DNA of 64,000 nt from assembly GCA_026636295.1 (NCBI GenBank), contig CP089455.1, forward strand, positions 248,001-312,000, in the 5' to 3' direction. Every line of letters begins with the position of its first letter. Positions within the stretch are counted from its first letter, which is position 1. The stretch is from Medakamo hakoo (taxonomy: Eukaryota > Chlorophyta > Trebouxiophyceae > Coccomyxaceae). The translations under genes were made by a program, and so were the position numbers. The notes under the pieces are model-generated. The model saw only the letters and a list, made by a program, of their open reading frames with translations. It was not told the origin of the DNA and searched no databases. Positions 1 through 64,000 of this stretch are shown here, in pieces.

Positions 1-196
1 AGGTCGCGGGCATGCGTAAAGCGGCGGACATGGCGCGGGGTTGAGGGGGTCGTGCGCGTGGACGAAACAACGAAAGTGTGGGAAGGGTGAGAGAGGTGTC
101 CAAAGGGAAGAAGGCAGGCGGCGGGGGTGGGGCGGGGGAGCTGCACTCTCCCCACTCTCTTAACTGACGACTGCCCTGACCGCGAAAACGGAAGAC

Positions 197-3100
197 ATGA
201 CGGCGTCGCCTTCCCCCTCCACCGCCGTCGCCACCGCCCTGGCAGCAGCTAAGGTCGCCCTCGCATGCGAGACACCGCCGCCGTCTTTGGCGACGCTCCA
301 CGCCCGCGGCGCCGCCGCCCAGCGCGCGGGTGACCCGGCGACCGCGGCCGCGCTCTACGCGCTCACCTTGGACGCCGCGGCCAGCCGCGGCGTCACGCAC
401 GCCGACCTGCACGTCACGGCGGCCAACGCGGCGGCGGCCTGGCTGGCGCTCGCTGATGAGGAGGGCGGCGGCGCGGCCGCCGCGGCGGCCGTGGCGGCCG
501 CGGCGGCCGCGTGCGCGGGCGCGGCCGCGGCCGTGCGGTCGGGCCGCGCGCCCCGCGCCTCCCTCGCCCGGGCGACCGCCCTGCACGGGGCGGCCCTGGC
601 CAAGGCGGGCAAGGCGGCCGCGGCCGCGCGGGCTGTGCACACGGCTCTGGGTCTGGCGCCCGGGGACGCGCGCGTGAAAGCCCTGCACGCGGCCGTGGTG
701 GTGGGGGCGGGCGCGCCGGCGCCGCCCGACGCGCCGCGGCCGCCGCCGCCCTCGCTGCTGCCGACCCGCCTCCTCACGCCGGCCGCCGCGCGCGCAAACC
801 CGGCCACCCGGGACACGTTCACCCACTTGGAGGTGGCGTGCGATGTGGAGGCGCCCGCCCGCGCGCTGGCGGCCCTGGCAGACGGACGGCGGACGGCGGC
901 GCTGGAGGGCGCGGTGCGCGCGGCCGTCCGCGCCGTCGCCGCGGCCGGCGCCGCGCCCGCCGTCCTGGACCTGGGCGGCGGCCTGTGGGCGGGGAGGCTG
1001 GCTGTGGCCGGCGTCCAGGCCGGCGCCCGCCGGGCGGCGGTCCTGGAACCGCGGCTGTATCTGGCGGCGGCGGCCCGGGCGGCGGTGGACGGCGGACACA
1101 GCGGCGGCGGCGGTGGCGGCGGCGGCGGCGCCGCCGCCGCGCCCCACATCTCCGTCCTCCACGCCGCGCCCACGTCCCTCCGCCCGGGCGCGCCCACCAA
1201 CCCTCCGCCATGCAACGTCGTCGTCTTAGCGGGCCTGATCACCGACTGCGGCCTGGGCGGCGGCGTCCTGCCCGCCCTGGCCGCGGCGCGGGCCGCGGGC
1301 CTGGTGGTGGGCGGCGCCGCCGCCCGCTTCGTCCCGGCGGCCGTGTCCGTCTGGTTCCAGCTGGCCTCCATCGTGTGCGATCCGTCGTGCACGGCGGGCC
1401 TGGACGTGACCGCGGCGGACGCGCACCGGGCCGGAGCCGCGTGCAGCGGTGGGTGGGGCCCGGGCGGGGCGGACGGCGGGCCGGTCGCCGGCCGCGGCCG
1501 CGCCGGCGCCGCCCTCCACCCGGCCGACTGGGTGCCGCTCTCCGCCCCCGCCGCCGCGCCCGGCCTGTCCATTGGTTTTGCCGACCCGCCCACGCGCGCG
1601 GGGGAAGGCACCATCACCGTTCCCGTCACGGCGGCCGGCACCGCCAACGCGGTCGTCGCCTGGACGCGGTGGGACGTGGGCGGCGACGGTGGGGGAGGAG
1701 GGCTGGAAGACGCCGCCCGCCCGCGGACGGCAGCAGACGCCGCGGCTGCCGCGGCAGCCGTGGCGGCGCACGGCCCGCGCCGGCCGGGGGACGGCCCGCC
1801 ATCGACTGGACCCGTCATCTACTACCTAGGCGGTGCCCTGGACGTGAGGGCGGGCGACGCCGTCGCCCTGCGCGTCGCGCACAACACGGCGGCGGTGCGC
1901 TTTGCGTTTGCGACGCCGCCGCCGCCGCCGCGCAGCGTCCGCCCCACCCCGCGCGCCCTCGCGCCCGACCCGGCCTGGCCCCGCTTTGCGTTGGCCGCCC
2001 TGACGGACGGTCCGCGCAACGCTGCTTTTGCCGGCGCCATCGAGAGAGCTGTCCTCCGGGCGCGCGGGCGGGCTGACGACGGCCGAGTGACGGCGCTGTG
2101 CCTGGGCGCGCCCGCGGGCCGGGCCGGCTTCTTGGCCGTCCTCGCCGCCCGCGCCGGCGCCGACGCCGCCGTCGCCCTCGAACCCCTGCCCTCCGCCGCG
2201 GACCTGCCTCGCACCTGGGCCGCGGCCGCGGGCGTGGCGGACCGAGTCACGGTCCTGAGCGGGGGGGACGCGTGCACGCCCGCCACGCTGCGCACGACGG
2301 GCGGCGGCGCGTCCCCTTTCCCACCGTCCGGCGTCAACCTTTTCATCTCCGACGCCTGGGACGGGGCCCTGCTCGGCCACGCGGCGGACGCGATCCTGGC
2401 CTCAGCCCGCGCGGCGGTCGGGTGCGCGGACCCGGTCGTCGTCCCGGCCCGCGCCCGGCTGTGGTGCGCGGGAGTCTGTGCGGAAACGCCAGGCCGGGCG
2501 GGCGGGGGCGGCCACCACCCCCACCCCCTGGACGCCTTCCGGTGGGCGCCCACCCCCACGCCGCTCAACCTGGACGAGGAGCCGCACGCCCTGCTGACGG
2601 AGCCGGCCCTGGTGCTGGAAGCGGTGCTGGACGCGCCGGAGGGAGGGAGCGGCGGGCCGCCGGCCCAGTCCGTCCCGCGGGCGTCCACCCCGCTCGAGCT
2701 CCCCGTCGTCGCACCCGGCCGCCTGACGGCCGTCGCCCTGTGGACGGACCTGGTCCTGGATGGCGACAGCGTGTACACGACAGCACCGAGCTACGCGCGC
2801 GCGGGTGGGGCGCTGACCTTCGACCCAGCGAGCGGCGGCGGACGCGGGCGTGGTGGTGGAGGGGGCGAGCCACCCACACCCGCGCCCGCCGCCACGCCTC
2901 CCCCGCGCCCGCCGCCCCCGCCTCCCGCCGTCGGCCAAGCCATGCAAGCCCTGGACCGGTGGGTGTTCGTCCAGCCCGGCACGCCCGTCCGCCTGGTCGC
3001 CCGGTTCGGGGCGCCCGCGCCCGGCAACGCGGCGGGGCTGAGGCTCGCGCTGCGCCGCCCGCCGCCCCCGCCGCCCGCCGCGGCGCCGCCGCCGCCCGCG

Positions 3101-3607
3101 CCGGCGTGCCCGCCCTCCTCCGGCTGGGCGGCCCGCCCGCCCTGGTGTGAGGCCTGGGGCGGCGGCGACTCCATTGAAAACCCGCACGTGCAGCGGGTGC
3201 GGTATGGGGAACTCGTCGTCCAAGACTGGCTTGCGCGCGTGCGGGCGGGCGCGACGGGGAGGGAGGGCGGGCGGCGCGGCGGCGGGGAGGGGCGCGCCCG
3301 CGCCCTGCCCTGGGACCAGGGCGACGCGTGCGACGACGACGACAGCGACGGCGACGAGGACGACCCGGCCGCGGCCGCCGCCGACGCGGGGCGGGCGTCC
3401 ATCGTGGACGACCTGCGGGCGGTCGGCCCGCACGCGGGGTGCCTGGGCCTCCACCCGGCGCCGGTCGCGGCCGCGGCCGCGGCCCTGGCCCTGGCGGAGG
3501 CGCTGCACGTGGCGACGCGGGTGGAGGGCGGCGGGGTGTACGGCGGGTCAGCCCCGCCGCCCGTGGAGGAGGTGGGCGGCGCGTGGGCGGGGACGCGGCT
3601 GGTGTGA
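197..3607 (+). CDS. PRMT9-like arginine methyltransferase-fold protein (TPR plus two MTase domains)
   Basis: Single-exon gene of 1136 residues. Residues about 35-165 form TPR-like Ala-rich helices. They are followed by two Rossmann-type methyltransferase modules and a beta-barrel-like C-terminal part, the order seen in PRMT9 (and, without TPRs, in PRMT7). Module 1 has a motif I-like VLDLGGGLWAG followed by VLEP. Module 2 starts with LTDGPRNAAFAGAI, which resembles the ND..RN..Y..AI entry of PRMTs, and has VALEPLP. The tract GQAMQALDRWVFV near residue 915 resembles the HW.Q.. barrel segment. The double-E catalytic loop is not intact in either module: module 1 has ITDCGLGGG and module 2 has ISDAWDGALLGHA. 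Activity is therefore doubtful and a binding or scaffold role is possible. The family assignment is inference from module order and weak motifs. Long Gly/Pro/Ala inserts and an acidic DDDDSDGDEDD stretch are lineage-style expansions. The start is the first in-frame ATG. Confidence 0.62.
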   Translation: MTASPSPSTAVATALAAAKVALACETPPPSLATLHARGAAAQRAGDPATAAALYALTLDAAASRGVTHADLHVTAANAAAAWLALADEEGGGAAAAAAVAAAAAACAGAAAAVRSGRAPRASLARATALHGAALAKAGKAAAAARAVHTALGLAPGDARVKALHAAVVVGAGAPAPPDAPRPPPPSLLPTRLLTPAAARANPATRDTFTHLEVACDVEAPARALAALADGRRTAALEGAVRAAVRAVAAAGAAPAVLDLGGGLWAGRLAVAGVQAGARRAAVLEPRLYLAAAARAAVDGGHSGGGGGGGGGAAAAPHISVLHAAPTSLRPGAPTNPPPCNVVVLAGLITDCGLGGGVLPALAAARAAGLVVGGAAARFVPAAVSVWFQLASIVCDPSCTAGLDVTAADAHRAGAACSGGWGPGGADGGPVAGRGRAGAALHPADWVPLSAPAAAPGLSIGFADPPTRAGEGTITVPVTAAGTANAVVAWTRWDVGGDGGGGGLEDAARPRTAADAAAAAAAVAAHGPRRPGDGPPSTGPVIYYLGGALDVRAGDAVALRVAHNTAAVRFAFATPPPPPRSVRPTPRALAPDPAWPRFALAALTDGPRNAAFAGAIERAVLRARGRADDGRVTALCLGAPAGRAGFLAVLAARAGADAAVALEPLPSAADLPRTWAAAAGVADRVTVLSGGDACTPATLRTTGGGASPFPPSGVNLFISDAWDGALLGHAADAILASARAAVGCADPVVVPARARLWCAGVCAETPGRAGGGGHHPHPLDAFRWAPTPTPLNLDEEPHALLTEPALVLEAVLDAPEGGSGGPPAQSVPRASTPLELPVVAPGRLTAVALWTDLVLDGDSVYTTAPSYARAGGALTFDPASGGGRGRGGGGGEPPTPAPAATPPPRPPPPPPAVGQAMQALDRWVFVQPGTPVRLVARFGAPAPGNAAGLRLALRRPPPPPPAAAPPPPAPACPPSSGWAARPPWCEAWGGGDSIENPHVQRVRYGELVVQDWLARVRAGATGREGGRRGGGEGRARALPWDQGDACDDDDSDGDEDDPAAAAADAGRASIVDDLRAVGPHAGCLGLHPAPVAAAAAALALAEALHVATRVEGGGVYGGSAPPPVEEVGGAWAGTRLV

Positions 3608-3741
3608 CACACAGAGGCAGCGCCTGTGTGACACCCCGCGGCGCCTCGCCGGCCCTCCCTCCACACCGCCCTCTCTTCCCCAAACCCGGCCCCTTCGCCG
3701 CGCGACCCGCCCTTCTTTTCACTCCCAACCTTTTCGAAACC

Positions 3742-5897
3742 ATGCCGAAGGCCCTCATCCTCGTCGGCGGATTCGGCACGCGCCTGCGGCCGTTGACCCT
3801 GGTGCGTGATTGGCTGCGGGGCGGCCGTCCTCCGGCGAGCGAGCGCGCAAGGGATGCAGGAGGGGCCGCCGCTCGTGCTTGCGGGGCCGCGCACGCGCAT
3901 CCCACCCCTCCCCTCCACCCGCCGCCTCCATGTGCGGCGTGGAACACCCGCTGCGCTGCTCCAGCCGGCGATGAAGGGGGCAATGCGGTGGCCCGGCCTG
4001 CCGCACGCGCGCTCTTTTGCCTCGCGCTCCGCACGCCCGCTGGGGCAAGGGAGCGCGCAGACGATTGCTGTCACGTCTGCTTCGCCGCCCGCCGCCTCCG
4101 CCCGCCGCCCTCTCACCCGCCCCCATTTCCTTCCCTCATGACGCGCAGACTGTGCCCAAGCCCATCGTTGACTTTGCGAACAAGCCCATGATCATCCACC
4201 AGATCGAGGTGAGGGTGGAAGAGAGAGAGGGCTGGCTAGCGTGAGCGCGCACAGGCCTCCCTGCCCGCGTGGGGCCATCGGCACAAGCGCGCGCAGAGAG
4301 GGGGGGCGAGCGCTGCGAGCGTGCCGCCGTCCTCCGCCGGCCGCCGTCTCCTGGTGAACGGCCAGGACAGACCTGCTCCCCCCAGGCGAAAGGCGGCGGA
4401 GACGGTTGGTGTCGCCTTCCCTCGCGCGCCTGCCCGTCCTCTCTCTGTGCGCGCGTTGCTCCGGCTGGGGCGCCCTCCCCTCCCTCGAGCACACCACACT
4501 CACGCCCGCCCCGCAAAAACACTCAACACAACCAGGCCCTCAAAGCCGCGGGCGTGGACGAAGTCGTCCTGGCCATCAACTACCAGCCCAAGGTGTGTTG
4601 GTGGAGTGGGGTGCGAGGTGGGAGTGCGCGTGTGCGTCCCATCCATGCGCCCAAGCCAGGTTGGGATTCTCTCTCGGGACAGGGCGAGGCAATTGCCCCT
4701 CGTCCGTTCCCCGCCGCGCCTGCGGCGGTTGCTGACCTTTCCTGCCCCGCGCACCTCCCCCTTTGTGGAGTGAGGACGCTCATGCTCTAGTCGGGCGGGC
4801 GAAAGTGGCGGGAGCGGCCCCAACTGCACGCGTGGCCTTGTGTGGTCACAAAAACGCGCGCGCGCACGCGCGCGGCGCGCGTGCAGGCCACATAGCTGGC
4901 GCTGCTGGGCAGCACACGCACCCCCGTCCTCGTCTCATTTTTTGCCGTCCGCCCTCCCCTACCCCGCCCACGCCCACACGCCCAGGTCATGATGGACTTC
5001 CTCAAGGAATGGGAGGCCAAGCTGGGCGTGAAAATCACGTGCTCCCAGGAAGACGAGCCCATGGGCACGGCCGGCCCGCTCGCGCTCGCGCGCGACATCC
5101 TCGCCGACGGGTCGGGCGACCCCTTCTTCGTCCTCAACTCGGACGTCATCTGCGACTTCCCCCTGGCCGACATGCTGGCCTTCCACAAGGCCAAGGGCGC
5201 GGAGGGCACCATCCTCGTCACCCGCGTCTCGGACCCCACCAAGTACGGCGTCGTCGTCACGGACGCGGAGGAGCGCGTCGAACGCTTTGTGGAAAAGCCC
5301 AAGACGTTTGTGGGCGACAAGATCAACGCGGGCATCTACTGCCTGTCCCCCTCCGTCCTGGACCGCATCGAGCCGCGCCCCACCTCCATCGAAAAGGAGA
5401 CCTTCCCGGCCATCTGCCGGGACGGCGCCCTGTTCGCGTACACCCTGCCCGGCTACTGGATGGACGTCGGCCAGCCGCGCGACTACCTGACGGGCCTGGA
5501 GCTGCACCTGGCGTCCATGCGCCGCAAGGAGCCGGCGTCCCTGGCGTCGGGCGACGGCATTGAGGGCAACGTCCTGCTCGACCCGTCCGTCGTCATCGGG
5601 CGGGACTGCAAGATCGGGCCCAACGTGTGCATCGGCAAGGGGTGCGTGATCGGCGACGGCGTCCGCATCCGGGACGCCGTCCTGCTCCACTCCGTCAAGG
5701 TCAAGGACTACGCCCGCGTCGCGGACGCGATCCTGGGCTGGTCCTCCTCCGTCGGCCGGTGGTCGCGCGTGGAGAACAAGGCCGTCATCGGCGAGGACGT
5801 GCACGTGAAGGACGAGGTGCTGCTGAACGGCACGGTCGTGCTGCCGCACAAGGAGATCAAGGAGTCGCAGCTGGAGCCGGGCGCGATTGTGATGTGA
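3742..5897 (+). CDS. Mannose-1-phosphate guanylyltransferase (GDP-mannose pyrophosphorylase, VTC1/CYT1/GMPPB type)
   Basis: Four exons: 3742-3801, 4149-4208, 4536-4592 and 4986-5897. Together they encode about 362 residues, the normal length for GMPPB/VTC1. Exon 1 carries the nucleotidyltransferase signature GGFGTRLRPLTL. Exon 2 gives the VPKPIVDFANKPMI segment. Exon 4 holds EDEPMGTAGPLA, the metal-binding NSDVICD region and the VEKPK motif. The C-terminal third is a left-handed beta-helix of hexapeptides ending in the expected short tail (ESQLEPGAIVM). The enzyme makes GDP-mannose from mannose-1-phosphate and GTP in the cytosol, feeding cell-wall glycans, N-glycosylation and ascorbate synthesis. 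All borders are phase 0, and the donors are GTGCGT, GTGAGG and GTGTGT. Each intron is about 330-390 bp, longer than most of the coding blocks they separate. Confidence 0.96.
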
Positions 5898-6153
5898 GCG
5901 CGCGTGTGTGGAGTGCGTGCTGTGCGCTGGGCGCGGGTGTGTGCGTGTGTGTGTGAGGTGAGGGAAGGGGGCAAGGCGCGCGGCCGTGTGCCGCGCCTCT
6001 CTCTTTCCCTTCCATCCAAACCCGCGCCCGCCCGCGCGCGCGCGCGAGGTGCGGTGGCGGGGCGGCATTGTTTTTAGGGACACAAAAAGCGTGTGTGGAG
6101 TGCCCTGGTCCGGGAGATTCTTTTTGCGTGGGTGAGTAAAGATGGGGTGCGCG

Positions 6154-6157
<4 letters not shown>

Positions 6158-6217
<60 letters not shown>
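6158..6217. repeat. (TG)30 microsatellite
   Basis: Uninterrupted TG dinucleotide array of about 60 bp on the + strand, in the 3' flank of the GDP-mannose pyrophosphorylase gene. Confidence 0.97.
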
Positions 6218-6218
<1 letters not shown>

Positions 6219-6549
6219 CGATTCTGGCGTGTGCTTTGTGGGCGGCGTTCCGCTTGCGGCGGGACGGGGGCGTGAGGGAGGTGGGAGGGGCGGGGCGGGG
6301 GCGCGTTTTTTTTTCTTCTCGCTCGGGAGGGAGAAGTGAAATGAGAAAAAAAGGAACACGGTTTGTTTCTTCACGCGCGTAACACACACGGCAAGGCAGG
6401 GGGGGAAATCACAGACGGATGAGGGACACAGGCGGCGGAGGCAGGCGGGGGGCAGGGGTTGGAGGAGGGAGGGGTGCGGCCAGACCCGTCCTCCGCGATT
6501 CCCTCCTCTCCCCATCCCACTCCAACCACCCGCACCCGCGCGCCGCCCC

Positions 6550-6739
<190 letters not shown>

Positions 6740-6765
6740 CCTCACACACTCCCTCACACACCTCC

Positions 6766-8467
6766 TCAGTCCGCGTACGGCGACACGCCCGCGTCCGTGA
6801 TGCAGAAGGACGCCTCGGCCTCCGGCAGGGCGGGCGCCTGCACGACCTTCAGGACGCGCTGCTCCGCCTTGCCCTTGCGCACCGCCAGGCGGACGGTGGA
6901 CGCGTGCGCCAGGACGTGGCCGCCGATGGCTTTGTAGGTCGGGCCGAACGCCATGCCGGACGGCTCGGCCATCACCAGGTTGGTGCACAGGACGGCCGCG
7001 TTAAATTCAGACGCGATCTTCGACAGGCGGGCCAGGTGCGCCGCGAGCGTCTGCTGGCGTTCCGCCAGCTCGCCACGCCCTTGGAAGTCGACGCGCAGGT
7101 TGGCGGTCAGGGAGTCGACGATGACCAGGCGGACGGGTTCCTGGAGTGGAGGGCGGGTGGGTGGGTGGGGGGTGTGGGGGAGGCGGGCGTGAGGATGCAT
7201 GGATGGAAAGCAAAAAAACACAACCCGCCCCCCGCCCTGGAAACCAAGGCACACAGAAACGCGCCTCCGCCATCTTGGCCTCCAGCCCGTCCAGCAAGGC
7301 GTCTTGCTGCTCAAAGGTGAAAGCCCGGGCGTGCAGGATGTTGTCCAGGACCGCGTCCGCGTCCAGCCCGAAGCGGCCGGCGATCGGGCGGACGCGCTCG
7401 GGGCGGAACGTCCCCTCCGTGTCGATGACGGCGACCTTGCCGGCGGCGCCGCCGGCCCCGACGGGCAGCTGGGCCGTGACGCACAGCGTGTGGCACAGCT
7501 GGGTCTTGCCCGTCCGGTACTCGCCGTACACCTCCGTGATGGCCTGCGTCTCCAGGCCGCCGCCGAGGATGGCGTCGACGTCGGCCGCGCCCGTGGAGAT
7601 GCGCAGCACGTCCCGGGCGCGGACGGCTTCCACCTCGCGGGCGGACGTCCAGTCGAAGCCCGTGGCTAAGGCGCGGGCGGCTTCCGTCATCTTGTCGACC
7701 TTGGCCTCGGACAGGCCCTTGATTTCCGACAGTTTCTGTGATGGGTGGAGGGGTGGGGAGGGGGTTGAGAGCGGAGAGAGATGGAAAAAGAGCGCGCGCG
7801 CACAAGCTCCCGCCGCCCGCCGCCCACACCCCACACACAAACAACTCACGCGCTTGGTGTTCATGAGGAAGGACTTGACGGTGTGGTAGCCGGCCTCCTT
7901 GGCCTTCTTGATGTCGCCTGTGTGTGTGTGTGTGTGCGGCAGGGGACGGTGGAGGTGAGGAGGGTGAGAGGAACGACGGGGCGCAGAGCGCGAAAAAAAA
8001 CCTCTCTCTCAATGCGGACGCACGCCCGCCGCCCGGCCTTCCACTCCGCCCCGACGCCTCGGACCCATGTGAAGGCCTTCCCGAGGTCCGGCACGCTCGG
8101 CGAACGTGGCGGAGGGGGCGTCAGAAAACCAAAACGGCATCGCCTCCGAGCACAGCACGCGCGTCGTGCGGGGCGCCGCTCCGCTCCACGGCTGCGCGGT
8201 CAAGCGCCCGCCGTCGCGCACGTCCCTCCCCCACCCTCGGCACCCTCCAAAACCGCTCGCCAGGTCCGCATACACATACACACACGCACCGGCGTTGACC
8301 CCCAACTCCTGCAGCTTCTCGATGGGGTCGACGTCGTCGCCTTCTTCCGGTAGCGCTGCCGCGTCGGGCAGCGTCGCGGCCTCGGCCGCGTCCACGGCGG
8401 CCACCTCTTCAGCCGCGTCGTGGGCGGCGGTGGTCACCGGGGCGACCAGCTCGGCTTCCGTGGCCAT
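6766..8467 (-). CDS. DMC1: DMC1-type meiotic recombinase (RecA/RAD51 family)
   Basis: Four exons on the minus strand: 8467-8290, 7917-7850, 7735-7265 (end uncertain) and 7140-6766, giving about 363 residues. An N-terminal HhH region ([21 protein letters not shown], then [10 protein letters not shown]) precedes the ATPase core. The Walker A is GEYRTGKT, followed by the [10 protein letters not shown] tract typical of DMC1. Walker B is LVIVDSL, then the DMC1-like [15 protein letters not shown] and [14 protein letters not shown]51 proteins usually read HTLAVTCQLP and GELSARQ, so DMC1 is favoured. The role is strand exchange between homologues in meiosis, in the nucleus. Borders 1-2 and 2-3 use GTGCGT and GTGAGT. 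The third intron needs either a GC donor at 7264 (after MAE) or a GTGCCT donor at 7252 (after MAEARFC); both keep frame. The acceptor at 7141-7142 is clear. Confidence 0.9.
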
Positions 8468-8671
8468 GCTGAGTGTTGGTGAGTGGGGGTGGTGGGCGGA
8501 AAGGGCGCCTCCCGGGAAAAGGGGGCGGGAAGAGAGAAAATTGAGGAGTGATGAGGGGGGCGCCTTCGCGCCGTTTCTCAGAGGCCTTCTTGCACCACGA
8601 CCACCACCCACCCCTCTCCGTCTCCCTCCCTCTCCCTTCCTCCCTTCCCCATCCCCGCCTCGCCCCTCATC

Positions 8672-11600
8672 TCAGACAGCCAGCGCCGCCACGCCGTTCG
8701 TTGCCTCTTCCACAGGTGCAACCACCCGCTTTCCACCAAAGTGCGCCGACCACTCAAACACCGCGGCGCACCGCGCCCGCCACGCCGCGGCCGCCCGTCC
8801 GTCCCCTCCGCCACCTTCCAGCCGCGACAGCAGGCGCTCGACCTCGACAGCGGCCGCGTGCGCGCCGGCCGCGTCGGCCGCCGGGTCCGGGTCGGGCAAG
8901 GCAGCGACCAAGTCGGCGGCCGTGGCGGGCCCGGGCGCGCCCAGGACGTCGACGGCGGACGCGGCGGCGGACGCGAGCGCGCGCGCGTCGCGCGCGGCGG
9001 CGGCAGCAGCCGTCGCCGCCGCGTGCAGGGCGTCCGGCCCCGCGGCGTCGCCGCGCAGTTCGGCCACGCCGGCCTCGACCACGGCCCGCAACGCAGGGTG
9101 CGTGGCTTCGCCCAACAAGCGCGGGCATTCGACGACCGCACGCAGGGCGAGCGCCCGGGAGCCGTGGTGGTCGGGGCCGAGCGCGGCGGCCGAGGCGCGG
9201 GCCGCCCGCACCATCAGCAAGGGCTTCCCGCGCCGGGCGGCGACCTCAAAGCACAGGGCGTGCGTGTCTGGGCAGGCGGGCGCGTGCGCGGCCAGCAACG
9301 CCGTCAGTTTGGCGGCCTCCCCCAGCGGGTCGGCCGTGGCGGCCAGGGCCGCGCCGTCGGGGTCGGGATCTTTTTTGGCCGCGCGCGCCGACCCGCCCCG
9401 TTTCCCGCCGCCGCCGGGCTTGGCGGCGGCCGCCGCCGCAGCCGCAGCCGCGGCTTCCGCGCGCTCGGCCTCGGCGGCGGCCGCCGCGGCTTTCCGCGCG
9501 GCCGCGGCCGCCTTCTCCGCGCGCGCCGCCTCCTTCTTTGCTTTCTGACGGGCGCGCTTGCGCTCCTCCGCGCTCAGCCCTTCGTCCGCGTCCGCCGCAG
9601 CCGCGGCGGCGGCGGCGGCGGCGGCGGCCGCTTCGGACGCCCGGCGCTCGTCGTCCAGGGCCAGGTACACACGGACGGCGCCCGCCGCGGCGGACGCGAA
9701 CGCCCCCTCGGACCGCAGGACCGGGCCCGTGCGCAGCAGGTCGGCGTACGTTCGCAGCGTGCACTTGCGGACGCAGTAGCCGTGGAAGTCGAAGGCGTCC
9801 TCGTCGAAGGTGTCAAAGTGCTTGATGGTGGACGTGAACGCTTTCAAGGCAGGGCCGTAGCGTCCGGCGGACGCGGCGGCGTCGCCGGACGCGAGCTCAA
9901 ACCACATACACTGCATTTCCGACAGCCCGCCGGCGCCGCTCGCCTCCGCGTCCCGGGCAAAGCGCGCGGCCGTGGCGGACGCTTTGGCCGGTTCGCCCGC
10001 CGCAAAGAGGGCTTGGGAGGCCAGGGAGTTCAAGTAGCGGTCGGAGGGGTCGAGGGCGGCCGCGGCCACGGCGGCCGCGGCCGCTCCGCGCGCGTCACCG
10101 GCCGCGGCCAAGACGCGGGAGCGGGCGGACAGGACGTCGGCGCGCGTGCCGGCGTCGCCGTCGGGGCCCAGGGCGGCCTCGGCGCGGTCCAGGGCTGCCA
10201 GTGCTTCGCCTGTCCGACCCAAGCGGGCGGCGTGCTGGCCCAGGACGAGGCAGGCGCCCGCGAGTTGGACGGGGGTGGGCGCAGGCCGGGCCGGGCGCGG
10301 GAGGGGGGCGCCGGCCGGACCCGCGGCCGCGGCGCCTGCCGGCGGCGGCGGCAGCGCCCCCGTCTCCCGCAGGCCTGCCTCGTACGCCGCGAAGAGCGCC
10401 CCCAAAGCAGACGCTTTGGCCGCGTCGCCGGCCTCGCCCCCCGGCCCGCCGCCCGGGTAGAGCGGCGCAAGGTCGGAGAAGAGCGAGGGCGCGCCGCGCT
10501 CCAACAGGAAGCGGGCGTACGCGTCGGCGGCCGCGGTGAAGGCGTCGCCCGCTGCTTCGTAGTCCAGGACGCACCGGCGCAGGGCGGGGACGGACGGGTG
10601 GGCGGCGATGAGGTCGGCGTACAGGGCGCGGAGGCCGTCCCGGGCGGCGTCCGCGCCGCCGCGCCCCACAGCGCACGCTTCACGCGTCGGCCGCCCGCAC
10701 GCCGGCAGGCCGCGCGCGGCCCGCAGCCCGTCGTGCGTGGACAGGTCGGCAGGGCGGCCGTCCAACAGCTCCCGCCACGCGGCCCCCGCTTCGTCGGCCC
10801 GGCCCAGGGCGGCCAGGCAGGCGGCCCGCTGGGCCCGCGCGCCGCGCACGTCCTTCACGCCGAGCGGGCTCGCCCCCAGCAACGCGTCCAGGCGCGCCAG
10901 GGCCGCCGCCGCCTGGCCCGCCTCGGCCTGGATGGACGCCGCGTACAGCGCGCATTCAGACCGTTCGTACGCGGCGGCGTTGGCGGCCTGGGCGGCGGCG
11001 GCGGCGGCGGCAGGGGTGGGCGGGGTGGTGGTCGACGCGGACGCGGCCGCGCTCGTCGCCCCCGCCTCCGCCTCCGCCACGCCCGCCCACTGGTCCAGGA
11101 CCGCGACCGCCATGCCCGGCTCGCCGGACATGTGGTACCCCACACTCATGGCCGTCCAGTTGTGCTGGGCCGTGGCGCGGGACGCCAGCAGGGCGTGCCG
11201 GGTCTCGGCGTACCCGCCCCACTCGCGCGTGTGGGCCTGGAGTTGGGCCAGGTCCCGCTGCACCTGGGGCTGGCCGGCCGGGTCCAGGCGCAGCGCGTTT
11301 TTGTAGCATTTGATGGCTTCCTCGTAATTGCGGTCCGCCCGGTGGAGCAGGCCGTACACGTGCCAGGCGACGGTGGAGCCGACGTTTGTGCGGAGGGCCT
11401 GCTTGGCCAGGGCGTGCGCGTCGTCGCGCTTGTCCAGGCCGGACAGGACGAGGCCCTTCATGGCAATGGTCTCCGCGTGGTTGGGGAATTTTCTGCGCGG
11501 AAAAGAGCGCGCGCGTGTGTGGGTGGGTGGGTGGGTGGGAGGGTGGGTGGGTAGGTGGGTGGGTGTGGCGTGTGAGAGAGAGACACTCACGGGTGGGGGA

Positions 11601-11848
11601 TGGAGATGGAGACGCGAAGCGCGCAAAGGCTGGGTCGCCGCGCGGCGCCAATTCGCGCCAGCTCTCCCCCCTTTCCCCCGCTCACTTCCAACGCACTTCA
11701 ACACCGCGTCCGCGGCCTTCACGCCCTTCTTGTACTGCTTGGTGTCATAGAACTTGACGATGGACCGGAAGAGGGCCTGTTCCTTGGCGGGCAGGGCATC
11801 CTTGTCCGGGCCGCCGCCGCCAGACTTTTTCACGGCGCCGCCAGCCAT
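8672..11848 (-). CDS. NAA15: N-terminal acetyltransferase A auxiliary subunit NAA15
   Basis: Two exons, 11848-11697 and 11492-8672, giving about 990 residues (human NAA15 has 866). The N-terminus ([24 protein letters not shown]) matches NAA15 closely. After the phase-2 junction [15 protein letters not shown] comes [29 protein letters not shown], the NAA15 TPR signature. Further TPR-like helices fill the protein. A Lys/Glu-rich coiled stretch ([21 protein letters not shown]) lies near the C-terminal third, as in other NAA15 proteins, followed by a Gly/Lys linker. NAA15 anchors the catalytic subunit NAA10 to the ribosome for co-translational N-terminal acetylation. The reading frame stays open through the intron by chance, but its translation is Pro/His-rich and unlike NAA15. 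The ATG at 11848 is chosen by homology; upstream in-frame codons look like 5' leader. Confidence 0.95.
   Translation of the reverse strand: [1058 protein letters not shown]
11500..11590 (-). repeat. GGGT-rich tract inside NAA15 intron
   Basis: The + strand shows a run of GGGTGGGTGGG-type units from about 11519 to 11568. This makes the template strand G-rich and the pre-mRNA C-rich near the acceptor. It is a candidate G-quadruplex on the DNA template strand, and it supplies the pyrimidine tract of the intron. Confidence 0.7.
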
Positions 11849-12211
11849 CGGGGCACTAGCGCCCAGATCTGAGTGGGTGGTTGAGGTGCCCAGACGTGTG
11901 GCCTGGCGCCGCGGGTGAATGGGGATGCGAGGGCGAGGCGCGGATGCGGCGCCCGCACGCGTTGTGTTTCCAATCGCAAAGTGCGTCGAGGTGAGAGGGT
12001 CGGCTCTGGCCAACCCCCTCTCTCCATCTCCATCTCCTCCGTCAGTCGAAAGAAAAAAAAAACTGGCGCGTGCCTCCGCCTCCTTCGCACGACTTTTCCC
12101 GCGCTCCCCCGCCACGTCACATCCACCCTGTGCCTTAGACAAGAGACAAAAAAAACTAGAGCACGTCTCACTTACATCCATCCATCCACCCCGTCCTCTT
12201 CTTCTTCAGTT
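11849..12211. promoter_or_regulatory. NAA15 upstream region and 3' flank of RNF121-like gene
   Basis: 363 bp without a gene, between the NAA15 start and the stop of the RNF121-like gene (both minus strand). It must hold the NAA15 promoter. No TATA box, RNA gene or repeat was recognised; there are two A-rich runs on the + strand. Confidence 0.4.
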
Positions 12212-13787
12212 CTAGAACAGCCGCCGCGCCCCCGCCACGGCGCCCTCCACGTGGTGCACCATGTCCGGCGCAATGGTCTGCGCGCCCGCCGCCGCCGCCG
12301 CCGCGACTTCGGCCAGGCGCGACCGCAGCGCCGCCCGGTCGGCCGCGTGGTCTTTCACGCCCAGGAACTTCATGCCCGCGCTCAGCCCCGCCAGGATGAG
12401 CGGGTTCCACACGACCAGGTAGCGCAGCATGTCCAGCATTTGGATCCACTGCAGGTTGCGCGTCTCCCAGGGCCGGCCCGCGAAGATGGAGCGCAGGTCC
12501 ACCTTCTCCCGGCAGGCCGGGCACGTGTCCTTCTTGCCGACGACGCACCACCCCCGCAGGCACGTGCCGTGGAAGCAGTGCTTGCAGCCGAGCTGGATGG
12601 TGGCGTCGCCCACGCCGCCGTTGGCGAGCATGACGCCGGGCGGGGGCGGGGGCGGCGGCGGGGCGTAGGCGGGCGCCGCCAGGTGGGGCGGGACGGCCGG
12701 CGGGGCGGGCGGCGCGGCCGGCGCCACCCCCGCCGCCGGCGGCGGCTTGAGGTCGCCCGGCCCGTCGATCAGGGCCCCGCCGCACACGCCGCACGCCCGC
12801 GCCCGCACGGCCATCATGCGGCCCGAGCCCAGCGACAGCGCCAGCCTGTCCGCGGCCAGCTCGGCGGCGTCCCGTCCCAGGACGCCAAAGTACAGGCCGT
12901 ACCACAGCAGCAGCAGCGCCCCGCCGTCGCCGAGCGGGGCGGGCAGCCCAAACGTGGCGGTGACGAGGCCAAGGATCAGGCAGGCGTACCCGGCCGCGCC
13001 CGCCGCGACGGACAGCTTGTACGACCCCAGGAACCAGGCGTACACGCGGCGGGGCGTGGCCGGTTGGAGGGCCTTGCCCGCCGCGGCGTGCAGGACGGCG
13101 GCCGTGACGGCGCTCCACCCGCCCCACACCGCCACGAACCTCCAAAACCCCATGCGGGCGGCGAGGACGCCCGGGACGAGCCACAGGCCCGTCAGCGAGA
13201 CGGCGTCGTACGACCGGCGGTGTGCTTTCTTCCAGTAGACTAAGCCGGACTGCACGGCGCACAGGGCAAACTGTTTTTTTTTTTGAGAGGGGGGCGGGGT
13301 GGGGGTGGGACAGTGAGCAGCTGCGCCTGCCCCCCCCCGTCACCCCTCGCGCCGCCCGCCCGCCGCAAAGGGCGCGCACACCCCTCCACGCGTTAAATGC
13401 ACGCACCACGACCAGGTAGAAGATGGCGGCCGCGTACTTGACCTCGGGGTCGTTCTGGTGCTCACTGCGTGTATTTGAGTGGAAGGGATGGGGGACCCAG
13501 TGTGAGCGAGACACTGCTGTCCCCCCAGCGCGCGGGCGGAGAGGGGCAGCGCGCGAGCGCGCAAGCGCAGAGAAAGGCGAAAGGTTCCCGCCCCACGCCC
13601 CATCCACACAGACAAACACACACACGACTCACCGCGCGTACTCCTCGATCAGGGCATCGCGCGCCGCTCCAGGTTCCATGCCCGGCAAGTGGGATTCCGC
13701 CCACGCGTCCAGTTCGGTGGGGACTTCGGTCGGCGCCGGCGTCGGCGTCGACGACGACGCGGCCGCGGCCGCGGCGGCGGCGTCCAT
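12212..13787 (-). CDS. RNF121/RNF175-type membrane RING E3 ubiquitin ligase
   Basis: Three exons (13787-13633, 13464-13407, 13270-12212), about 423 residues. The Ala-rich N-terminus leads to EHQNDPEVKYAAAIFY, the cytosolic/first membrane part. Then come YWKKAHRRSYD and several hydrophobic segments (for example GYACLILGLVTATFGL and GGALLLLWYGLYFGVLGRD) matching the multi-span layout of RNF121. The RING reads CGVCGG, then CKHCFHGTCLRGWCVVGKKDTCPACREKVDL, which is the RNF121 hallmark. ETRNLQWIQMLDMLRYLVVWNP follows as in homologues. RNF121 acts in ER/Golgi quality control in animals and is broadly conserved. A Pro/Gly-rich insert of about 35 residues separates the first Cys pair from the rest of the RING, unusually long for the family. 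Donors are GTGAGT and GTGCGT. Confidence 0.92.
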
Positions 13788-13987
13788 TGAGACTGCGCGG
13801 TGGGTGCTCGCAGAGCCTGGAGGTTGACACGCGAGAGCGGCAGGGGACGCGACGGTGCGTGTGTGTGTAGGGAGGAGTGCGCGTGGTTCCCGTGCCCCCC
13901 TCGCACAAACGAAAAAAAAGTTTTGCTGTGAGCATTCGTTTCGCACCCGGGCAGATCGGTGTTCGCGAGCAAAGGGGCACGAAAAAA
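13788..13987. promoter_or_regulatory. Shared divergent promoter, RNF121-like / scramblase-like
   Basis: 200 bp between divergent start codons. It contains a GT-rich stretch and an A-run directly before the + strand ATG. No specific factor site was recognised. Confidence 0.5.
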
Positions 13988-15559
13988 ATGCTGCTGCGGG
14001 CTGCCGCCCGGGGCGCCTGCGCGGCGCGAGCAGCCAGCGCTTGGCCCCACCTGCTGCGCGCCCGGACCGTGGCAGCAGCCGTGGGAGGAGCCGCGGCGGC
14101 GGGCGAGGGTGGCGGCGTCCGCGCCGCTGGTGTGCGCGGCTCGACCTGGCCGACCGCCCTGCGCACCTTCGCCTCTGCGCCCCTCCCGCCCGCCCGCCGC
14201 GAACAGGAGGCGCCGCCCTCTCCGCCGCCGTCCTCTCTCCCCACCACGGCGGTCACCGGCGAGGGCGTCCCCGCCTCCGCCGCCGAATTCGCGGCCGTCC
14301 TGGACCACCCGGCCCTGGTCGTGACGCGCGACATCGAGTGGGGAAACGTCATCCTCGGCTTCGAGCAGGCCAACCGGTACGCCGTCCGGGACGAGGGCGG
14401 CGAGGTCGTCGCCTTCCTGTACGAAGAAACCAACTCCGTGGCGTCGGCCGTGGGGCGGCAACTCCTGCGCCGGCGGCGGTCTTTCACGGCGACCCTGGTC
14501 TCCCCCGACGGGCGGCTCCTGCTGCGGGTGCGCCGCCCGCTGTATGTCCTCAATTCCAAGACGGTGGTGGAAGACGCGGCCGGCGCCGTGGTCGGCGAAG
14601 TCATTCAGGAGTGGGCGCCGCTGCGGCGGAAGTACAATTTGTTCCTGGCGGACGACGGCGGCGGCGGCGACGACGTCGACGCCGACGGCGACGGGGCGGG
14701 CGGGCGCGGTCCGCCCGCCCACCGCGCCCAAGTCCTGGCCGTCGACGCGCCCTTCCTGGCCTGGGACTTCACCCTGACGGACGAGGCCGGCGCCCCCCGC
14801 GCCCTGCTGGACCGCAACTTCACCGGCTTCGGCAAGGAACTGTTGACGGACGCGGGGCGGTACGCCCTGCACTTTGGCTTTGACGGGCGCAGCGCGGGCG
14901 GGCGGGGCGCGGCCGCGGCGGGCGCCGCCGCCGTCGTGGCCGCCGCCCACCCGGGGTCGGCCGCCGCCGCTGCGAAGGCGGCCGAGGCGGCGGTCGCGGC
15001 GACGGCCGTGCCGCCGGGCGGCGCGCTCGTCCCCACGGCGGCCGGCAGTCAGCTCGTCCTCGCCCGCCCGCTGGCCTCCCTGTCCGAGCGGGCGCTGGCG
15101 CTGGCGCTGGCCATCGCCGTGGATTTCGACTACTTCAGTCGGCACTCGGCCGGCGGTGGGGGGCTGGGGGCGTGGCCGCTGTTCATGCCGCTGCCGTCGC
15201 CGCCGGTGCCGCCGCCGCCGCCGGTGGCGGGTGAGGGGGGTGCCGGTGGCGCGGTGGACGCCGGCGGCGGCGGCGGCGCGGACGCCGGCAGCGGCCCCGC
15301 AGCGCCGGGCGCCGGTCCGTCCGCCGCGCCCGCCGCCGGTCCCGAAGAACCGCTGGAGCGCGACCTGGGCGAGGACCCCTGGGGTCAGCAGGCGGGCGGC
15401 GAGCGCGGCGGCTTTGGCGGCGACGAAGCCGACGCGGGCGAGGCGGCCGGGTGGTCGTGGGAGTACGACGACGACGGCGGCGGCGGGGACGACGGCGACG
15501 GCGAGGGCGGCATGGGCCTGTGGGACATCGCCCGCGGCTTCTTTGGGCACGACGAGTGA
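13988..15559 (+). CDS. Phospholipid scramblase-family protein (AIM25-like), predicted mitochondrial
   Basis: Single exon, 523 residues. The N-terminus (MLLRAAARGACAARAASAWPHLLRA) is Arg/Ala-rich without acids, fitting a mitochondrial presequence. The scramblase fold spans about residues 110-390: ALVVTRDIEWGNVILGFEQANRYAV, a beta-rich core with EVVAFLYEET, LLRVRRP and VVGEVIQEWAPLRRKYNLF, then DRNFTGFGKELLTD. The near-terminal segment ALALALAIAVDFDYFSRH corresponds to the conserved single hydrophobic helix of the LURP/scramblase superfamily. Fungal AIM25 and plant relatives share this plan. Whether it moves lipids is not established for these relatives. Low-complexity Gly/Ala/Asp inserts follow the core, and the protein ends WDIARGFFGHDE. 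The ATG at 13988 is chosen because the targeting peptide starts there. Confidence 0.82.
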   Translation: MLLRAAARGACAARAASAWPHLLRARTVAAAVGGAAAAGEGGGVRAAGVRGSTWPTALRTFASAPLPPARREQEAPPSPPPSSLPTTAVTGEGVPASAAEFAAVLDHPALVVTRDIEWGNVILGFEQANRYAVRDEGGEVVAFLYEETNSVASAVGRQLLRRRRSFTATLVSPDGRLLLRVRRPLYVLNSKTVVEDAAGAVVGEVIQEWAPLRRKYNLFLADDGGGGDDVDADGDGAGGRGPPAHRAQVLAVDAPFLAWDFTLTDEAGAPRALLDRNFTGFGKELLTDAGRYALHFGFDGRSAGGRGAAAAGAAAVVAAAHPGSAAAAAKAAEAAVAATAVPPGGALVPTAAGSQLVLARPLASLSERALALALAIAVDFDYFSRHSAGGGGLGAWPLFMPLPSPPVPPPPPVAGEGGAGGAVDAGGGGGADAGSGPAAPGAGPSAAPAAGPEEPLERDLGEDPWGQQAGGERGGFGGDEADAGEAAGWSWEYDDDGGGGDDGDGEGGMGLWDIARGFFGHDE

Positions 15560-15727
15560 GAGCGTGCTCGGGGTGTGTGCGAGAGAGTTTTGTTGTTTTT
15601 GCTTTAGCGTTGTGTCTCCATCATCCAAGCCGGGGCGGGGATGGGAGGCCCAGGGCCGGCGGGTCAGACGAGCGTTTGTGGGGCGCGCGCGCGCGCTCTT
15701 GCCGCACACACAAAAACACACGCAACG

Positions 15728-17609
15728 ATGGACGCCGCCCTCACCGCCGCCGCCGGTTTAGAAGGCGACGCCCGCCAGGCCGCGTATGAAGCCGCCCTGA
15801 CCCAGGCGGCGCAAGCGGGGGACGTGGCCGCCCTGACGGCGTTTGTGGAGCATGGTGAGGGGGGAATGGGCCGGGGTGAAGAAAACAACGTGCGCGGCAG
15901 GGGAATCAAGCGCTGCCTCCATCCACCCTGCATCCCAGCGCGATGAGGCTAGGGAGCCGGCTGATGCGTGCGTGGGTGTGGGTGCGGCCGCACCATCTTT
16001 ACCCCCGTCGTTTTTAGAGCCGCACAAGCCCAGGCATTCGGTTTTTTCGCGTTTCCCTATGCGCTGCTCCCATCCACCACCTCCCCCCCCCCTCAACCAC
16101 GCCCCCCCCCCCCGCCGCCCAAACCCCACGCACACGCAGTCCTCTCCTCCGACGTCCCCCTCCTCTTGTCCCGCACGCTTTTGACTTTGTACGCCTCCGC
16201 CCTGGCCGCCCTCCCCCCCGCCGCCCGGCGGGCCGCCGCCGCCGCGGGCCTGGAGCGCCTGGGCACGGCGCGCACGGCCTCCTACGCCGAAGCCGCGGCC
16301 GCGCTGCGCGCCGAGCTCGCCGCGGGCGCCGAGGCCGAGGAAGACTGGGCGGGCGCGGCCGCCGCCCTGGCCGGCATCGACGCGGACGCGGCGGGGCTGC
16401 GGTGGCCGCCAGCCCGGCGGCTCGCGCACGCCGTCCGGGTCGCCATGCTGTATTTGGAAGCGGACGACCCGGGCGCGGCGGAGGCGCACGTCAAGCGGGC
16501 GGGCGGGCTCGTCCCCGAAGTCAAGGTGCGTGCGTGTCCGTGGAGGAGGCAGACGCAAGGCGGGCGGGGCGGAGCGCGGAGGGCCGGTGCCTCGGCCCAT
16601 CCCTGTCTCGCCATCCCGCGCACCCCCACCCCACCCCACCCCACCCATCTTTTTTCGCTCCCCGCCTCCCCCCCCCCCTCCCTTTCCCGCCTCCCAGGAC
16701 GTCGGCCTGGAACTCCAGTTCCGCACCTGCGCCGCGCGTGTTCAAGACGCCCGTCGCGACTTTGGTCGGGCGGCCGTGGCCTACCTGGCCGTCGCGCGCC
16801 TGGCGACGGACGCGGGCGCGGCCGGCACCGCGGCCGTGTCGCCGGCCGACGTGTCGGCGGCCCTCTCCGCCGCGGCCGCGGCCGCCCTCCTCGCCCCGCC
16901 CTCGCCCCAGCGCGCCCGTGTGCTGGCCGCCCTGGTCGCCGACGAACGCACGGCCGCGTCCCCGGCCCTGCGCGACGCCCTGCTCACCGTCCACCACGAC
17001 CGCCTCCTCCCGCCGGACGGCGTGCGCGCCCTGGAAGCGACGCTGGCCGACCACCAGCGCGCGGTGGGGGCGGACGGCCTGACGGCGGCCGCGCGGGCGG
17101 CCCTGGAGCACAACTTGGTGGCGGCGTCCAAGATTTACGCCAACATCTATTTGGATCGGGTGCGTTCCGTGTTTTTTGCCCGCTTCCGGCCCGGGCGTTC
17201 TTTTGGCGTCGCCTCTCCCCTGCTTGCCCTCACGCGGCTCCGCTCACCGCCCCTCTCCCACCCACACTCCCCACAGCTGGGCGAGCTGCTGGGCGTCCCG
17301 CCCGCCCTGGCCGAATCCACGGCCGCCCGCATGGCCGCCGCCGGCCGCCTGGCCGCCCGCCTGGACCAGGTGGCCGGCCTGCTGACGTTCACGACCCGGC
17401 CGGACGGGGTGGGGGGTGGGGGTGGGGTCGGTGGTGGTGGTCCGACGAGCGCCACGGCCGGCGCCGCGGGCGACGCGCCGCCCGCCCCACCGCCGCCGCC
17501 GGGCGAAGCCGAAGCCGCGTATGAAGCCCTGGCCCGGTGGGATGCGGCCATTGCGGGCGTGTGCCGCGGGGTGGAGGCGGCGGTGGAGCCCCTGGCGGGC
17601 GGGGCGTGA
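15728..17609 (+). CDS. CSN4: COP9 signalosome subunit 4
   Basis: Four exons: 15728-15854, 16140-16525, 16698-17159 and 17277-17609, about 435 residues. The CSN4 features in order are LTAFVEH and DVPLLLSRTLL, EEDWAGAAAALAGID, RVAMLYLEADDPGAAEAHVKRA, then QRARVLAALVADERT. The PCI domain follows with LEHNLVAASKIYANIYLDRLGELLGVPP and AGRLAARLDQVAGLLTFTTR. CSN4 is a scaffold of the COP9 signalosome, which removes NEDD8 from cullins and so tunes cullin-RING ligases, in nucleus and cytosol. The last exon has a Gly-rich insert where other CSN4 proteins have a short loop. Donors are GTGAGG, GTGCGT and GTGCGT. Intron 1 (285 bp) contains long C-runs next to the acceptor. Confidence 0.95.
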
Positions 17610-17859
17610 GGGTGGGGGCGAGGTTTCTTTTTTTACCGCACCCTAGGCCACCTCCCCCGCCGCGCGTCTGTGGTGTTTTTCAGTCATGGGAGAGGGAGAG
17701 CGCGCAGCTTGTTGCCAGTGTGTCCGTCTTTGTTTGCAAGCAACCCCGGCAGGGAGTCTTTCCTTTTTTCTCGCAGGACAAAAAAAAAGACAACCCGCTC
17801 TCCCCCATGCTGCCTCTCCCTCTCTCACTCGTCTCGTGAGAGAGGGGGGAGACAAGGCC

Positions 17860-19299
17860 TCACCCCGCCCACTCGGACCGCGCCGGCGCACCCGCCGCGT
17901 CCGCCGCCCGCTCCCGCGCAATCAGCTCGGCCAACGCCCGCTCCCGGGCCTCCGCGCTCTTGAAAGAGCACGCCCGGCCGTGGCCGGGGATGACATGCAG
18001 CCAGTCCCGCCCCGCCAGCCCCGCCTCCAGCGAGTCGAGCAGCACGGGGACGGAGTACCACGTGTACGCCCGGTGCACAAACAGGACGGGCGACCCGTCG
18101 GGCGAGGGCGGCGGCTCCTTGAACCAGGGCGCCGCGCCCAGGGGGCCGGGCCCGCTGCCGGACGCCGCAAAGACGTCGCCCGTGAACAGCGCCTTCGACG
18201 GCTTGTGCAGCAGGACGACGGACGCGTCGGTGTGGCCGGGCTGGAGGATGAGCTCGACGTCGTCGCCGCCGTCGGGCAGGGCCCAGGGGCCGGACCCCTC
18301 CAACAGCACCTCGCACGCGTCCGTGCCCTGGCCCGGGTTGGCTTCCTTGGCGTGCAGGATGCGGGCGCACCCGAGCGCGGCCGCCCACGCGGCGTGGTCC
18401 GCCACGTCATCCTTGTGCGTCAGGAACATGTAGTCGACGGGCCCGTGGGCCAGGATGCGGGCCGCCAGGCCCTTGTCGAAGCGTGGGGAGTCGACCAGGA
18501 CGTTCCCCCGCCCGCCGCCGCGGAGGAGGAGGTACGACGACGCGCCGAACGACTTGCCGGACGTCAGGCCGCAGTACAGCACGGGCGGGCCGCCCTCGGC
18601 CTGAGGGGTGAGGAGGGGGACGGGGGATGGGAAGGTGGACGCCGCGGTGGCCAGGGCGGCCTTGTCTGGGTGCGGGTCGGCGTGGATGGAAAACCTGACG
18701 GGCGGGGAGGGGGGGGGGGGTGATGGGACGGGTAGGAACCATGGGATGTGAGCGTCGTGGACAAGGGGGGTGGGGTGGGGGGGGGAGAGCGGGTTGCCGG
18801 CGCCAAGCACCCCCGCCAACCATAAGAAGCCAACTCACGTCGGGCAGGAGAGCAGGGCTGCCAGCGTGGCCGTGTCCGTGGCCGCGGGTTGGTGGACGAC
18901 GGCGGACTGCCCCGCGACGTGGGCAAAGACGTCGGGGGCGATGCGGCTGGAGGGAGAGGGGGGTGTGCGGGGGTGGGGCAAAAGCGTGAGCGCGAAAAAA
19001 AGTATTAGTAAACCGAGCAAAACGGCGGTCAAACCGCGTCCAAACACCGCCAATTCTCACCGGCAGGTGTCGCAGTCGATGCACTTTGAGTCGACCCAGA
19101 AGGTGCCGGCGACGTTTTCGGAGCGCTTGACTCGCGGCGTGCCTTTCTTGAAGTCGGCCGCATCTGCTTCGGCGGCAGCCATGCCAACGTCCGCCGTCGA
19201 CGCCTCGGCTTCGGCGCGCGATGGAGTTGGCGCCCGCCGGGTGGCAGCCGACCGGCGGCCGTGCGGGCTGACGGTGCGGGTGGGGAGGCGAAGGTGCAT
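17860..19299 (-). CDS. Ferredoxin-like / metallo-beta-lactamase fold protein (MBL-ferredoxin), predicted plastid
   Basis: Three exons (19299-19061, 18946-18839, 18694-17860), about 393 residues. The first 45 residues are basic and Ser/Ala/Thr-rich, fitting a transit peptide. A short ferredoxin-like module follows: WVDSKCIDCDTCRRIAPDVF, then HQPAAT and LLSCPT. It supplies CxxCxxC plus a distant CP, enough for one 4Fe-4S cluster. The MBL domain has LLRGGGRGNVLVDSPRF, the altered metal motif THKDDVADHAAW, QPGHTDASVVL, ALFTGDVF and VIPGHGR. This fusion is known in cyanobacteria, algae and plants, but the reaction is not established. The splice joins CDTC|RRIAP and SCPT|FSIHA restore the cluster motif exactly, which supports the gene model. 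Confidence 0.88.
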
Positions 19300-19422
19300 G
19301 GCCGTCGTTTTTTCTTCGGCCGAATGGGAAGGTGGTGTGGGCTACTACAGCGGGGTGGGTAACCCCGTTCACGTCTCTCTCTCCCTCTCTAATAGGAAGC
19401 AGAAAACACGAACGATCTTTTT

Positions 19423-20331
19423 TCACGCCTGCGCCCCATACAACAGCCCCACCCCCACCCGCGCGGGGTTCACCCCACCAGCCAGGGCCGCCAGCGGCAG
19501 CAACACAGCCGCCGCCATGCCCGGGTACAGCGCCAGCTCTGGCGAACGCGCGGCGGACGGACCCACGGCGCTGTAGCCGAGCGTGGTCAGGTACAGGTAA
19601 AAGCCGATCCCGCCCGCCCACAACGCCGCCGCCGCGAGCGCGGGCACCGTCCCAGCCCGCAGCAGCCAGGGCGACAGCACGTACCCGGCCGCCGCGACCA
19701 GGACGATGGGGATGGCGGCGTTGACGTGGACGTCGAAGGCGTACAGCCACTCCACGCCGGTGGGCGCGGGCGAGGACGGCTGGCCGGCCTCCGACGACCC
19801 GCCGTGGACGGCGGACGCCGCCGCCCAGCCGGCCGTGGCGGCGAGCGCGCCCACGACTCCGAAATCTAAGACGACAGCCCGTACAGCGGCTCGGGCGGCA
19901 CCGCCCAGCCCCCCACCCGCCCCCACGGCGTGCGCGGCCGCCACGCCCGCCACGCCCGCTGCAAGCACGACTGCGAGCGCGGGGTCGTCCCGCGCCCACT
20001 GCAGCTTGGTTTGGCGGTGGTACGCGACGTGGCGGTAGGCGGTCTTGGGTGAGGTCAACAGCTGGACGATGAACCAGGTCGTGTACCTGTGTGGAGACGG
20101 GGAGAGAGGGGAGGGAGGCGTGCGTTTTTTTTTGCACGGACGGGTGGATGGGATGGCGGGGTCGGGCGCGAGGGCCCCACAGGCGCGCGGCGCCGCGCCG
20201 CGTTTTCTCTCCCCCCATCCAAAAACGCACTCCCAATCCATCTGGGACGGACGACCAAGGCGCCTCAGGGCTGCGCCCGCTGAGGCGGCCGGCGCGGGCG
20301 GCGGGCGGGATGTGGAGGCCGTGGGCAGCAT
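19423..20331 (-). CDS. UNC50: UNC50 family Golgi membrane protein
   Basis: Two exons (20331-20231 and 20086-19423), about 254 residues, the usual UNC50 length (259 in human). The junction gives LRRLGRPSQMDWEYTTWFIVQLLTSPKTAYRH, matching the family core Q-MD-E-..W-Q-..-TSP-..-YR. RQTKLQWARDDPA follows, then VEWLYAFDVHVNA and GFYLYLTTLGYSA, all diagnostic. Five or so hydrophobic segments fit an inner-membrane Golgi protein. UNC50 (yeast Gmh1) links to Arf-GEF function and receptor trafficking. The donor is GTGCGT in phase 2, and the acceptor completes the Glu codon. Upstream in-frame codons exist, but the sequence before Met at 20331 does not resemble UNC50. Confidence 0.94.
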   Translation of the reverse strand: MLPTASTSRPPPAPAASAGAALRRLGRPSQMDWECVFGWGERKRGAAPRACGALAPDPAIPSTRPCKKKRTPPSPLSPSPHRYTTWFIVQLLTSPKTAYRHVAYHRQTKLQWARDDPALAVVLAAGVAGVAAAHAVGAGGGLGGAARAAVRAVVLDFGVVGALAATAGWAAASAVHGGSSEAGQPSSPAPTGVEWLYAFDVHVNAAIPIVLVAAAGYVLSPWLLRAGTVPALAAAALWAGGIGFYLYLTTLGYSAVGPSAARSPELALYPGMAAAVLLPLAALAGGVNPARVGVGLLYGAQA

Positions 20332-20783
20332 CGTGTGCACGGGCCGTCCGTCAAAAGGCCCATTCGTTTCGACACGGTGCACACGAAACGCCCGTCTGCA
20401 ATCTCGTGCGCGTCCACAAACGCGTTTCCCACTTCCGCCGACCCACTCCACCCCCACCCACCCGACAACCCACACCCAACCCGCACACAACCCGCTGCAT
20501 GCGCGACGGACCCTGCGACCAGGGTCCATTCGAGTGCTGCTCCACGTCGCACTCCGCCCCACCACCGCCGCTGCCGCCCCGCCGGCTGCCGTCGTCGTCG
20601 TCGCACGCCCTCCCTGCACCCACGCCCGCGCCCGTGCCGGCATCTCGCATGGTCGTGCTGCCTGACGTCGCTGTCCTGAGTCGTCACACCTTGCCGCCGC
20701 CAGCCGCCCTGGATCCGCAGTGCTGAGAAAGAGACTTCGCTTTCCGTCTCGTCTTTTTTCGCTCTTTTCTGAAACAAAAAACC
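20332..20783. promoter_or_regulatory. Divergent promoter region, UNC50 / eIF5
   Basis: 452 bp between divergent start codons. It contains CA/CCCA-rich sequence and Arg/Pro-coding chance frames only. A T-rich stretch (about 20740-20770) precedes the eIF5 start. No RNA gene or repeat was recognised. Confidence 0.5.
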
Positions 20784-22548
20784 ATGGCGGCCATCAACAT
20801 CGGCTCCGAGAATGCCAGTGACGTGTTCTACCGGTGAGCTGTGTGGGTGGGGAGGGTTGTGGAGGGCGGTGCGAGGGAGGGACGCGGGCCGTTTCGGCTT
20901 TGCGGCGAGAGCATGGGAGACACCTCGCGCGACGAGAAGCAGGAGGCCTTCTCTCACGAAACGCGACGCACCCTCGCGCCCCTCGTCCCATGTTTTCATA
21001 GGTACAAGATGCCGCGCCTGCAGGCCAAGGTGAGTTTTTTTGGTTGGATGGGAATGAGAGCGGACGACGGCGAAGAAAAGGAGCGCTACGGCCCGCGCTC
21101 TCCCGACCCGCGCCGCGCTCTCACGCCCCTCCATCCATCCGAACACAGATCGAGGGCCGGGGCAATGGCATCAAGACCAACGTCGTCAACAACGTGGACA
21201 TCGCCAAGGCTTTAGAACGCCCGCCCGACTACATCGTAAAATACTACGGCTGCGAGTTGGGGGCGCAAACCAAGTTTGACAAAAAGGTGAGGCGAAGAGA
21301 GGATGGATGAAGGATGGATGGATGGATGCATATAGATGGATGGAGCGAATAAAAGCGGACGAAAAAAAAAACTCACGCTTCCTCCTCCCCTCTTTTCATC
21401 ACCCTTAGACCGGCCTGTCCATCGTCAACGGTGCGCACGACACCAGCAAGCTCGTCGAACTCCTCGAAGGCTTCATTAAAAAGTATGTGCAGTGCTACTC
21501 GTGCGGCAACCCGGAAACGGTCGTCAAGCTGAAAAGGGATTTGGTGTCGCTCAAATGCAAGGCGTGCGGCGCCGTCTCGGAAGTCGACTCCCGCCACAAG
21601 CTCAACACGTACATCATCAACCACCCGCCGGAGGAAGTGCTGTCCAAAGCCGAGAAAAAGCTGAAGAAGCTGGAGGCGGAACGCATGGCGGACGCGGGCG
21701 GCGAGGATGGCGCGGGCGGCGGGTCGAAGAAGGAAAAGAAGGAGAAGAAGGAGAAGAAGAAGAAGGACAAGGAGGGGAAAGAGAAAAAGTCCAAGCGCGG
21801 CAAGTCGACGGACGCTGAGGGTGGTGGGACGTCGCGTGCGTCCCCGTCCGGCGGCGGCGACGACGACGACGACGACTCTGGCGCGTCGGGCGGCGAGCAG
21901 GGATCGGACGACGACGACGAGGAAGTCGTCTGGCAGACGGACACGTCGGCCGCCGCGGCCGCGGCCCGCGCCCGGGAACAGCTGTCCGACGCCATGGCGG
22001 CCATGGTCACGCTGTCGGACGAGGTGAAGGGCGCGGACAAGCGGGCGGAAGCTGTCCAGGCGATTCGCGACGTGGCCGGGCAGGGCGGGTCGGCCCCGCC
22101 CGCGGCCGTCATCGATGCCGCCGCCGCCGCCGCCGCCGCTGCCGGCACAGACACGCCCGCGGACCGGACCGCGCTGCTGGTCGAAGCCCTGCTGCTGGGC
22201 GGGCCGCCGGACGTCCGCCTGGCGACGACGGCGGCGGCGGTGGCGCCGATCCTGGCGGCCGCCGCGCCCGACGCGCCGGGGCAAATGGCGGTCGCGGTCG
22301 GCATCGAGCGCGCCCTGGCGGTCGCGTGCCCCGACCGGGCGCCCGAGGCCGGCCTGGTCTTCAAGGCGCTGTACGACGCGGACGTCCTGGACGAAGCCAT
22401 CATCACCGGGTGGGCGGGCGCGGCCGGCGCGGGCGCGGTGGTGGGCGTGCCGGCCGACAAGGGCGCGGCCGTCCGCGCGGCGGCCGCGCCGTTTGTGGCG
22501 TGGCTGGAGGAAGCGTCGAGCGAGGAGGAGGACGACAGTGACGAGTGA
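20784..22548 (+). CDS. eIF5: Translation initiation factor eIF5
   Basis: Four exons: 20784-20833, 21002-21029 (a 28-nt microexon), 21149-21286 and 21409-22548, about 451 residues. It starts [26 protein letters not shown], the classic eIF5 N-terminus with the Arg finger region. [14 protein letters not shown] and the zinc ribbon (CYSCGNPET...LKCKACG) follow. A Lys/Glu-rich linker (about residues 150-190) and acidic patches lead to the C-terminal W2/HEAT domain, which ends in the acidic tail [13 protein letters not shown] that binds eIF2beta. eIF5 is the GTPase activator for eIF2 in the 43S/48S preinitiation complex. Donors are GTGAGC, GTGAGT and GTGAGG. Each splice junction falls inside invariant sequence, so the model is firm. 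Confidence 0.97.
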
Positions 22549-22730
22549 GTGAGTGAGTGGTCGCATGCGCGCACTCTGTGCGCCTGGGTGTGTGTGCCTT
22601 GCGTTGCGGGCCGGCCCCGTCCCGTCCCGGCTGGTGAGTGGAGGGGGAGAGAGAAAAGAGTACTGGGTTGGATGGGAGCGCTCGTGCGAGAGTGTGAGAG
22701 AAAAAGAACAAGGTTTCCCCCCTCTCCACC

Positions 22731-24255
22731 ATGCCCGCCATTCACAGCGCCGCCATCGCGCTGGCCCTTGCCGCCCTCGTGGCCGCGCTCGCCGGTATCA
22801 CGTGGGACGGCGACATCGTGTGGGAGCCGGTCGTCCGCGTCACGGAGCGCACGCCGGCCGAAGGGCCGCGCGAGACGAGCGTGTACAGCCGCACCACACT
22901 TGAATTCCCGCTCAATGGAGGTAGGAACAGCTGCTGTTCCTTCATTTACTCAATTACTCAAACACCAGTTGTTTGAGTAGGATTTAAGAAGGAGGGCGGG
23001 GCCGGATGCGGCCGCGCGACGGGAAAAAACCAACTGCGGTCGGCAGGCATTCGTGTTCGCGCGCGCGCGCGCGCGCGCGCGCGGCCGCGACCTCGACCCC
23101 GTGCGCCGCTGGAGAGGACGCCGACAAGCGCCGCCGCCGCACGCGCCCTCACGCACCGCCCCCCCCCCCTCCTCCCACACACCAAAAACAGAAACGGGGG
23201 AGGGCTGGCTCTACCTCCCCAAACGCCCGCTGGCCTCCCCCGCCTCCCCCCTCCCGCCGCTCGTCCTGATGGCCCACGGCATCGGCGGCCAAAAGGACAT
23301 GGGCCTGCACCCGTTTGCCGAAGAATTCGCGGGGCGGGGGCTGGCGGCGTTTGTGATCGACTACCGGTGCGTTGGTGGGTGGGCGGGGAAGGGGGTCGGC
23401 GCGCGCCCCCCTTTGCTCCATCCCTCCCCCCCCCTCAACCCATCCACCACCCCCCACCGCCACCCCCCCTCCCCATCCCATGCCCCCCCCCCCTCCCCCC
23501 ACAACAGCACGTTTGGCGGCTCGTCCGGCGAGCCGCGCAACTGGGCTTCCCCTGCCCGCCACGTCGACGACATCGTGGCCGCGGCACACTGGGCGGCGGA
23601 ACACCTGGCGGACAGGGTCGACCCGTCCCGCCTCGCGCTGTGGGGGTCGTCCCTGGCTGGCGGCCACGCGCTCGTCGCGGGCGCGCGCCTGGGCGCCCGC
23701 GCGGCCGCGGTCGTCTCCCAGGTCCCGCACCTGTCCGGCCCCGCGGCAGCCAGGGCCGGCATGGCGGCCCGTGGGCTGAGCGGGACGCTGAGGCTGGCCC
23801 GGGCCGCGCTCGTGGACGTGGCGCGCGGCGCGCTGGGCCTGCCCCCCGTCTTTGTCAAGGTCGCGGGCGGGCTGGGCGACCTGGCCTTCATGCAGCTCGC
23901 CTCGGAGGAGTTGGCGGCCTACTTCGCCAAGCACCCGGCCCAGTATGCGGGCGGGTGGCGCAACCAGGTGCGGGCCCGGTTCGCGCTGGAGATCGGGCGG
24001 TACTCGCCGTCCAAGGCCGTGCCCCGCCTGGCCTGCCCGGCGCTGCTGGTCGTGGCCGAGCGCGATTCGGTCTGCCCTCCCGGCCTGGCGGCCGACGCCG
24101 CCGCGTCCGCGAAGGCGCCGGGCCAGGTGCGCATTCACACTGTGAAAGGCGCTGGCCATTTCGATGTGTATGCGGGGGCGGGCTTCAAAGACGCCGTCAC
24201 AGCGGAAGCGGCCTTTTTGGAGGAGGTGTTGTCAGGTCGGGCAAAGTCCGCTTGA
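22731..24255 (+). CDS. Alpha/beta hydrolase with N-terminal signal or anchor
   Basis: Three exons (22731-22920, 23192-23366, 23508-24255), about 370 residues. The N-terminus (MPAIHSAAIALALAALVAALAG) is a clear signal peptide or signal anchor. The hydrolase core has LVLMAHGIGGQKDMGL (oxyanion loop), FVIDYRTFGGSSGEPRNW, the nucleophile elbow LWGSSLAGG with Ser, a late Asp in VAERDSVCPPG and the His in GAGHFDVY. This completes a Ser-Asp-His triad. The layout resembles bacterial and plant dienelactone-hydrolase/peptidase-like esterases with a cap between strands. The substrate cannot be told. Intron 1 has the only GTAGGA donor in the window and holds a GC-alternating run at about 23056-23085; intron 2 is C-rich. 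Confidence 0.85.
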
Positions 24256-24357
24256 CGACGGGACAGAGGCGCGTGTCGTGCAAAAAAAAAAAACAACGCG
24301 AGTGTGAACTAGGAGCGCGTGAAGCCGCCGCCCCCCTCTCCCACGCGGGCGCGGCAC

Positions 24358-25679
24358 ATGCGCGGCCGCCTGACCCGCGCGCTGCCGTCCCTGATGAAGG
24401 GCGTGTCCCGGTCGGGCGTGAGTGCGCCGACGGCGACAGCGGCGACGCCGCCGCCGCCGCCGCGAATGGCCATGGTCCCGCCCGCGCCAGCCCGCGCCGC
24501 CGCGTCCGCCTCCATTCCTTCCACGTCTGGCAGGGGCGTGGGTGCGTGGGTTTTTGACAGGAGGGGGCGGGCGGGCGTGTCCTGCCCTCGCCGCGGCGCC
24601 GCCGCCGCTGCCGTGCCGGCTGGCCAGGCGTCCGATGCCTGCGCCGCCACCGCCTCCCCCAACCTAGACCACCTCCTCCCGTCCGCGCCCTTGCGCCTGG
24701 CGCCGGGCGAAGTCCACCTGTGGTGGGCGGACGCGGCCGACCCGGGGCTGAGTCCGGAGGTGCTGCAGGCCTACGCGGCGTCCGTGCTCACGCCCGACGA
24801 GGCGGCCGCGTCGGGCGGCCAGCCGGCGCGGGTGCTCGCCCGGGCGCTCGTGCGCTGCGTCCTCGCCCGGTACGCCGGACACGGCGCGACCCCGGCCTCC
24901 CTGGCCTTCGTCACCGCGGCCCGGGGCGGCAAGCCCGCGCTGGACCCGGCCTGCAACCCGGACGGCCTGGAGTTCAACCTGACGCACTCGGGCGGGCTGG
25001 CGGGCCTGGCGGTCGGGCGGGCGGGCAGTGGGGTGGGGCTGGACGTCGAGGCCGCGGCGCGGTCGCCGCGCGCCGGCGCGGCGGCCGTCGCCGCCCGGCA
25101 CTTTGCGCGCTCTGAAGCAGACGCGCTGGAGCAGGTGCGGCGGGAAGCCGGCGACGCCGCCGCGGCGGCCGAGTTCGTGCGGCTGTGGACGCTCAAGGAA
25201 AGCTTTGTGAAAGCGACGGGGCACGGCATTCGGGGGGCGGGCCTGGCGGTGGGGGGAGGGGGGGCGCCGCCGCCGCCGCCGACCCCGCGGAGCCGGGCGC
25301 GTCGACGCGGGGCCTGGCCTCCTTTGCCCTGGCCCTGGAGGACGACGGCGACGGGCGGGCGGCGGCGGCGCTGTCGTCCGCCCTGCCGGGCCTGCCGCTC
25401 GTCGGCGGGCGGGGCCGCGTCGGCGCGGGCGACGCCACCCTCACCGGCCCGGCCGGCGCCGTGCGGGCCATCCGCGCCCTGGACGCGCCGCCCGACAGTC
25501 CCTGGCGTTTCATCCTGCTGCGGCCGCGGCCGGGCTACGTCGCGTCCCTGTGCGTGCGGGCGGGCGGCGGCGGGTCCAGCCCCCCTCTGCGCGTCCGCGC
25601 GTGGCAGGGCTTGCCCGGCCGCCCGGCCGCGCCGCTGCCGACGGGCGCGGCCGGGCTCGCGTGCTCCGTGCCCTTGTAA
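24358..25679 (+). CDS. 4'-phosphopantetheinyl transferase (Sfp/AcpS superfamily)
   Basis: The Arg/Ser/Ala-rich start (MRGRLTRALPSLMKGVSRSG) suggests organelle targeting. The core has LEFNLTHSGGLAGLAV, the Mg-binding GVGLDVEA and LWTLKESFVKATGHGI, which are the Sfp-type motifs. The enzyme moves 4'-phosphopantetheine from CoA to Ser of acyl carrier proteins. The frame is interrupted after GLA at 25248. A phase-0 intron 25249-25292 (44 nt, GT..AG) would join the next open frame, PGASTRGLASFALALE, ending at the TAA at 25677, and give about 425 residues. A one-base error in the adjacent G-run is the other explanation. Upstream in-frame non-ATG codons were ignored. The stop lies only 35 bp from the UFM1 stop on the other strand. 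Confidence 0.85.
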
Positions 25680-25714
25680 CACACACACACACACACAAGA
25701 CTAGCCATGCTGCT

Positions 25715-26118
25715 TCACACACGCGCACACACGCCGCCCGGCCCCCACCGCCCCCCCACCCGGTCGCGCGGGATGAGCCGCAGGCTCGACCCGTGCTTCA
25801 TAAACACCGCGCCGGCCGCCTGGCCCGGGTTGACGCCCACGCCGTCGTCCGTGATGATGGCGCTCGTTGCCGGTGGGACTTTAAACTCCGCCGCGGCGAA
25901 TTTCAGCACGGCCGTGAAGGGCGCTTCCTCCGGGACGGAGAACCTGATGGATGGTGGGGGCGGGCGGCGAGAGGTGGTGGGCGGGGGGTGGATCAGCGTG
26001 GATCAAAACGCGCGCGGCAGGCGCGTGGCTACGGCTTTTTTCTCACAACTCACACTCGGTACGGCAGCTTGGGGTCGGACGTCAGCGTGATCTTGAAGGA
26101 GACTTTGGAGCCGTCCAT
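25715..26118 (-). CDS. UFM1: Ubiquitin-fold modifier 1 precursor
   Basis: Two exons (26118-26054 and 25943-25715), 97 residues. [39 protein letters not shown] matches UFM1 throughout, ending [12 protein letters not shown]. Gly85 is the equivalent of the conjugating Gly83 of animals. UFM1 is attached to lysines (ribosomal protein uL24 in animals and plants) through UBA5, UFC1 and UFL1, in ER-bound ribosome quality control. The precursor continues [12 protein letters not shown] for 12 residues after the Gly. Most known precursors have a tail of two or so residues, so the UfSP protease would have to remove a long tail here. Donor GTGAGT, phase 2. A C-run in the tail region could hide an indel. 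Confidence 0.95.
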
Positions 26119-26211
26119 GTTTTTGGGGGGCGGCGGCGGGGGCGAGAAATAAACGAATGCCGTCGGGGCGCGTTTTTTTTTTTTGTTCCGTCGTCCGTCC
26201 GGTGTTTTGCA

Positions 26212-29200
26212 TCACACCCCGCGCAACACCTCCAGCAACGCCGCCACGCCCTCGCCGCCACCGCCGCCACCGCCGCCATTCACCTCCGCCGCCAGCTCAC
26301 GCAGCGCAGACCGAGCTCCACTGCCCTGACGCCCCGCCGCCGGCAACAGCACTTTGGCCGCCAACGCCGCGGGTCCCAGCGCCGCAGCCGCGTCGGCCGT
26401 GGCCACCCAGGCTTGGGCTGCCGCGCGCGCGCACGCGCTCGCCAGCGCGCCCGCGGCCACCGGGCCCGCGTCGTCCAGGGCCGAACAGATGAGTGGCAGC
26501 TCGTCCTCACCAGCCGCACATGCGGCTGCAGCGGGGGCAAGCCAGCTGTAGCCCAGGCTGGCGGACGACGCACCGGTCGCCAGAGCGCCGCCCAAAAACG
26601 GGGCCGCGCTGGCGGTCAGGGCGCCCGCGTCCTCGCCGCACGCCGCGGACAGCAGGGCTTCCAGGGCGTCGGCAGGCGCGGACGGGTCGTCGCAGGCTGC
26701 ATCAGGGCGCTGGCCCGCGCTCTCAGCGCCACGGCGGAGGCAGGCCAGCAGCTTCGCCGCGTGCGCGAGCGCGGCCGGCGCGGCGGCCGCGGCGGGCGCG
26801 CCGCCGCCCACCGCCGCCCACGCGGCCGCCGCGTGGGCCAAGGACGCCGCCGCGCGGGCGGCAGCCGCGCCCAGGCGAGACGAGGGAGCCCAGGCCAAGA
26901 GCCGGGCAGCGTCGCCCGCGGCGGCGACGGCGCCGGCGGCGGCCCGCAGGGCGTCGGCCGCCGCGTCGCCAGAAGGGGTGCACGCGCCGCGCGCCGCGCG
27001 GGAGGGGCCGCCGCCCCTCCCCAGCACGACCGCCGCGCCGTCGGCCGCCGCGTCCGCGACGGACGCGGCCGCGCCCAGGACAGACGCCAGGGCGTCTTCC
27101 GCACTGGTAGCGACGCTTGCGGCGGCGGCGGTGGGCGTGCCGCCGCCAGGGAAGAGCGGGCGGGCCAGGGTGGCGGGCGTGGCGGGCTCGCTGCCGCCGC
27201 CGCTCGACGTCCGCGGCGCGCCCCCGGCGCCGCCGTCAGCAGCGCACGCCAGCAGGGCGTGCGCCGCCGCGGTCGCCGCGTCCGCCAGGGCGCGCGCATC
27301 GTCTGGGACGCGGGAATCTTCCTCACCTTGTCCGTCCTCTCCGTCCACCACCGCCGCCGCCAGGGCGGACGCCAGACACGCGGCCGACGCGTGCGCGGCC
27401 GACGGGAGGGCCGCCACCAAGTCCCGCGCCGCCGCCGCGTCGCCGTCCGTCAGCAGGGCGGCCCGGGCCGTGGGTTCGCGCAGGGCGGCAGCGGCCGTCG
27501 CGGCGGCCGCAGCACGGGAGGCCGGGCCGCCGTCCCCGCTGGCGCCGCGGAGCTCAGCGGCCAGCGCGCGCGCGGCCGCGCGCGCGCGGCCGCCCGCGCA
27601 CGCTGCCCGCACCAACGCCGCCGTGTCCCCCGGCGGGTCCGGGAACGGGCGGGCGGCTGCCCCAGCTAAAGCAGCGGCCAGGGCGCCGTCGCACACGTCC
27701 GAGCCGGCGGGCGCGCCCGCGTCGTCCAAAGCGGCGGCGGCGCGGACGAGGGCGGCCGCGGTGCCTGGAATCGCGGCGCCGTCCTCCCCCCCTCTCCTCC
27801 CCTCTCCGCGCTCCCGCCCGCGCGCCGCGTCCACGATGGCCGCCACGTCCGCCCGGGCGACGGCGCGCGGTGGTGGGGGGGCCGCTGTTTCACCGCGCCG
27901 GGCGGCGGCGTGCGCGCGGGCCAGCCCGTCCAGGGCGCCCGCGAGGCCCAGGGCCAGCGCGGCCGGCGGCGGGAGCAGGTCCGGGCGCGGCGGTGGCAGG
28001 CGGGTCGCGGGCGTGGAGGGCGGCGGGCCCGCGGCTCCAGCGGGCGGCGTGGCAGCAGCCCAGCGTGCTGCGGGCGTGGGAGCAGCTGGCGTTGCCCGGC
28101 CGCGCTTGCCCGCCGTCGTGGGAGGCAGGGGCGGGCGGGCGGCGCGCAGCGGCCCAGCGACCGGAGTGGTGGCGGCGGCCGCGGCCGCGGCGGCGTTCGC
28201 CGCCGCCGTCGCGGCCAGGGACCGCCGCCGCCCCGTTCCCGACGCACGGCGTCCACCCGTCACCGGCATCGCAGACGCCGGGCTGCCGGGCGGCGGCGGC
28301 GTGCTGTTTTCTCCGTCGCCGCCTTCTCCGGCGGCCGCCGGCGTGGCGTCGCCGCCCGCCACGCCGAGCGGCCGGCCCAGCAGCAGGCGGGCCAGGCCAC
28401 GGGCCAGGCCCGACGCGATGTCGCCGGACAGGTGGGGCGGCACCCCACCCGCCCCGCCGCACGCAAAGGAGGCAAGCGCCGCCCCCGCCGGCGGGTCGGA
28501 CCGCAGGAGGGCCAGCAGCCGGTCGCGCACGTCGCCGGGCGAGGCCGGGTGCGGCAGCAGTTCGACCGCGACGGCCCGGGCGGCGGAGGCCAGGGACGCG
28601 GGCAGGCCGTCGACGGACGCTGAGGACGACGCCGAGCCGGGCCAGGGGCCGGGGAGCAGGGCCAACACGTCGGCGCAGGCGGCGGGCCCGGGGCGCGCCG
28701 CGCCGGCCGCCCACGCGGCCGCCACCAGCTCGGCCGCCGCCGCCCGCACCGCGGGGCAGCGGCGGTCCCTCAACCCCCCGCTGACGCGCAGCGCAGCAGG
28801 GGCGGCGCGCGCGATGAGCGGGCGGGCCAGCGGGTTGGCGGCCAGGCGGGCCAGGCCGCGCAGGGCGGCGGCCCGGACGGCGCCGGCCGCCCCGTCGGCC
28901 GCCAGGTCGCCGGCGACGCGTTTCACGAACGCGGCCGCCGTCCCCGCCGGCACCAGCTCCCAGAACTTGTCCAGGAGCGCGCAGACGCCACCCGCGGCAG
29001 CGGCTCTGACCGCGGGGCAGGCGTCGCCCAGGCTGCCGCCCAGCGCCCCAAACTGCCGGACGAGCAGCGCGTCGGCGTCGGGCGTGGCCAGGTCCGGGTC
29101 GGTCAGCGGGAACGCGTCGAGCAGCAGGCCCAGGCACTGCAGCCGGGCCCGGCCATTGGCGCTGGCCAGGCCGCGGAACAGGTGGGGGGCGTGCGACCGC

Positions 29201-30655
29201 AGCAGCAGGCCGTCGACGCCCGGGTGGGCTTTGCGGGCCGCCAGGCCGGCCAGGAGGCGGCGCAGGGACGACGCGAGGGGCGGCGAGCCGACGAGCGCGG
29301 CGTCCCGCGCCAGCCCGCCCACGACGCCCTCCACCGCCGCCCGCGCCTCCGACCCGGCCACGGCTTCTCGCCACCCGCGCCACAGCAGGTCCGAGTACGC
29401 GTCCAGCAGGCCGGGCGGGGCGACCGGGGCCTGGTTGCGGACGACGGCGCCGACTTCGGCCGCCAGGCTCGCGGACGCGCCCAGCGCCGACCCCAGGAAC
29501 CGGCGGCCGAGCCTGTCCCGGACAAAGGGCGGGGCGAGGCTGGCGCGCAGGAGCAGGCGGCGCAGGTCGCCTGACGAGGCGTCGCCCCAGTCCACGAGCG
29601 CCAACGCCCCGCGCAGGCCCGCGCACCGGCGCACGTCGGCCGGGCGCCCCCCGCCCGCGAGCGCGCGCACCAGGGCCCACGGCAGCAGCTGCGGGATGAG
29701 GGCGGCCGCGCCCCCGGCCTGCGCCGACCACCAGGCACAGCACAGGCGTCCGACGGCCGCTTGGACGTCCGGGAAGTCGGACGCGGCGAGGAGGGCGTTG
29801 TCGTGGAGGGCCGTCGCCGCGTCCAGCAGGCCGGGCGGGACGGGCGGCGGGGCGTTGTCCGCGCCTGGCGCGTCCGCGCTGGCCACCGCGTCGTCAAAGG
29901 CGGCCTGAACGACGGTCGCGATGCCGACGAGGACGTCGGCCGCGTCGAGCTACGGACAGGGGGAGGCGGGGGGGGGGGGGGGGGGGGCGGATGGTGGGGA
30001 TGGGTTGCGCGAGAGAAGCGCGCGCGCGCGCGCGCGCGCGTGTTTTCTCCTCTCCTCACGCCTGTTCTCTCTGACGTACCCGCAGCGCGTCCACGTCCTC
30101 ATCAGTGACGACTGCTGGCGGTGGGACGCCGGCGGGTGCGGCGCCGTCGCTGTCGGCAGGAGCGGCTTCTTCCGCGTCGCCTTCGCCGCCGCCCAACTGC
30201 GGCGGGCGCAGGGGTGCGGACGTCGCCAAGGCCGCAGCCGCGCCATCTGCGGTCAACAGAGGAGCCCAAACTTGAACCTGCGCGTAGAGGGGAGGTGAAG
30301 CAGTGAGGGATGACGGGTCTGTGTGCGCGTTTGCCATGCGCTCCCGACGTCGTTTTTTTTGGCGCGTCCAATAAAGCGTCCGCAAGCAACTCACCGCCTT
30401 GACGGCCGCACTGCCTAGGCGGGCCAGGTCGCGGCGCGGGATGCCCTGGACCAGCTCGTTCAGCTCGGACGCGGTGGAGGCCTGCGTGAGTTTATGTAGG
30501 AGGGGCGTGAGCGGGGGAAACGAAGCCGCATGCGCGGCACCTCCTCCCCGCACAAAACTCACCGCCGCCAGCGCGTTCAACCAGGCGCGCTCTGAGCCAG
30601 GAGCGCCGGCAGTCGCCTGCTCGAGGGCGGACAGCAGCGTCTCGGCGGGCGACAT
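26212..30655 (-). CDS. NCAPG2: Condensin II subunit G2 (CAP-G2)
   Basis: Four exons: 30655-30563, 30481-30395, 30277-30080 and 29949-26212, about 1371 residues (human 1143). The N-terminal part includes ELNELVQGIPRRDLARLG. The HEAT-rich core has SHAPHLFRGLASANGRARLQCLGLLLDAFPLTDPDL, LLVRQFGALGGSLGD..PAVRAAAAGGVCALLDKFWELVP and LRDRRCPAVRAAAAELV, which follow the CAP-G2 pattern of human NCAPG2. The C-terminal half is Ala-rich HEAT-like helices with low-complexity inserts. CAP-G2 is the HAWK subunit of condensin II, acting in the nucleus on chromosome compaction. All introns are phase 0. The last acceptor (TAG at 29950-29952) lies beside a C20 tract (G20 on +, 29968-29987) that serves as the polypyrimidine stretch. 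Confidence 0.85.
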
Positions 30656-30810
30656 TTTTGGGGTTGTCGCCGCCTTTGTCGCGAGCTCCCACAAAAGGAG
30701 GAGACCAGACTCTAAATTGAGAGGGGGTCGCTCTCGACGGGGGGGGCGGGCCGTCGCCTCTTCAGAGGCAGGCCATCCCTTCCCTCTTTTCCGGCAGGCC
30801 CGCGCACGCC
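30656..30810. promoter_or_regulatory. Short divergent promoter, CAP-G2 / F-box-FBA gene
   Basis: 155 bp between divergent ATGs. It holds a GC-rich centre and a CT-rich stretch before the + strand ATG. No factor site was recognised. Confidence 0.5.
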
Positions 30811-32200
30811 ATGGCGACCGATGCACCGCCCACCAAATCCTCCTGGAGGTGGACGCTCAGACCCGCCTTCTTGTTTGGATCGCCGCCGCAGGAAGAGAGG
30901 GCCGCGCCCGCCAGCGCGCGCCGCCCGGACGCGCACGACGCGCCGCTGTCCGGCCCCGCCGACCCCCACCCGCCGCCGCCCGCCCTGGCCGCGTCCCACC
31001 ACGCCCTGACGCTCGTCTTCGACGGCCTGGACGCCGCCACGCTGGCGGGGCCCGTCGCATCAACCTGCACGGCTTGGCGGGACGTCGCGGGAGCGGGCGA
31101 CGCGTGGCGGGCCCGGTTCGCGCCGCCCCTGCCGCGGTCGCTCTCAGACGGCCTCGACGCCGGGCCGGGCGCGGCGGGCGCCGCCCCGCGCCCGCGGTCC
31201 TGGCCGGCCGCCTGGGCGGGCCTGGGCGCCACCAACCTGTTGAGAGGCGCGTCCGGCTGGGCGGGCGTGGGGACCAGCATGCGGTCCTGGCTGCGCGCGG
31301 CCGAACCGCCGCCCTGGGCGGTGTCGGCGCACGGCGGCCACGGGTGGAGCGTCGAGGTGAGCGAGCGGTGAGAGGGGGAGGGGGCTGGTGGGGCGCCCGC
31401 ACGGACTCCGCGACTCCCCCCACCCCCCCCCACCCCCCCCCACACACACACGGCCGCATGCACGCTCGACCCACCCACCCACCCACCCCAACCCCACCCC
31501 ATCCCTGCACAAGTTTCCGGGCAGTGAGGGCGCCCCGCCCCCGCCCGAACCCCCGCTCCCGCCCGCGTCCGCCCCTCCAGGCGCGGCCCGCCCGCCCTAC
31601 GGCTGCATCGCCTCCTCCTTTGCCTGGTGTGAAGCCGTGCAAGTCGTGGACCTGGTCAAAGCGCTGGTGCGGGGTAGGGGGTGGACGGAGCGCGAGGCCA
31701 CCGCCTGGCTGGACGGTGGGCCGACGCTCGAGCTGACTGCCTGGGTCGGCGGCCGCGTCGACTGCCCCGGCTCCCTTGCCGCAGCGGGCTTGGTCCTCCT
31801 AGACGGTGAGGAAGTCCTGCCACCGTACGGCCCGCGCGTGGCCTGGGCGGACCGCGGCCTCGCGGCGTGGACGAGCGGGGACCGCGTCGCGCCCGCCGGG
31901 CGCTGGGCGCGCGTGGTCGGCCGCGTCGTCGCGCCCGCCCGCACCCGCCGCGCCCTGGTCTACCTGCGAGGCCGGGACACGGCTTTTTGGGCGGGGCACT
32001 ACGGCGCCAAGTGGGCGGCGCCGTCGCTGCGGTTTGTGCCGGGCGGAACGAGCGAGGCGGAAGAGGGCGAGCTGGCTGCGGAGATGGATGAGGCCGTGCC
32101 GCCCGCGCCGCCGCAGGTGCGGGGCCTGCCGGCTGGCGGTGGGGGCGGGTTTCGATTAGTGGGCGCGCGCATGGAGTTGGGAGTGGACGACCGGGAGTAG
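30811..32200 (+). CDS. F-box protein with FBA (sugar-binding-like) domain
   Basis: Two exons (30811-31356 and 31514-32200), about 410 residues. Residues about 65-115 (LTLVFDGLDAATLAGPVASTCTAWRDVA..WRARF) form an F-box. The FBA domain begins NLLRGASGW, with GHGWSVE|KFPGSE across the splice, then IASSFAWCEAVQVVDLVKALV, LELTAWVGGRVDCPGS, VVGRVVAPARTRRALVYLRG and DTAFWAGHYGAKWAAPSLRF. The last matches the FBA ending (..D..YW.GWYG....S.V). In animals FBA F-box proteins (FBXO2/6 type) lead SCF ligases to glycoproteins. This copy probably acts as an SCF adaptor, but sugar binding is inference. The acceptor is AAG/TTT rather than CAG. A Pro-rich loop follows the splice. Confidence 0.85.
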
Positions 32201-32450
32201 TGGGTGTGTGTGTTTGGTGTGTGTTGATTGTTTTCACTGACAGGTCCGCCCCTCACGGCCGGGGAAAAAAAAACACATGCCCGCTGACCCCCCCCCAAAA
32301 AAAAAACCATTCCTACAGCTTTCTCACGTTTTGTTTTCCCGCGATCCAAAAACTTTCTACCAGCGCAGTGCTCAGCAAGTATCGTTCACGAAAAGGACAG
32401 AGTGTTCCCGCCACACCGAAAAAGAGGGCGCCCTCTCCACCTCACGTGTG

Positions 32451-33374
32451 TCAAGTGTCGGTCGCCCGCCGCTCCACGCCCAGCCACTCCTTGGCCTTTT
32501 CGTAGAGCGCAAACCGGGCCCCGCTCTGCGGCGCGATCTTGAGCACGGCCGCACCCCACCCGCGGTACAGCCCGCCCACGCCGCCGGCCAACACCCGCCG
32601 CGCCGCGTCGACCAGCCCGGCGCCCTGCGCCCGCCCCGGCATCTGCGTCCGCCGGCGCAGCGTGTCCAGCGGGTACAAGGCGGTGAGGGCCAGGCCGCCG
32701 GCCGTCGCGCCCAGGGCGACGGACTCCAGCGCATGCGGGGCCGCGTTGGTGGCGCCCCGCCTGGCCCGGGCGGCCGAGCTCAGCGCGTCGAACGACGCGA
32801 GGTGCAGCGCGGAAAAGGGGGCGGCCGCCGCCAGCGCCGTGCCCAAGCCTTGGAACAGGCCGCGCGGCCCCTCCGCCACCACAATGCCGCGCAGCGTGGC
32901 TCCAAAGCGAGGCGGCCCCGGGCCCGGCAGCGCCATGCGCAGGCGGAGGAGGTCGAGCGGGTGGGCGACGGCCGTCGCGGCACAGCCCGCGGCCGCGCCC
33001 GCGGCCAGGCGGGCGGGCGTGGACGGCGCCGCGTCGCTGCCGCCACTCACCCACGCCCGCTTCAGCGCGTCGTGGACGGCGAGCTGGGTGGCTGAGTACG
33101 GCACGGCGCGCAGGCAGGAGGCGGCGTTGCCCCGCCACAGTGACGCCGGGCCTTCAGCCCGGGCCAGGGCGGCCACCGCCCGCCAGGGCGGCGGGCGGCG
33201 CGCCGGCGGCGAGGCGGCAGCCTGCCCGCTCACTTGCGCCAACAGCTTGACGCGGTCCAAGGGCGCGACGATGGTGCGGGCGGCCGCGCCGGCCGCGCCG
33301 CCCGCCAGGGCGAGGAGGTGGCCGTCGGAGGACAGGCGGGTCGTGGGCGGGCGGTGGGCCGCGTCTGTGGGCAT
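32451..33374 (-). CDS. SLC25 family mitochondrial-type carrier
   Basis: Single exon, 307 residues, the normal carrier length. There are three repeats with the PX[DE]XX[KR] signatures PLDRVK (about residue 38), PLDLLR (about residue 140) and PLDTLR (about residue 240). Each opens an odd-numbered transmembrane helix and is followed by a Gly-rich matrix segment such as EGPASLWRGNAASCLR, EGPRGLFQGLGTAL and GGVGGLYRGWGAAVLK. The first repeat's GGAAGAAARTIVAPLDRVKLLAQ resembles carriers of adenine nucleotides and CoA (SLC25A16/42, TAAC-like), so such a substrate is likely but not proven. It transports a solute across an organelle inner membrane. It is convergent with the F-box gene (250 bp apart). 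Confidence 0.88.
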   Translation of the reverse strand: MPTDAAHRPPTTRLSSDGHLLALAGGAAGAAARTIVAPLDRVKLLAQVSGQAAASPPARRPPPWRAVAALARAEGPASLWRGNAASCLRAVPYSATQLAVHDALKRAWVSGGSDAAPSTPARLAAGAAAGCAATAVAHPLDLLRLRMALPGPGPPRFGATLRGIVVAEGPRGLFQGLGTALAAAAPFSALHLASFDALSSAARARRGATNAAPHALESVALGATAGGLALTALYPLDTLRRRTQMPGRAQGAGLVDAARRVLAGGVGGLYRGWGAAVLKIAPQSGARFALYEKAKEWLGVERRATDT

Positions 33375-33894
33375 GGTCCGAGGGGGGGGGTGGGGGCAGG
33401 CGGAGGCCCGGCGGCGACGGTGCAAAAAAACTTTGGGGCGTCGTCGGGGCGCTCAGGGCACAATGTGCGTCTTTGAGTGGAATGCAGTGGGTGCAATTGT
33501 TTCTACTGCGCCTGGGAGGGTGAGAAGGAAGGTGGCGGGAGGGTGCGCGAGGCTGGGCGGCGGCTGTTTGTTTCTTCGGCAGAGCGCGGTCCGGCCCCAT
33601 GCGGCCGAGTCTCGGCCGGTGTGAGCGCGCCGGCCGACGCTGGTTCGCCCCCATCACTCTTCACACTTTGTTTTCTGCACGCCCGCCGCGGCCACACCCG
33701 GCTGCAACCCGCCGCCGCCACGCACACCAGGCTGCGGGAGTGTGTGTGTGACCCAGCCTCAGCGTGAGAGCTGGGTGACGGGAAAGGCAGCGCCGCCCCG
33801 GTGCGCGGAACGCCCCCCACCACACTCACGCCAACACAGCGCGCGCGCGTGCGCGCTTCGACCTCGCGCCCCGCCGCCGCCCCCATCACAACCC
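33375..33894. promoter_or_regulatory. Divergent promoter region, carrier / chlorophyll b reductase
   Basis: 520 bp between divergent starts. GC-rich, with a GT-alternating stretch near 33740 and CCCAC runs. No RNA gene, TATA box or repeat family was recognised. Confidence 0.45.
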
Positions 33895-35304
33895 ATGCGC
33901 CCCACTCCTCTCACCCGGGCCTACAAGGCCGGCGGCGAGGGCAGCAAAGCCCAGCGGCCACGCAAGCAGGCGGCCGCGCCACCACCGCCGCGCCCGCTGG
34001 TCCTCCCGTCCCTGCGCGTCCCGCTCCCACGCCCCGTCGGCGAGCCGGCTGAAGAGGAGACACCACCACCCGCGCCGCCACCCCAGGCCTCAACCGTCCT
34101 CGCCCGCCCCGTCGCCTTAATAGCCGCCTCCTCAATCGTCATGCAGGCCGCGGCCGCGCTCGCGGGCGGCCCACCCGGCTTGGACATCACGCTGGCCACC
34201 GGCCCCGCGGCCGTGGGCGCTGCTCTGGGCTTGACCTACGCGGCCGTCGACGGCCTGGCCGCGCGCACCGCCTGGGCCGTGCCGGCGACCCCGCTCCGCG
34301 TCTTCATCACCGGCGGCAGCCGGGGCTTGGGCCGCGCGCTGGCCCGGGAATTCGCGCGGGCTGGAGACGCCGTCGTGCTGACGTCCCGGTCCGCGGTGGC
34401 GGCGCGTGCGGCCGCGGCCGAACTCACGGCGGAGCTGGCCGCCGCGCACCCAGGCCGCGCGCCGCCGGCCATCACCGGCGTCGCGTGCGACGTGGCCGAC
34501 CCCGAGTCTGTCGCGCGGGCCGTCGCGGCCGCCGTCTCTGCCCTGGGCGGCCGCATCGACGCCCTGATCAACAACGCCGGCACGGCGCCGCCGGGTGGCG
34601 CCCGCCCGCTCGCGTCCACGCCGCCGGCCGACCTCGCGCGCGTCGTCGCGACCAACCTCGCCGGCGTCGCCGTCGTGTGCGCGGCGGTGTTGGAGGTCAT
34701 GTCCTCCCAGCCGGGCGGCGGCCACATCTGGAATGTGGACGGCGCCGGCGCGGGCGGCCGGGCCCAGCCCGGCTTCGGCGTCTACTCCGCGGCCAAGGCG
34801 GGCGTCGCCTCCCTGACGAAAACGCTCGCGGCCGAGGTCGGTGCCGCGGGCCTGCCCGTGGGCGTGCACACGCTCTCGCCCGGCATGGTCCTCACGCCCC
34901 TGCTGCTGGACGGCGCGCCCGCGGCCGTCAAGGCCACCGGCTTCAACATTTTCGCGGAACAGCCCGAAAACGCGGCGGCGTACATCGTCCCGCGCGCCCG
35001 GTCCGCGATGGCAGGGCGGGGCGTCCGGTCGACGGCCGTCCGCGTCCTGACGCCGGCGTCCGCGGTCGGCCGCCTCTTGGCCGCGCCCTTCCGCCGCCGC
35101 CGCTTCTTCGACGACGACGGCGAGCCGCTGTACCCCCTGTCCGACAGCGAGCGGCTGTACGGGCCGTCGACGGCGGCGGCCGCGGCGCGCGAGGCGGGGC
35201 GGGCCGCCGCGCGCAGCCGTGGCCTGGCGCTGTCGTACGCCACGTCCATGGCCGCCGGCTTCCTACTGCTGGCGGCCGGCCTGTTGCCGGACTGGGTCAA
35301 GTGA
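33895..35304 (+). CDS. Chlorophyll b reductase (NYC1/NOL-type short-chain dehydrogenase), plastid
   Basis: Single exon, 469 residues. The basic, Pro/Ala-rich start fits a transit peptide. A hydrophobic stretch (residues about 75-110) may be membrane-associated. The SDR core begins VFITGGSRGLGRALAREFARAGDAVVLTSRS, the NYC1/NOL nucleotide-binding pattern, with the Gly-rich loop near residue 140. INNAGTAP, GGHIWNVDGAGAGG and the catalytic YSAAK (about residue 296) follow, then LHTLSPGMVLTPLLLDG and FNIFAEQPENAA. The FDDDGEPLYP tail also matches NYC1. It reduces chlorophyll b to 7-hydroxymethyl chlorophyll a, the first step of light-harvesting complex degradation, at the thylakoid. The C-terminus has a further hydrophobic helix (SMAAGFLLLAAGLLPDWV), which argues for the membrane-bound NYC1 form. 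Confidence 0.9.
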   Translation: MRPTPLTRAYKAGGEGSKAQRPRKQAAAPPPPRPLVLPSLRVPLPRPVGEPAEEETPPPAPPPQASTVLARPVALIAASSIVMQAAAALAGGPPGLDITLATGPAAVGAALGLTYAAVDGLAARTAWAVPATPLRVFITGGSRGLGRALAREFARAGDAVVLTSRSAVAARAAAAELTAELAAAHPGRAPPAITGVACDVADPESVARAVAAAVSALGGRIDALINNAGTAPPGGARPLASTPPADLARVVATNLAGVAVVCAAVLEVMSSQPGGGHIWNVDGAGAGGRAQPGFGVYSAAKAGVASLTKTLAAEVGAAGLPVGVHTLSPGMVLTPLLLDGAPAAVKATGFNIFAEQPENAAAYIVPRARSAMAGRGVRSTAVRVLTPASAVGRLLAAPFRRRRFFDDDGEPLYPLSDSERLYGPSTAAAAAREAGRAAARSRGLALSYATSMAAGFLLLAAGLLPDWVK

Positions 35305-35689
35305 CGAGCTGGGTGGAGGGAGGCGCTCTCCGACCGGCGAGAGGCTTTGCGTCAGGCGTCGGCCGGGCGTGTGTGTGTGTGTGTTTTCGTTTTTCGTTTG
35401 ATGATAAATGATGGTCGTGTGCGCGCTGGCGCCCATTTTCGCCGGCGTCGCCCGCCCTTGCATATTTGAAGTTCGTGTGTGTGTGTGTGTGTGTTTGTAC
35501 TTTTTTTGTATCATCAGGTGTGTGCGCGTCCACTCGCGCGGGAGTTTCGTTCCCGCGGGCCGGCCGTGCGTTTGTTTGTTTTTTGTGGTGTGGTTTGTAT
35601 CTCGAAAAAATGTCTTTCCATCCTCTGTCCCTTCGTTTTTGCACTCGCCCTTCGAACCTTCTCTCCCACAAACCCCACGCCAACTTCGT
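35305..35689. other. Convergent 3' flanks with GT tracts
   Basis: 385 bp between the chlorophyll b reductase stop and the stop of the minus-strand EF-hand-like gene. It is less GC-rich than its surroundings, with two GT runs (about 35369-35382 and 35475-35492) and several T-runs. No gene seen. Confidence 0.7.
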
Positions 35690-36986
35690 CTACAACAGCA
35701 TATCCAGGCTGCCCGGCAAGTGCTGAAACCCGGGCCCGGTCTCCTTTGGGTGGCGGCGCAGCCACATCGCCAGCGGGCTGCGCGACGCGACTTCGGAGCC
35801 TTCCACCGCGGCCAGGAAGTCGTCGACGGAGACGCCGGCGCCGTGGACGTCCAGGGCGTCGAGGATCGTCGCGACGGCCGGCCCGTCCAACGGCCGCCCT
35901 CCGGACGCCGCCGCCATGGCGCCGCGGAACTCGTCCGCGTTCAGGTGGCCGCGGCCGGCCTTGTCGTACGCGTGGAACAAGGACACGAGCGCGGCCCGGC
36001 GGCGGGAGACGTCGGAGGGCGACGACGCAGCAGGGGGGGCTGGGGAGGCCTCGCGCCCTTCGCGGTCGCGGGCCTCGCACTCGCGGCGCTGGGCCAGGGC
36101 CGCGACGAAGGACGGCACGCCGCCCGCGTACAGCAGGGACTTGACGAACGCTTCGAAGCGGTCTAGGTCGTCGCACGCGCCGGCCGGTGACGCGCGCGCG
36201 CCGCGCGCGCCGCCGACGGTCGGGTCGACGCCGCACGCGGCGCCGGCGGCGGCCGTCGTGCTTTTAAAGTACTCCAGCGCGTCCTCGCACACCGCGGCTT
36301 CGGCGGACCCGGCGGGCAGGCGGGCGCAGTAGGCAGCCACCTCCTCGCCCGCGCGCGCGAGGACGGTCGGCGGCGGGGCCGCGCGCTCTTCCGGGGACAG
36401 GCACAGCTTGTGCGGCGGCAGGTACGGTTCGGGGACGGAAGAGAGCGACGGGTAATGCGGTTGCTTCTTCTTCTTCTTGCGGTGGTGGTGGTGGGACTGG
36501 TGTGTGCGAGTGTGTGTTCAGGGCGACGACGGAGGGCGGCGTGAGGGTGGAGTGAGGGGCCGGCGGAGGGCGGCGGGAGGGTGGAGTGAAGGGGCCGGCG
36601 GGTCGCCGCGCGCGCGCCGAGCGCATGGGGGGTTGGCGCGCGCGTTCCGAAACTCGTGCTGGGGCAGGCTCGAGCCTGCCGCGGCCTTCCGACACACACA
36701 CCCGCTCCGCAGCAGGCAAGCCCGCACCCCCGAAGGCTGGCCCCGCGGGTGGCAGGCGCGATGGCCGGGCCGGCGCGACCTCCCCCACGCAACTGAGCGC
36801 TTCCCGCACGCGCTGTCGCACATGGCCGGGGCCCGCCGCCCCACGAGTCGGCCGCCGCTCACTCACCTTTTCCGCTCCTTCACCAGCGGGGCTGGTGGCC
36901 GCACAGGGCGGCCGCGGCCCCGCCCGGCGGCCGTGGCGGGTGGGTGCGGCCACGGGCCGGGACAGGCGGAGCGGCGTCGCGAGCAT
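35690..36986 (-). CDS. Predicted plastid protein with degenerate EF-hand pair
   Basis: Two exons (36986-36867 and 36496-35690), about 308 residues. Exon 1 (MLATPLRLSRPVAAPTRHGR...) is a good transit-peptide sequence and ends in phase 0 at GTGAGT. Exon 2 begins SHHHHRKKKKKQPHYPSLSSVPEPYLPPHKLCLSPEER; an in-frame stop just upstream forces a splice there. Later parts are VCEDALEYFKSTTAAAG, DRFEAFVKSLLYAGGVPSFVAAL, then two EF-hand-like helix-loop-helices: HAYDKAGRGHLNADEFRGAM and ALDVHGAGVSVDDFLAAV. The loops lack most Ca-binding acids, and the second is one residue short, so Ca binding is unlikely. I do not recognise the family. The first exon is inferred from frame continuity only. It is divergent from the DNA glycosylase, with 76 bp between ATGs. 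Confidence 0.65.
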
Positions 36987-37062
36987 GTTTTTTTTTCTCT
37001 CGAGGCTTTGTCGCGTCTGTGTGACGACCGACGGCCAGAGGCGCGACCTGGGGCAGGCACGC

Positions 37063-37965
37063 ATGCCCGCCTCCTCCAAACGGCCCGCGCCCGCGACGGT
37101 CACGGGCCCGCCCACGGCCACACTCGCCACCCGCGAGGGAGGACGCATGCCCGCCTCCAAACGGCCCGCGCCCTCGACGGTCAAGGGCCCGCCCACGCCC
37201 GCTAAGCCGGCGGCGGTGGGAGGCCGTGCGCCGCCGATGCCTCCCCCGCTGGCCTGGACGCCCGCGTCGCTGGCTGCCGCCGCCGACCGGCTGGCCGCCC
37301 TGCACCCGACGCTCGCCGCCCTGCGCGCCGCCCACGGCGTCCCCACCGCCCGCCTGCTGCCCGTGCCTCCGTCCGACCATTTCGGCACGCTGGCCCGCGC
37401 GATTGTGGGCCAGCAAGTCAGCGGCGCGGCGGCCGCGACCATCCACTCGCGCGTCCTGGCCGCGGCGGGCACGGCGGAGGCGCCCCGGTCCGGCAACCCG
37501 CCGACCACGCTGCTGACGCCGCAGGCCGTCGCGTCCACGCCGACGGAGGCGTTGCGGGCGGCGGGCCTGTCCGAGCGCAAGGCTGGCTACGTCAAAGCCC
37601 TGGCGGCCGCGTTCACGACTGGTGGCCACCTGGCCGACGTCGACCTGTCCGCCCTGGACGGCCCGACCCTGGCGGCCCGCCTGACCGCCGTGCCCGGCGT
37701 CGGCGCCTGGACGGCCGACATGTTTGCCATCTTCGCGCTGGGCCGCCCGGACGTCCTGCCGGTGGGCGACCTGGGCATTCGCAAGGGCGTCGCGGCCCTG
37801 TTCCAGCTGGGCGGGACCGGCCTGCCAAACGCGGAGACGATGGAACGGCTGACGGCGGAGTGGGCGCCGCACAGGTCGCTGGCGTGTTGGTGGCTGTGGC
37901 GGCTGGCGAGCGAGGGTGGTGGTGGCGGGAGTGGTGGTGGGCGGAAGAAGCGGCGCAAGGTGTAG
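37063..37965 (+). CDS. AlkA/MAG-type DNA-3-methyladenine glycosylase (HhH-GPD)
   Basis: Single exon, 300 residues. An N-terminal tail contains a duplicated peptide (MPASSKRPAPATVTGPPT, then MPASKRPAPSTVKGPPT). The glycosylase fold starts at about residue 65. It includes FGTLARAIVGQQVSGAAAATI (the conserved I..QQ.S helix), GLSERKAGYVKALA and the helix-hairpin-helix LTAVPGVGAWTADMFAIFALGRPDVLPVGDLGIRKG, with the catalytic Asp in VGDLG. WAPHRSLACWWLWR closes the fold as in AlkA. It removes alkylated bases in base excision repair. The C-terminal GRKKRRKV is a nuclear localisation-type signal. The ATG at 37063 was preferred over upstream codons because the region before it has no protein character. 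Confidence 0.92.
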   Translation: MPASSKRPAPATVTGPPTATLATREGGRMPASKRPAPSTVKGPPTPAKPAAVGGRAPPMPPPLAWTPASLAAAADRLAALHPTLAALRAAHGVPTARLLPVPPSDHFGTLARAIVGQQVSGAAAATIHSRVLAAAGTAEAPRSGNPPTTLLTPQAVASTPTEALRAAGLSERKAGYVKALAAAFTTGGHLADVDLSALDGPTLAARLTAVPGVGAWTADMFAIFALGRPDVLPVGDLGIRKGVAALFQLGGTGLPNAETMERLTAEWAPHRSLACWWLWRLASEGGGGGSGGGRKKRRKV

Positions 37966-37984
37966 CACGGATTTTGCCCAAGCG

Positions 37985-38368
37985 AATGCTTCCACGGCCT
38001 CCACACCGCAAAAGCGCCAGGAAACAGGGGCAGTCCTGCAAAATAAAAATGGAAAAAAATGATGCAAAAAGAAAACACACGGGTGGCCACCCGTCCGTCG
38101 ACTCGCACCACGGCCGTGTATGGAAATATTGCCGCGTCCAAACTTATTCATCGGATAGCCAACGTCAAGGAGCACGTCTGGTGGGAGTTTGGTGGGGTAT
38201 GCACGGGCGGAAAAGCAAAAAAAATGCAAAAAATCCGCGGCCTACAGGATTTGACCTGTGCATCTCTCGATATGACATGACCCAGAACTTTTTCACATCC
38301 ACGCCGTCAAGGCGTGAATGGAAGTGAAGATAACTTCAAGTTTCGGTTTGAGTTCACCCCTTAACCGC
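37985..38368. repeat. Left arm of inverted repeat (copy of tRNA-Ser(CGA) and its 3' flank)
   Basis: Reverse complement of 40878-41264 at roughly 97-98% identity by eye over about 385 bp, with small indels. It starts 20 bp after the glycosylase stop and carries the 3' part of the tRNA gene (separate entry). The other arm has the complete tRNA, so this arm is probably the derived copy. Confidence 0.93.
38236..38368 (-). pseudogene. tRNA-Ser(CGA) pseudogene, 5'-truncated
   Basis: It matches the tRNA at 40864-41012 from about tRNA nucleotide 15 to the 3' end, including the intron. It lacks the 5' acceptor strand and the first half of the D arm. It has lost one base in the anticodon stem, the anticodon reads CAA-like instead of CGA, and it is one base short in the T loop. 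It cannot fold as a normal tRNA. Confidence 0.88.
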
Positions 38369-38496
38369 GCTGGCGCCGCGTGTGCGGGCGCCCAAACACG
38401 CCGCGTCCGGCCGGCCCCCCCGGCCGGCGGCGGGCGCGCCGTCCGGCGCGTCCCCACCCCCCCTCCCCTGAGTTTGTGAGACTGCACACGGCATGT
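38368..38496 (-). repeat. Fragments of thioesterase exon and its 3' flank
   Basis: 38368-38469 is nearly identical to the reverse complement of 42117-42222, part of exon 4 of the acyl-CoA thioesterase gene. It is followed directly by 38469-38496, similar to the reverse complement of 41444-41472 (3' flank of that gene). The order differs from that at the source, so the pieces were joined by rearrangement. The junction with the tRNA copy shares a few bases (CGC). Confidence 0.8.
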
Positions 38497-38917
38497 CGTC
38501 TGATGGTTTGTTTTATTCGACGGCCTGGCGTGGACGGGAGGGCGGCTGTGCTTTCTTCCAGGCGCAGGGGCCCTCCCCGCCCGACCGGCGCAAAAATACT
38601 CTCCCTTCGCCGCGCGCGTCCGTCTGCGCCCACTTCAACCCTCCGCAGCCCAGGTGCGCACGCTCGTCCGGGCTTCCCCCCCGTGAAAGATAAAAGACAA
38701 GGCATCGGAGAAGGCATTTTCATCTCTCTCCATTGAAAAAAAAAAAGGCACTCTCTCCGCAAACACACGTGAAAAAAGCAAGGGGGGGGGGGGGAGAAGG
38801 GAAAGGAAAAAAAGGTACCCCAAAAAAACTCTCCCTCCATCCCTCCCCCATCTCCACCCCGCACGCACGCACGACCGACGGCCTCAAGCGCCACCGCCAC
38901 CCGCCCGAGCCTGCCGC
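38497..38917. other. 3' flank of the 38918-39307 gene
   Basis: 421 bp with A- and T-runs (for example a G12 run near 38780 flanked by A-rich sequence). It is more AT-rich than the surrounding DNA. No gene or RNA seen. Confidence 0.5.
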
Positions 38918-39307
38918 TCAGCCGCGGGCCACTGCACGAGCCGTCCGCTTCGCCTCCGCCGCCGCGGCACGGATCGCACCCAACTCTGCCTTTTCTTCCT
39001 GCGTCGCCAGACGAAACCGACTCGCAGAGTCCATGACGGCACCAATTTTCTCCTGCGACAGGTGACCTTTTTTGGCCTGGTTGACGGCTTCCTTCACTGT
39101 TTTCTGATTCCACTCGCTGTTCCGGTACGGGTGAATCCAGCGGCCTCGAGTCGTCTCGGCGTCTTGTTGGTTGAGCCACTCGGCCGCGTCGTAGGTTTCA
39201 TACGCCCCACCCACGGCATCATACGTGTCCGTGAAATCTCTTTCATGCAGCAAGGCGACGATGATTTCGTGCGGGGTGATGGACATGACTTCCGCGCCGA
39301 CCTGCAC
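38918..39307 (-). CDS. Hypothetical protein, 3' exon (5' end unresolved)
   Basis: An open exon whose translation has normal protein composition, unlike its shadows: GAEVMSITPHEIIVALLHERD, then YDAVGGAYETYDAAEWLNQQDAE, GRWIHPYRNSEWNQKTVKEAVNQAKKGHLSQEKIG, ending ARAVARG. A CAG acceptor at 39308-39310 sits after a pyrimidine-rich stretch, so coding may continue into an upstream exon that I could not place. If translation starts at the Met at 39286 the protein is 122 residues. I do not recognise the family. It is predicted soluble and mostly helical, with a charged C-terminal coil. The third codon positions and codon choice fit neighbouring genes. Confidence 0.6.
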   Translation of the reverse strand: MQVGAEVMSITPHEIIVALLHERDFTDTYDAVGGAYETYDAAEWLNQQDAETTRGRWIHPYRNSEWNQKTVKEAVNQAKKGHLSQEKIGAVMDSASRFRLATQEEKAELGAIRAAAAEAKRTARAVARG

Positions 39308-40863
39308 CTGCGGGGGATTGGGAGCGGGGCGGGCGGGGCGTGTGAGAGAGGAAAGGAAGAGGGAGGAGAAGAGGTGGAGTGCGGCGGCCCGCACGCCGCG
39401 CGCGGCGCGCGGCGAACGCCCGCCAATTCGCCCGCCGTCCACGATCCACGCAGACGCGTCCTTGCCCGCCCGGTCGCTGGGCCAGGAGCCACCAGAGCGG
39501 CTCCGACCACCCGCCCGTGGGGTTCAGCGGGGCCTCCCGCGCCGCCCGCTCCTTCCCGCCGCCGCTATGTCAAAACGACCGCGCGGCGTCGGCCGGGCCG
39601 AGAGGTTGAGGCCCGCGCGCGGGCGTGGGCAGCGCCGTCGCCGCGGCGTCCACCGCCGTCGCCCACACGGACGAATAGCCCAGCGTGTGGAACACCCGGC
39701 CAGGGGCGGGTGCGGGCGGGAAAGAGGCGTCTTCGGGCGTCGCGACGGCGGCCCGCAAAGCGGGGCGGAACCCACCCGGCGGCGGCGGCGCGGCGAGGCG
39801 CGGCGCGCTTTGCCGTCAAAGTAAGGCGGCGCGGCGGTGTGGCCTCACCTTGGATGAGTGGCGCGGGCGAGCTTGAGGTGGGTGCCGTGCCGCGGGGAGT
39901 GGGTGTGGGTGTGGGGGTGAGGGGCGGGGAGGGCGGCGGAAGGTGGGAGTGGGGAGAAAAAAAAGAAGTGGTGTGAGTGGGCGTGGGGCGTGGGCGGCGA
40001 GCGTTCTTTTTTTGCACCCACATCCCATCCACCCTCCTCCCACCACCACCCTCTTTTTTTTGACGGACGCGCGCACCCCGTGCCCACCCTTTTCTTTGTT
40101 TTTGGTGGCAGAACCCGGACTCTGAAGACGCCGGCCCTGCTTGCTGCCGTGCCGGGCGCGGTCGACGCGGTCGAAGCCGCCGCGCACGCGGGAACCAGCT
40201 GCGCCTGGAACCAGGGCTGCGCCCCGCCGCCAAAGGCCTGCCGGCCTCCTGGCGTGCGGGTGCGGGCGCACGCCTGGCCGCTCCTGACAGACAGCGTGTT
40301 CCTGGAAGACGTGACGGCGCGGGCGGAAGCTGTGCTGGCGGAAGGCGCGCGCACAAGGTTGCGGCCGCGGCCGCGGCGGCCCGACCTCGTCCTCGTCCGT
40401 CGTGGCCGCCGCCGCCGCCTGCGGCTGCACCTGAGCCTCGCGCGCGCGCGGCCGTGGGCGCGAGTGCCGCGCGTGCGTTTTTTTGGTGCGCGCGTGCCAA
40501 ACAAAGCTCGCGTTGACAGAGGGATTCGGGCCCAGCCGGGCGGCGGCGGGCGTGGGCCAGGTTGCAACCTGGTTTGTTTGCCGGGCGCGAAGGGACCTTC
40601 GCGCCCACCGTCGCTGGCCAACCTCCCGACGCCACCACGCCCATCCGTCCGCCCACTCCCACCCGCCCACCATCCTCCCACTGCTGCGCACGCGTGTGCC
40701 TTGCGCCCACCAGGTGGTGGGCGGGTCAGGATGGGAGCGGCGGACCGTGGTTCTGCGCTTCTGATGGCAGCTGTGAACAAGGTGCAGCTGAGAAGATCCA
40801 GGTGATCTTCTCTCTTTTTTATATATACCGTCGATTAATTCGTTTTTTAGAATAAACAAGCAT
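39308..40863. other. Unassigned stretch with coding-like fragments
   Basis: About 1.56 kb where no complete gene could be built. On the minus strand a GC3-rich frame (about 39800-39570) reads ATPEDASFPPAPAPGRVFHTLGYSSVWATAVDAAATALP and then stops. On the plus strand a GC3-rich frame after a possible acceptor at about 40111 reads AVPGAVDAVEAAAHAGTSCAWNQGC and LTDSVFLEDVTARAEAVLAEGAR. Neither has a start, and neither joins to the next open segment by good splice sites. They may be pieces of genes carried in by the same rearrangements that built the inverted repeat, or exons I cannot connect. Confidence 0.45.
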
Positions 40864-41012
40864 GCGGCTTTGCCCGAGCGGTTAAGGGGTGACACTCGAA
40901 CCGAAACTTGAAGTTATCTTCACTTCCATTCACGCCTTGACGGCGTGGATGTGAAAAAGTTCTGGGTCATGTCATATCGAGAGATGCACAGGTTCAAATC
41001 CTGTAGGCCGCG
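40864..41012 (+). tRNA. tRNA-Ser(CGA) with 68-nt intron
   Basis: The acceptor strand GCGGCTT pairs with AGGCCGC (one G-T), with discriminator G. The D arm is CCC/GGG with a GAGCGGTTAA loop. The anticodon stem TGACA pairs with TGTCA around a loop with anticodon CGA. The intron 40901-40968 sits between positions 37 and 38, the standard place. A type-II variable arm (ATC-GAGA-GAT) and a T arm (ACAGG-TTCAAAT-CCTGT) complete an 81-nt mature tRNA. The A and B box sequences are intact. It decodes UCG serine codons, which will be heavily used in so GC-rich a genome. T-runs after the 3' end serve as a Pol III terminator. Confidence 0.93.
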
Positions 41013-41264
41013 GATTTTTTGCATTTTTTTTGCTTTTCCGCCCGTGCATACCCCACCAAACTCCCACCAGACGTGCTCCTTGACGTTGGCTATCCGATGA
41101 ATAAGTTTGGACGCGGCAATATTTCCATACACGGCCGTGGTGCGAGTCGACGGACGGGTGGCCACCCGTGTGTTTTCTTTTTGCATCATTTTTTTCCATT
41201 TTTATTTTGCAGGACTGCCCCTGTTTCCTGGCGCTTTTGCGGTGTGGAGGCCGTGGAAGCATTT
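40878..41264. repeat. Right arm of inverted repeat
   Basis: Starts inside the tRNA-Ser(CGA) D arm and runs about 250 bp past its 3' end. It is the reverse complement of 37985-38368. The arms are separated by about 2.5 kb. Confidence 0.93.
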
Positions 41265-41515
41265 GCGTGTGGGGACGGGGCGGAAGGGGGGAGGGGAGGG
41301 TGGACGGCAGGACGGCGGGCGGGGGTGGTGGTGTGTGGTGGGGGTGTGAGGGTGGTGGTGCTGGAGGCTGCGCGCCTCTCACACCCCCCACGCCGCCCAC
41401 CGCGCCGGCTGCAACCCCCGCCGCCACGGTGCCTGGTGTGGAAACTTGCCGTGTGCCGGTCTCACAAACTCACCTGCTCAGTCTTACAATGGGTAAACGC
41501 CCCTCCCACCGCCAT
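41013..41515. other. tRNA 3' flank and thioesterase 3' flank
   Basis: 503 bp between the tRNA and the thioesterase stop. The first half is the repeat arm. The second half is GGT/CCCA-rich and includes the source of the 38469-38496 fragment. No gene seen. Confidence 0.7.
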
Positions 41516-43532
41516 TCACGCCGCCGCCCACCCGTGCGCGGCAGCCCGCACGCCCGCCCACCCGCCGCCGCCCCCACCCCCCCTGGTCATCGTCCCGTCC
41601 AGGCTCGGCCGCCGGGCGTCGTGCGCCCGCAGCGCCGCCCGCATGGCCAGGCGTTCGGCGCGCCGGTCTTCCGCGCCAGCAGCCCGGACGGCGTCCGGCC
41701 CGTCGGCGGGCACGGCCAGGCGGAAGGGGACGGGGGCGGGCGACCCGCTGCACCGCTCAACCGCGACGACCGTCACGAACGCGTCCCCGCACTCGAACAC
41801 GCACCCCAGCGCCGGCGTCTCCGCGCACACGGACACCATGACCTCCATGGACGCGCCCCAGATGGACGTGACCTGGGCGGAGACGTACAGGACGTCGCCG
41901 ACGCGGGAGGGCGCGGCAAACGCGACAGAGTCCATCGCGGCCGTCAGCAGGTGGGTCCACCCGCCGCGCCCCGCGACGCGCGAGGCGGCGATGTACGCCG
42001 TCTGCTCCATCCACCGCATGACCTGGCCGCCAAAGGTGATGCCCAACGAGTTGGCGTGCTGCGGCAGGACGAGCTGCGTCATGTGCGCGCGCGTCGCGGA
42101 CGGCGGCACGGTCGGCAGGGGGAGGGGGGGCGGGGACGCGCCGGACGGCGCGCCCGCCGCCGGCCGGGGGGGCCGGCCGGACGCGGCGGCGTGTTTGGGC
42201 GCCCGCACAGGCGGCGCCAGCGTGGGCGACCCTTCCCGGTGCGTGACGGGCCGGAGGCGGGGCGGCTGAGCGTCGGGCGCCGCGCGCGCGGCCTCGCGCC
42301 GGGCCAGGCGCGCGGCCCGGCGCCGGGCGGCGGCTTCCCAGACTTCGGCCTGGGCTGGGGTGGTGGGGACGACGGGCGGCATGGCCGGGATGGGGCCGAC
42401 GGCGGCACGGCTGTGTTTTTTTTTTGGGGGTGGGGGGCGAGAGGGCGGCGTGGGAGAGAGGGGGGATGGGGGAGGCGCGCCACGGCTAGGCCCAACCCCG
42501 CCCCGCCCCTTCGCCCGAAACAAAAAAAAAAAAAAACTCACGCAACGGAAACAAACGTCAAGTACGCCGAGCAGCAGTGCACGCGCTCGCCCGTGTCCAT
42601 GGCCTCCTCCTCCACGCGGACGCCCACTTCCGCCGACGACCGGAAGACGCGGTTGACTTGGGCGGCCGTGATGGTGACGGCGCCCAGGCGGGCGGGCCGC
42701 AGGAAGTGGACGGCGTCGACGGACGCGGTGACGACGGGGCCGCGGGCCAGGGTTTTGGCGGCCAACCCCGCAGCAACATCGATCCAGGACAGGACGATGC
42801 CGGCGTAGCAGACGCCCGCCGGGTCGACGTCCGCGGGCGTGACGATTTGGTGGACCTGATGAGGGATGTGCGTCGAGGGGTTGAAAGAACGTTTTTTTTT
42901 TGGCTGCGGTGCGTGGCGTGGCGTGCCCACAGACTTGGTCCACTACTCACCACAACCCGAGTGGACGCCATGGGCACCTCATCCAGGGCCGGCACAGGTG
43001 ACGTCACGCGCAAGCCGGCCACCCCGTCCACCGCGCCATCCTCCGCCGCTTCGGCCAGCGGCGCGGGCAGCCCGCCCACCGCCACGGCGGCGTGCGTGGC
43101 CGCGGCCGCCGCGGCGACTGAGGCCACGGTTTCCCGCGGCGCGGCTGCGACCAGGGCCGCCAGCTGGCGTTCCAGCATGTCGACCTGCAAAAAGTGAGAG
43201 AGGGTGAGGACGTGCCGTGAGAGGGGAAGGGGGGCGTCGCGCGCGGCTGGAGGCAGACGGGCGCGGCCGCGCGCGGCTGGAGGCAGGCGGCGGCGCGGCC
43301 GCGCGCGCCAGGTCGCCGAAACACGCATGCCCTTCTCCCTCACCTTGGCCGCCAGCCGGGCCATGTCTCCCTCTCCTCCGCCACCGCCCCCACCACCCGC
43401 CCCTTCCCGGACTAGGGGGTGGCCGGCCGGCCAGGCGGTCGGGTCGCCAGGGGACAGGGAGGGCGGGGTGGGGAGCGTCGTGGTAGGCGTCGGCGTGGAG
43501 GCTGCTGCATTGGCAGCGTCACCGCCGGCCAT
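41516..43532 (-). CDS. Double-HotDog acyl-CoA thioesterase (ACOT11/12-like)
   Basis: Four exons: 43532-43344, 43184-42951, 42855-42542 and 42410-41516, about 543 residues (ACOT12 has 555). The N-terminus is Ala/Thr-rich, with a short helix LERQLAALVAAAP. HotDog 1 reads VHQIVTPADVDPAGVCYAGIVLSWIDVAAGLAAKTLA..VTASVDAVHFLRPARLGAVTITAAQV. A Pro/Arg-rich linker follows. HotDog 2 reads MTQLVLPQHANSLGITFGGQVMRWMEQTAYIAASR, with the Asn/Gly pattern of the VLP-HAN-..-TFGGQ motif. It hydrolyses acyl-CoA to free acid and CoA. No START domain follows, unlike the animal proteins. All splice joins keep frame; the donors are GTGAGG, GTGAGT and GTGAGT. Part of exon 4 is copied at 38368-38469. Confidence 0.9.
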
Positions 43533-43718
43533 GGCGGCCGTGGACGGGGGTGTGTCGATGACGGCCTGGGTGGAGACGGGTTCGGCCTTCCCCGCAAGCG
43601 ATGTCGGAACGGGGTGCAAGCCCGCCTTGCCCCGCTCCGAGACGGAAAACAAGGAGGGAGTGTGTGTGCGACTTTTTTTGTGTTGGGCTCGCTCGTGTTC
43701 ACTAGGCCGTTTCGCGCG
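43533..43718. promoter_or_regulatory. Divergent promoter, thioesterase / LRR-like gene
   Basis: 186 bp between divergent ATGs, with a GT-run and T-run in the middle. No factor site was recognised. Confidence 0.5.
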
Positions 43719-44858
43719 ATGGCCGGCCGGCCGCCGTCGCCGGCCTTTGACGCGTGGGGCGAGGATGACGTGGTTGGTGATGCCACGCAGCCGACCCTCC
43801 CCCGGCCCCGGGCGGTGGCCCGGCCGCGATCCAGCGGCTCGGCGGCCGACCTCTTCCCACCCCGCCCGCGGACCGGCCCGCCGACCTTGGACCTCTTTCC
43901 ACCCCGCCCGCGGACCGGCCCGCCGACCTTGGCCGCCCTGGCCACGGTCGCGCTCCTGCCGCACGCTGCCGCCGTCGCAGATGTGTTGGACGACCCTGCC
44001 AGCATGTCCATGTTGCCCCCGTCCAGCCGTGCAGCGTTTGCGGCGGCGGCAAGCGCGGCGGGTGGCCTGACCGACGCCCGCCTGGCGGCCTTGCTCTCCG
44101 GCGGCGGCGTCCGTGCGCTGAGCGTCGTCAGTGGGCCGGGCGTGTCGACTGCCGGCCTGCGGGAGGCTCTGTCGGGCGAGGGTGCGTCCCTGCGGGCGCT
44201 GAGCCTGGCGGGTCCAGCCGCCGTCGCCATTCTGCCGTCCCTGCCGGCGCTGACGCCCGGCTTGACCCGGCTCGACCTCGCCGGTGGGTCGCCCGCCGCA
44301 GACGCGGCCATTGCGGCCCACCTTCCTCGCCTGGTCAAGCTGGCTGACGTGGAGGCGGTGGCCGAGTCGTGGGAGGCCGCCAGCCCGCCAGCCGCGCCCA
44401 CCTCCCTGCCGTCCCTCGCGGTCCTGGCCTGGGCCGCCCCGCCGCGCCCGCCGCCCGCGTCCCTGGCCGACCCGCCCGGCTCCGCCCGCCGCCTCCTCGC
44501 CGAGGAACTGTTGGCCGTGGCTGCCAGGCGCGAACGGGCCCTGGGCGACGTGCGCGCGTCCCGGCCCGGCCTGGAAGTGTGGGGCGGGGCGGGCCGAGGA
44601 GGGCGGGGGCCGCCGGCCGTCGACGCGGGCGCGTGGGACTGGCTGGGCCTGGATGCACCCGGCGGCGACGGCGACAGCGTGCGCGGCGTGCCTCCACCGC
44701 CCCCGCCTCCTTTAGCTGCTCGTTTTGCTCAGGCGTACGCGGAACGGGCGGCGCGGCGCGCCGCGTCCCGGGCGGCGGCGGCGGCCAAGGCCGCACGCCG
44801 GACCGCCGCCCGCGCGTCGGCGGCCGCCCGCGCGATCGACGCGGCGATGGAGCAATAG
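43719..44858 (+). CDS. Leucine-rich repeat-like protein of unknown function
   Basis: Single exon, 379 residues. Near the start is a perfect tandem 14-residue repeat (DLFPPRPRTGPPTL twice). The middle (residues about 100-230) has irregular LRR units such as VRALSVVSGPGVSTAGLREAL, LRALSLAGPAAVAILPSLPAL and LTRLDLAGGSPAADAAIAAHL, resembling the Rad7/F-box LRR type. The C-terminus is a long Ala/Arg helix (AYAERAARRAASRAAAAAKAARR), probably a coiled coil or basic tail. No F-box was found. The precise family is not recognised; a scaffold or ligase-adaptor role would be a guess. Confidence 0.7.
   Translation: MAGRPPSPAFDAWGEDDVVGDATQPTLPRPRAVARPRSSGSAADLFPPRPRTGPPTLDLFPPRPRTGPPTLAALATVALLPHAAAVADVLDDPASMSMLPPSSRAAFAAAASAAGGLTDARLAALLSGGGVRALSVVSGPGVSTAGLREALSGEGASLRALSLAGPAAVAILPSLPALTPGLTRLDLAGGSPAADAAIAAHLPRLVKLADVEAVAESWEAASPPAAPTSLPSLAVLAWAAPPRPPPASLADPPGSARRLLAEELLAVAARRERALGDVRASRPGLEVWGGAGRGGRGPPAVDAGAWDWLGLDAPGGDGDSVRGVPPPPPPPLAARFAQAYAERAARRAASRAAAAAKAARRTAARASAAARAIDAAMEQ
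43848..43931 (+). repeat. 42-bp tandem duplication in coding sequence
   Basis: Two adjacent 42-bp copies differing at one or two positions, each coding DLFPPRPRTGPPTL. The frame is kept. Confidence 0.95.
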
Positions 44859-44986
44859 ACGGGGAAGCGACGAGCGTGGCATGTGTCAAAGCAGAGCAAA
44901 CACAAGAGCAGTAGGATTACAAGCCGCAAAGGGGCGGGCGGCCACTTCCGTCCCCCCTTTCCACCCCCCTCGCAAAAATCCCCACC

Positions 44987-45470
44987 TCACCGCGCTTCAA
45001 ACTGGACGACCCGCTTCGTCCGCTTTTTGTAGAGGATGCGGTAGCCGCACTCCCGGCATCGGATGATGTCCGTGGCTTTCAGGTCGTTCTCGCAGCCTGC
45101 GGGGTGTGGGTGGGCGGGGTTGTGTGTGCGGGACGGTGTGCACGGATGAGGAGGTTGGTGATGGCGGCGGGAGGGAGGAAAAAAAAACGCGACTAGCCGC
45201 GTGCAGGAGGCGGGACCGGGCGAGGGGCAGGAGCGGGGTAGCACCGCCCGCTTTCCTTGCGCTGAGTGCATCACATGTTCCCACGTCCAGCCCGGTGAGC
45301 GTGAGGCCGAGGAGGCGCCGGCTCACGCCGGCGCGAAGCGAGACTCCGCCGGCCGCCGGCACACAGCGCTGGCGCACTCCTCTCTCTCACACACACACAA
45401 ACGCACCGCAGTCGCCGCACAGGTACGTCACCTCTGGCGCGGGGGCCAGTTGAGGGGCGGCGCCGAGCAT
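44987..45470 (-). CDS. RPB12: RNA polymerase I/II/III shared subunit RPB12 (RPABC4)
   Basis: Two exons (45470-45407 and 45096-44987), 57 residues, the normal length. It reads [44 protein letters not shown], with the CxxC..CxxC zinc site and the invariant [14 protein letters not shown]. It is a small zinc-ribbon subunit bridging RPB2 and RPB3 in all three nuclear polymerases. The donor GTGCGT in phase 1 splits the codon after the second zinc Cys pair. The protein is too short to be found as one frame, and the splice restores it exactly. Confidence 0.96.
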
Positions 45471-45664
45471 CTTGTCGTCGTCGTGTGACCCGTCGTCGTG
45501 CGGTCGTGCGGGCGAGGAGGAAATGTGTGCGCCGACGAAAAAGAAACGCAGCTCTGCGCCTCGCGACCGACTGCCGCTCTCAGTCTCTTTTTTTTTCCGT
45601 CGTGCGCGAAGAAGAGGAAGAAAGAAGTTTTCGCGCGCCTGGCCCCGGCACGCACAAACTTGAA
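45471..45664. promoter_or_regulatory. Divergent promoter, RPB12 / FHA-PHD gene
   Basis: 194 bp between divergent starts, with CGTCGT-rich sequence and A/T-runs. No factor site was recognised. Confidence 0.45.
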
Positions 45665-48600
45665 ATGTCCCGCCCGCCCGCCCTTGAAGCCATCATGGAG
45701 GCGTCACCCGCCCCCGCGCCGGCGTCGCACGGGCCATCCGCGGCAAAGAAGCTCGCCGCCTCCGGCGGTGACGCGGCGGCAACGCATGCACCGCGCCACT
45801 ACGGCCGCCTGCTCATCCCGTCCCGGGACGGGTCGGCCATGGCATTTGCGCTGGCCAAGGACGACGTTGTCATTGGGCGGTGAGTTGAAAGTTGGAGGGG
45901 TGGTGCGGGCGCGGGAGAGAGGCCGCGTGCCTCCGTCTGTTCGGCGCGCGCGCGCGCGCATGCGGCGTCCTCTCACCTTCCAACGCGCCCTCCCGTTGCA
46001 CCCCAGCGACCCGTCCTGTGACATCGTGCTCGCCCCACGCGAGATCTCGCGCCGCCACGCCCGCTTGCAGATCCGCCCGGGCGGCCGGGTGTGGGTGTCG
46101 TCGCTGGGCCGGGAACCCGTGTCGGTCGAGGGCGTGCCCGTGCCGACGGCCGGCCCGCCCGTCTTGCTCCCACCAGGCGCGGCCATCCAGGTCAAGCTGG
46201 CGTCGTCCGTGCGCGAGCTGCGGTACGAGCCGCCCGCGGTGAGCGCGGGTGAGGCTGGCGGCCGGGCTGTGCTGGGCGAGATCCGCGTGGCGAGTGGCGG
46301 TGGTGGTCTGTCGTCGCACCACACGCGCCTCGCGCCCTCGCCGGCCGTGAAAAAGCCGGCGGCGGCGGCGGCGGTGGCGGTGGTGGCGGCGGCGGCGCCC
46401 GCCCCTGCCCCTGAGCTAGCCGTGGACGCGGACGAAAACCAGGAGAACGCGCCTGCCGTCGCCGTGGTGGAGGCGGCCAAGCCTGCGCCTGCTCCGGCTG
46501 CCGAAGCTCCACCACTCGCCGCGTCCCCTCACCCGCCCGCCGCGGACGACAAGCCGCGCAAGTCGGTGCGCTTTGCGGCGACGCCAGTGGCCGCCGCTGC
46601 CGCCGCCGCGGACGCGGCCACGCCCGCCAGCGGCTGCCCTGTGCCCGCGTCCGTCGACGTGGGTGGCGCCGCCGCCGACGCGCCGCTGTCAGGCGTCATC
46701 GACGTCCGGGGCGACAACACGGGCGCGTTTGCCGCCTGGGCGCGTGGCGACGCGCCCGGCGTGTCGCCCGCGTCGGCCGGCGGCGGCGGCCCGCCGCCGT
46801 CCGTGGGCACCAAGCGCCGGTCATGTTCGGGGTCGCGCCTGGGCACGCCCGCCGCCCGGCCCAGCGCCGGGCACGCCGCCGGCGACGGCGACGACGGCGA
46901 CGCCTTCCGCCCGGCGTCCCGGCGCCGGTCGTCCACGCGCGCGGCTGCTGCCGCTGCGGCGGCGGCCATTACCCTGGCCGCGGAAGAAGCGGCGGAGCAC
47001 GCGGCCGCGGCCGCTGCACCGGTCGCGCCCCTGCGGCTGGAGGCGCCGCCCGCCGTCTTGGCCTTGCCCGCGCCGCCGGCCGCCTCCCAGCCCGTCGTTC
47101 GAACGGTGCGCCTGTCCACAGCGGACGCGACGGTCGAGCTCCCGGCCGAGTTGTTCGCGACGCCCGCGGCCGGCGGCGACGCGGCGGGCGGGGTGAGCGG
47201 GCACGGCGGGTCGGTCGCAATCATCGTCCCGGCCGCCCTGGCCGCGGCGGGCGACGTGGAGATCCGCATCCCGGCCGCGGCCTTTGCGGCGGCCGCCCGG
47301 TCTGCCTTGCCGGGCGCCGCCGCCGCGCCCGGCTGGGACGGCGACGCGACGGTGGAGGTGCCGGCCGGGGTGTTTGCGACGCCCTCGGGCGGCGCGGCGC
47401 CTGGCGCGCGCGCACCGCAACCACCCGCCGACGCGACCGTCGAGCTGCCCGCCGCCCTGTTCGCCACGCCGCGCCGGGGTAGTGGCGGCCGCGCCGACGC
47501 CGACGCGACCATCGAGCTGCCGCGCGGCATGTTCGACTCGCCGGAACTGGGCGGTGGCGGCCAAGGGGTGGAGACGGACGCCGAGGCCGCCCCACCACCA
47601 CCCGCGCCCGCCGCCCCTCCTGCCCGTCCGTCCACCCGCCGCTCGTCCATCGACCCGGCCGTCCGCCTGCTGGTGCGGGCGGCCCTGGCGAACGCCGCGG
47701 TCGGCGCGTCGGCCGCGGAGGTTGGTGCCGGCGCGCACGACGACGACGCACGCGCGACCGACCCGCCGTCCGCCCGCCGCCGCATGTCCGCCACGCCGTC
47801 CGGGGGTGCGGACACGCCCGCGACGGCGGCGGTGCACACGCTGATCGAGGGCGTGCTGGCGGACGCCCTGATGCGGTCGACGCCGGGCGATGGGCTGGCG
47901 GGCGGTGGTGCGGCCGGCGGCGCGGCGGCGGCGAGCGGTGAGGCCGGGGAGGCGACGCCGGGCGCGGCCGCGGTCATGCCGGGCGCGGCCGCGCCCACGC
48001 CCGTTACGGCGGGCCCGCCCGCCCTGCTCGCGCCCGCGCCGACGCCCGCAACGGGCGCGGCGGGCGCGGCCAACAAGCCCGCCGCGCACGACGCCCTACC
48101 CGCGCCGGCCCTGGCCGGCGCCCTGGTCGCGGCCCGCCTCATGGAAGGCGGGCCTGCCCGCCGCCGCAGCGGCAGCGGCACGCCGGCCGCGGCGGCGGCG
48201 CCGACCGCCGCCACCCCGGCCACCGCGCCGACCGCGGCCGCGGCCCGCCTGGTCCGCGGCGTCCTGGCCAACCTGCGCACGCCCGGCCCCGCGCCCGCGC
48301 CGTCGCCCGCGTCGGCCATGGAGGTTGAAGAAGGAGGAGGAGGGGGTGGCTCCGAGCCGGAGCACACGCCCGTCGCGACGGCGGCTGTCACGGTCACCCC
48401 TGCGACTGGCGCGGCGGCCGCCCTTGTCCGGGGCGTGTTTGCCGGCCTGGCCACGCCCGCCGGTGCCGAGGAGGGGGTGGAGGCCGTGGAAGCGGCCGCC
48501 CAGCCTGCCGCCACCACCCAGCCTGCCGCCACCACCCCGCCGTCCGTCGCGGCCGCCCGCCTGGTGCGCGGCGTGTTTGCTGGGCTGGTGGAGGAGGGAG

Positions 48601-50126
48601 GAGGGGCGGGGCACCCCGCGGCGGCTCCCGCGCCATCCTCGCCCGGCCCACCCCCGCCCGCCGGCGGCGACGACGACGACGACGACGCGACCGTCGACCT
48701 GAGCGGCCTGGCGGCGGCGGACGCCGGAAAAGAAGCTGAAGAAGACGACGACGACGCGGCTGGGCCGGCCCTGGGCGCGGCCGTCGGCGCGGGCGGCGGG
48801 GCGGCCTCGCCCACGGTGTCGCTGCACCTGTGCGCGCTCTTTGCCACGCCCGGCCCCGCCGCCGCCGCCGCCGCCGCCGGCCCCGCCACCATCCACCTGC
48901 CGGCGGGCGCGTACGCGGCCTCGCCCGCTCCTCCGGCTGCGGAAGACGCCACGGTCCAGCTGCCGCCCGGCTTGTTCGCGGCGCCCCCGCCGGGCGCGGG
49001 CCCCGAAGACTTGCTGGCCGGCCTGACGCCGCTGCCCGAACCGCCCGCCGACGCGCCGGCCTTTGGTGGGGAAGAGTGCGACCCGGACACGCCCGCCCTG
49101 ACCCCGCGCACCGCCGTCGAAGCCGCGACGGCGGCGGCCCGGGCGCACTGGGCCCGCGGCCGCCTGCTGGAAGCCCGCCTGGCCGCCGCGGTCGCGGCCC
49201 TGGGCCAGGAGCGGGCCCTGCGCGCGGCCGCGCTGGCGGCGGCCGCGGGCCGCCTGGCCGCGGGCGTCGCGGCCGTGCTCCCGCCGACCGTGCCGCGCGT
49301 CGTCGTCGTCTCCGCCGACCCGGCGCCGGCGTCTGCACCCCCGCCCCCCGGCCTGGAAAGCGCGGGCGCGTGCGTCGTCGTCCGCGTGCCGCCGCCCGTG
49401 CCGACGTCTGCGCGCGGCCGCCCGCTGCGCCGCCCGCTCGGCCCGGCCGGCGGCGGGGGCGTGGGGCTGACGACAGCGGCCAAGCCCGGCCGCCGCGCCG
49501 CCGCCACCGCCCGCAACTCCGACCTGGCCGCGTCCGCGGACGAGGAAGACGACGACGACGACGAAGACTGCAGCGTGGGCGGCGCCGCCGCGTCCTCCGA
49601 CGACGGCGGGGCCGAGGCCGCGTCCAGCGACGACGACGACGCGTCCGACGACGACGCCCCCTCGCCCGACGAGTGCGGCGAGTGCGGCGGGTCCACCCGC
49701 AACAAAAAGGGCGGCGCGACCGTGGCGTGCGGCTCCTGCCCGGCCGCCTTCCACCTCAAGTGCGTCGGCCTGCGCCGGGGGCCCAAGGCCGCGTGGTTTT
49801 GCGACGAGTGCGCCGCGAGCGGGCGGGCGGCCGCGGCGAAGAAAGCCGCGGCGGCCGCCAAGGCCGCGGCCCGGGCGGCCGCCAAAGCCGACAAGCCGCC
49901 GCCCAAGAAGCGGGCGGCTCGCAAGGCGCCCGAGGATGGCGGGGACGGGGACGCGGCGCCGCCCCCCGCGCGGAAACGCCGGGCGCCGGTCAAAAAGGCA
50001 GCAGAGGCAGGCGCGGTGGTGGATGGAGGGGACGCTGCTGCGCCACCGCCACCGCCACCGTCACCGCCCGAACAAGAGGAGGGCCCGGCGGCGGCCGAAG
50101 AAGAGGCGGCCGCCGTGGCTGAGTGA
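45665..50126 (+). CDS. FHA-repeat-PHD finger protein with PP1-docking motif (Ki-67-like layout)
   Basis: Two exons (45665-45879 and 46007-50126), about 1444 residues. An FHA domain spans residues about 46-145: DDVVIGRDPSCDIVLAPREISRRHARLQI, then VSVEGVPV and RELRYEPP. The phosphothreonine-binding Arg, Ser and His are present. KSVRF at residues 257-261 fits the RVxF protein phosphatase 1 docking motif. The centre carries two diverged repeat families. One is DATVELPAELFATP-like (near residues 445, 488, 518, 547, 571, 965, 1008, 1032, 1052). The other is AARLVRGVFAGLATP-like (about 620, 680, 817, 875, 920). An acidic belt precedes a C4HC3 PHD finger at about 1295-1341 (CGECGG...CGSCPAAFHLKC...CDEC), then a Lys/Arg tail suited to the nucleus. 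Function unknown; a chromatin-bound, phosphatase-linked scaffold is inferred. Confidence 0.85.
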
Positions 50127-50338
50127 GCCCCTTTTTTGAGTGTGTGAGACAGAGGGGAGGAGACGGGGCGTGGGCCGTGAAAAAACACACAACTTGAAAG
50201 GGCGGAGGTGGTGGAAGAGAGGCGAGTGGGCTCTCAGTGCAACGACCGCCGCAAAAGCGCGCGGGCGAGCGAACAAAACAAAGAACAGCGGCAGTTTCCA
50301 GTCGATCCACCCCTCCCGTGACCCTCCCCCCACCCACC

Positions 50339-51957
50339 ATGGCGTATGTGGAGGTCGATGGCGTGAAGTGGGTGAGTTTTTGTGGAGCGTTGTGGGGGTG
50401 GGCGCGGCCACAACGCGGCGCGCATTGCGGCGCTGCCGCACGGCGGCGGCTTGGCCAAGGGTGGCGCGGACTGTGCGTGTGGGAGGGCTTGCGTCGCCCA
50501 TCCGTTGCCAGTGTCGGGGTTCTGACTGTTTAGAGCATCCAATGCGATGGATTGTGCATTCATTCTAGGGCAGAAACCGTGCCGTCCGCGGCCGAAAAGT
50601 GTCGCGCCGGCGTCGGGCCGCACGGCCCCTCCCCCGACGTCCCCCCTCCCCCCTCGCTCACTTTTCTCTGCCGTCCAAAAAAAAACACCCGCGCAGCTCG
50701 AGGAGGAGATCCAGGACGACCTGAAGTGGTCCATCCAGGTCAAGCAGGTCCTGCACTCGGGCAAGTCCGAGTTCCAGTCCGTCGAGCTCGTCGATTCCGG
50801 GCCCTTTGGCAAGGTCCTGCTGCTGGACGGCAAGGCCCAGTCCGCGGAAGCCGACGAGCGCGTGTACCACGAAATGCTCGTCCACCCGGCCCTGCTGGCC
50901 CACCCGCGCCCGCGCACCGTCTTCATCGCGGGCGGCGGCGAGGGCGCGACCGCGCGCGAGGTGCTGCGCCACACGTCCGTCGAGCGACTCGTCATGGCCG
51001 ACATCGACGCGGTCGTCTGCGACTTTTGCGAGCGCCACCTGCCCGCCAACGCCGCCGCCTTCGCCGACGCCCGCCTGGACCTGGTCATCGACTGCGCCAA
51101 GGCCCGGCTGGAGGCGGCGCCGGACGGCGCCTTCGACGTCATCATCGGCGACCTGGCCGACCCCGTGTCCGGCGGGCCGTGCTACCAGTTGTACACGCGT
51201 GAATTCTACGAGGGCGTCATCGCGCGCAAGCTGGCGCCGGGCGGCGTGTTCGTGACGCAGTCCGGGCCGGCCGGCGTCCTGTCGTCCGGCGAAGTGTTTG
51301 CGCCCATCCACCACACGCTCGCGGCCGTCTTCCCCCGCGTCGTCCCGCTGACCGCGCACGTGCCGTCGTACGCCGACACGTGGGGCTGGAACATTGCCTT
51401 TGGCCGCGGCGAGGCCGAGGAGGGCCGGCCGTCCGCCCTGCCTGAGAGTGCGGAGGAGGCGGACGCTGCCATGGCGTCCCGCATCGACGGCGAGCTGACG
51501 GTGCGTTGCCTTTTTTCGGGGGTGCACCCCCGGTGGGGAGGAGAGGGGGGGGGGGGGCGAGGTGGGTGGGTGGGTGGGGGGGGGGGGTCGGTGCCACTGG
51601 CCTGCTTTCGTACGACGGGAGGGGGCCGGGCCCGCGTGGGGTGAAGTGGTCTGGCGGGCACGCCCGCACCAGTGAGGGGGGCGTGCGGGCGGTGCCGCAC
51701 GTGCGGCACCGCGGCCTTATCCTTTTTGGCGCCTGTTGGCCTGGGTGCGCGCCAACACACAAACCACCCACGACCCACCCCCCCGAAACAAAACCTAAAC
51801 ACAACAGTTTTTGGATGGGGCCACGCTCGTCGGCGCGCGCGCCCTGAACAAGATCGTCCGCCGCGTGGTGGCGGAGGAAACGCATGTGTACACGGTGGAC
51901 GCGCCGCGCTTCATCCACGGGGAAGGGATCGCGGGCGCGACGGCGGCGGAGGAGTGA
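50339..51957 (+). CDS. ACL5: Thermospermine synthase (ACL5-type aminopropyltransferase)
   Basis: Three exons (50339-50371, 50697-51500, 51808-51957), about 328 residues. Exon 1 codes only MAYVEVDGVKW. Exon 2 has EEEIQDDLKWSIQVKQVLHSGKSEFQSVELVDSGPFGKVLLLDGKAQSAEADERVYHE. The SAM-type loop FIAGGGEGATAREVLRH and catalytic GDLADPVSGGPCYQLYTREFY follow. The phrase GDLADP.EGGPCYQLYT is diagnostic for ACL5/thermospermine synthase rather than spermidine synthase. Exon 3 supplies LNKIVRRVVAEETHVYTVDAPRFIHGEG. It adds an aminopropyl group from decarboxylated SAM to spermidine. In plants the product controls xylem growth; algae also make it. Donors GTGAGT and GTGCGT, phase 0. Confidence 0.96.
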
Positions 51958-52224
51958 GAGTGGGTGCAAGCAAAAAAAAAACAAGAGGAGAGAGAGAGCA
52001 CAGGTCTCAGTGCGACAAAGAGGCGTCACCCCAAAGTGGCGCGCTCCGAGCCCAGCCCCTTGCACCCCTCCCCACCTCCGCGCCACCCCGCCAGGCGATT
52101 GCTTGGACAGTCGCGTGTCCACGCCGTCCACTTGCCCGGCGAGTTGCGCGCCCTGACCTTCGCACTACACCCCTTCCCCGCTTTCGTTGCACAAGGCGGC
52201 AAACGCCCGCGCGCACTGCCCGCC

Positions 52225-55200
52225 ATGGACGCGGCCGCCCTGGCCTCCCGCGGCCTGCCACCCGCCCTGTCAGCGCGCACGGCGGCGCTGTCGGCTCGGC
52301 TGAAGGGCGTGGTGGACGACGCGTGCGGCCCGGACGCCGAGGTGAGCATCTGGAAAAGAGCCGGCACCACTTTCCATTGCTGATGCGAAGCGTTTTTCGC
52401 GCGGGCGCAAAAGGGATGCCAAATTCCGCCCCTGCTGTGCCGCTTCCGGCAGCCGGCCGCCGCCCCGTGCGGCCCTCCCTCTTCCTCGCACGCCCCGCCG
52501 CCTGTTCTCACCCGCTTCACCACGCTTCACCCTCACAGTCCCCCGCCCGCCGCCTCTGGATGGCCGCGCTCACGCGCGTAGCTACCCTCGCACCCGGCCT
52601 GTGTCACGAGGGCGGCGTGCCGTCGGAGGAGGAGGAGGCCCCGCCCAGCCTGTCCGCCCTGCTGGCACTCTGGGATGTCAGGTGTGTCGAATGGAGTGGG
52701 TGGGCGGAGGGGGGCGGCCGGCGCGCGGCAGCCTGCGCGGGCGGAAAGCCGGCCGAAAAGCTTGGCCGGTCGCGCGCGCGCCCGACCCACTGGATGAAGA
52801 CCCCACAGGCACTGGGCGCGTGTTTTCCCGCCCAAAAGCCCACCCCCCTCGCCGCCCCTTTTTCCGAGTCAGCCGCCCCCACACCTGAGAAAAAAAAAAG
52901 ATCCCCCACCTCCCCTCCCCTCACCCACCCACCCACCCCTCTCCCACCCCCCCCTCTCCCCCCTCTCCCACCCCCCTCCTCCCACCCCCTCCTCCCAGCC
53001 TCCCCGCCTTCCTGAAAGAACTGCCCGTCGTCGCCGCCCGCGCCGGACCGGCCCTGGGCCCGGCCGCGGCCGGCCTGGACCGCACCCTCCGCGTCCGCGA
53101 GCTGCAGTCCAGCTACGTCTACGGGTCCGTCCTCGCCAAAAAGTGCGGCGACGTGCTGCGCCCGTTCCTGGCGGCCACCAGCGGGCCGGCGCCGGCGCAC
53201 CACCACCCGCCGCCCCACCCGGCCGCGGCCGCCGTCCCGCGCCTGACGTGGGCGCTCTTCCTGTCCGCCAAGGCGGCCGTGCTGCCGGCGCACCCGGACC
53301 TGGTGACCGCGTTCGCCCTGCTGCTGGCCTGCGCCAACTGGGCGCTGGCGCACGCGCCCGCGGGCGCGCTGGCGCCGTCCGCGCGCACGCCCCGCGGCTG
53401 GGGCGGCGGCGGCGGCGGCGACGGCGCCGCCGTCGACACGCTGCGCGCCCTGGCGGCCGCCCACCGCGCGCCCTGGGCGGAAGTCGAGGCCCTGGCCCGC
53501 CTGGTCGACGGCCACGCCCGCGCCGTCCTGGTCGACGGCGGCGTGGTGGCGGGCGAGCCCGACGCCGCCCACCCGCTCGGCTGGACGACGCACGTGACCC
53601 GCCTCGCCGGCGTGTTGCCGGCGGGAGAGGGCGGCGGCGACGGGGACGCCTCCGACCCCGCTGCGCCGCCCGCCGCCGTCTTGGCCGCCTTGGACGCGGC
53701 GTACGAAGCCGCGCACGGCACCGCGTCCGAAGTGGATGAGCGCCCCTTTTTCGGGGTGGGCGGCGCGGTCGGCCCGCCCCCCTCCACCGTCACCCGGTCC
53801 GGCAGCGGCCACACCACCACGTCCGGCGGCTCGGCCGGCTCGCCGCCGCCGCGGTGTCGCGGGCCGACCCCGCCTACGGCGTTGGGCCTGATGGGCGCGT
53901 CCCCGCCCCGCCCCACGCCCCCGCCCTCGTGCGGCTTTGGTGGCGGGCCGGGCGCCGGCGCCGGCGCCGGCCTGGAGACGCCGCCTTCGCTGTCCAAGTG
54001 CCGGCTGGGCGACGGCACGCCCGCACCGCCCGCGTCCGTGTTCGCGGCGGCCCACCACCCGGGCGCGACGCCCGTGCGCTTGCTGCCGTCGCCCGGCCCC
54101 GGCCTGCCCTCGCCCTCCACCCGCCTGGTCGCGCCCTCCGCCGGCGCCGCGTCCGGCTACGGCCTGGGCACGCCGGGCGCGCTGTTGGCCCGTGGGCGCA
54201 GCACCGGCACCAACCCGGGCGCCACGCCGCGTGCGGGCCCGCCCCTGCACCCGGGCCTGGCGACGCCGGTGTCGTCCACGATGGCGGCCCTGGCGTGGCT
54301 GCGCGGCGTTGTCGCCTCCGTCCCCACGGACGCGAATAGTGGGGGGCCCGCGCCGCCGGCCCGCTTGGCCGCGGTCCTGGACGCGGTGGGCGGGCCCGCC
54401 GGGTGCGGTGCCGCCGCCCTGACCGCGACGGCCGCTGAGGGCGCGGCCCGCGTGTTTGGGTGTGCGGCCGCGTCGGAAGCCGCGGCCGGTGGCAGCCCGT
54501 CGTCCGGCTCCGCCGCCGCCCTGGGCGCCGAATCCGGCCTGACCGCGCTGCTGGCCACCCAGGCGGCGGAGCGGGCGCGCGAAGCGACGGCGCTGTACCT
54601 GGTGGCCCTGGACGCCTTGCTGGTCGGCGGCGGCGGCGAGCGCGGCGGCGAGCGCGGCAAGCGCGGCGGCGACGGCGCGCCCCCCACCGCACCGTCCCGC
54701 TCCCTGGTCACGTGCGCCACCTTCCACGCCGCCGTCCTGGCCCAGGCGTGTGAGGCGGTGGCCGCGGCCTACCGGTGCGCCGCCCTGCCATTCCCCGCTG
54801 TGCTGGACGCCCTGCGCCTGCCCGCGTTCGAAGCGGCCAAGGCTGTGGACGCAGTCGCGTCCGCGCTCGGGTCGACCGGCCTGCCGCGGGAGGTGCGGCG
54901 CCACCTGTTTGCCGTGGAGGAACGGTGCCTGGAGTCGGCGGCCTGGGCGGCCGGCTCGCCCCTGTACGCGCTGCTGGCCGCGTCGGGTGGCGGCGGTGGC
55001 GGGTCCCGCTCGCCGCGCCTGGCCTCGCCGGTCTCGCCGCCCGCGGCCGGCCTGGCCTCTCCGCCCACGGCCGCCACGCCCACCAAGCGCAAGTCGGGCG
55101 GCTCCGACGGCGCGCCGTCGCCCGATGCGACCAGTCCGGTCGTGGCTGGTGGATGTGCGGACGCCGCGGCCGCACCGCCGCCGGCGGGCGAGCAGCTGTG

Positions 55201-56755
55201 CTCGCCGTCCAAGGCGCCGCGCCGCGCTGCGGGCGCGGCGGGCCGGCCCGACACGCCCGGCGCGTCGGCCGCGGCCGCTGCCGCCGCCGCGGCCGCCGCG
55301 ACCGCCCCACCGCCGCCGGCGGCCCTTCCCACCCTGCCCAACGTGCCGCCCGCGTTTGGGACGCCGCCTGACGGCCGCCCGCCGCCGTCCGGCCCCCGCG
55401 CCGTCGCGGCCGCCTTCCTGTCCCGCGTCCTGCGCCTGGCCGCGCTGCGCGGCGCGGCCCTCGTCGACCGCCTGGACCCGGCGGGCCTGCCGCCCCGGTC
55501 CGACCGCCGCACGCTCGCCTCCCAGGTCCACACCGCCCTGGCGGCCATCGTCTGGGAGCACACGCACCTGCTGTACGGCCGCCACGTGGACGCCGTCGTC
55601 CTGTGCGCGACGTACGGCGTCGCCAAAGCCCAGCGCGCGGCCCGGCCGTCGTTCCGGGACATCATCTCCGCCTACCGCCGCCTGCCGCACGCCCGGCCGT
55701 CCGTCTTCCGGTGCGTGCCCGTGGAGCAGGCGTTCGAGGCGGGGCTGGCGGCGGAGGCGGGCGGCGGCGGGGAGGCGCCCCCGCCCGCCCGCCGGCCGCG
55801 GCACTGCGGCCCCGCCGACGGGTCGGGCCTGGCCGCCGTCCGGTCAGGCGACGTCATCGAATTCTACAACTCCGTCTTCGTGGGCGCGGCCAAGGCCGAC
55901 CTGCTGCGCATCGGGTCCGGCCGGGCGGCGCTCCTGCCCGTCCCCGCCGGGTACGGCCCGTTCGTCGGGGAGGGCGGCGGGGTGGCGGTCGCCGGCGCGA
56001 CGCCGCCGCCGCTGGGCACGCCGCCGCCGCCGTTCCTGGGCGGCGCGTCCCCGCCGCCGCCGCCCGTGGGACGGTCGCCCGGCGAGGTGTGGCTGTCGCC
56101 CATGACGGCCGCGACGGCGGCGGACCGGGCGCGGGCTGTGGCTGCGGCCGCGGCGGCGGCGGGTGGTGCCGGCGCCAGCCCCGCGCCGCCGCCCGGTCTG
56201 CAGCCGCCCGCCCTCCGCGTCGCGGGCTTTGGCGCGGGCATGGTCGGCGGCGGCTCCCCGCCCGCGGCGGGCGTCGTGCCACCGCCCGGCGGCCTGTCCG
56301 TCCGCCTGGGCCGGCGCACCAGCGGCGGCGGGAGCCCGCGCTCCCCCGCCTCGCCCGCGGCCGGCACGCCCGCCCCCGCCTCCACGACCGCCACGTTTGC
56401 CGTCGGCTCGCCGCGCGCGGGCTTTGACGCCATCAACGCGGCCCTGGAGGCGGCTGGGAAGGCGGCCACGCCGCCGCCGCCGTCGTCCACGGCGCGTGCC
56501 CGCACCCGGGCCGGCGCCGCCGCGGCTGTCGCGGCCGCGGCTGGGTCGGCCACCACCCCGGCCCGCTCACCGCGCGCGGCCCTGCGCTCGCCGACCAAGG
56601 CCGCCCGCTCGCCCGGCACGGCGCGCGCGGCCGCCAGCGTGGCGTCCCGCGCGACGGCTGGGAGCGGTGAGCAGCTGCGCGGCCTGGTGGCGGCGGCGGC
56701 CGCGGCGGCGGCGGGCGGGCCGCCCGCTGCGTCGCCGCGCGGCGCGGCGCACTGA
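52225..56755 (+). CDS. MAT3: Retinoblastoma-related protein (MAT3/RBR)
   Basis: Three exons (52225-52341, 52539-52681, 52999-56755), about 1338 residues. The N-terminal cyclin-like domain includes LRVRELQSSYVYGSVLAKKCGDVLRPF and RLTWALFLSAKAAVLP. Pocket A runs at about residues 508-748, beginning TPVSSTMAALAWLRGVV. Pocket B runs at about 888-1055, with VHTALAAIVWEHTHLLYGRHVDAVVLCATYGVAKAQRAARPSFRDIISAYRRLPHARPSVFRCV and GDVIEFYNSVFVG, which match RB proteins closely. It represses E2F/DP and sets cell-size control of division in Chlamydomonas (MAT3). Many SP/TP sites in the spacer and C-terminal tail are possible CDK targets. Long Ala/Gly/Pro inserts make it larger than typical MAT3 or RBR. 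Donors GTGAGC and GTGTGT. Confidence 0.95.
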
Positions 56756-57888
56756 CAAAAAGAAGAGAGCTGTCTGTGTCCCTGGAGTGTTGGCCCGTTC
56801 GTCGTGTGGCTTGTCCCTGGCAGGGGGCCGCGTTCCCCCGTGGTTTGTGACGGCGGCGTCCCAGCCGTCCGTCGTCTCCCTTTGACCGTGGTTGTCCACT
56901 CCCACCTGTTTTTTTGGCAATTGTTTCGTCCCCCCCCCCCCCCCCCCCCCCCCATACGTCCCCCGTCCATCCCCCGTCCCCCCTCCCCTTCATCTAACGC
57001 GCGGCTGCAGCAGCCCATAGCCTGCTTTGCGCCCCACCGTCCCACTCCCCCCGGCCTAGCCACCCGCGCCCTGGTTTTGCGCGGCGTAGGTCCCGCTGTG
57101 CGTGCGTGTGTGTGTGTGTCTTTTCTCTTTTGCGTTGGCGAGGCCGGGGCAAACCCTGGCCGCGCCCCTGGAAAGCGACACACGCGCGCGCGCGCGTACA
57201 CAACAACAACAAGAAGCCGTGAGGCTGGCCCGCTGCTGCTGCTGTACACCAAAAAAGCACCGGCCTCACTCGTAGCCCCATCACTTTACGCACTGCCTTT
57301 TTTATGAGTTCAACCGCCGAGTTTCCTTCGGATGGAAAACGTCCCTTTGCAGCGCGAGGTCTGCCCAACCTCGGCGCGCTTTTCACCAACAAAAAAAAAG
57401 AAACGACAGCCCACCCGACGTTTTTTTTCAAAACACGAAGGAACTCCCCCAAGGCGCACTCCTGCGTCCCACCCACCCTCCACGAGAGGTAGCCCTGCGG
57501 CATGTTTTGGGCGGGCGCGACCGAGTCGCCGGTTTTCAATTGTTTTTTAAAAAGCCTCCGCGAAGTTCATTTTCCCCATCTTATGCAGGCATTTTATGCA
57601 GGCACCAAAAGGCCCTTTCCCCTTCCTTTTTCTCTCCATTTTGGCGATTTTCATCCCTTCGATTGGGAGGCGCGATCAGTTCCCGCGGAGGGCGCGCCCT
57701 CGCACGTGAGCATTCTGTGGGGGGAGAAAAAAAAGAGGCGTCGCGAGGGTGTGGGTTTGGGAGTCTCGGCCTCCCCCACGCCACGCCTTCTTTGTTTTCT
57801 GCTTCCTCTTCGTCTTTCTCTTTCTTCTGTAAAAGATCGTACCAAAAAAGGAAAGGGCCCTCATGCACTGGTGTGTTTTGCTACACGT
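56756..57888. other. Long convergent intergenic region with C24 tract
   Basis: 1133 bp between the stops of the RB gene (+) and the exonuclease-like gene (-). It contains an uninterrupted C-run of about 24 bases (56930-56953), a GC-alternating stretch near 57183, and a T/A-richer part (57400-57870). That part includes a tandem TTATGCAGGCA-type duplication near 57582-57604. Open frames here have no protein character. No RNA gene was recognised. Confidence 0.65.
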
Positions 57889-59331
57889 CTACTGCTCTAC
57901 GGAAAGGTCGCTGGCCGGCACGACGGCCGTCGGGAAGGGGGCCCCACCCGCGGCGGCTGCTGCTCTCGCCGCGCGCGCGCGCGCCTCGGCCCGCCCGCGC
58001 CGCCCGCCACCGTCCACCGCGCCCGCCTTGTAGTCGGCTGGCAAGCCAATGAAGATGGACTCGCCGCCACGTCCGACCGCGTCCACGGGCACGCCCTGCG
58101 GGCTGACAGAAGCGAGAGAGGAAAAGGGCGGGTGCGTCGCCGGGCGCAGCAGCAGCGGCTTGAGCAGCCGCAGGCGGGCGCGGGCTTCTGGGTGGCGCCA
58201 GGCCGTCGTCCGGCTGGACGGCGGCGTCAGCCAGGGTTCAGCGCCTGGAGGCGCGAGGAGGGGTGAGAAGCAACCGCCGCCCTTCCCCGCCACCCTGGCC
58301 GCGGCCGCGACGACCGCGTCCGCGTCGGCGCCGGTCAGGGCGCCGGCCGGCCGGGGTGCCAGGAGGGAGAACGCCCGGGCCGCCGCAGCCGCAGCAGCCG
58401 AGCCTTCCACCCCCAGCACCGCCCGCCAGTCCCGGGCGTGGGGTGCGGTCGCGGCGCCGGCCCGGGCGGCGGCCAGGACGGCGGGCAGGGAGCCACCGCA
58501 CGCGGCGGCGAGGCTGGCCGCCGTCCGGCCGGGCAGGCCGGCACCTTTGAGGCCGGCGCCGCCCGTGCTCAGCGCCGCGATCAGGGGCGCAGCCGCCGCT
58601 GCTGCTCGCCCAGCCTCGTCTGCCGGCGCGGCGTGCACGGTCCACCCGCGCGGCGCGGACGCGGTGTGGCTGCCCGCGGCCGTGGGGCAGAGCGTCAGCG
58701 CGCCGGCGCCTGCAGCCGCCGCCAGGGCCGCCCACCCACGGTCGCCCGAGACTGTGGCCGCGGACAGGTCACAGTCAGCCAACAACTGCAACACCGCCGC
58801 GGCCGCGTCGTCGGCTTCGAAGCCGGCCGCGGCGGCGAGGGGGAGGAAGCCGGCCGCACGCGCGGCGGCCGCCAGGCCGGGGTGGAGGCGGGGGGGTCGG
58901 GAGAAGGGGGGCGGGGGCGGCGGCCCCGCTCCTTTGGCCGCCTGCCGCGCCCGGCGCCGGGCCAGGTACGCGCCGTCTTCCAGGGCGCGGCCGCCCTCAC
59001 TGCCACCAGCCGGGTCGAAGAGCGCCAGGCGGAGCAGCGGCCAGCGCGCGGCGCCCGCGACCCAGGCGAGCGCGCCGGCCGTCGCGGCTTGAAAGGAAGC
59101 GACGTCCGGGCCAGCTGACGCCCTCCATCGCTTGGAGACGCCGGAGGCGAGGGCGGCCACGTTGCTGCCGTCTGCGATGAGGACGTCGACGGGGTAGGTG
59201 GTCGGGCGGGGCGCGGCCGGCACAGGTGCTGGCTCGCGCCGGCGGCCCATTGCGCAACATGTCGCCGGCCGGGCTGGGTGTTCTGCTCGCCCGCCCGGGC
59301 CAGGCCGGAGCTTGACGGGCGTTGCCGCCAT
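57889..59331 (-). CDS. 5'-3' exonuclease-like protein (PIN/FEN superfamily, Pol I N-domain type)
   Basis: Single exon, 480 residues. An N-terminal basic region is followed by VDVLIADGSNVAALASG (the first acidic PIN motif) and LLRLALFDPAGG, where the second would normally read D...P. The key segment is GFEADDAAAAVLQLLADCDLSAATVSGDRGWAALAA, equivalent to EADD...VTGDRD of bacterial-type 5'-3' exonucleases. A helix-hairpin-helix-like GAGLPGRTAASLAAACGGSLPAVL follows. Plants and algae carry organelle-targeted proteins of this kind, acting in DNA replication or repair. Some acidic sites look weaker than in E. coli Pol I (GDRGW in place of GDRDL), so activity is uncertain. A Ser/Pro stretch near residue 420 could be a small retained intron, but no GT donor is apparent. 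Confidence 0.75.
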   Translation of the reverse strand: MAATPVKLRPGPGGRAEHPARPATCCAMGRRREPAPVPAAPRPTTYPVDVLIADGSNVAALASGVSKRWRASAGPDVASFQAATAGALAWVAGAARWPLLRLALFDPAGGSEGGRALEDGAYLARRRARQAAKGAGPPPPPPFSRPPRLHPGLAAAARAAGFLPLAAAAGFEADDAAAAVLQLLADCDLSAATVSGDRGWAALAAAAGAGALTLCPTAAGSHTASAPRGWTVHAAPADEAGRAAAAAAPLIAALSTGGAGLKGAGLPGRTAASLAAACGGSLPAVLAAARAGAATAPHARDWRAVLGVEGSAAAAAAARAFSLLAPRPAGALTGADADAVVAAAARVAGKGGGCFSPLLAPPGAEPWLTPPSSRTTAWRHPEARARLRLLKPLLLRPATHPPFSSLASVSPQGVPVDAVGRGGESIFIGLPADYKAGAVDGGGRRGRAEARARAARAAAAAGGAPFPTAVVPASDLSVEQ

Positions 59332-59567
59332 GCCGGCGTGGCGGCAGGCTGGAAGGGTGGGCGGAAGGCGTCAGGCGGGGGGCCGCATTGTTTTGTGGGG
59401 TCTGTGTGCCAACCCTCAACATCCTCCACCCAAAAATAAAAAAACGCGGCCACAAACGCATGGACGCCGTTTTTTTCCCGGCGTAAAAAGGCGGCGTCCA
59501 CACACGCACCCAGGCGTCACACAAGCCACTGGAAGGGCTGCGGCGGTCGCGTGAGGCAAAAGAAACT

Positions 59568-59716
59568 CGCTGTCGGCAGGATTTGAACCTGCGCGTCTCT
59601 CGACAACTGATCACTCAGAAACCGGGGCAGTGCGGCCGTCGCCGCCGTCCACGAATCGAGGGTTTTGCGTCCGTTTTCTTCAAGTCAGTCCCCTTAGGCC
59701 ACTCGGGCACGACAGC
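59568..59716 (-). tRNA. tRNA-Ser(TGA) with 67-nt intron
   Basis: The acceptor GCTGTCG pairs perfectly with CGACAGC, discriminator G. The D arm is CCC/GGG. The anticodon stem ACTGA pairs with TCAGT, and the anticodon is TGA. The intron 59612-59678 lies after position 37. A type-II variable arm (GTC-GAGA-GAC) and T arm (GCAGG-TTCAAAT-CCTGC) follow. It decodes UCA (and by wobble other UCN) serine codons. Confidence 0.94.
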
Positions 59717-60027
59717 GCGCGGAAAGCAAAAAAGAGACCGGGTGACGGCTCGACGAACCATCCATCCCACGACCCTTTTTTGTTATGGAACTGATTTTTT
59801 GCGGTTTATTAAGCGTCGTAAAGATAGCTTTTTCTTGGCTTGCCCTCTTTGAGCTCGTGTGAGAAGGCGTTGTCGCGTGCACGGGCCGGCGGGCCGGGCT
59901 GGCGGGGCGTGGTGCGGGAGGAGCGGCGGGGCGCGAAGGCGGGCGGGTGGGGAGAGTGGTCGAAGGTTGGTGCTCTCGGGTTTGGGCGCCCCTCTCACTC
60001 TCTGTTCTCTCCCGTCCGTGGCTAGGC
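59717..60027. promoter_or_regulatory. Upstream region of tRNA-Ser(TGA) and AlgH-like gene
   Basis: 311 bp between the tRNA 5' end and the ATG of the AlgH-like gene. It is AT-rich for this genome near 59780-59840 (TTTATTAAG-like). No further gene seen. Confidence 0.45.
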
Positions 60028-61411
60028 ATGCCGACGAAGATGCTCGCGACAACGCGCACGGGCGCCGCCCTGCCGCTGCGGCCGCCTACATGTCACCGCG
60101 GTCGTCCCTCTCGTCGCTGGTGCGTTGTGGTTGGGAAGGGTTGTGCGGCAGGGGCGCGGGCGAGGGTTGTGTGCGTGGGACGGAGGAGATGCGGCCGCGG
60201 GGGCCGCGGCACCGGAAAAAGTTGGTTGACTTTTTTGACCGCCACGGAAAGGCGCGCAGCGCCGCCTCCGCAAGCACCCTCACCCGCCCAAGCTGACGAG
60301 ACCGCCTTTGGCTTGCAATGCCCGCGAGGTTGGCCAGAAAAAACCCTGCCGCGGCTCCACACTCCCCGCGGCGGACCAGCGGGCCATTCGGCGACCGCGC
60401 CTCCCCTCACCGACCCCCGCCGTCCCCTCCCTCCTTTCACACAGTCCCCCGCCTCCGCGCGCGTCCGCTTCTGAACCCATCGGCGACTGGCGCGCCTTCC
60501 GCGCCTCCCTCGTCGCCCAGGAAGCCGCGGAACAGTCCCGCATCAGCCAGGCGGCCGGTGCCTCCTCCTCCGCCCCGGCGCCCGCCGCCGCTCGCGCCGT
60601 CCCTCCGCCGCCGCCCGCGTCGCTGCTCGGCGGCACGGCCGCGCGCTGGGCGCACGCCCTGGCCGCGCCGGAACGCGGGTGTTTGCTGGTGGCGCGTCGC
60701 CCGGACTTGGGGCCGCTGTTCACGCACAGCGTCGTGCTGGTGGTCGACCACGGTGCGTGTCGGAAGTTTTTTGGGGGGGAGTGGATGAAAAAAAGCCATA
60801 GCTCGCCGCGCGTGCGCGCCCAGGGGTGAGACGCCCGCCTCCCTCACTGTTTTTCCATCCATCCCCGCTCTCACGCCCACGCCGCAGACCCGCGCGTCGG
60901 CTCGGCCGGCCTGGTCCTCAACACCGCCTCCCGCGGCGTCATCGCCGACGTCGGCCTGGACGACGGCGTGGCGGGCGCGTTCGGCGCGTGCACGCTCTAC
61001 TGCGGCGGCCCCGTCGCGCGCAACTCGCTGCACGTCCTGCACGGCGCGCGCGGCCTGCCGGGCGCGCACGAGGTCCTGGACGGCGTGTACGCGGGCGGCC
61101 TGCCGCACGCCAACGCCCTCGTCCGCGCGGGCGACGCGGACGCGGGCGACTTCCGCCTGCTGGCCGGCTACGCCGGCTGGGAGCCCGGCCAGCTGGAAGC
61201 GGAGGTGGCGGACGGCTCCTGGTGGGTGGTCGCCGCCTCGCCCGGCGTCGTCCTGGAAGCCGTCCAGGGCCGGCTGCGTGGGCCGCCCCCGCCCGTCAGC
61301 GCGGGCGCGGGCGCGCGCGGCGAGAAGGCCGCGACGTGGGCGGCCGTGTTGGGCTTGGCCGGGATCGCGCAGCCGCCGCCCGGGGGCAGCCCCGCGCCGG
61401 GGGCGTGGTGA
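60028..61411 (+). CDS. UPF0301 (YqgE/AlgH) family protein, predicted plastid
   Basis: Three exons (60028-60119, 60445-60752, 60888-61411), about 307 residues. Exon 1 (MPTKMLATTRTGAALPLRPPTC...) is a transit peptide. The domain starts with GCLLVARRPDLGPLFTHSVVLVVDHDPRVGSAGLVLN, the AlgH signature (G.LL.A.P...FA.TV.L..H...G..G.V.N). LYCGGPVARNSLHVLHG, EVLDGVYAGGL and FRLLAGYAGWEPGQLEAEVADGSWWVV follow, the last being diagnostic. Plant homologues are chloroplast proteins; the molecular role is not established. Splice phases (2, then 1) rebuild Cys and Asp codons exactly. Donors are both GTGCGT. Confidence 0.92.
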
Positions 61412-61956
61412 AAACGCGGGACGACGGGTTTTTTTCGCGCTGCCGCTGCTTCCCGGCTGACCATCTTCCCGCCGCTGTGTTGCTGCTGCTGTTTTTTTCG
61501 TGGGCGTGGGTTTCTTTTCTTGCTTCTTCGATTTTGCACACTTGTCCTTTTTTCGTGAAGAGAAAGATTTTTTTTCGCACTTGCAGGTTTGGGTGGGTGG
61601 TGTGGGTGGGTGGAGGTTTCGCAGCGCGCTCTTGCCAAAGCAAGCAGCAGCTGCGTGGTGTTGGGCGCACGCGCGTGGTGTGTGTGGGGGGGTTGGGTGT
61701 GCGGGCCTCTGCAAAAAAAACGCCGGGAGCCTCGGTCCGGGCGCGATCTTTTTTTTTTTCTCTCCTCACGAGGTTTGGGGGTGGGGGTGGGAAGAGGCGC
61801 GCGGCATGGAATGGATCACACAACACGCCCGCGCCCCGCTCAAAAAGAATGACCCGCTGCGCCAGGCCCTCCCGCGCCCGTGCCGCCTGCCACACCGAAG
61901 CCCGGAGCTGGCTGGCACTGGATGGGGGACATCCCAGCCACAACACACCAGAACTA
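61412..61956. other. Convergent 3' flanks, T-rich
   Basis: 545 bp between the stops of the AlgH-like and DUF952 genes. Multiple T-runs and TTTCTT sequence in the first half, GGGTGG sequence in the second. No gene or RNA seen. Confidence 0.65.
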
Positions 61957-62456
61957 CTACAGCCCTTCGATCGCGGTGAACCTGCCGTCCTCCGCCCGGC
62001 TGACCGCGTGCTTCTTGGTCGCCGCCGCCACGGGAATGGGACCGTACAGGTGCGGAAACAGCGGCACGTCGTCCGCCGCGTCCTTGCCAAAGGAGCCGGG
62101 CTGCTTGTCCCCCACGGGCGCCGCGGGTTCGAGCTTCACCTCGGCGCCCAGCGCGTCGCCGTCCAGAGCGACGCACACCCAGGCGTCCTTGGAATCGGTG
62201 TAAAACGTGTTGGCGACGGACAGTAAGAGGCTGGGGTCAGCCGTGAGGTGGGTGAAGCCGTCCTGGGGGGAGTGGTGGGGGTGGAGGGTCGGGTCGGCGG
62301 TTGATGGGGGCGGGGGAGGCGGATCAAGAGTGGATGGAATACAAGGTGGGGAGGCCACGAACTCACCGCATCGTACGTCGCCGGCGTGTACAGTCCGTCG
62401 CCAGCTTCGGCCGCTTCCCAGGAGGGCACGGGCGCGAGGTGGTAGTAGACCGTCAT
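61957..62456 (-). CDS. DUF952 family protein
   Basis: Two exons (62456-62367 and 62262-61957), 131 residues. It reads MTVYYHLAPVPSWEAAEAGDGLYTPATYDADGFTHLTADPSLLLSVANTFY, then VCVALDGDALGAEVKLEPA and FPHLYGPIPVAAATKKHAV...DGRF. The DGF.H.S/T, ANTFY and FPHLYGPIP signatures define DUF952, a fold related to ADP-ribosyltransferase-like proteins with no established function. Donor GTGAGT, phase 0. The start is preceded by an identical 11-bp copy of its own ATG context, giving a three-codon uORF whose stop overlaps this ATG (TAATG). Confidence 0.9.
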
Positions 62457-62677
62457 TAGACCGTCATGCACGGCCCGCGGTGCAGGGGAAGGAATGGGCG
62501 TCGGGGAAGAAGGCGGTCGTTTTTTTCTCTCTGCAGAGAGTGTGTGTGTGAACGTGCGCGCGCGCCGGAAGAAAGCATTCAGACGCGAAAACAAAAAAAA
62601 CTCGCGACGCGTGGCCACAGCACACAGGGGCCCACGCAGCCCCTTGCGCTCCCTCGACGCACGGCACGACCTGATTG
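62457..62677. promoter_or_regulatory. Divergent promoter, DUF952 / USP-like gene
   Basis: 221 bp between divergent starts, including the tandem ATGACGGTCTA duplication at 62456-62467 on the minus strand. No factor site was recognised. Confidence 0.5.
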
Positions 62678-64000
62678 ATGGCGGCCGTGCCGGCGGGCAG
62701 CAGCGCCGGTGGAGAGGAGGAAGGCAGCGGCACGGCCGAGGCCGCTGGCGCGCGCCGCGGCGACGCCGACCGGGCCTCTCCACCGCCTCACCAACCTGTC
62801 CGCTCCGCCGCCGCCCCGTGCCTGGCCGCCGCCATCATCCCCACTACCCCCCAACCCCGGCGCATCGCGCTGGCCGTCGACGTGTGGGCGTCCGACGCCT
62901 CCCTGTACGCGTGGACGTTCACCAAAAACATGGTGCTGCGCAAGCGGCGGTCCCGCGGCGGCGCGGAAACGCTCTCGCCCGCCGACACCCTCTTCATTGT
63001 CCACGTCTCCCCGTCGTCGTCGACGGCGGCGGCCTCGTCGGCCGCGTCCGCCGCCGCGTCGTCGTCGGCCGCCACGCCCCCGCCGCCCTCCCAGTCCCGG
63101 TGGGACCGGGGCGGCCCGCTCCTGCCCGACCTGGCGACCGCCTTGGCCCACTACCCGCACACCGTCGTCGACCTGCCGGGCGTGCGGGCCGCGCGCGCGG
63201 GCGGGGCGGGCGCCTCGACCGCGGCCGCGCCCGCCTTGCTCGCCTTTTGCGAGCGGGCGGCCATTGACCTGCTGATCTGTGGGGCGCGGGACCCGCCTGC
63301 CGGGTCGCGGGCGGCAGCGGCGGCGGCGGCGGCCGCGTCCACCGCCGCGACGTCGCCGCCCCCGCCCCGCCCGGCGGGCCTCCCGCCTCCGTCCGCCGGC
63401 GCGACCGCCGACGCCGTCCGTCGCGCCGCACCGCCGTCGACCGCCCTCCTGTTCGTCCGCCCGGGCGTCGCGCGCCGGTCCGACCACCGCATGCGCCTCA
63501 AGTCGGCCGACGACTTGGGCGCCCTCCTGGGCGACGGCGGGCGGGCGGGCGTGCTGCGCGGCGGCGGCCTGTCCGCCCGCCTGCCGCCGCCCACCGCGGA
63601 CGCGCGCACGCCCGGTGCTGTTGCTGCTGCTGCTGCGCCCGGCCGGGCCCCGCGCCGCGTGTTGCTGGCTGTGGACGCGGGCCAGCCGCCTGCAGCAGCT
63701 GCGCGCGTGGCCCGGTGGGCCGCCGCCACGCTGCTGTGGGGCGACGACGACTGCTGGGTCGCGTGCCTGTCGCAGCCTGGAGGCGGCCCTGCCGCCGCCG
63801 ACGCGGCGGAAGCAGCCCTGGACGCCGCGCTCGCCGAACTCGCGGCGTTTGCTGTTCAATCTGCGGACGTGGTGGTGGGTCCCGATCCCCGGGCCGCCCT
63901 TGTCGGCCACGCCGCGGTTGTGGGCGCCGACTTGCTGGTTGTCGTTGGTGGCGCGACCGCCCCAGCCAAGCGCGGCGGCGGCGGCGGCGGCGGAAGCGGA
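62678..64000 (+). CDS. Tandem universal-stress-protein-like protein (partial, runs off window)
   Basis: Open from the ATG at 62678 to the window edge (441 codons, no stop seen). After a low-complexity start, RRIALAVDVWASDASLYAWTFTKNMVL begins a first USP-like fold, with TLFIVHVSPSSS and ERAAIDLLICGARD. A second unit begins PRRVLLAVDAGQPP, with ARWAAATLLWGDDDCWVACLSQP, DVVVGPDPRAALVGHAAVVGADLLVVVGG. Each unit shows the beta-strand VLLAVD start and the ..A...GADLLVVG finish of USP domains. The ATP-binding G-2x-G-9x-G(S/T) cannot be judged because the window ends in a Gly-rich run. USP proteins bind ATP or other ligands in stress responses; the role here is unknown. Confidence 0.7.
   Translation, partial: MAAVPAGSSAGGEEEGSGTAEAAGARRGDADRASPPPHQPVRSAAAPCLAAAIIPTTPQPRRIALAVDVWASDASLYAWTFTKNMVLRKRRSRGGAETLSPADTLFIVHVSPSSSTAAASSAASAAASSSAATPPPPSQSRWDRGGPLLPDLATALAHYPHTVVDLPGVRAARAGGAGASTAAAPALLAFCERAAIDLLICGARDPPAGSRAAAAAAAAASTAATSPPPPRPAGLPPPSAGATADAVRRAAPPSTALLFVRPGVARRSDHRMRLKSADDLGALLGDGGRAGVLRGGGLSARLPPPTADARTPGAVAAAAAPGRAPRRVLLAVDAGQPPAAAARVARWAAATLLWGDDDCWVACLSQPGGGPAAADAAEAALDAALAELAAFAVQSADVVVGPDPRAALVGHAAVVGADLLVVVGGATAPAKRGGGGGGGSG

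Follow-up and report, generated by a model that had tools for sequence, protein, structure and literature searches.

Ki-67 coats animal chromosomes during division and bridgin links the chromosomes of fungi with the spindle apparatus, and the question raised by this locus is whether the green alga Medakamo hakoo encodes a scaffold of the same kind. Our best explanation, to which we give a probability of about 0.47 and thus somewhat less than even, is that the protein is a chromosome scaffold of green algae, similar in kind to Ki-67 and bridgin and carrying in addition a PHD finger, which would bring PP1 to chromosomes around mitosis. What we observed in favour of this reading is the gene itself, its domains, the conservation of its motifs, and an FHA domain that at the level of the family is, among solved structures, closest to that of Ki-67. 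We infer that such a protein might bind PP1 and chromatin, be phosphorylated, act at that time, and possibly share common descent with Ki-67 or bridgin.

Gene and domain order in Medakamo hakoo

The window, which is the whole stretch of 64,000 nucleotides analysed here, encodes a protein of 1,444 amino acids in two exons, based on translation and splice sites, with its ATG at 45665 and a stop codon ending at 50126, exactly where the first-pass annotation had placed the gene. A single GT-AG intron (45880-46006) interrupts the FHA domain between IGR and DPSCD, and its place is echoed in the ORF predictions of relatives, where homology either stops after IGR (P0061, P0064, P0022) or starts at RDxxCDI (P0023, P0037, P0058-P0060). 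Because P0022, a close relative, likewise begins MSRPPAL, the start at ATG 45665 was preferred to the one at ATG 45695. Both domains that had been claimed exceed their Pfam cut-offs on the exon-2 translation, FHA (PF00498) with 31.7 bits for a cut-off of 20.7 and PHD (PF00628) with 28.6 bits for a cut-off of 24, and the acidic belt and basic tail described alongside them are present as well, the pI being 4.61 in the middle region and 9.35 in the tail. Along the protein the order is FHA, KSVRF, two repeat families, acidic belt, PHD and basic tail, with the main parts located as follows.

45665..50126, + strand: whole gene; exon 1 45665-45879, intron 45880-46006, exon 2 46007-50126; 1,444 aa
45803..46229, + strand: FHA domain (residues 47-146), split by the intron (Pfam PF00498, family alignment)
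49110..49283, + strand: Ala/Leu/Arg-rich stretch, helical-looking by eye
49539..49664, + strand: acidic belt (from sequence)
49674..49811, + strand: PHD finger, residues 1295-1340 (Pfam PF00628, family profile)
49812..50123, + strand: basic tail, 104 residues, computed pI 9.35

By eye, the Chlorella and Nannochloris relatives have a coiled-coil-like stretch at roughly the position of the Ala/Leu/Arg-rich stretch of Medakamo.

Conserved motifs and repeats in a trebouxiophyte family

The same plan is common to Myrmecia, Coccomyxa, Chlorella, Parachlorella, Auxenochlorella and Nannochloris, and the protein belongs to a conserved trebouxiophyte family and is not a single-species oddity. The family was taken to be 59 of the 101 matches of a homology search (P0001, P0004-P0008, P0012-P0064), picked by their FHA sequence; later matches were excluded when they had bacterial-type domain sets, consisted of an FHA domain alone, or were too short (P0066). 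All counts over 26 refer to the Medakamo protein plus the 25 of these 59 relatives that match a PHD pattern, several of which are closely related to one another, the remaining 34 being short or PHD-less pieces that stand outside these counts. In all 26 members the middle region is acidic (pI 4.50-5.83), the tail is basic (pI 9.35-12.00) and [ST]P sites exceed the shuffle mean.

The KSVRF motif was confirmed at residues 257-261, and K[S/T/N/R]VRF is kept in 25 of the 26 members. Downstream of its place every member carries a W-bearing block, which takes the form [DN]xT..[FLIV]..W in 24 of them and the variant DTLAF..W in the remaining two. A profile of this block, built from 19 relatives and without P0015 because of its long insert, gave the Medakamo protein 21.1 bits, with 1000 shuffles reaching 7.3 at best.

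46263..46280, + strand: RAVLGE, residues 158-163, at the site of the relatives' destruction-box-like [RK]..L..xN (sequence comparison)
46560..46574, + strand: KSVRF, residues 257-261, RVxF-type candidate PP1 docking motif (K[STNR]VRF in 25/26 members, block profile)
46692..46748, + strand: GVIDVRGDNTGAFAAWARG, residues 301-319, a hydrophobic/acidic stretch, then D-x-T-x-x-hydrophobic-x-x-W (conserved motif)
46812..46853, + strand: KRRSCSGSRLGTPA, residues 341-354, a basic kinase-type site plus TP, also present in Coccomyxa (by eye)

Short as it is, the D-x-T-x-x-hydrophobic-x-x-W block is conserved across the algal family. By script, the fuller destruction-box-like form with N was found in 15 of the 26 members, the Medakamo protein not being among them.

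The two repeat families reported earlier were borne out, as shuffles stayed far below the observed counts. Family A has five strict DAT[VI]x[LV]P copies, where block shuffles expect 0.00 for a near-identical test pattern, and family B ([LA]VRGV[LF]A) has three, a number equalled by 0/2000 shuffles; both patterns were drawn up once the sequences had been seen. In the Medakamo middle region 32 [ST]P sites occur vs 15.6 expected, which again was equalled by 0/2000 shuffles. The objection formulated beforehand, that the Medakamo repeats might be compositional noise without conservation in relatives, does not agree with these results.

47124..47165, + strand: family A copy DATVELPAELFATP (residue 445; pattern and shuffles)
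47343..47384, + strand: family A copy DATVEVPAGVFATP (residue 518; pattern and shuffles)
47430..47471, + strand: family A copy DATVELPAALFATP (residue 547; pattern and shuffles)
47502..47543, + strand: family A copy DATIELPRGMFDSP (residue 571; pattern and shuffles)
48945..48986, + strand: family A copy DATVQLPPGLFAAP (residue 1052; pattern and shuffles)
48237..48275, + strand: family B copy AAARLVRGVLANL (pattern and shuffles)
48414..48449, + strand: family B copy AAALVRGVFAGL (pattern and shuffles)
48549..48587, + strand: family B copy AAARLVRGVFAGL (pattern and shuffles)

The ATP and FATP ends of the repeats had been proposed as CDK-type sites or as ligands of the FHA domain. By their look they do resemble CDK-type sites; as a candidate FHA ligand, however, the threonine of the D-x-T-x-x-hydrophobic motif appears to be the better choice.

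Kinship of the FHA domain and comparison with known systems

That the FHA domain might fall into an unrelated family had also been raised beforehand, and here the family and the single protein have to be kept apart. Searched against the PDB, a family FHA profile placed the Ki-67 FHA on top at 45.9 bits, with the next non-Ki-67 domain at 30.6, and a second profile did so at 46.4 bits, with the next at 32.5, the two being built on overlapping alignments and hence not independent. A single Myrmecia FHA found Ki-67 at 34.2 bits among solved structures (next 29.3), and Ki-67 took Foldseek ranks 1-2 for the predicted FHA model of the relative P0013, although at the structure level there was a tie with EmbR. 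The genome has six further FHA loci. Two of them, used as controls, matched DDL/SNIP1 (111 bits) and KAPP (62 bits), and Ki-67 was absent from their matches at E<=1; a third locus had no strong match to any FHA and was thus uninformative. The algal family FHA is, at the family level, closest to Ki-67 among solved structures. The diverged Medakamo FHA alone does not decide the matter: it finds MDC1 first at 22.1 bits, ahead of Ki-67 at a weak 13.9, and the Ki-67 link thus rests on the relatives. Reciprocal scores likewise fail to single out Ki-67. No vertebrate Ki-67 was among the 101 matches of the family homology search.

These results also bear on convergence, in which a lineage-specific nuclear FHA-PHD protein would resemble Ki-67 in its FHA because both are generic FHAs, and would use its RVxF motif for an unrelated PP1 task. 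The EmbR tie and the weak preference for MDC1 would suit such an origin, as would the near-algal scores that apparently bacterial FHA domains obtain with Ki-67 as the query, and the absence of Ki-67-specific motifs from the algal family. We nevertheless deem it very unlikely, given that the two profile searches put Ki-67 14-15 bits ahead of any other solved FHA, and given the two control FHAs that do not find Ki-67, and the occurrence together of FHA, RVxF, acidic repeats and basic tail.

The Ki-67-like plan first proposed holds for the N-terminal FHA in so far as Ki-67 is the best solved match of the family profile, and for the conserved RVxF-type motif, for the presence of a long TP/SP-rich repeat region and for the basic C-terminus, where Ki-67 has its chromatin-binding LR domain; to this plan the algae add the PHD finger. 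It does not hold for the type of repeat, the algal units (DATVELP..FATP and LVRGVFAGL) being short. The Ki-67 motif of the repeats is TPKEKAQALEDLAGFKELFQTP (PMC8354752); its FKELF was found in 0/26 members, and its best local match over 11 members was equalled by 14 (P0043) to 277 of 300 shuffles. In the Medakamo protein 88/300 shuffles equalled it, and since the likeness of ELFATP to ELFQTP is thus at chance level, the algal repeats are not Ki-67 repeats. The KiR-SLiM, FDxxLP(P/A)N(T/S)PL.., which follows RVxF in Ki-67 (PMC5005033), occurs in 0/26 members by full, core and relaxed patterns. The PP1_bind Pfam model had no match in the 9 members scanned, and the model for binding of NIFK, a partner of Ki-67, none anywhere, its own controls included. 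Also different is the serine, which in the algal motif precedes V and is not at the x of RVxF.

According to the available text of PMC7794384, bridgin (Bgi1) is a kinetochore protein of Basidiomycota with 1,295 aa, an FHA at 1-124, a putative PP1 dock close behind, an acidic disordered middle (pI 4.65) with 13 repeats, and a basic tail (pI 11.20). Compared by description only, the algal protein likewise has an N-terminal FHA followed by a candidate PP1 dock, and in 26/26 members an acidic middle with repeats, whose disorder was judged from composition, and a basic tail; the PHD finger belongs to the algae and goes unmentioned in that text. Since the closest plan on record takes in bridgin as well as Ki-67, a role at the kinetochore is as possible as one in the chromosome coat. 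In its specific form, a bridgin-like linker would bind phosphorylated outer kinetochore proteins with its FHA and disordered middle, hold centromeric chromatin with its PHD and basic tail, and so reinforce the CENP-C link. Size (1295 vs 1444 aa) and plan agree with it, and the available part of PMC9252888 reports bridgin-like proteins from fungi and Amoebozoa, describes metazoan Ki-67 as having bridgin-like features, and names only CENP-C as a conserved linker in the plants that it covers. We found, however, no sequence feature in the algal protein pointing to kinetochore binding, and consider this form rather unlikely.

NIPP1 (PPP1R8), also nuclear, combines an FHA with an RVxF motif for PP1; its FHA (2jpe) was absent from the best 60 of 61 family-profile matches at E<=1, and does appear among the matches of the DDL-type FHA of the Medakamo genome. 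RepoMan (CDCA2), a PP1-recruiting chromatin protein of mitotic exit, is not known to carry an FHA, and differs also by the KiR-SLiM that it has in common with Ki-67 and that the algal protein lacks. The best matches of the family PHD profile include PHF12 and CHD4, whose scores are sums over two fingers, and KAT6A, KDM5B, BAZ2A, AIRE and PHF21A. The PHD fingers of these proteins mostly read the unmodified H3 tail. A TCF19-like regulator of interphase chromatin, taking PP1 or transcription complexes to promoters by FHA and PHD reader and having no structural role in mitosis, would be in keeping with the PHD kept in 25 relatives, though these were selected for it, and with the BAZ2-like database names of P0008 and P0018. 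TCF19, a metazoan protein of 345 aa, has exactly FHA and PHD as its two domains, and requires W307 and W316 for H3K4me3 (available text of PMC13114050). Such a Trp cage is absent from the five-member algal PHD alignment, whose one Trp column lies in WFC, and that same text mentions no PP1 motif, TP enrichment or long acidic repeat region for TCF19, which makes this type of regulator distinctly unlikely in our view.

Proposed mechanism and significance

If the protein is a chromosome scaffold of the Ki-67/bridgin kind, as we prefer, its long and mostly low-complexity chain would be anchored to chromatin by the C-terminus, with the PHD on the H3 tail and the basic tail beside it, and its N-terminal FHA would take up threonine-phosphorylated proteins. 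Mitotic kinases might modify the many TP/SP sites of CDK type and the D-x-T-x-x-hydrophobic sites, and the FHA could grip a phosphothreonine so formed, whether it sits on a partner or on another molecule of the scaffold, giving rise to a meshwork or to kinetochore anchoring. If a basophilic kinase modified the serine of RKSVRF, PP1 could be held off until anaphase, after which it would dock at K[S/T]VRF and help undo mitotic phosphorylation.

A scaffold of this kind may perhaps predate animals and fungi. That it was already present in the last eukaryotic common ancestor, with the PHD reading H3 in green algae and the FHA reading the protein's own D-x-T-x-x-hydrophobic phospho-switches, is a doubtful proposition; if true, the plant lineage would have its missing chromosome-surface organiser or a second kinetochore linker, and the protein would polymerise on mitotic chromosomes via its own FHA and be dismantled by the PP1 it carries. 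As far as the available text of PMC8419432 goes, barley chromosome proteomics supported a perichromosomal layer in plants and did not find Ki-67, an absence that its authors found surprising, allowing for a different, as yet undescribed protein. Should the algal protein be a kinetochore linker, it would be a second one in a lineage where, according to the part of PMC9252888 cited above, only CENP-C has been reported from the plants studied. The algal form would join a histone reader to basic, sequence-nonspecific chromatin binding. A conserved green-algal protein of equal plan would extend the Ki-67/bridgin kind to Archaeplastida, and would make the question of the chromosome scaffold testable in green algae.

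The gene and its family

The window has a GC content of 73.6% and lies on a contig of 720,896 bases, in an assembly of 15.64 Mb and 16 contigs; the published Medakamo hakoo genome (class Trebouxiophyceae) is given as 15.8 Mb, 72.7% GC and 18 contigs, two of them organellar (PMC9871001). The gene studied here and, by eye, its neighbors are as follows.

45665 (ATG) to 50126 (end of stop), + strand: FHA-PHD gene, one intron (45880-46006), 1,444 residues
44980-45480, - strand: divergent upstream gene whose C-terminus resembles the zinc-ribbon RNA polymerase subunit RPB12/POLR2K
50340-51640, + strand: downstream gene resembling spermidine synthase, its coding sequence interrupted near the start by an intron

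The intron interrupts the FHA domain between IGR and D, the same point at which homology breaks in the ORF predictions of several relatives, and both the FHA and the PHD score above Pfam cut-offs. A 1219-aa antisense ORF (46529-50188, - strand), of a kind expected under 73% GC codon use, was not counted as a gene.

Searching from the window returned one relative, P0001 of Myrmecia bisecta, whose FHA led to proteins of Coccomyxa, Chlorella vulgaris and Nannochloris. A profile search, as the first-pass annotation had proposed, was then run with five FHA domains and gave 101 proteins at E<=10 from 7,997 scored candidates; 59 of these were counted as the family, which spans several trebouxiophyte genera and includes Chlorella variabilis, Parachlorella kessleri and Auxenochlorella. 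Motif counts below refer to 26 members, namely the FHA-PHD protein and the 25 of these 59 with a PHD pattern.

Conserved motifs and repeats

The KSVRF motif singled out initially is well conserved, as K[STNR]VRF occurs in 25 of 26 members (S in 22; T, R and N in one each) and is absent from relative P0041. Shortly downstream, [ST]P[ED]G was found by script in 24 members, the FHA-PHD protein not among them, and P0041 has a visible TPEG outside that count. The W block, [DN]xT..[FLIV]..W, is present in 24 members, with a DTLAF..W variant in the remaining two, and a KSVRF-W profile built from 19 relatives, leaving Medakamo hakoo out, scored the FHA-PHD protein at 21.1 bits versus 7.3 for the best of 1000 shuffles. 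Ahead of this block, a hydrophobic run followed by acidic residues resembles a SUMO-interacting motif. The paired hydrophobic runs at 49296-49394 (RVVVVSADPAP...GACVVVRVPP), to which VVVVRP corresponds in some members (P0001, P0005 and P0007), are possible SUMO-binding motifs as well. After the FHA, 15 of 26 members carry by script a [RK]..L..xN, which we liken to securin's destruction box; the FHA-PHD protein has only RAVLGE there. Two Coccomyxa members, P0004 and P0006, have a second such element, RGRKALEDKTNQ, near the C-terminus.

The repeats of the FHA-PHD protein are more than composition, and both diverged families reported at first reading are real: DAT[VI]x[LV]P occurs five times in strict form (shuffle mean for the test pattern, 0.00), and [LA]VRGV[LF]A three times, a number attained in 0 of 2000 shuffles. 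When the DAT[VI]x[LV]P copies are compared two by two, 59 codon pairs are identical, 37 synonymous and 44 nonsynonymous. Compositional noise was the alternative to be weighed; DATVELPAxLFASP is retained in two close relatives, P0022 and P0026, where the degenerate units V[AS]I[IV]VPAAL and GDVEIRIPA come after it. There are 32 [ST]P sites where 15.6 would be expected.

The family PHD profile is closest to the fingers of PHF12, CHD4, KAT6A, KDM5B, KDM5A and BAZ2A, most of which bind the H3 tail in its unmodified state. Taken alone, the PHD of the FHA-PHD protein is diverged, and NSD2, NSD3 and ING1 match first. TCF19 has a Trp cage for H3K4me3, whereas the algal PHD, in a five-member alignment, lacks it.

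Possible kinship of the FHA domain

Against PDB, the family FHA profile found Ki-67 best (45.9 bits, E 4.4e-11; next non-Ki-67, 30.6), as did a broader, overlapping profile (46.4 bits; next, 32.5). In Foldseek, the AlphaFold2 model of the FHA of family member P0013 (mean pLDDT 72) ranked Ki-67 first and second (E 2.3e-7 and 6.9e-7; next, 4.6e-6). Two of the six other FHA loci of Medakamo hakoo, used as controls, gave high-scoring matches to DDL/SNIP1 and KAPP, with Ki-67 listed for neither; a third had no useful match.

L002, 1501-1743: DDL/SNIP1-type FHA gene
L003, 1501-1713: KAPP-type FHA gene

With the Ki-67 FHA as query, P0013 came first by best domain (42.0 bits), followed by two apparently bacterial domains (39.1, 38.7) and then further algal ones (36.6, 36.4, 35.9), while multi-FHA-copy proteins topped the whole-sequence ranking. 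Because of these mixed reciprocal scores, the FHA-PHD protein's own FHA matching MDC1 first (22.1 bits; Ki-67, 13.9), and a tie of Ki-67 with EmbR in the structure comparison by VIA-align, kinship with Ki-67 is a family-level lead, short of proof.

A variant of the Ki-67 and bridgin plan

Ki-67 combines FHA, RVxF, CDK1-site repeats and a chromatin-binding tail (PMC8354752). Fungal bridgin, which connects the outer kinetochore with chromatin, pairs an FHA with a putative PP1 dock; its acidic disordered region (pI 4.65) contains 13 repeats, its tail is basic (pI 11.20), and the authors of the bridgin study regard Ki-67 as its metazoan homologue (PMC7794384). The Ki-67-like plan first proposed holds in outline, in that an FHA, an RVxF-type motif, repeats and a basic tail all occur; two defining features of Ki-67, the KiR-SLiM and the Ki-67 motif, were looked for and not found, and the name Ki-67 is therefore not applied to the protein. 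The bridgin plan, compared by description alone, fits, with a middle pI of 4.50-5.83 and a tail pI of 9.35-12.00 in 26 of 26 members; the PHD finger is an addition to either plan. A review places bridgin-type proteins in fungi, Amoebozoa and Metazoa, and for the plants that it discusses names only CENP-C as a conserved linker (PMC9252888), Ki-67 was missed by barley chromosome proteomics (PMC8419432), and the literature searched, supplements aside, yielded no algal or plant member of this kind.

The x of the Ki-67 RVxF is S507, an Aurora B phosphorylation site at which a phosphomimetic weakens PP1 binding 25-30-fold (PMC5005033). As the algal serine instead lies one position ahead of V, and is R or N in 2 of the 25 members with the motif, a similar switch at KSVRF is possible, by analogy, at a different site. 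D-x-T-x-x-hydrophobic occurs seven times in the FHA-PHD protein (0.41 expected), an enrichment absent in four members. Acidophilic mitotic kinases favor an acidic residue at -2, and FHA pockets a hydrophobic one at +3, so phosphorylation could drive the protein's self-association or its binding to partners.

We file the FHA-PHD protein as a variant of the FHA, PP1-dock, repeat and basic-tail kind, in which the PHD and basic tail would hold H3 tails and DNA, the FHA would read phosphothreonine, and KSVRF, a putative dock, would recruit PP1.
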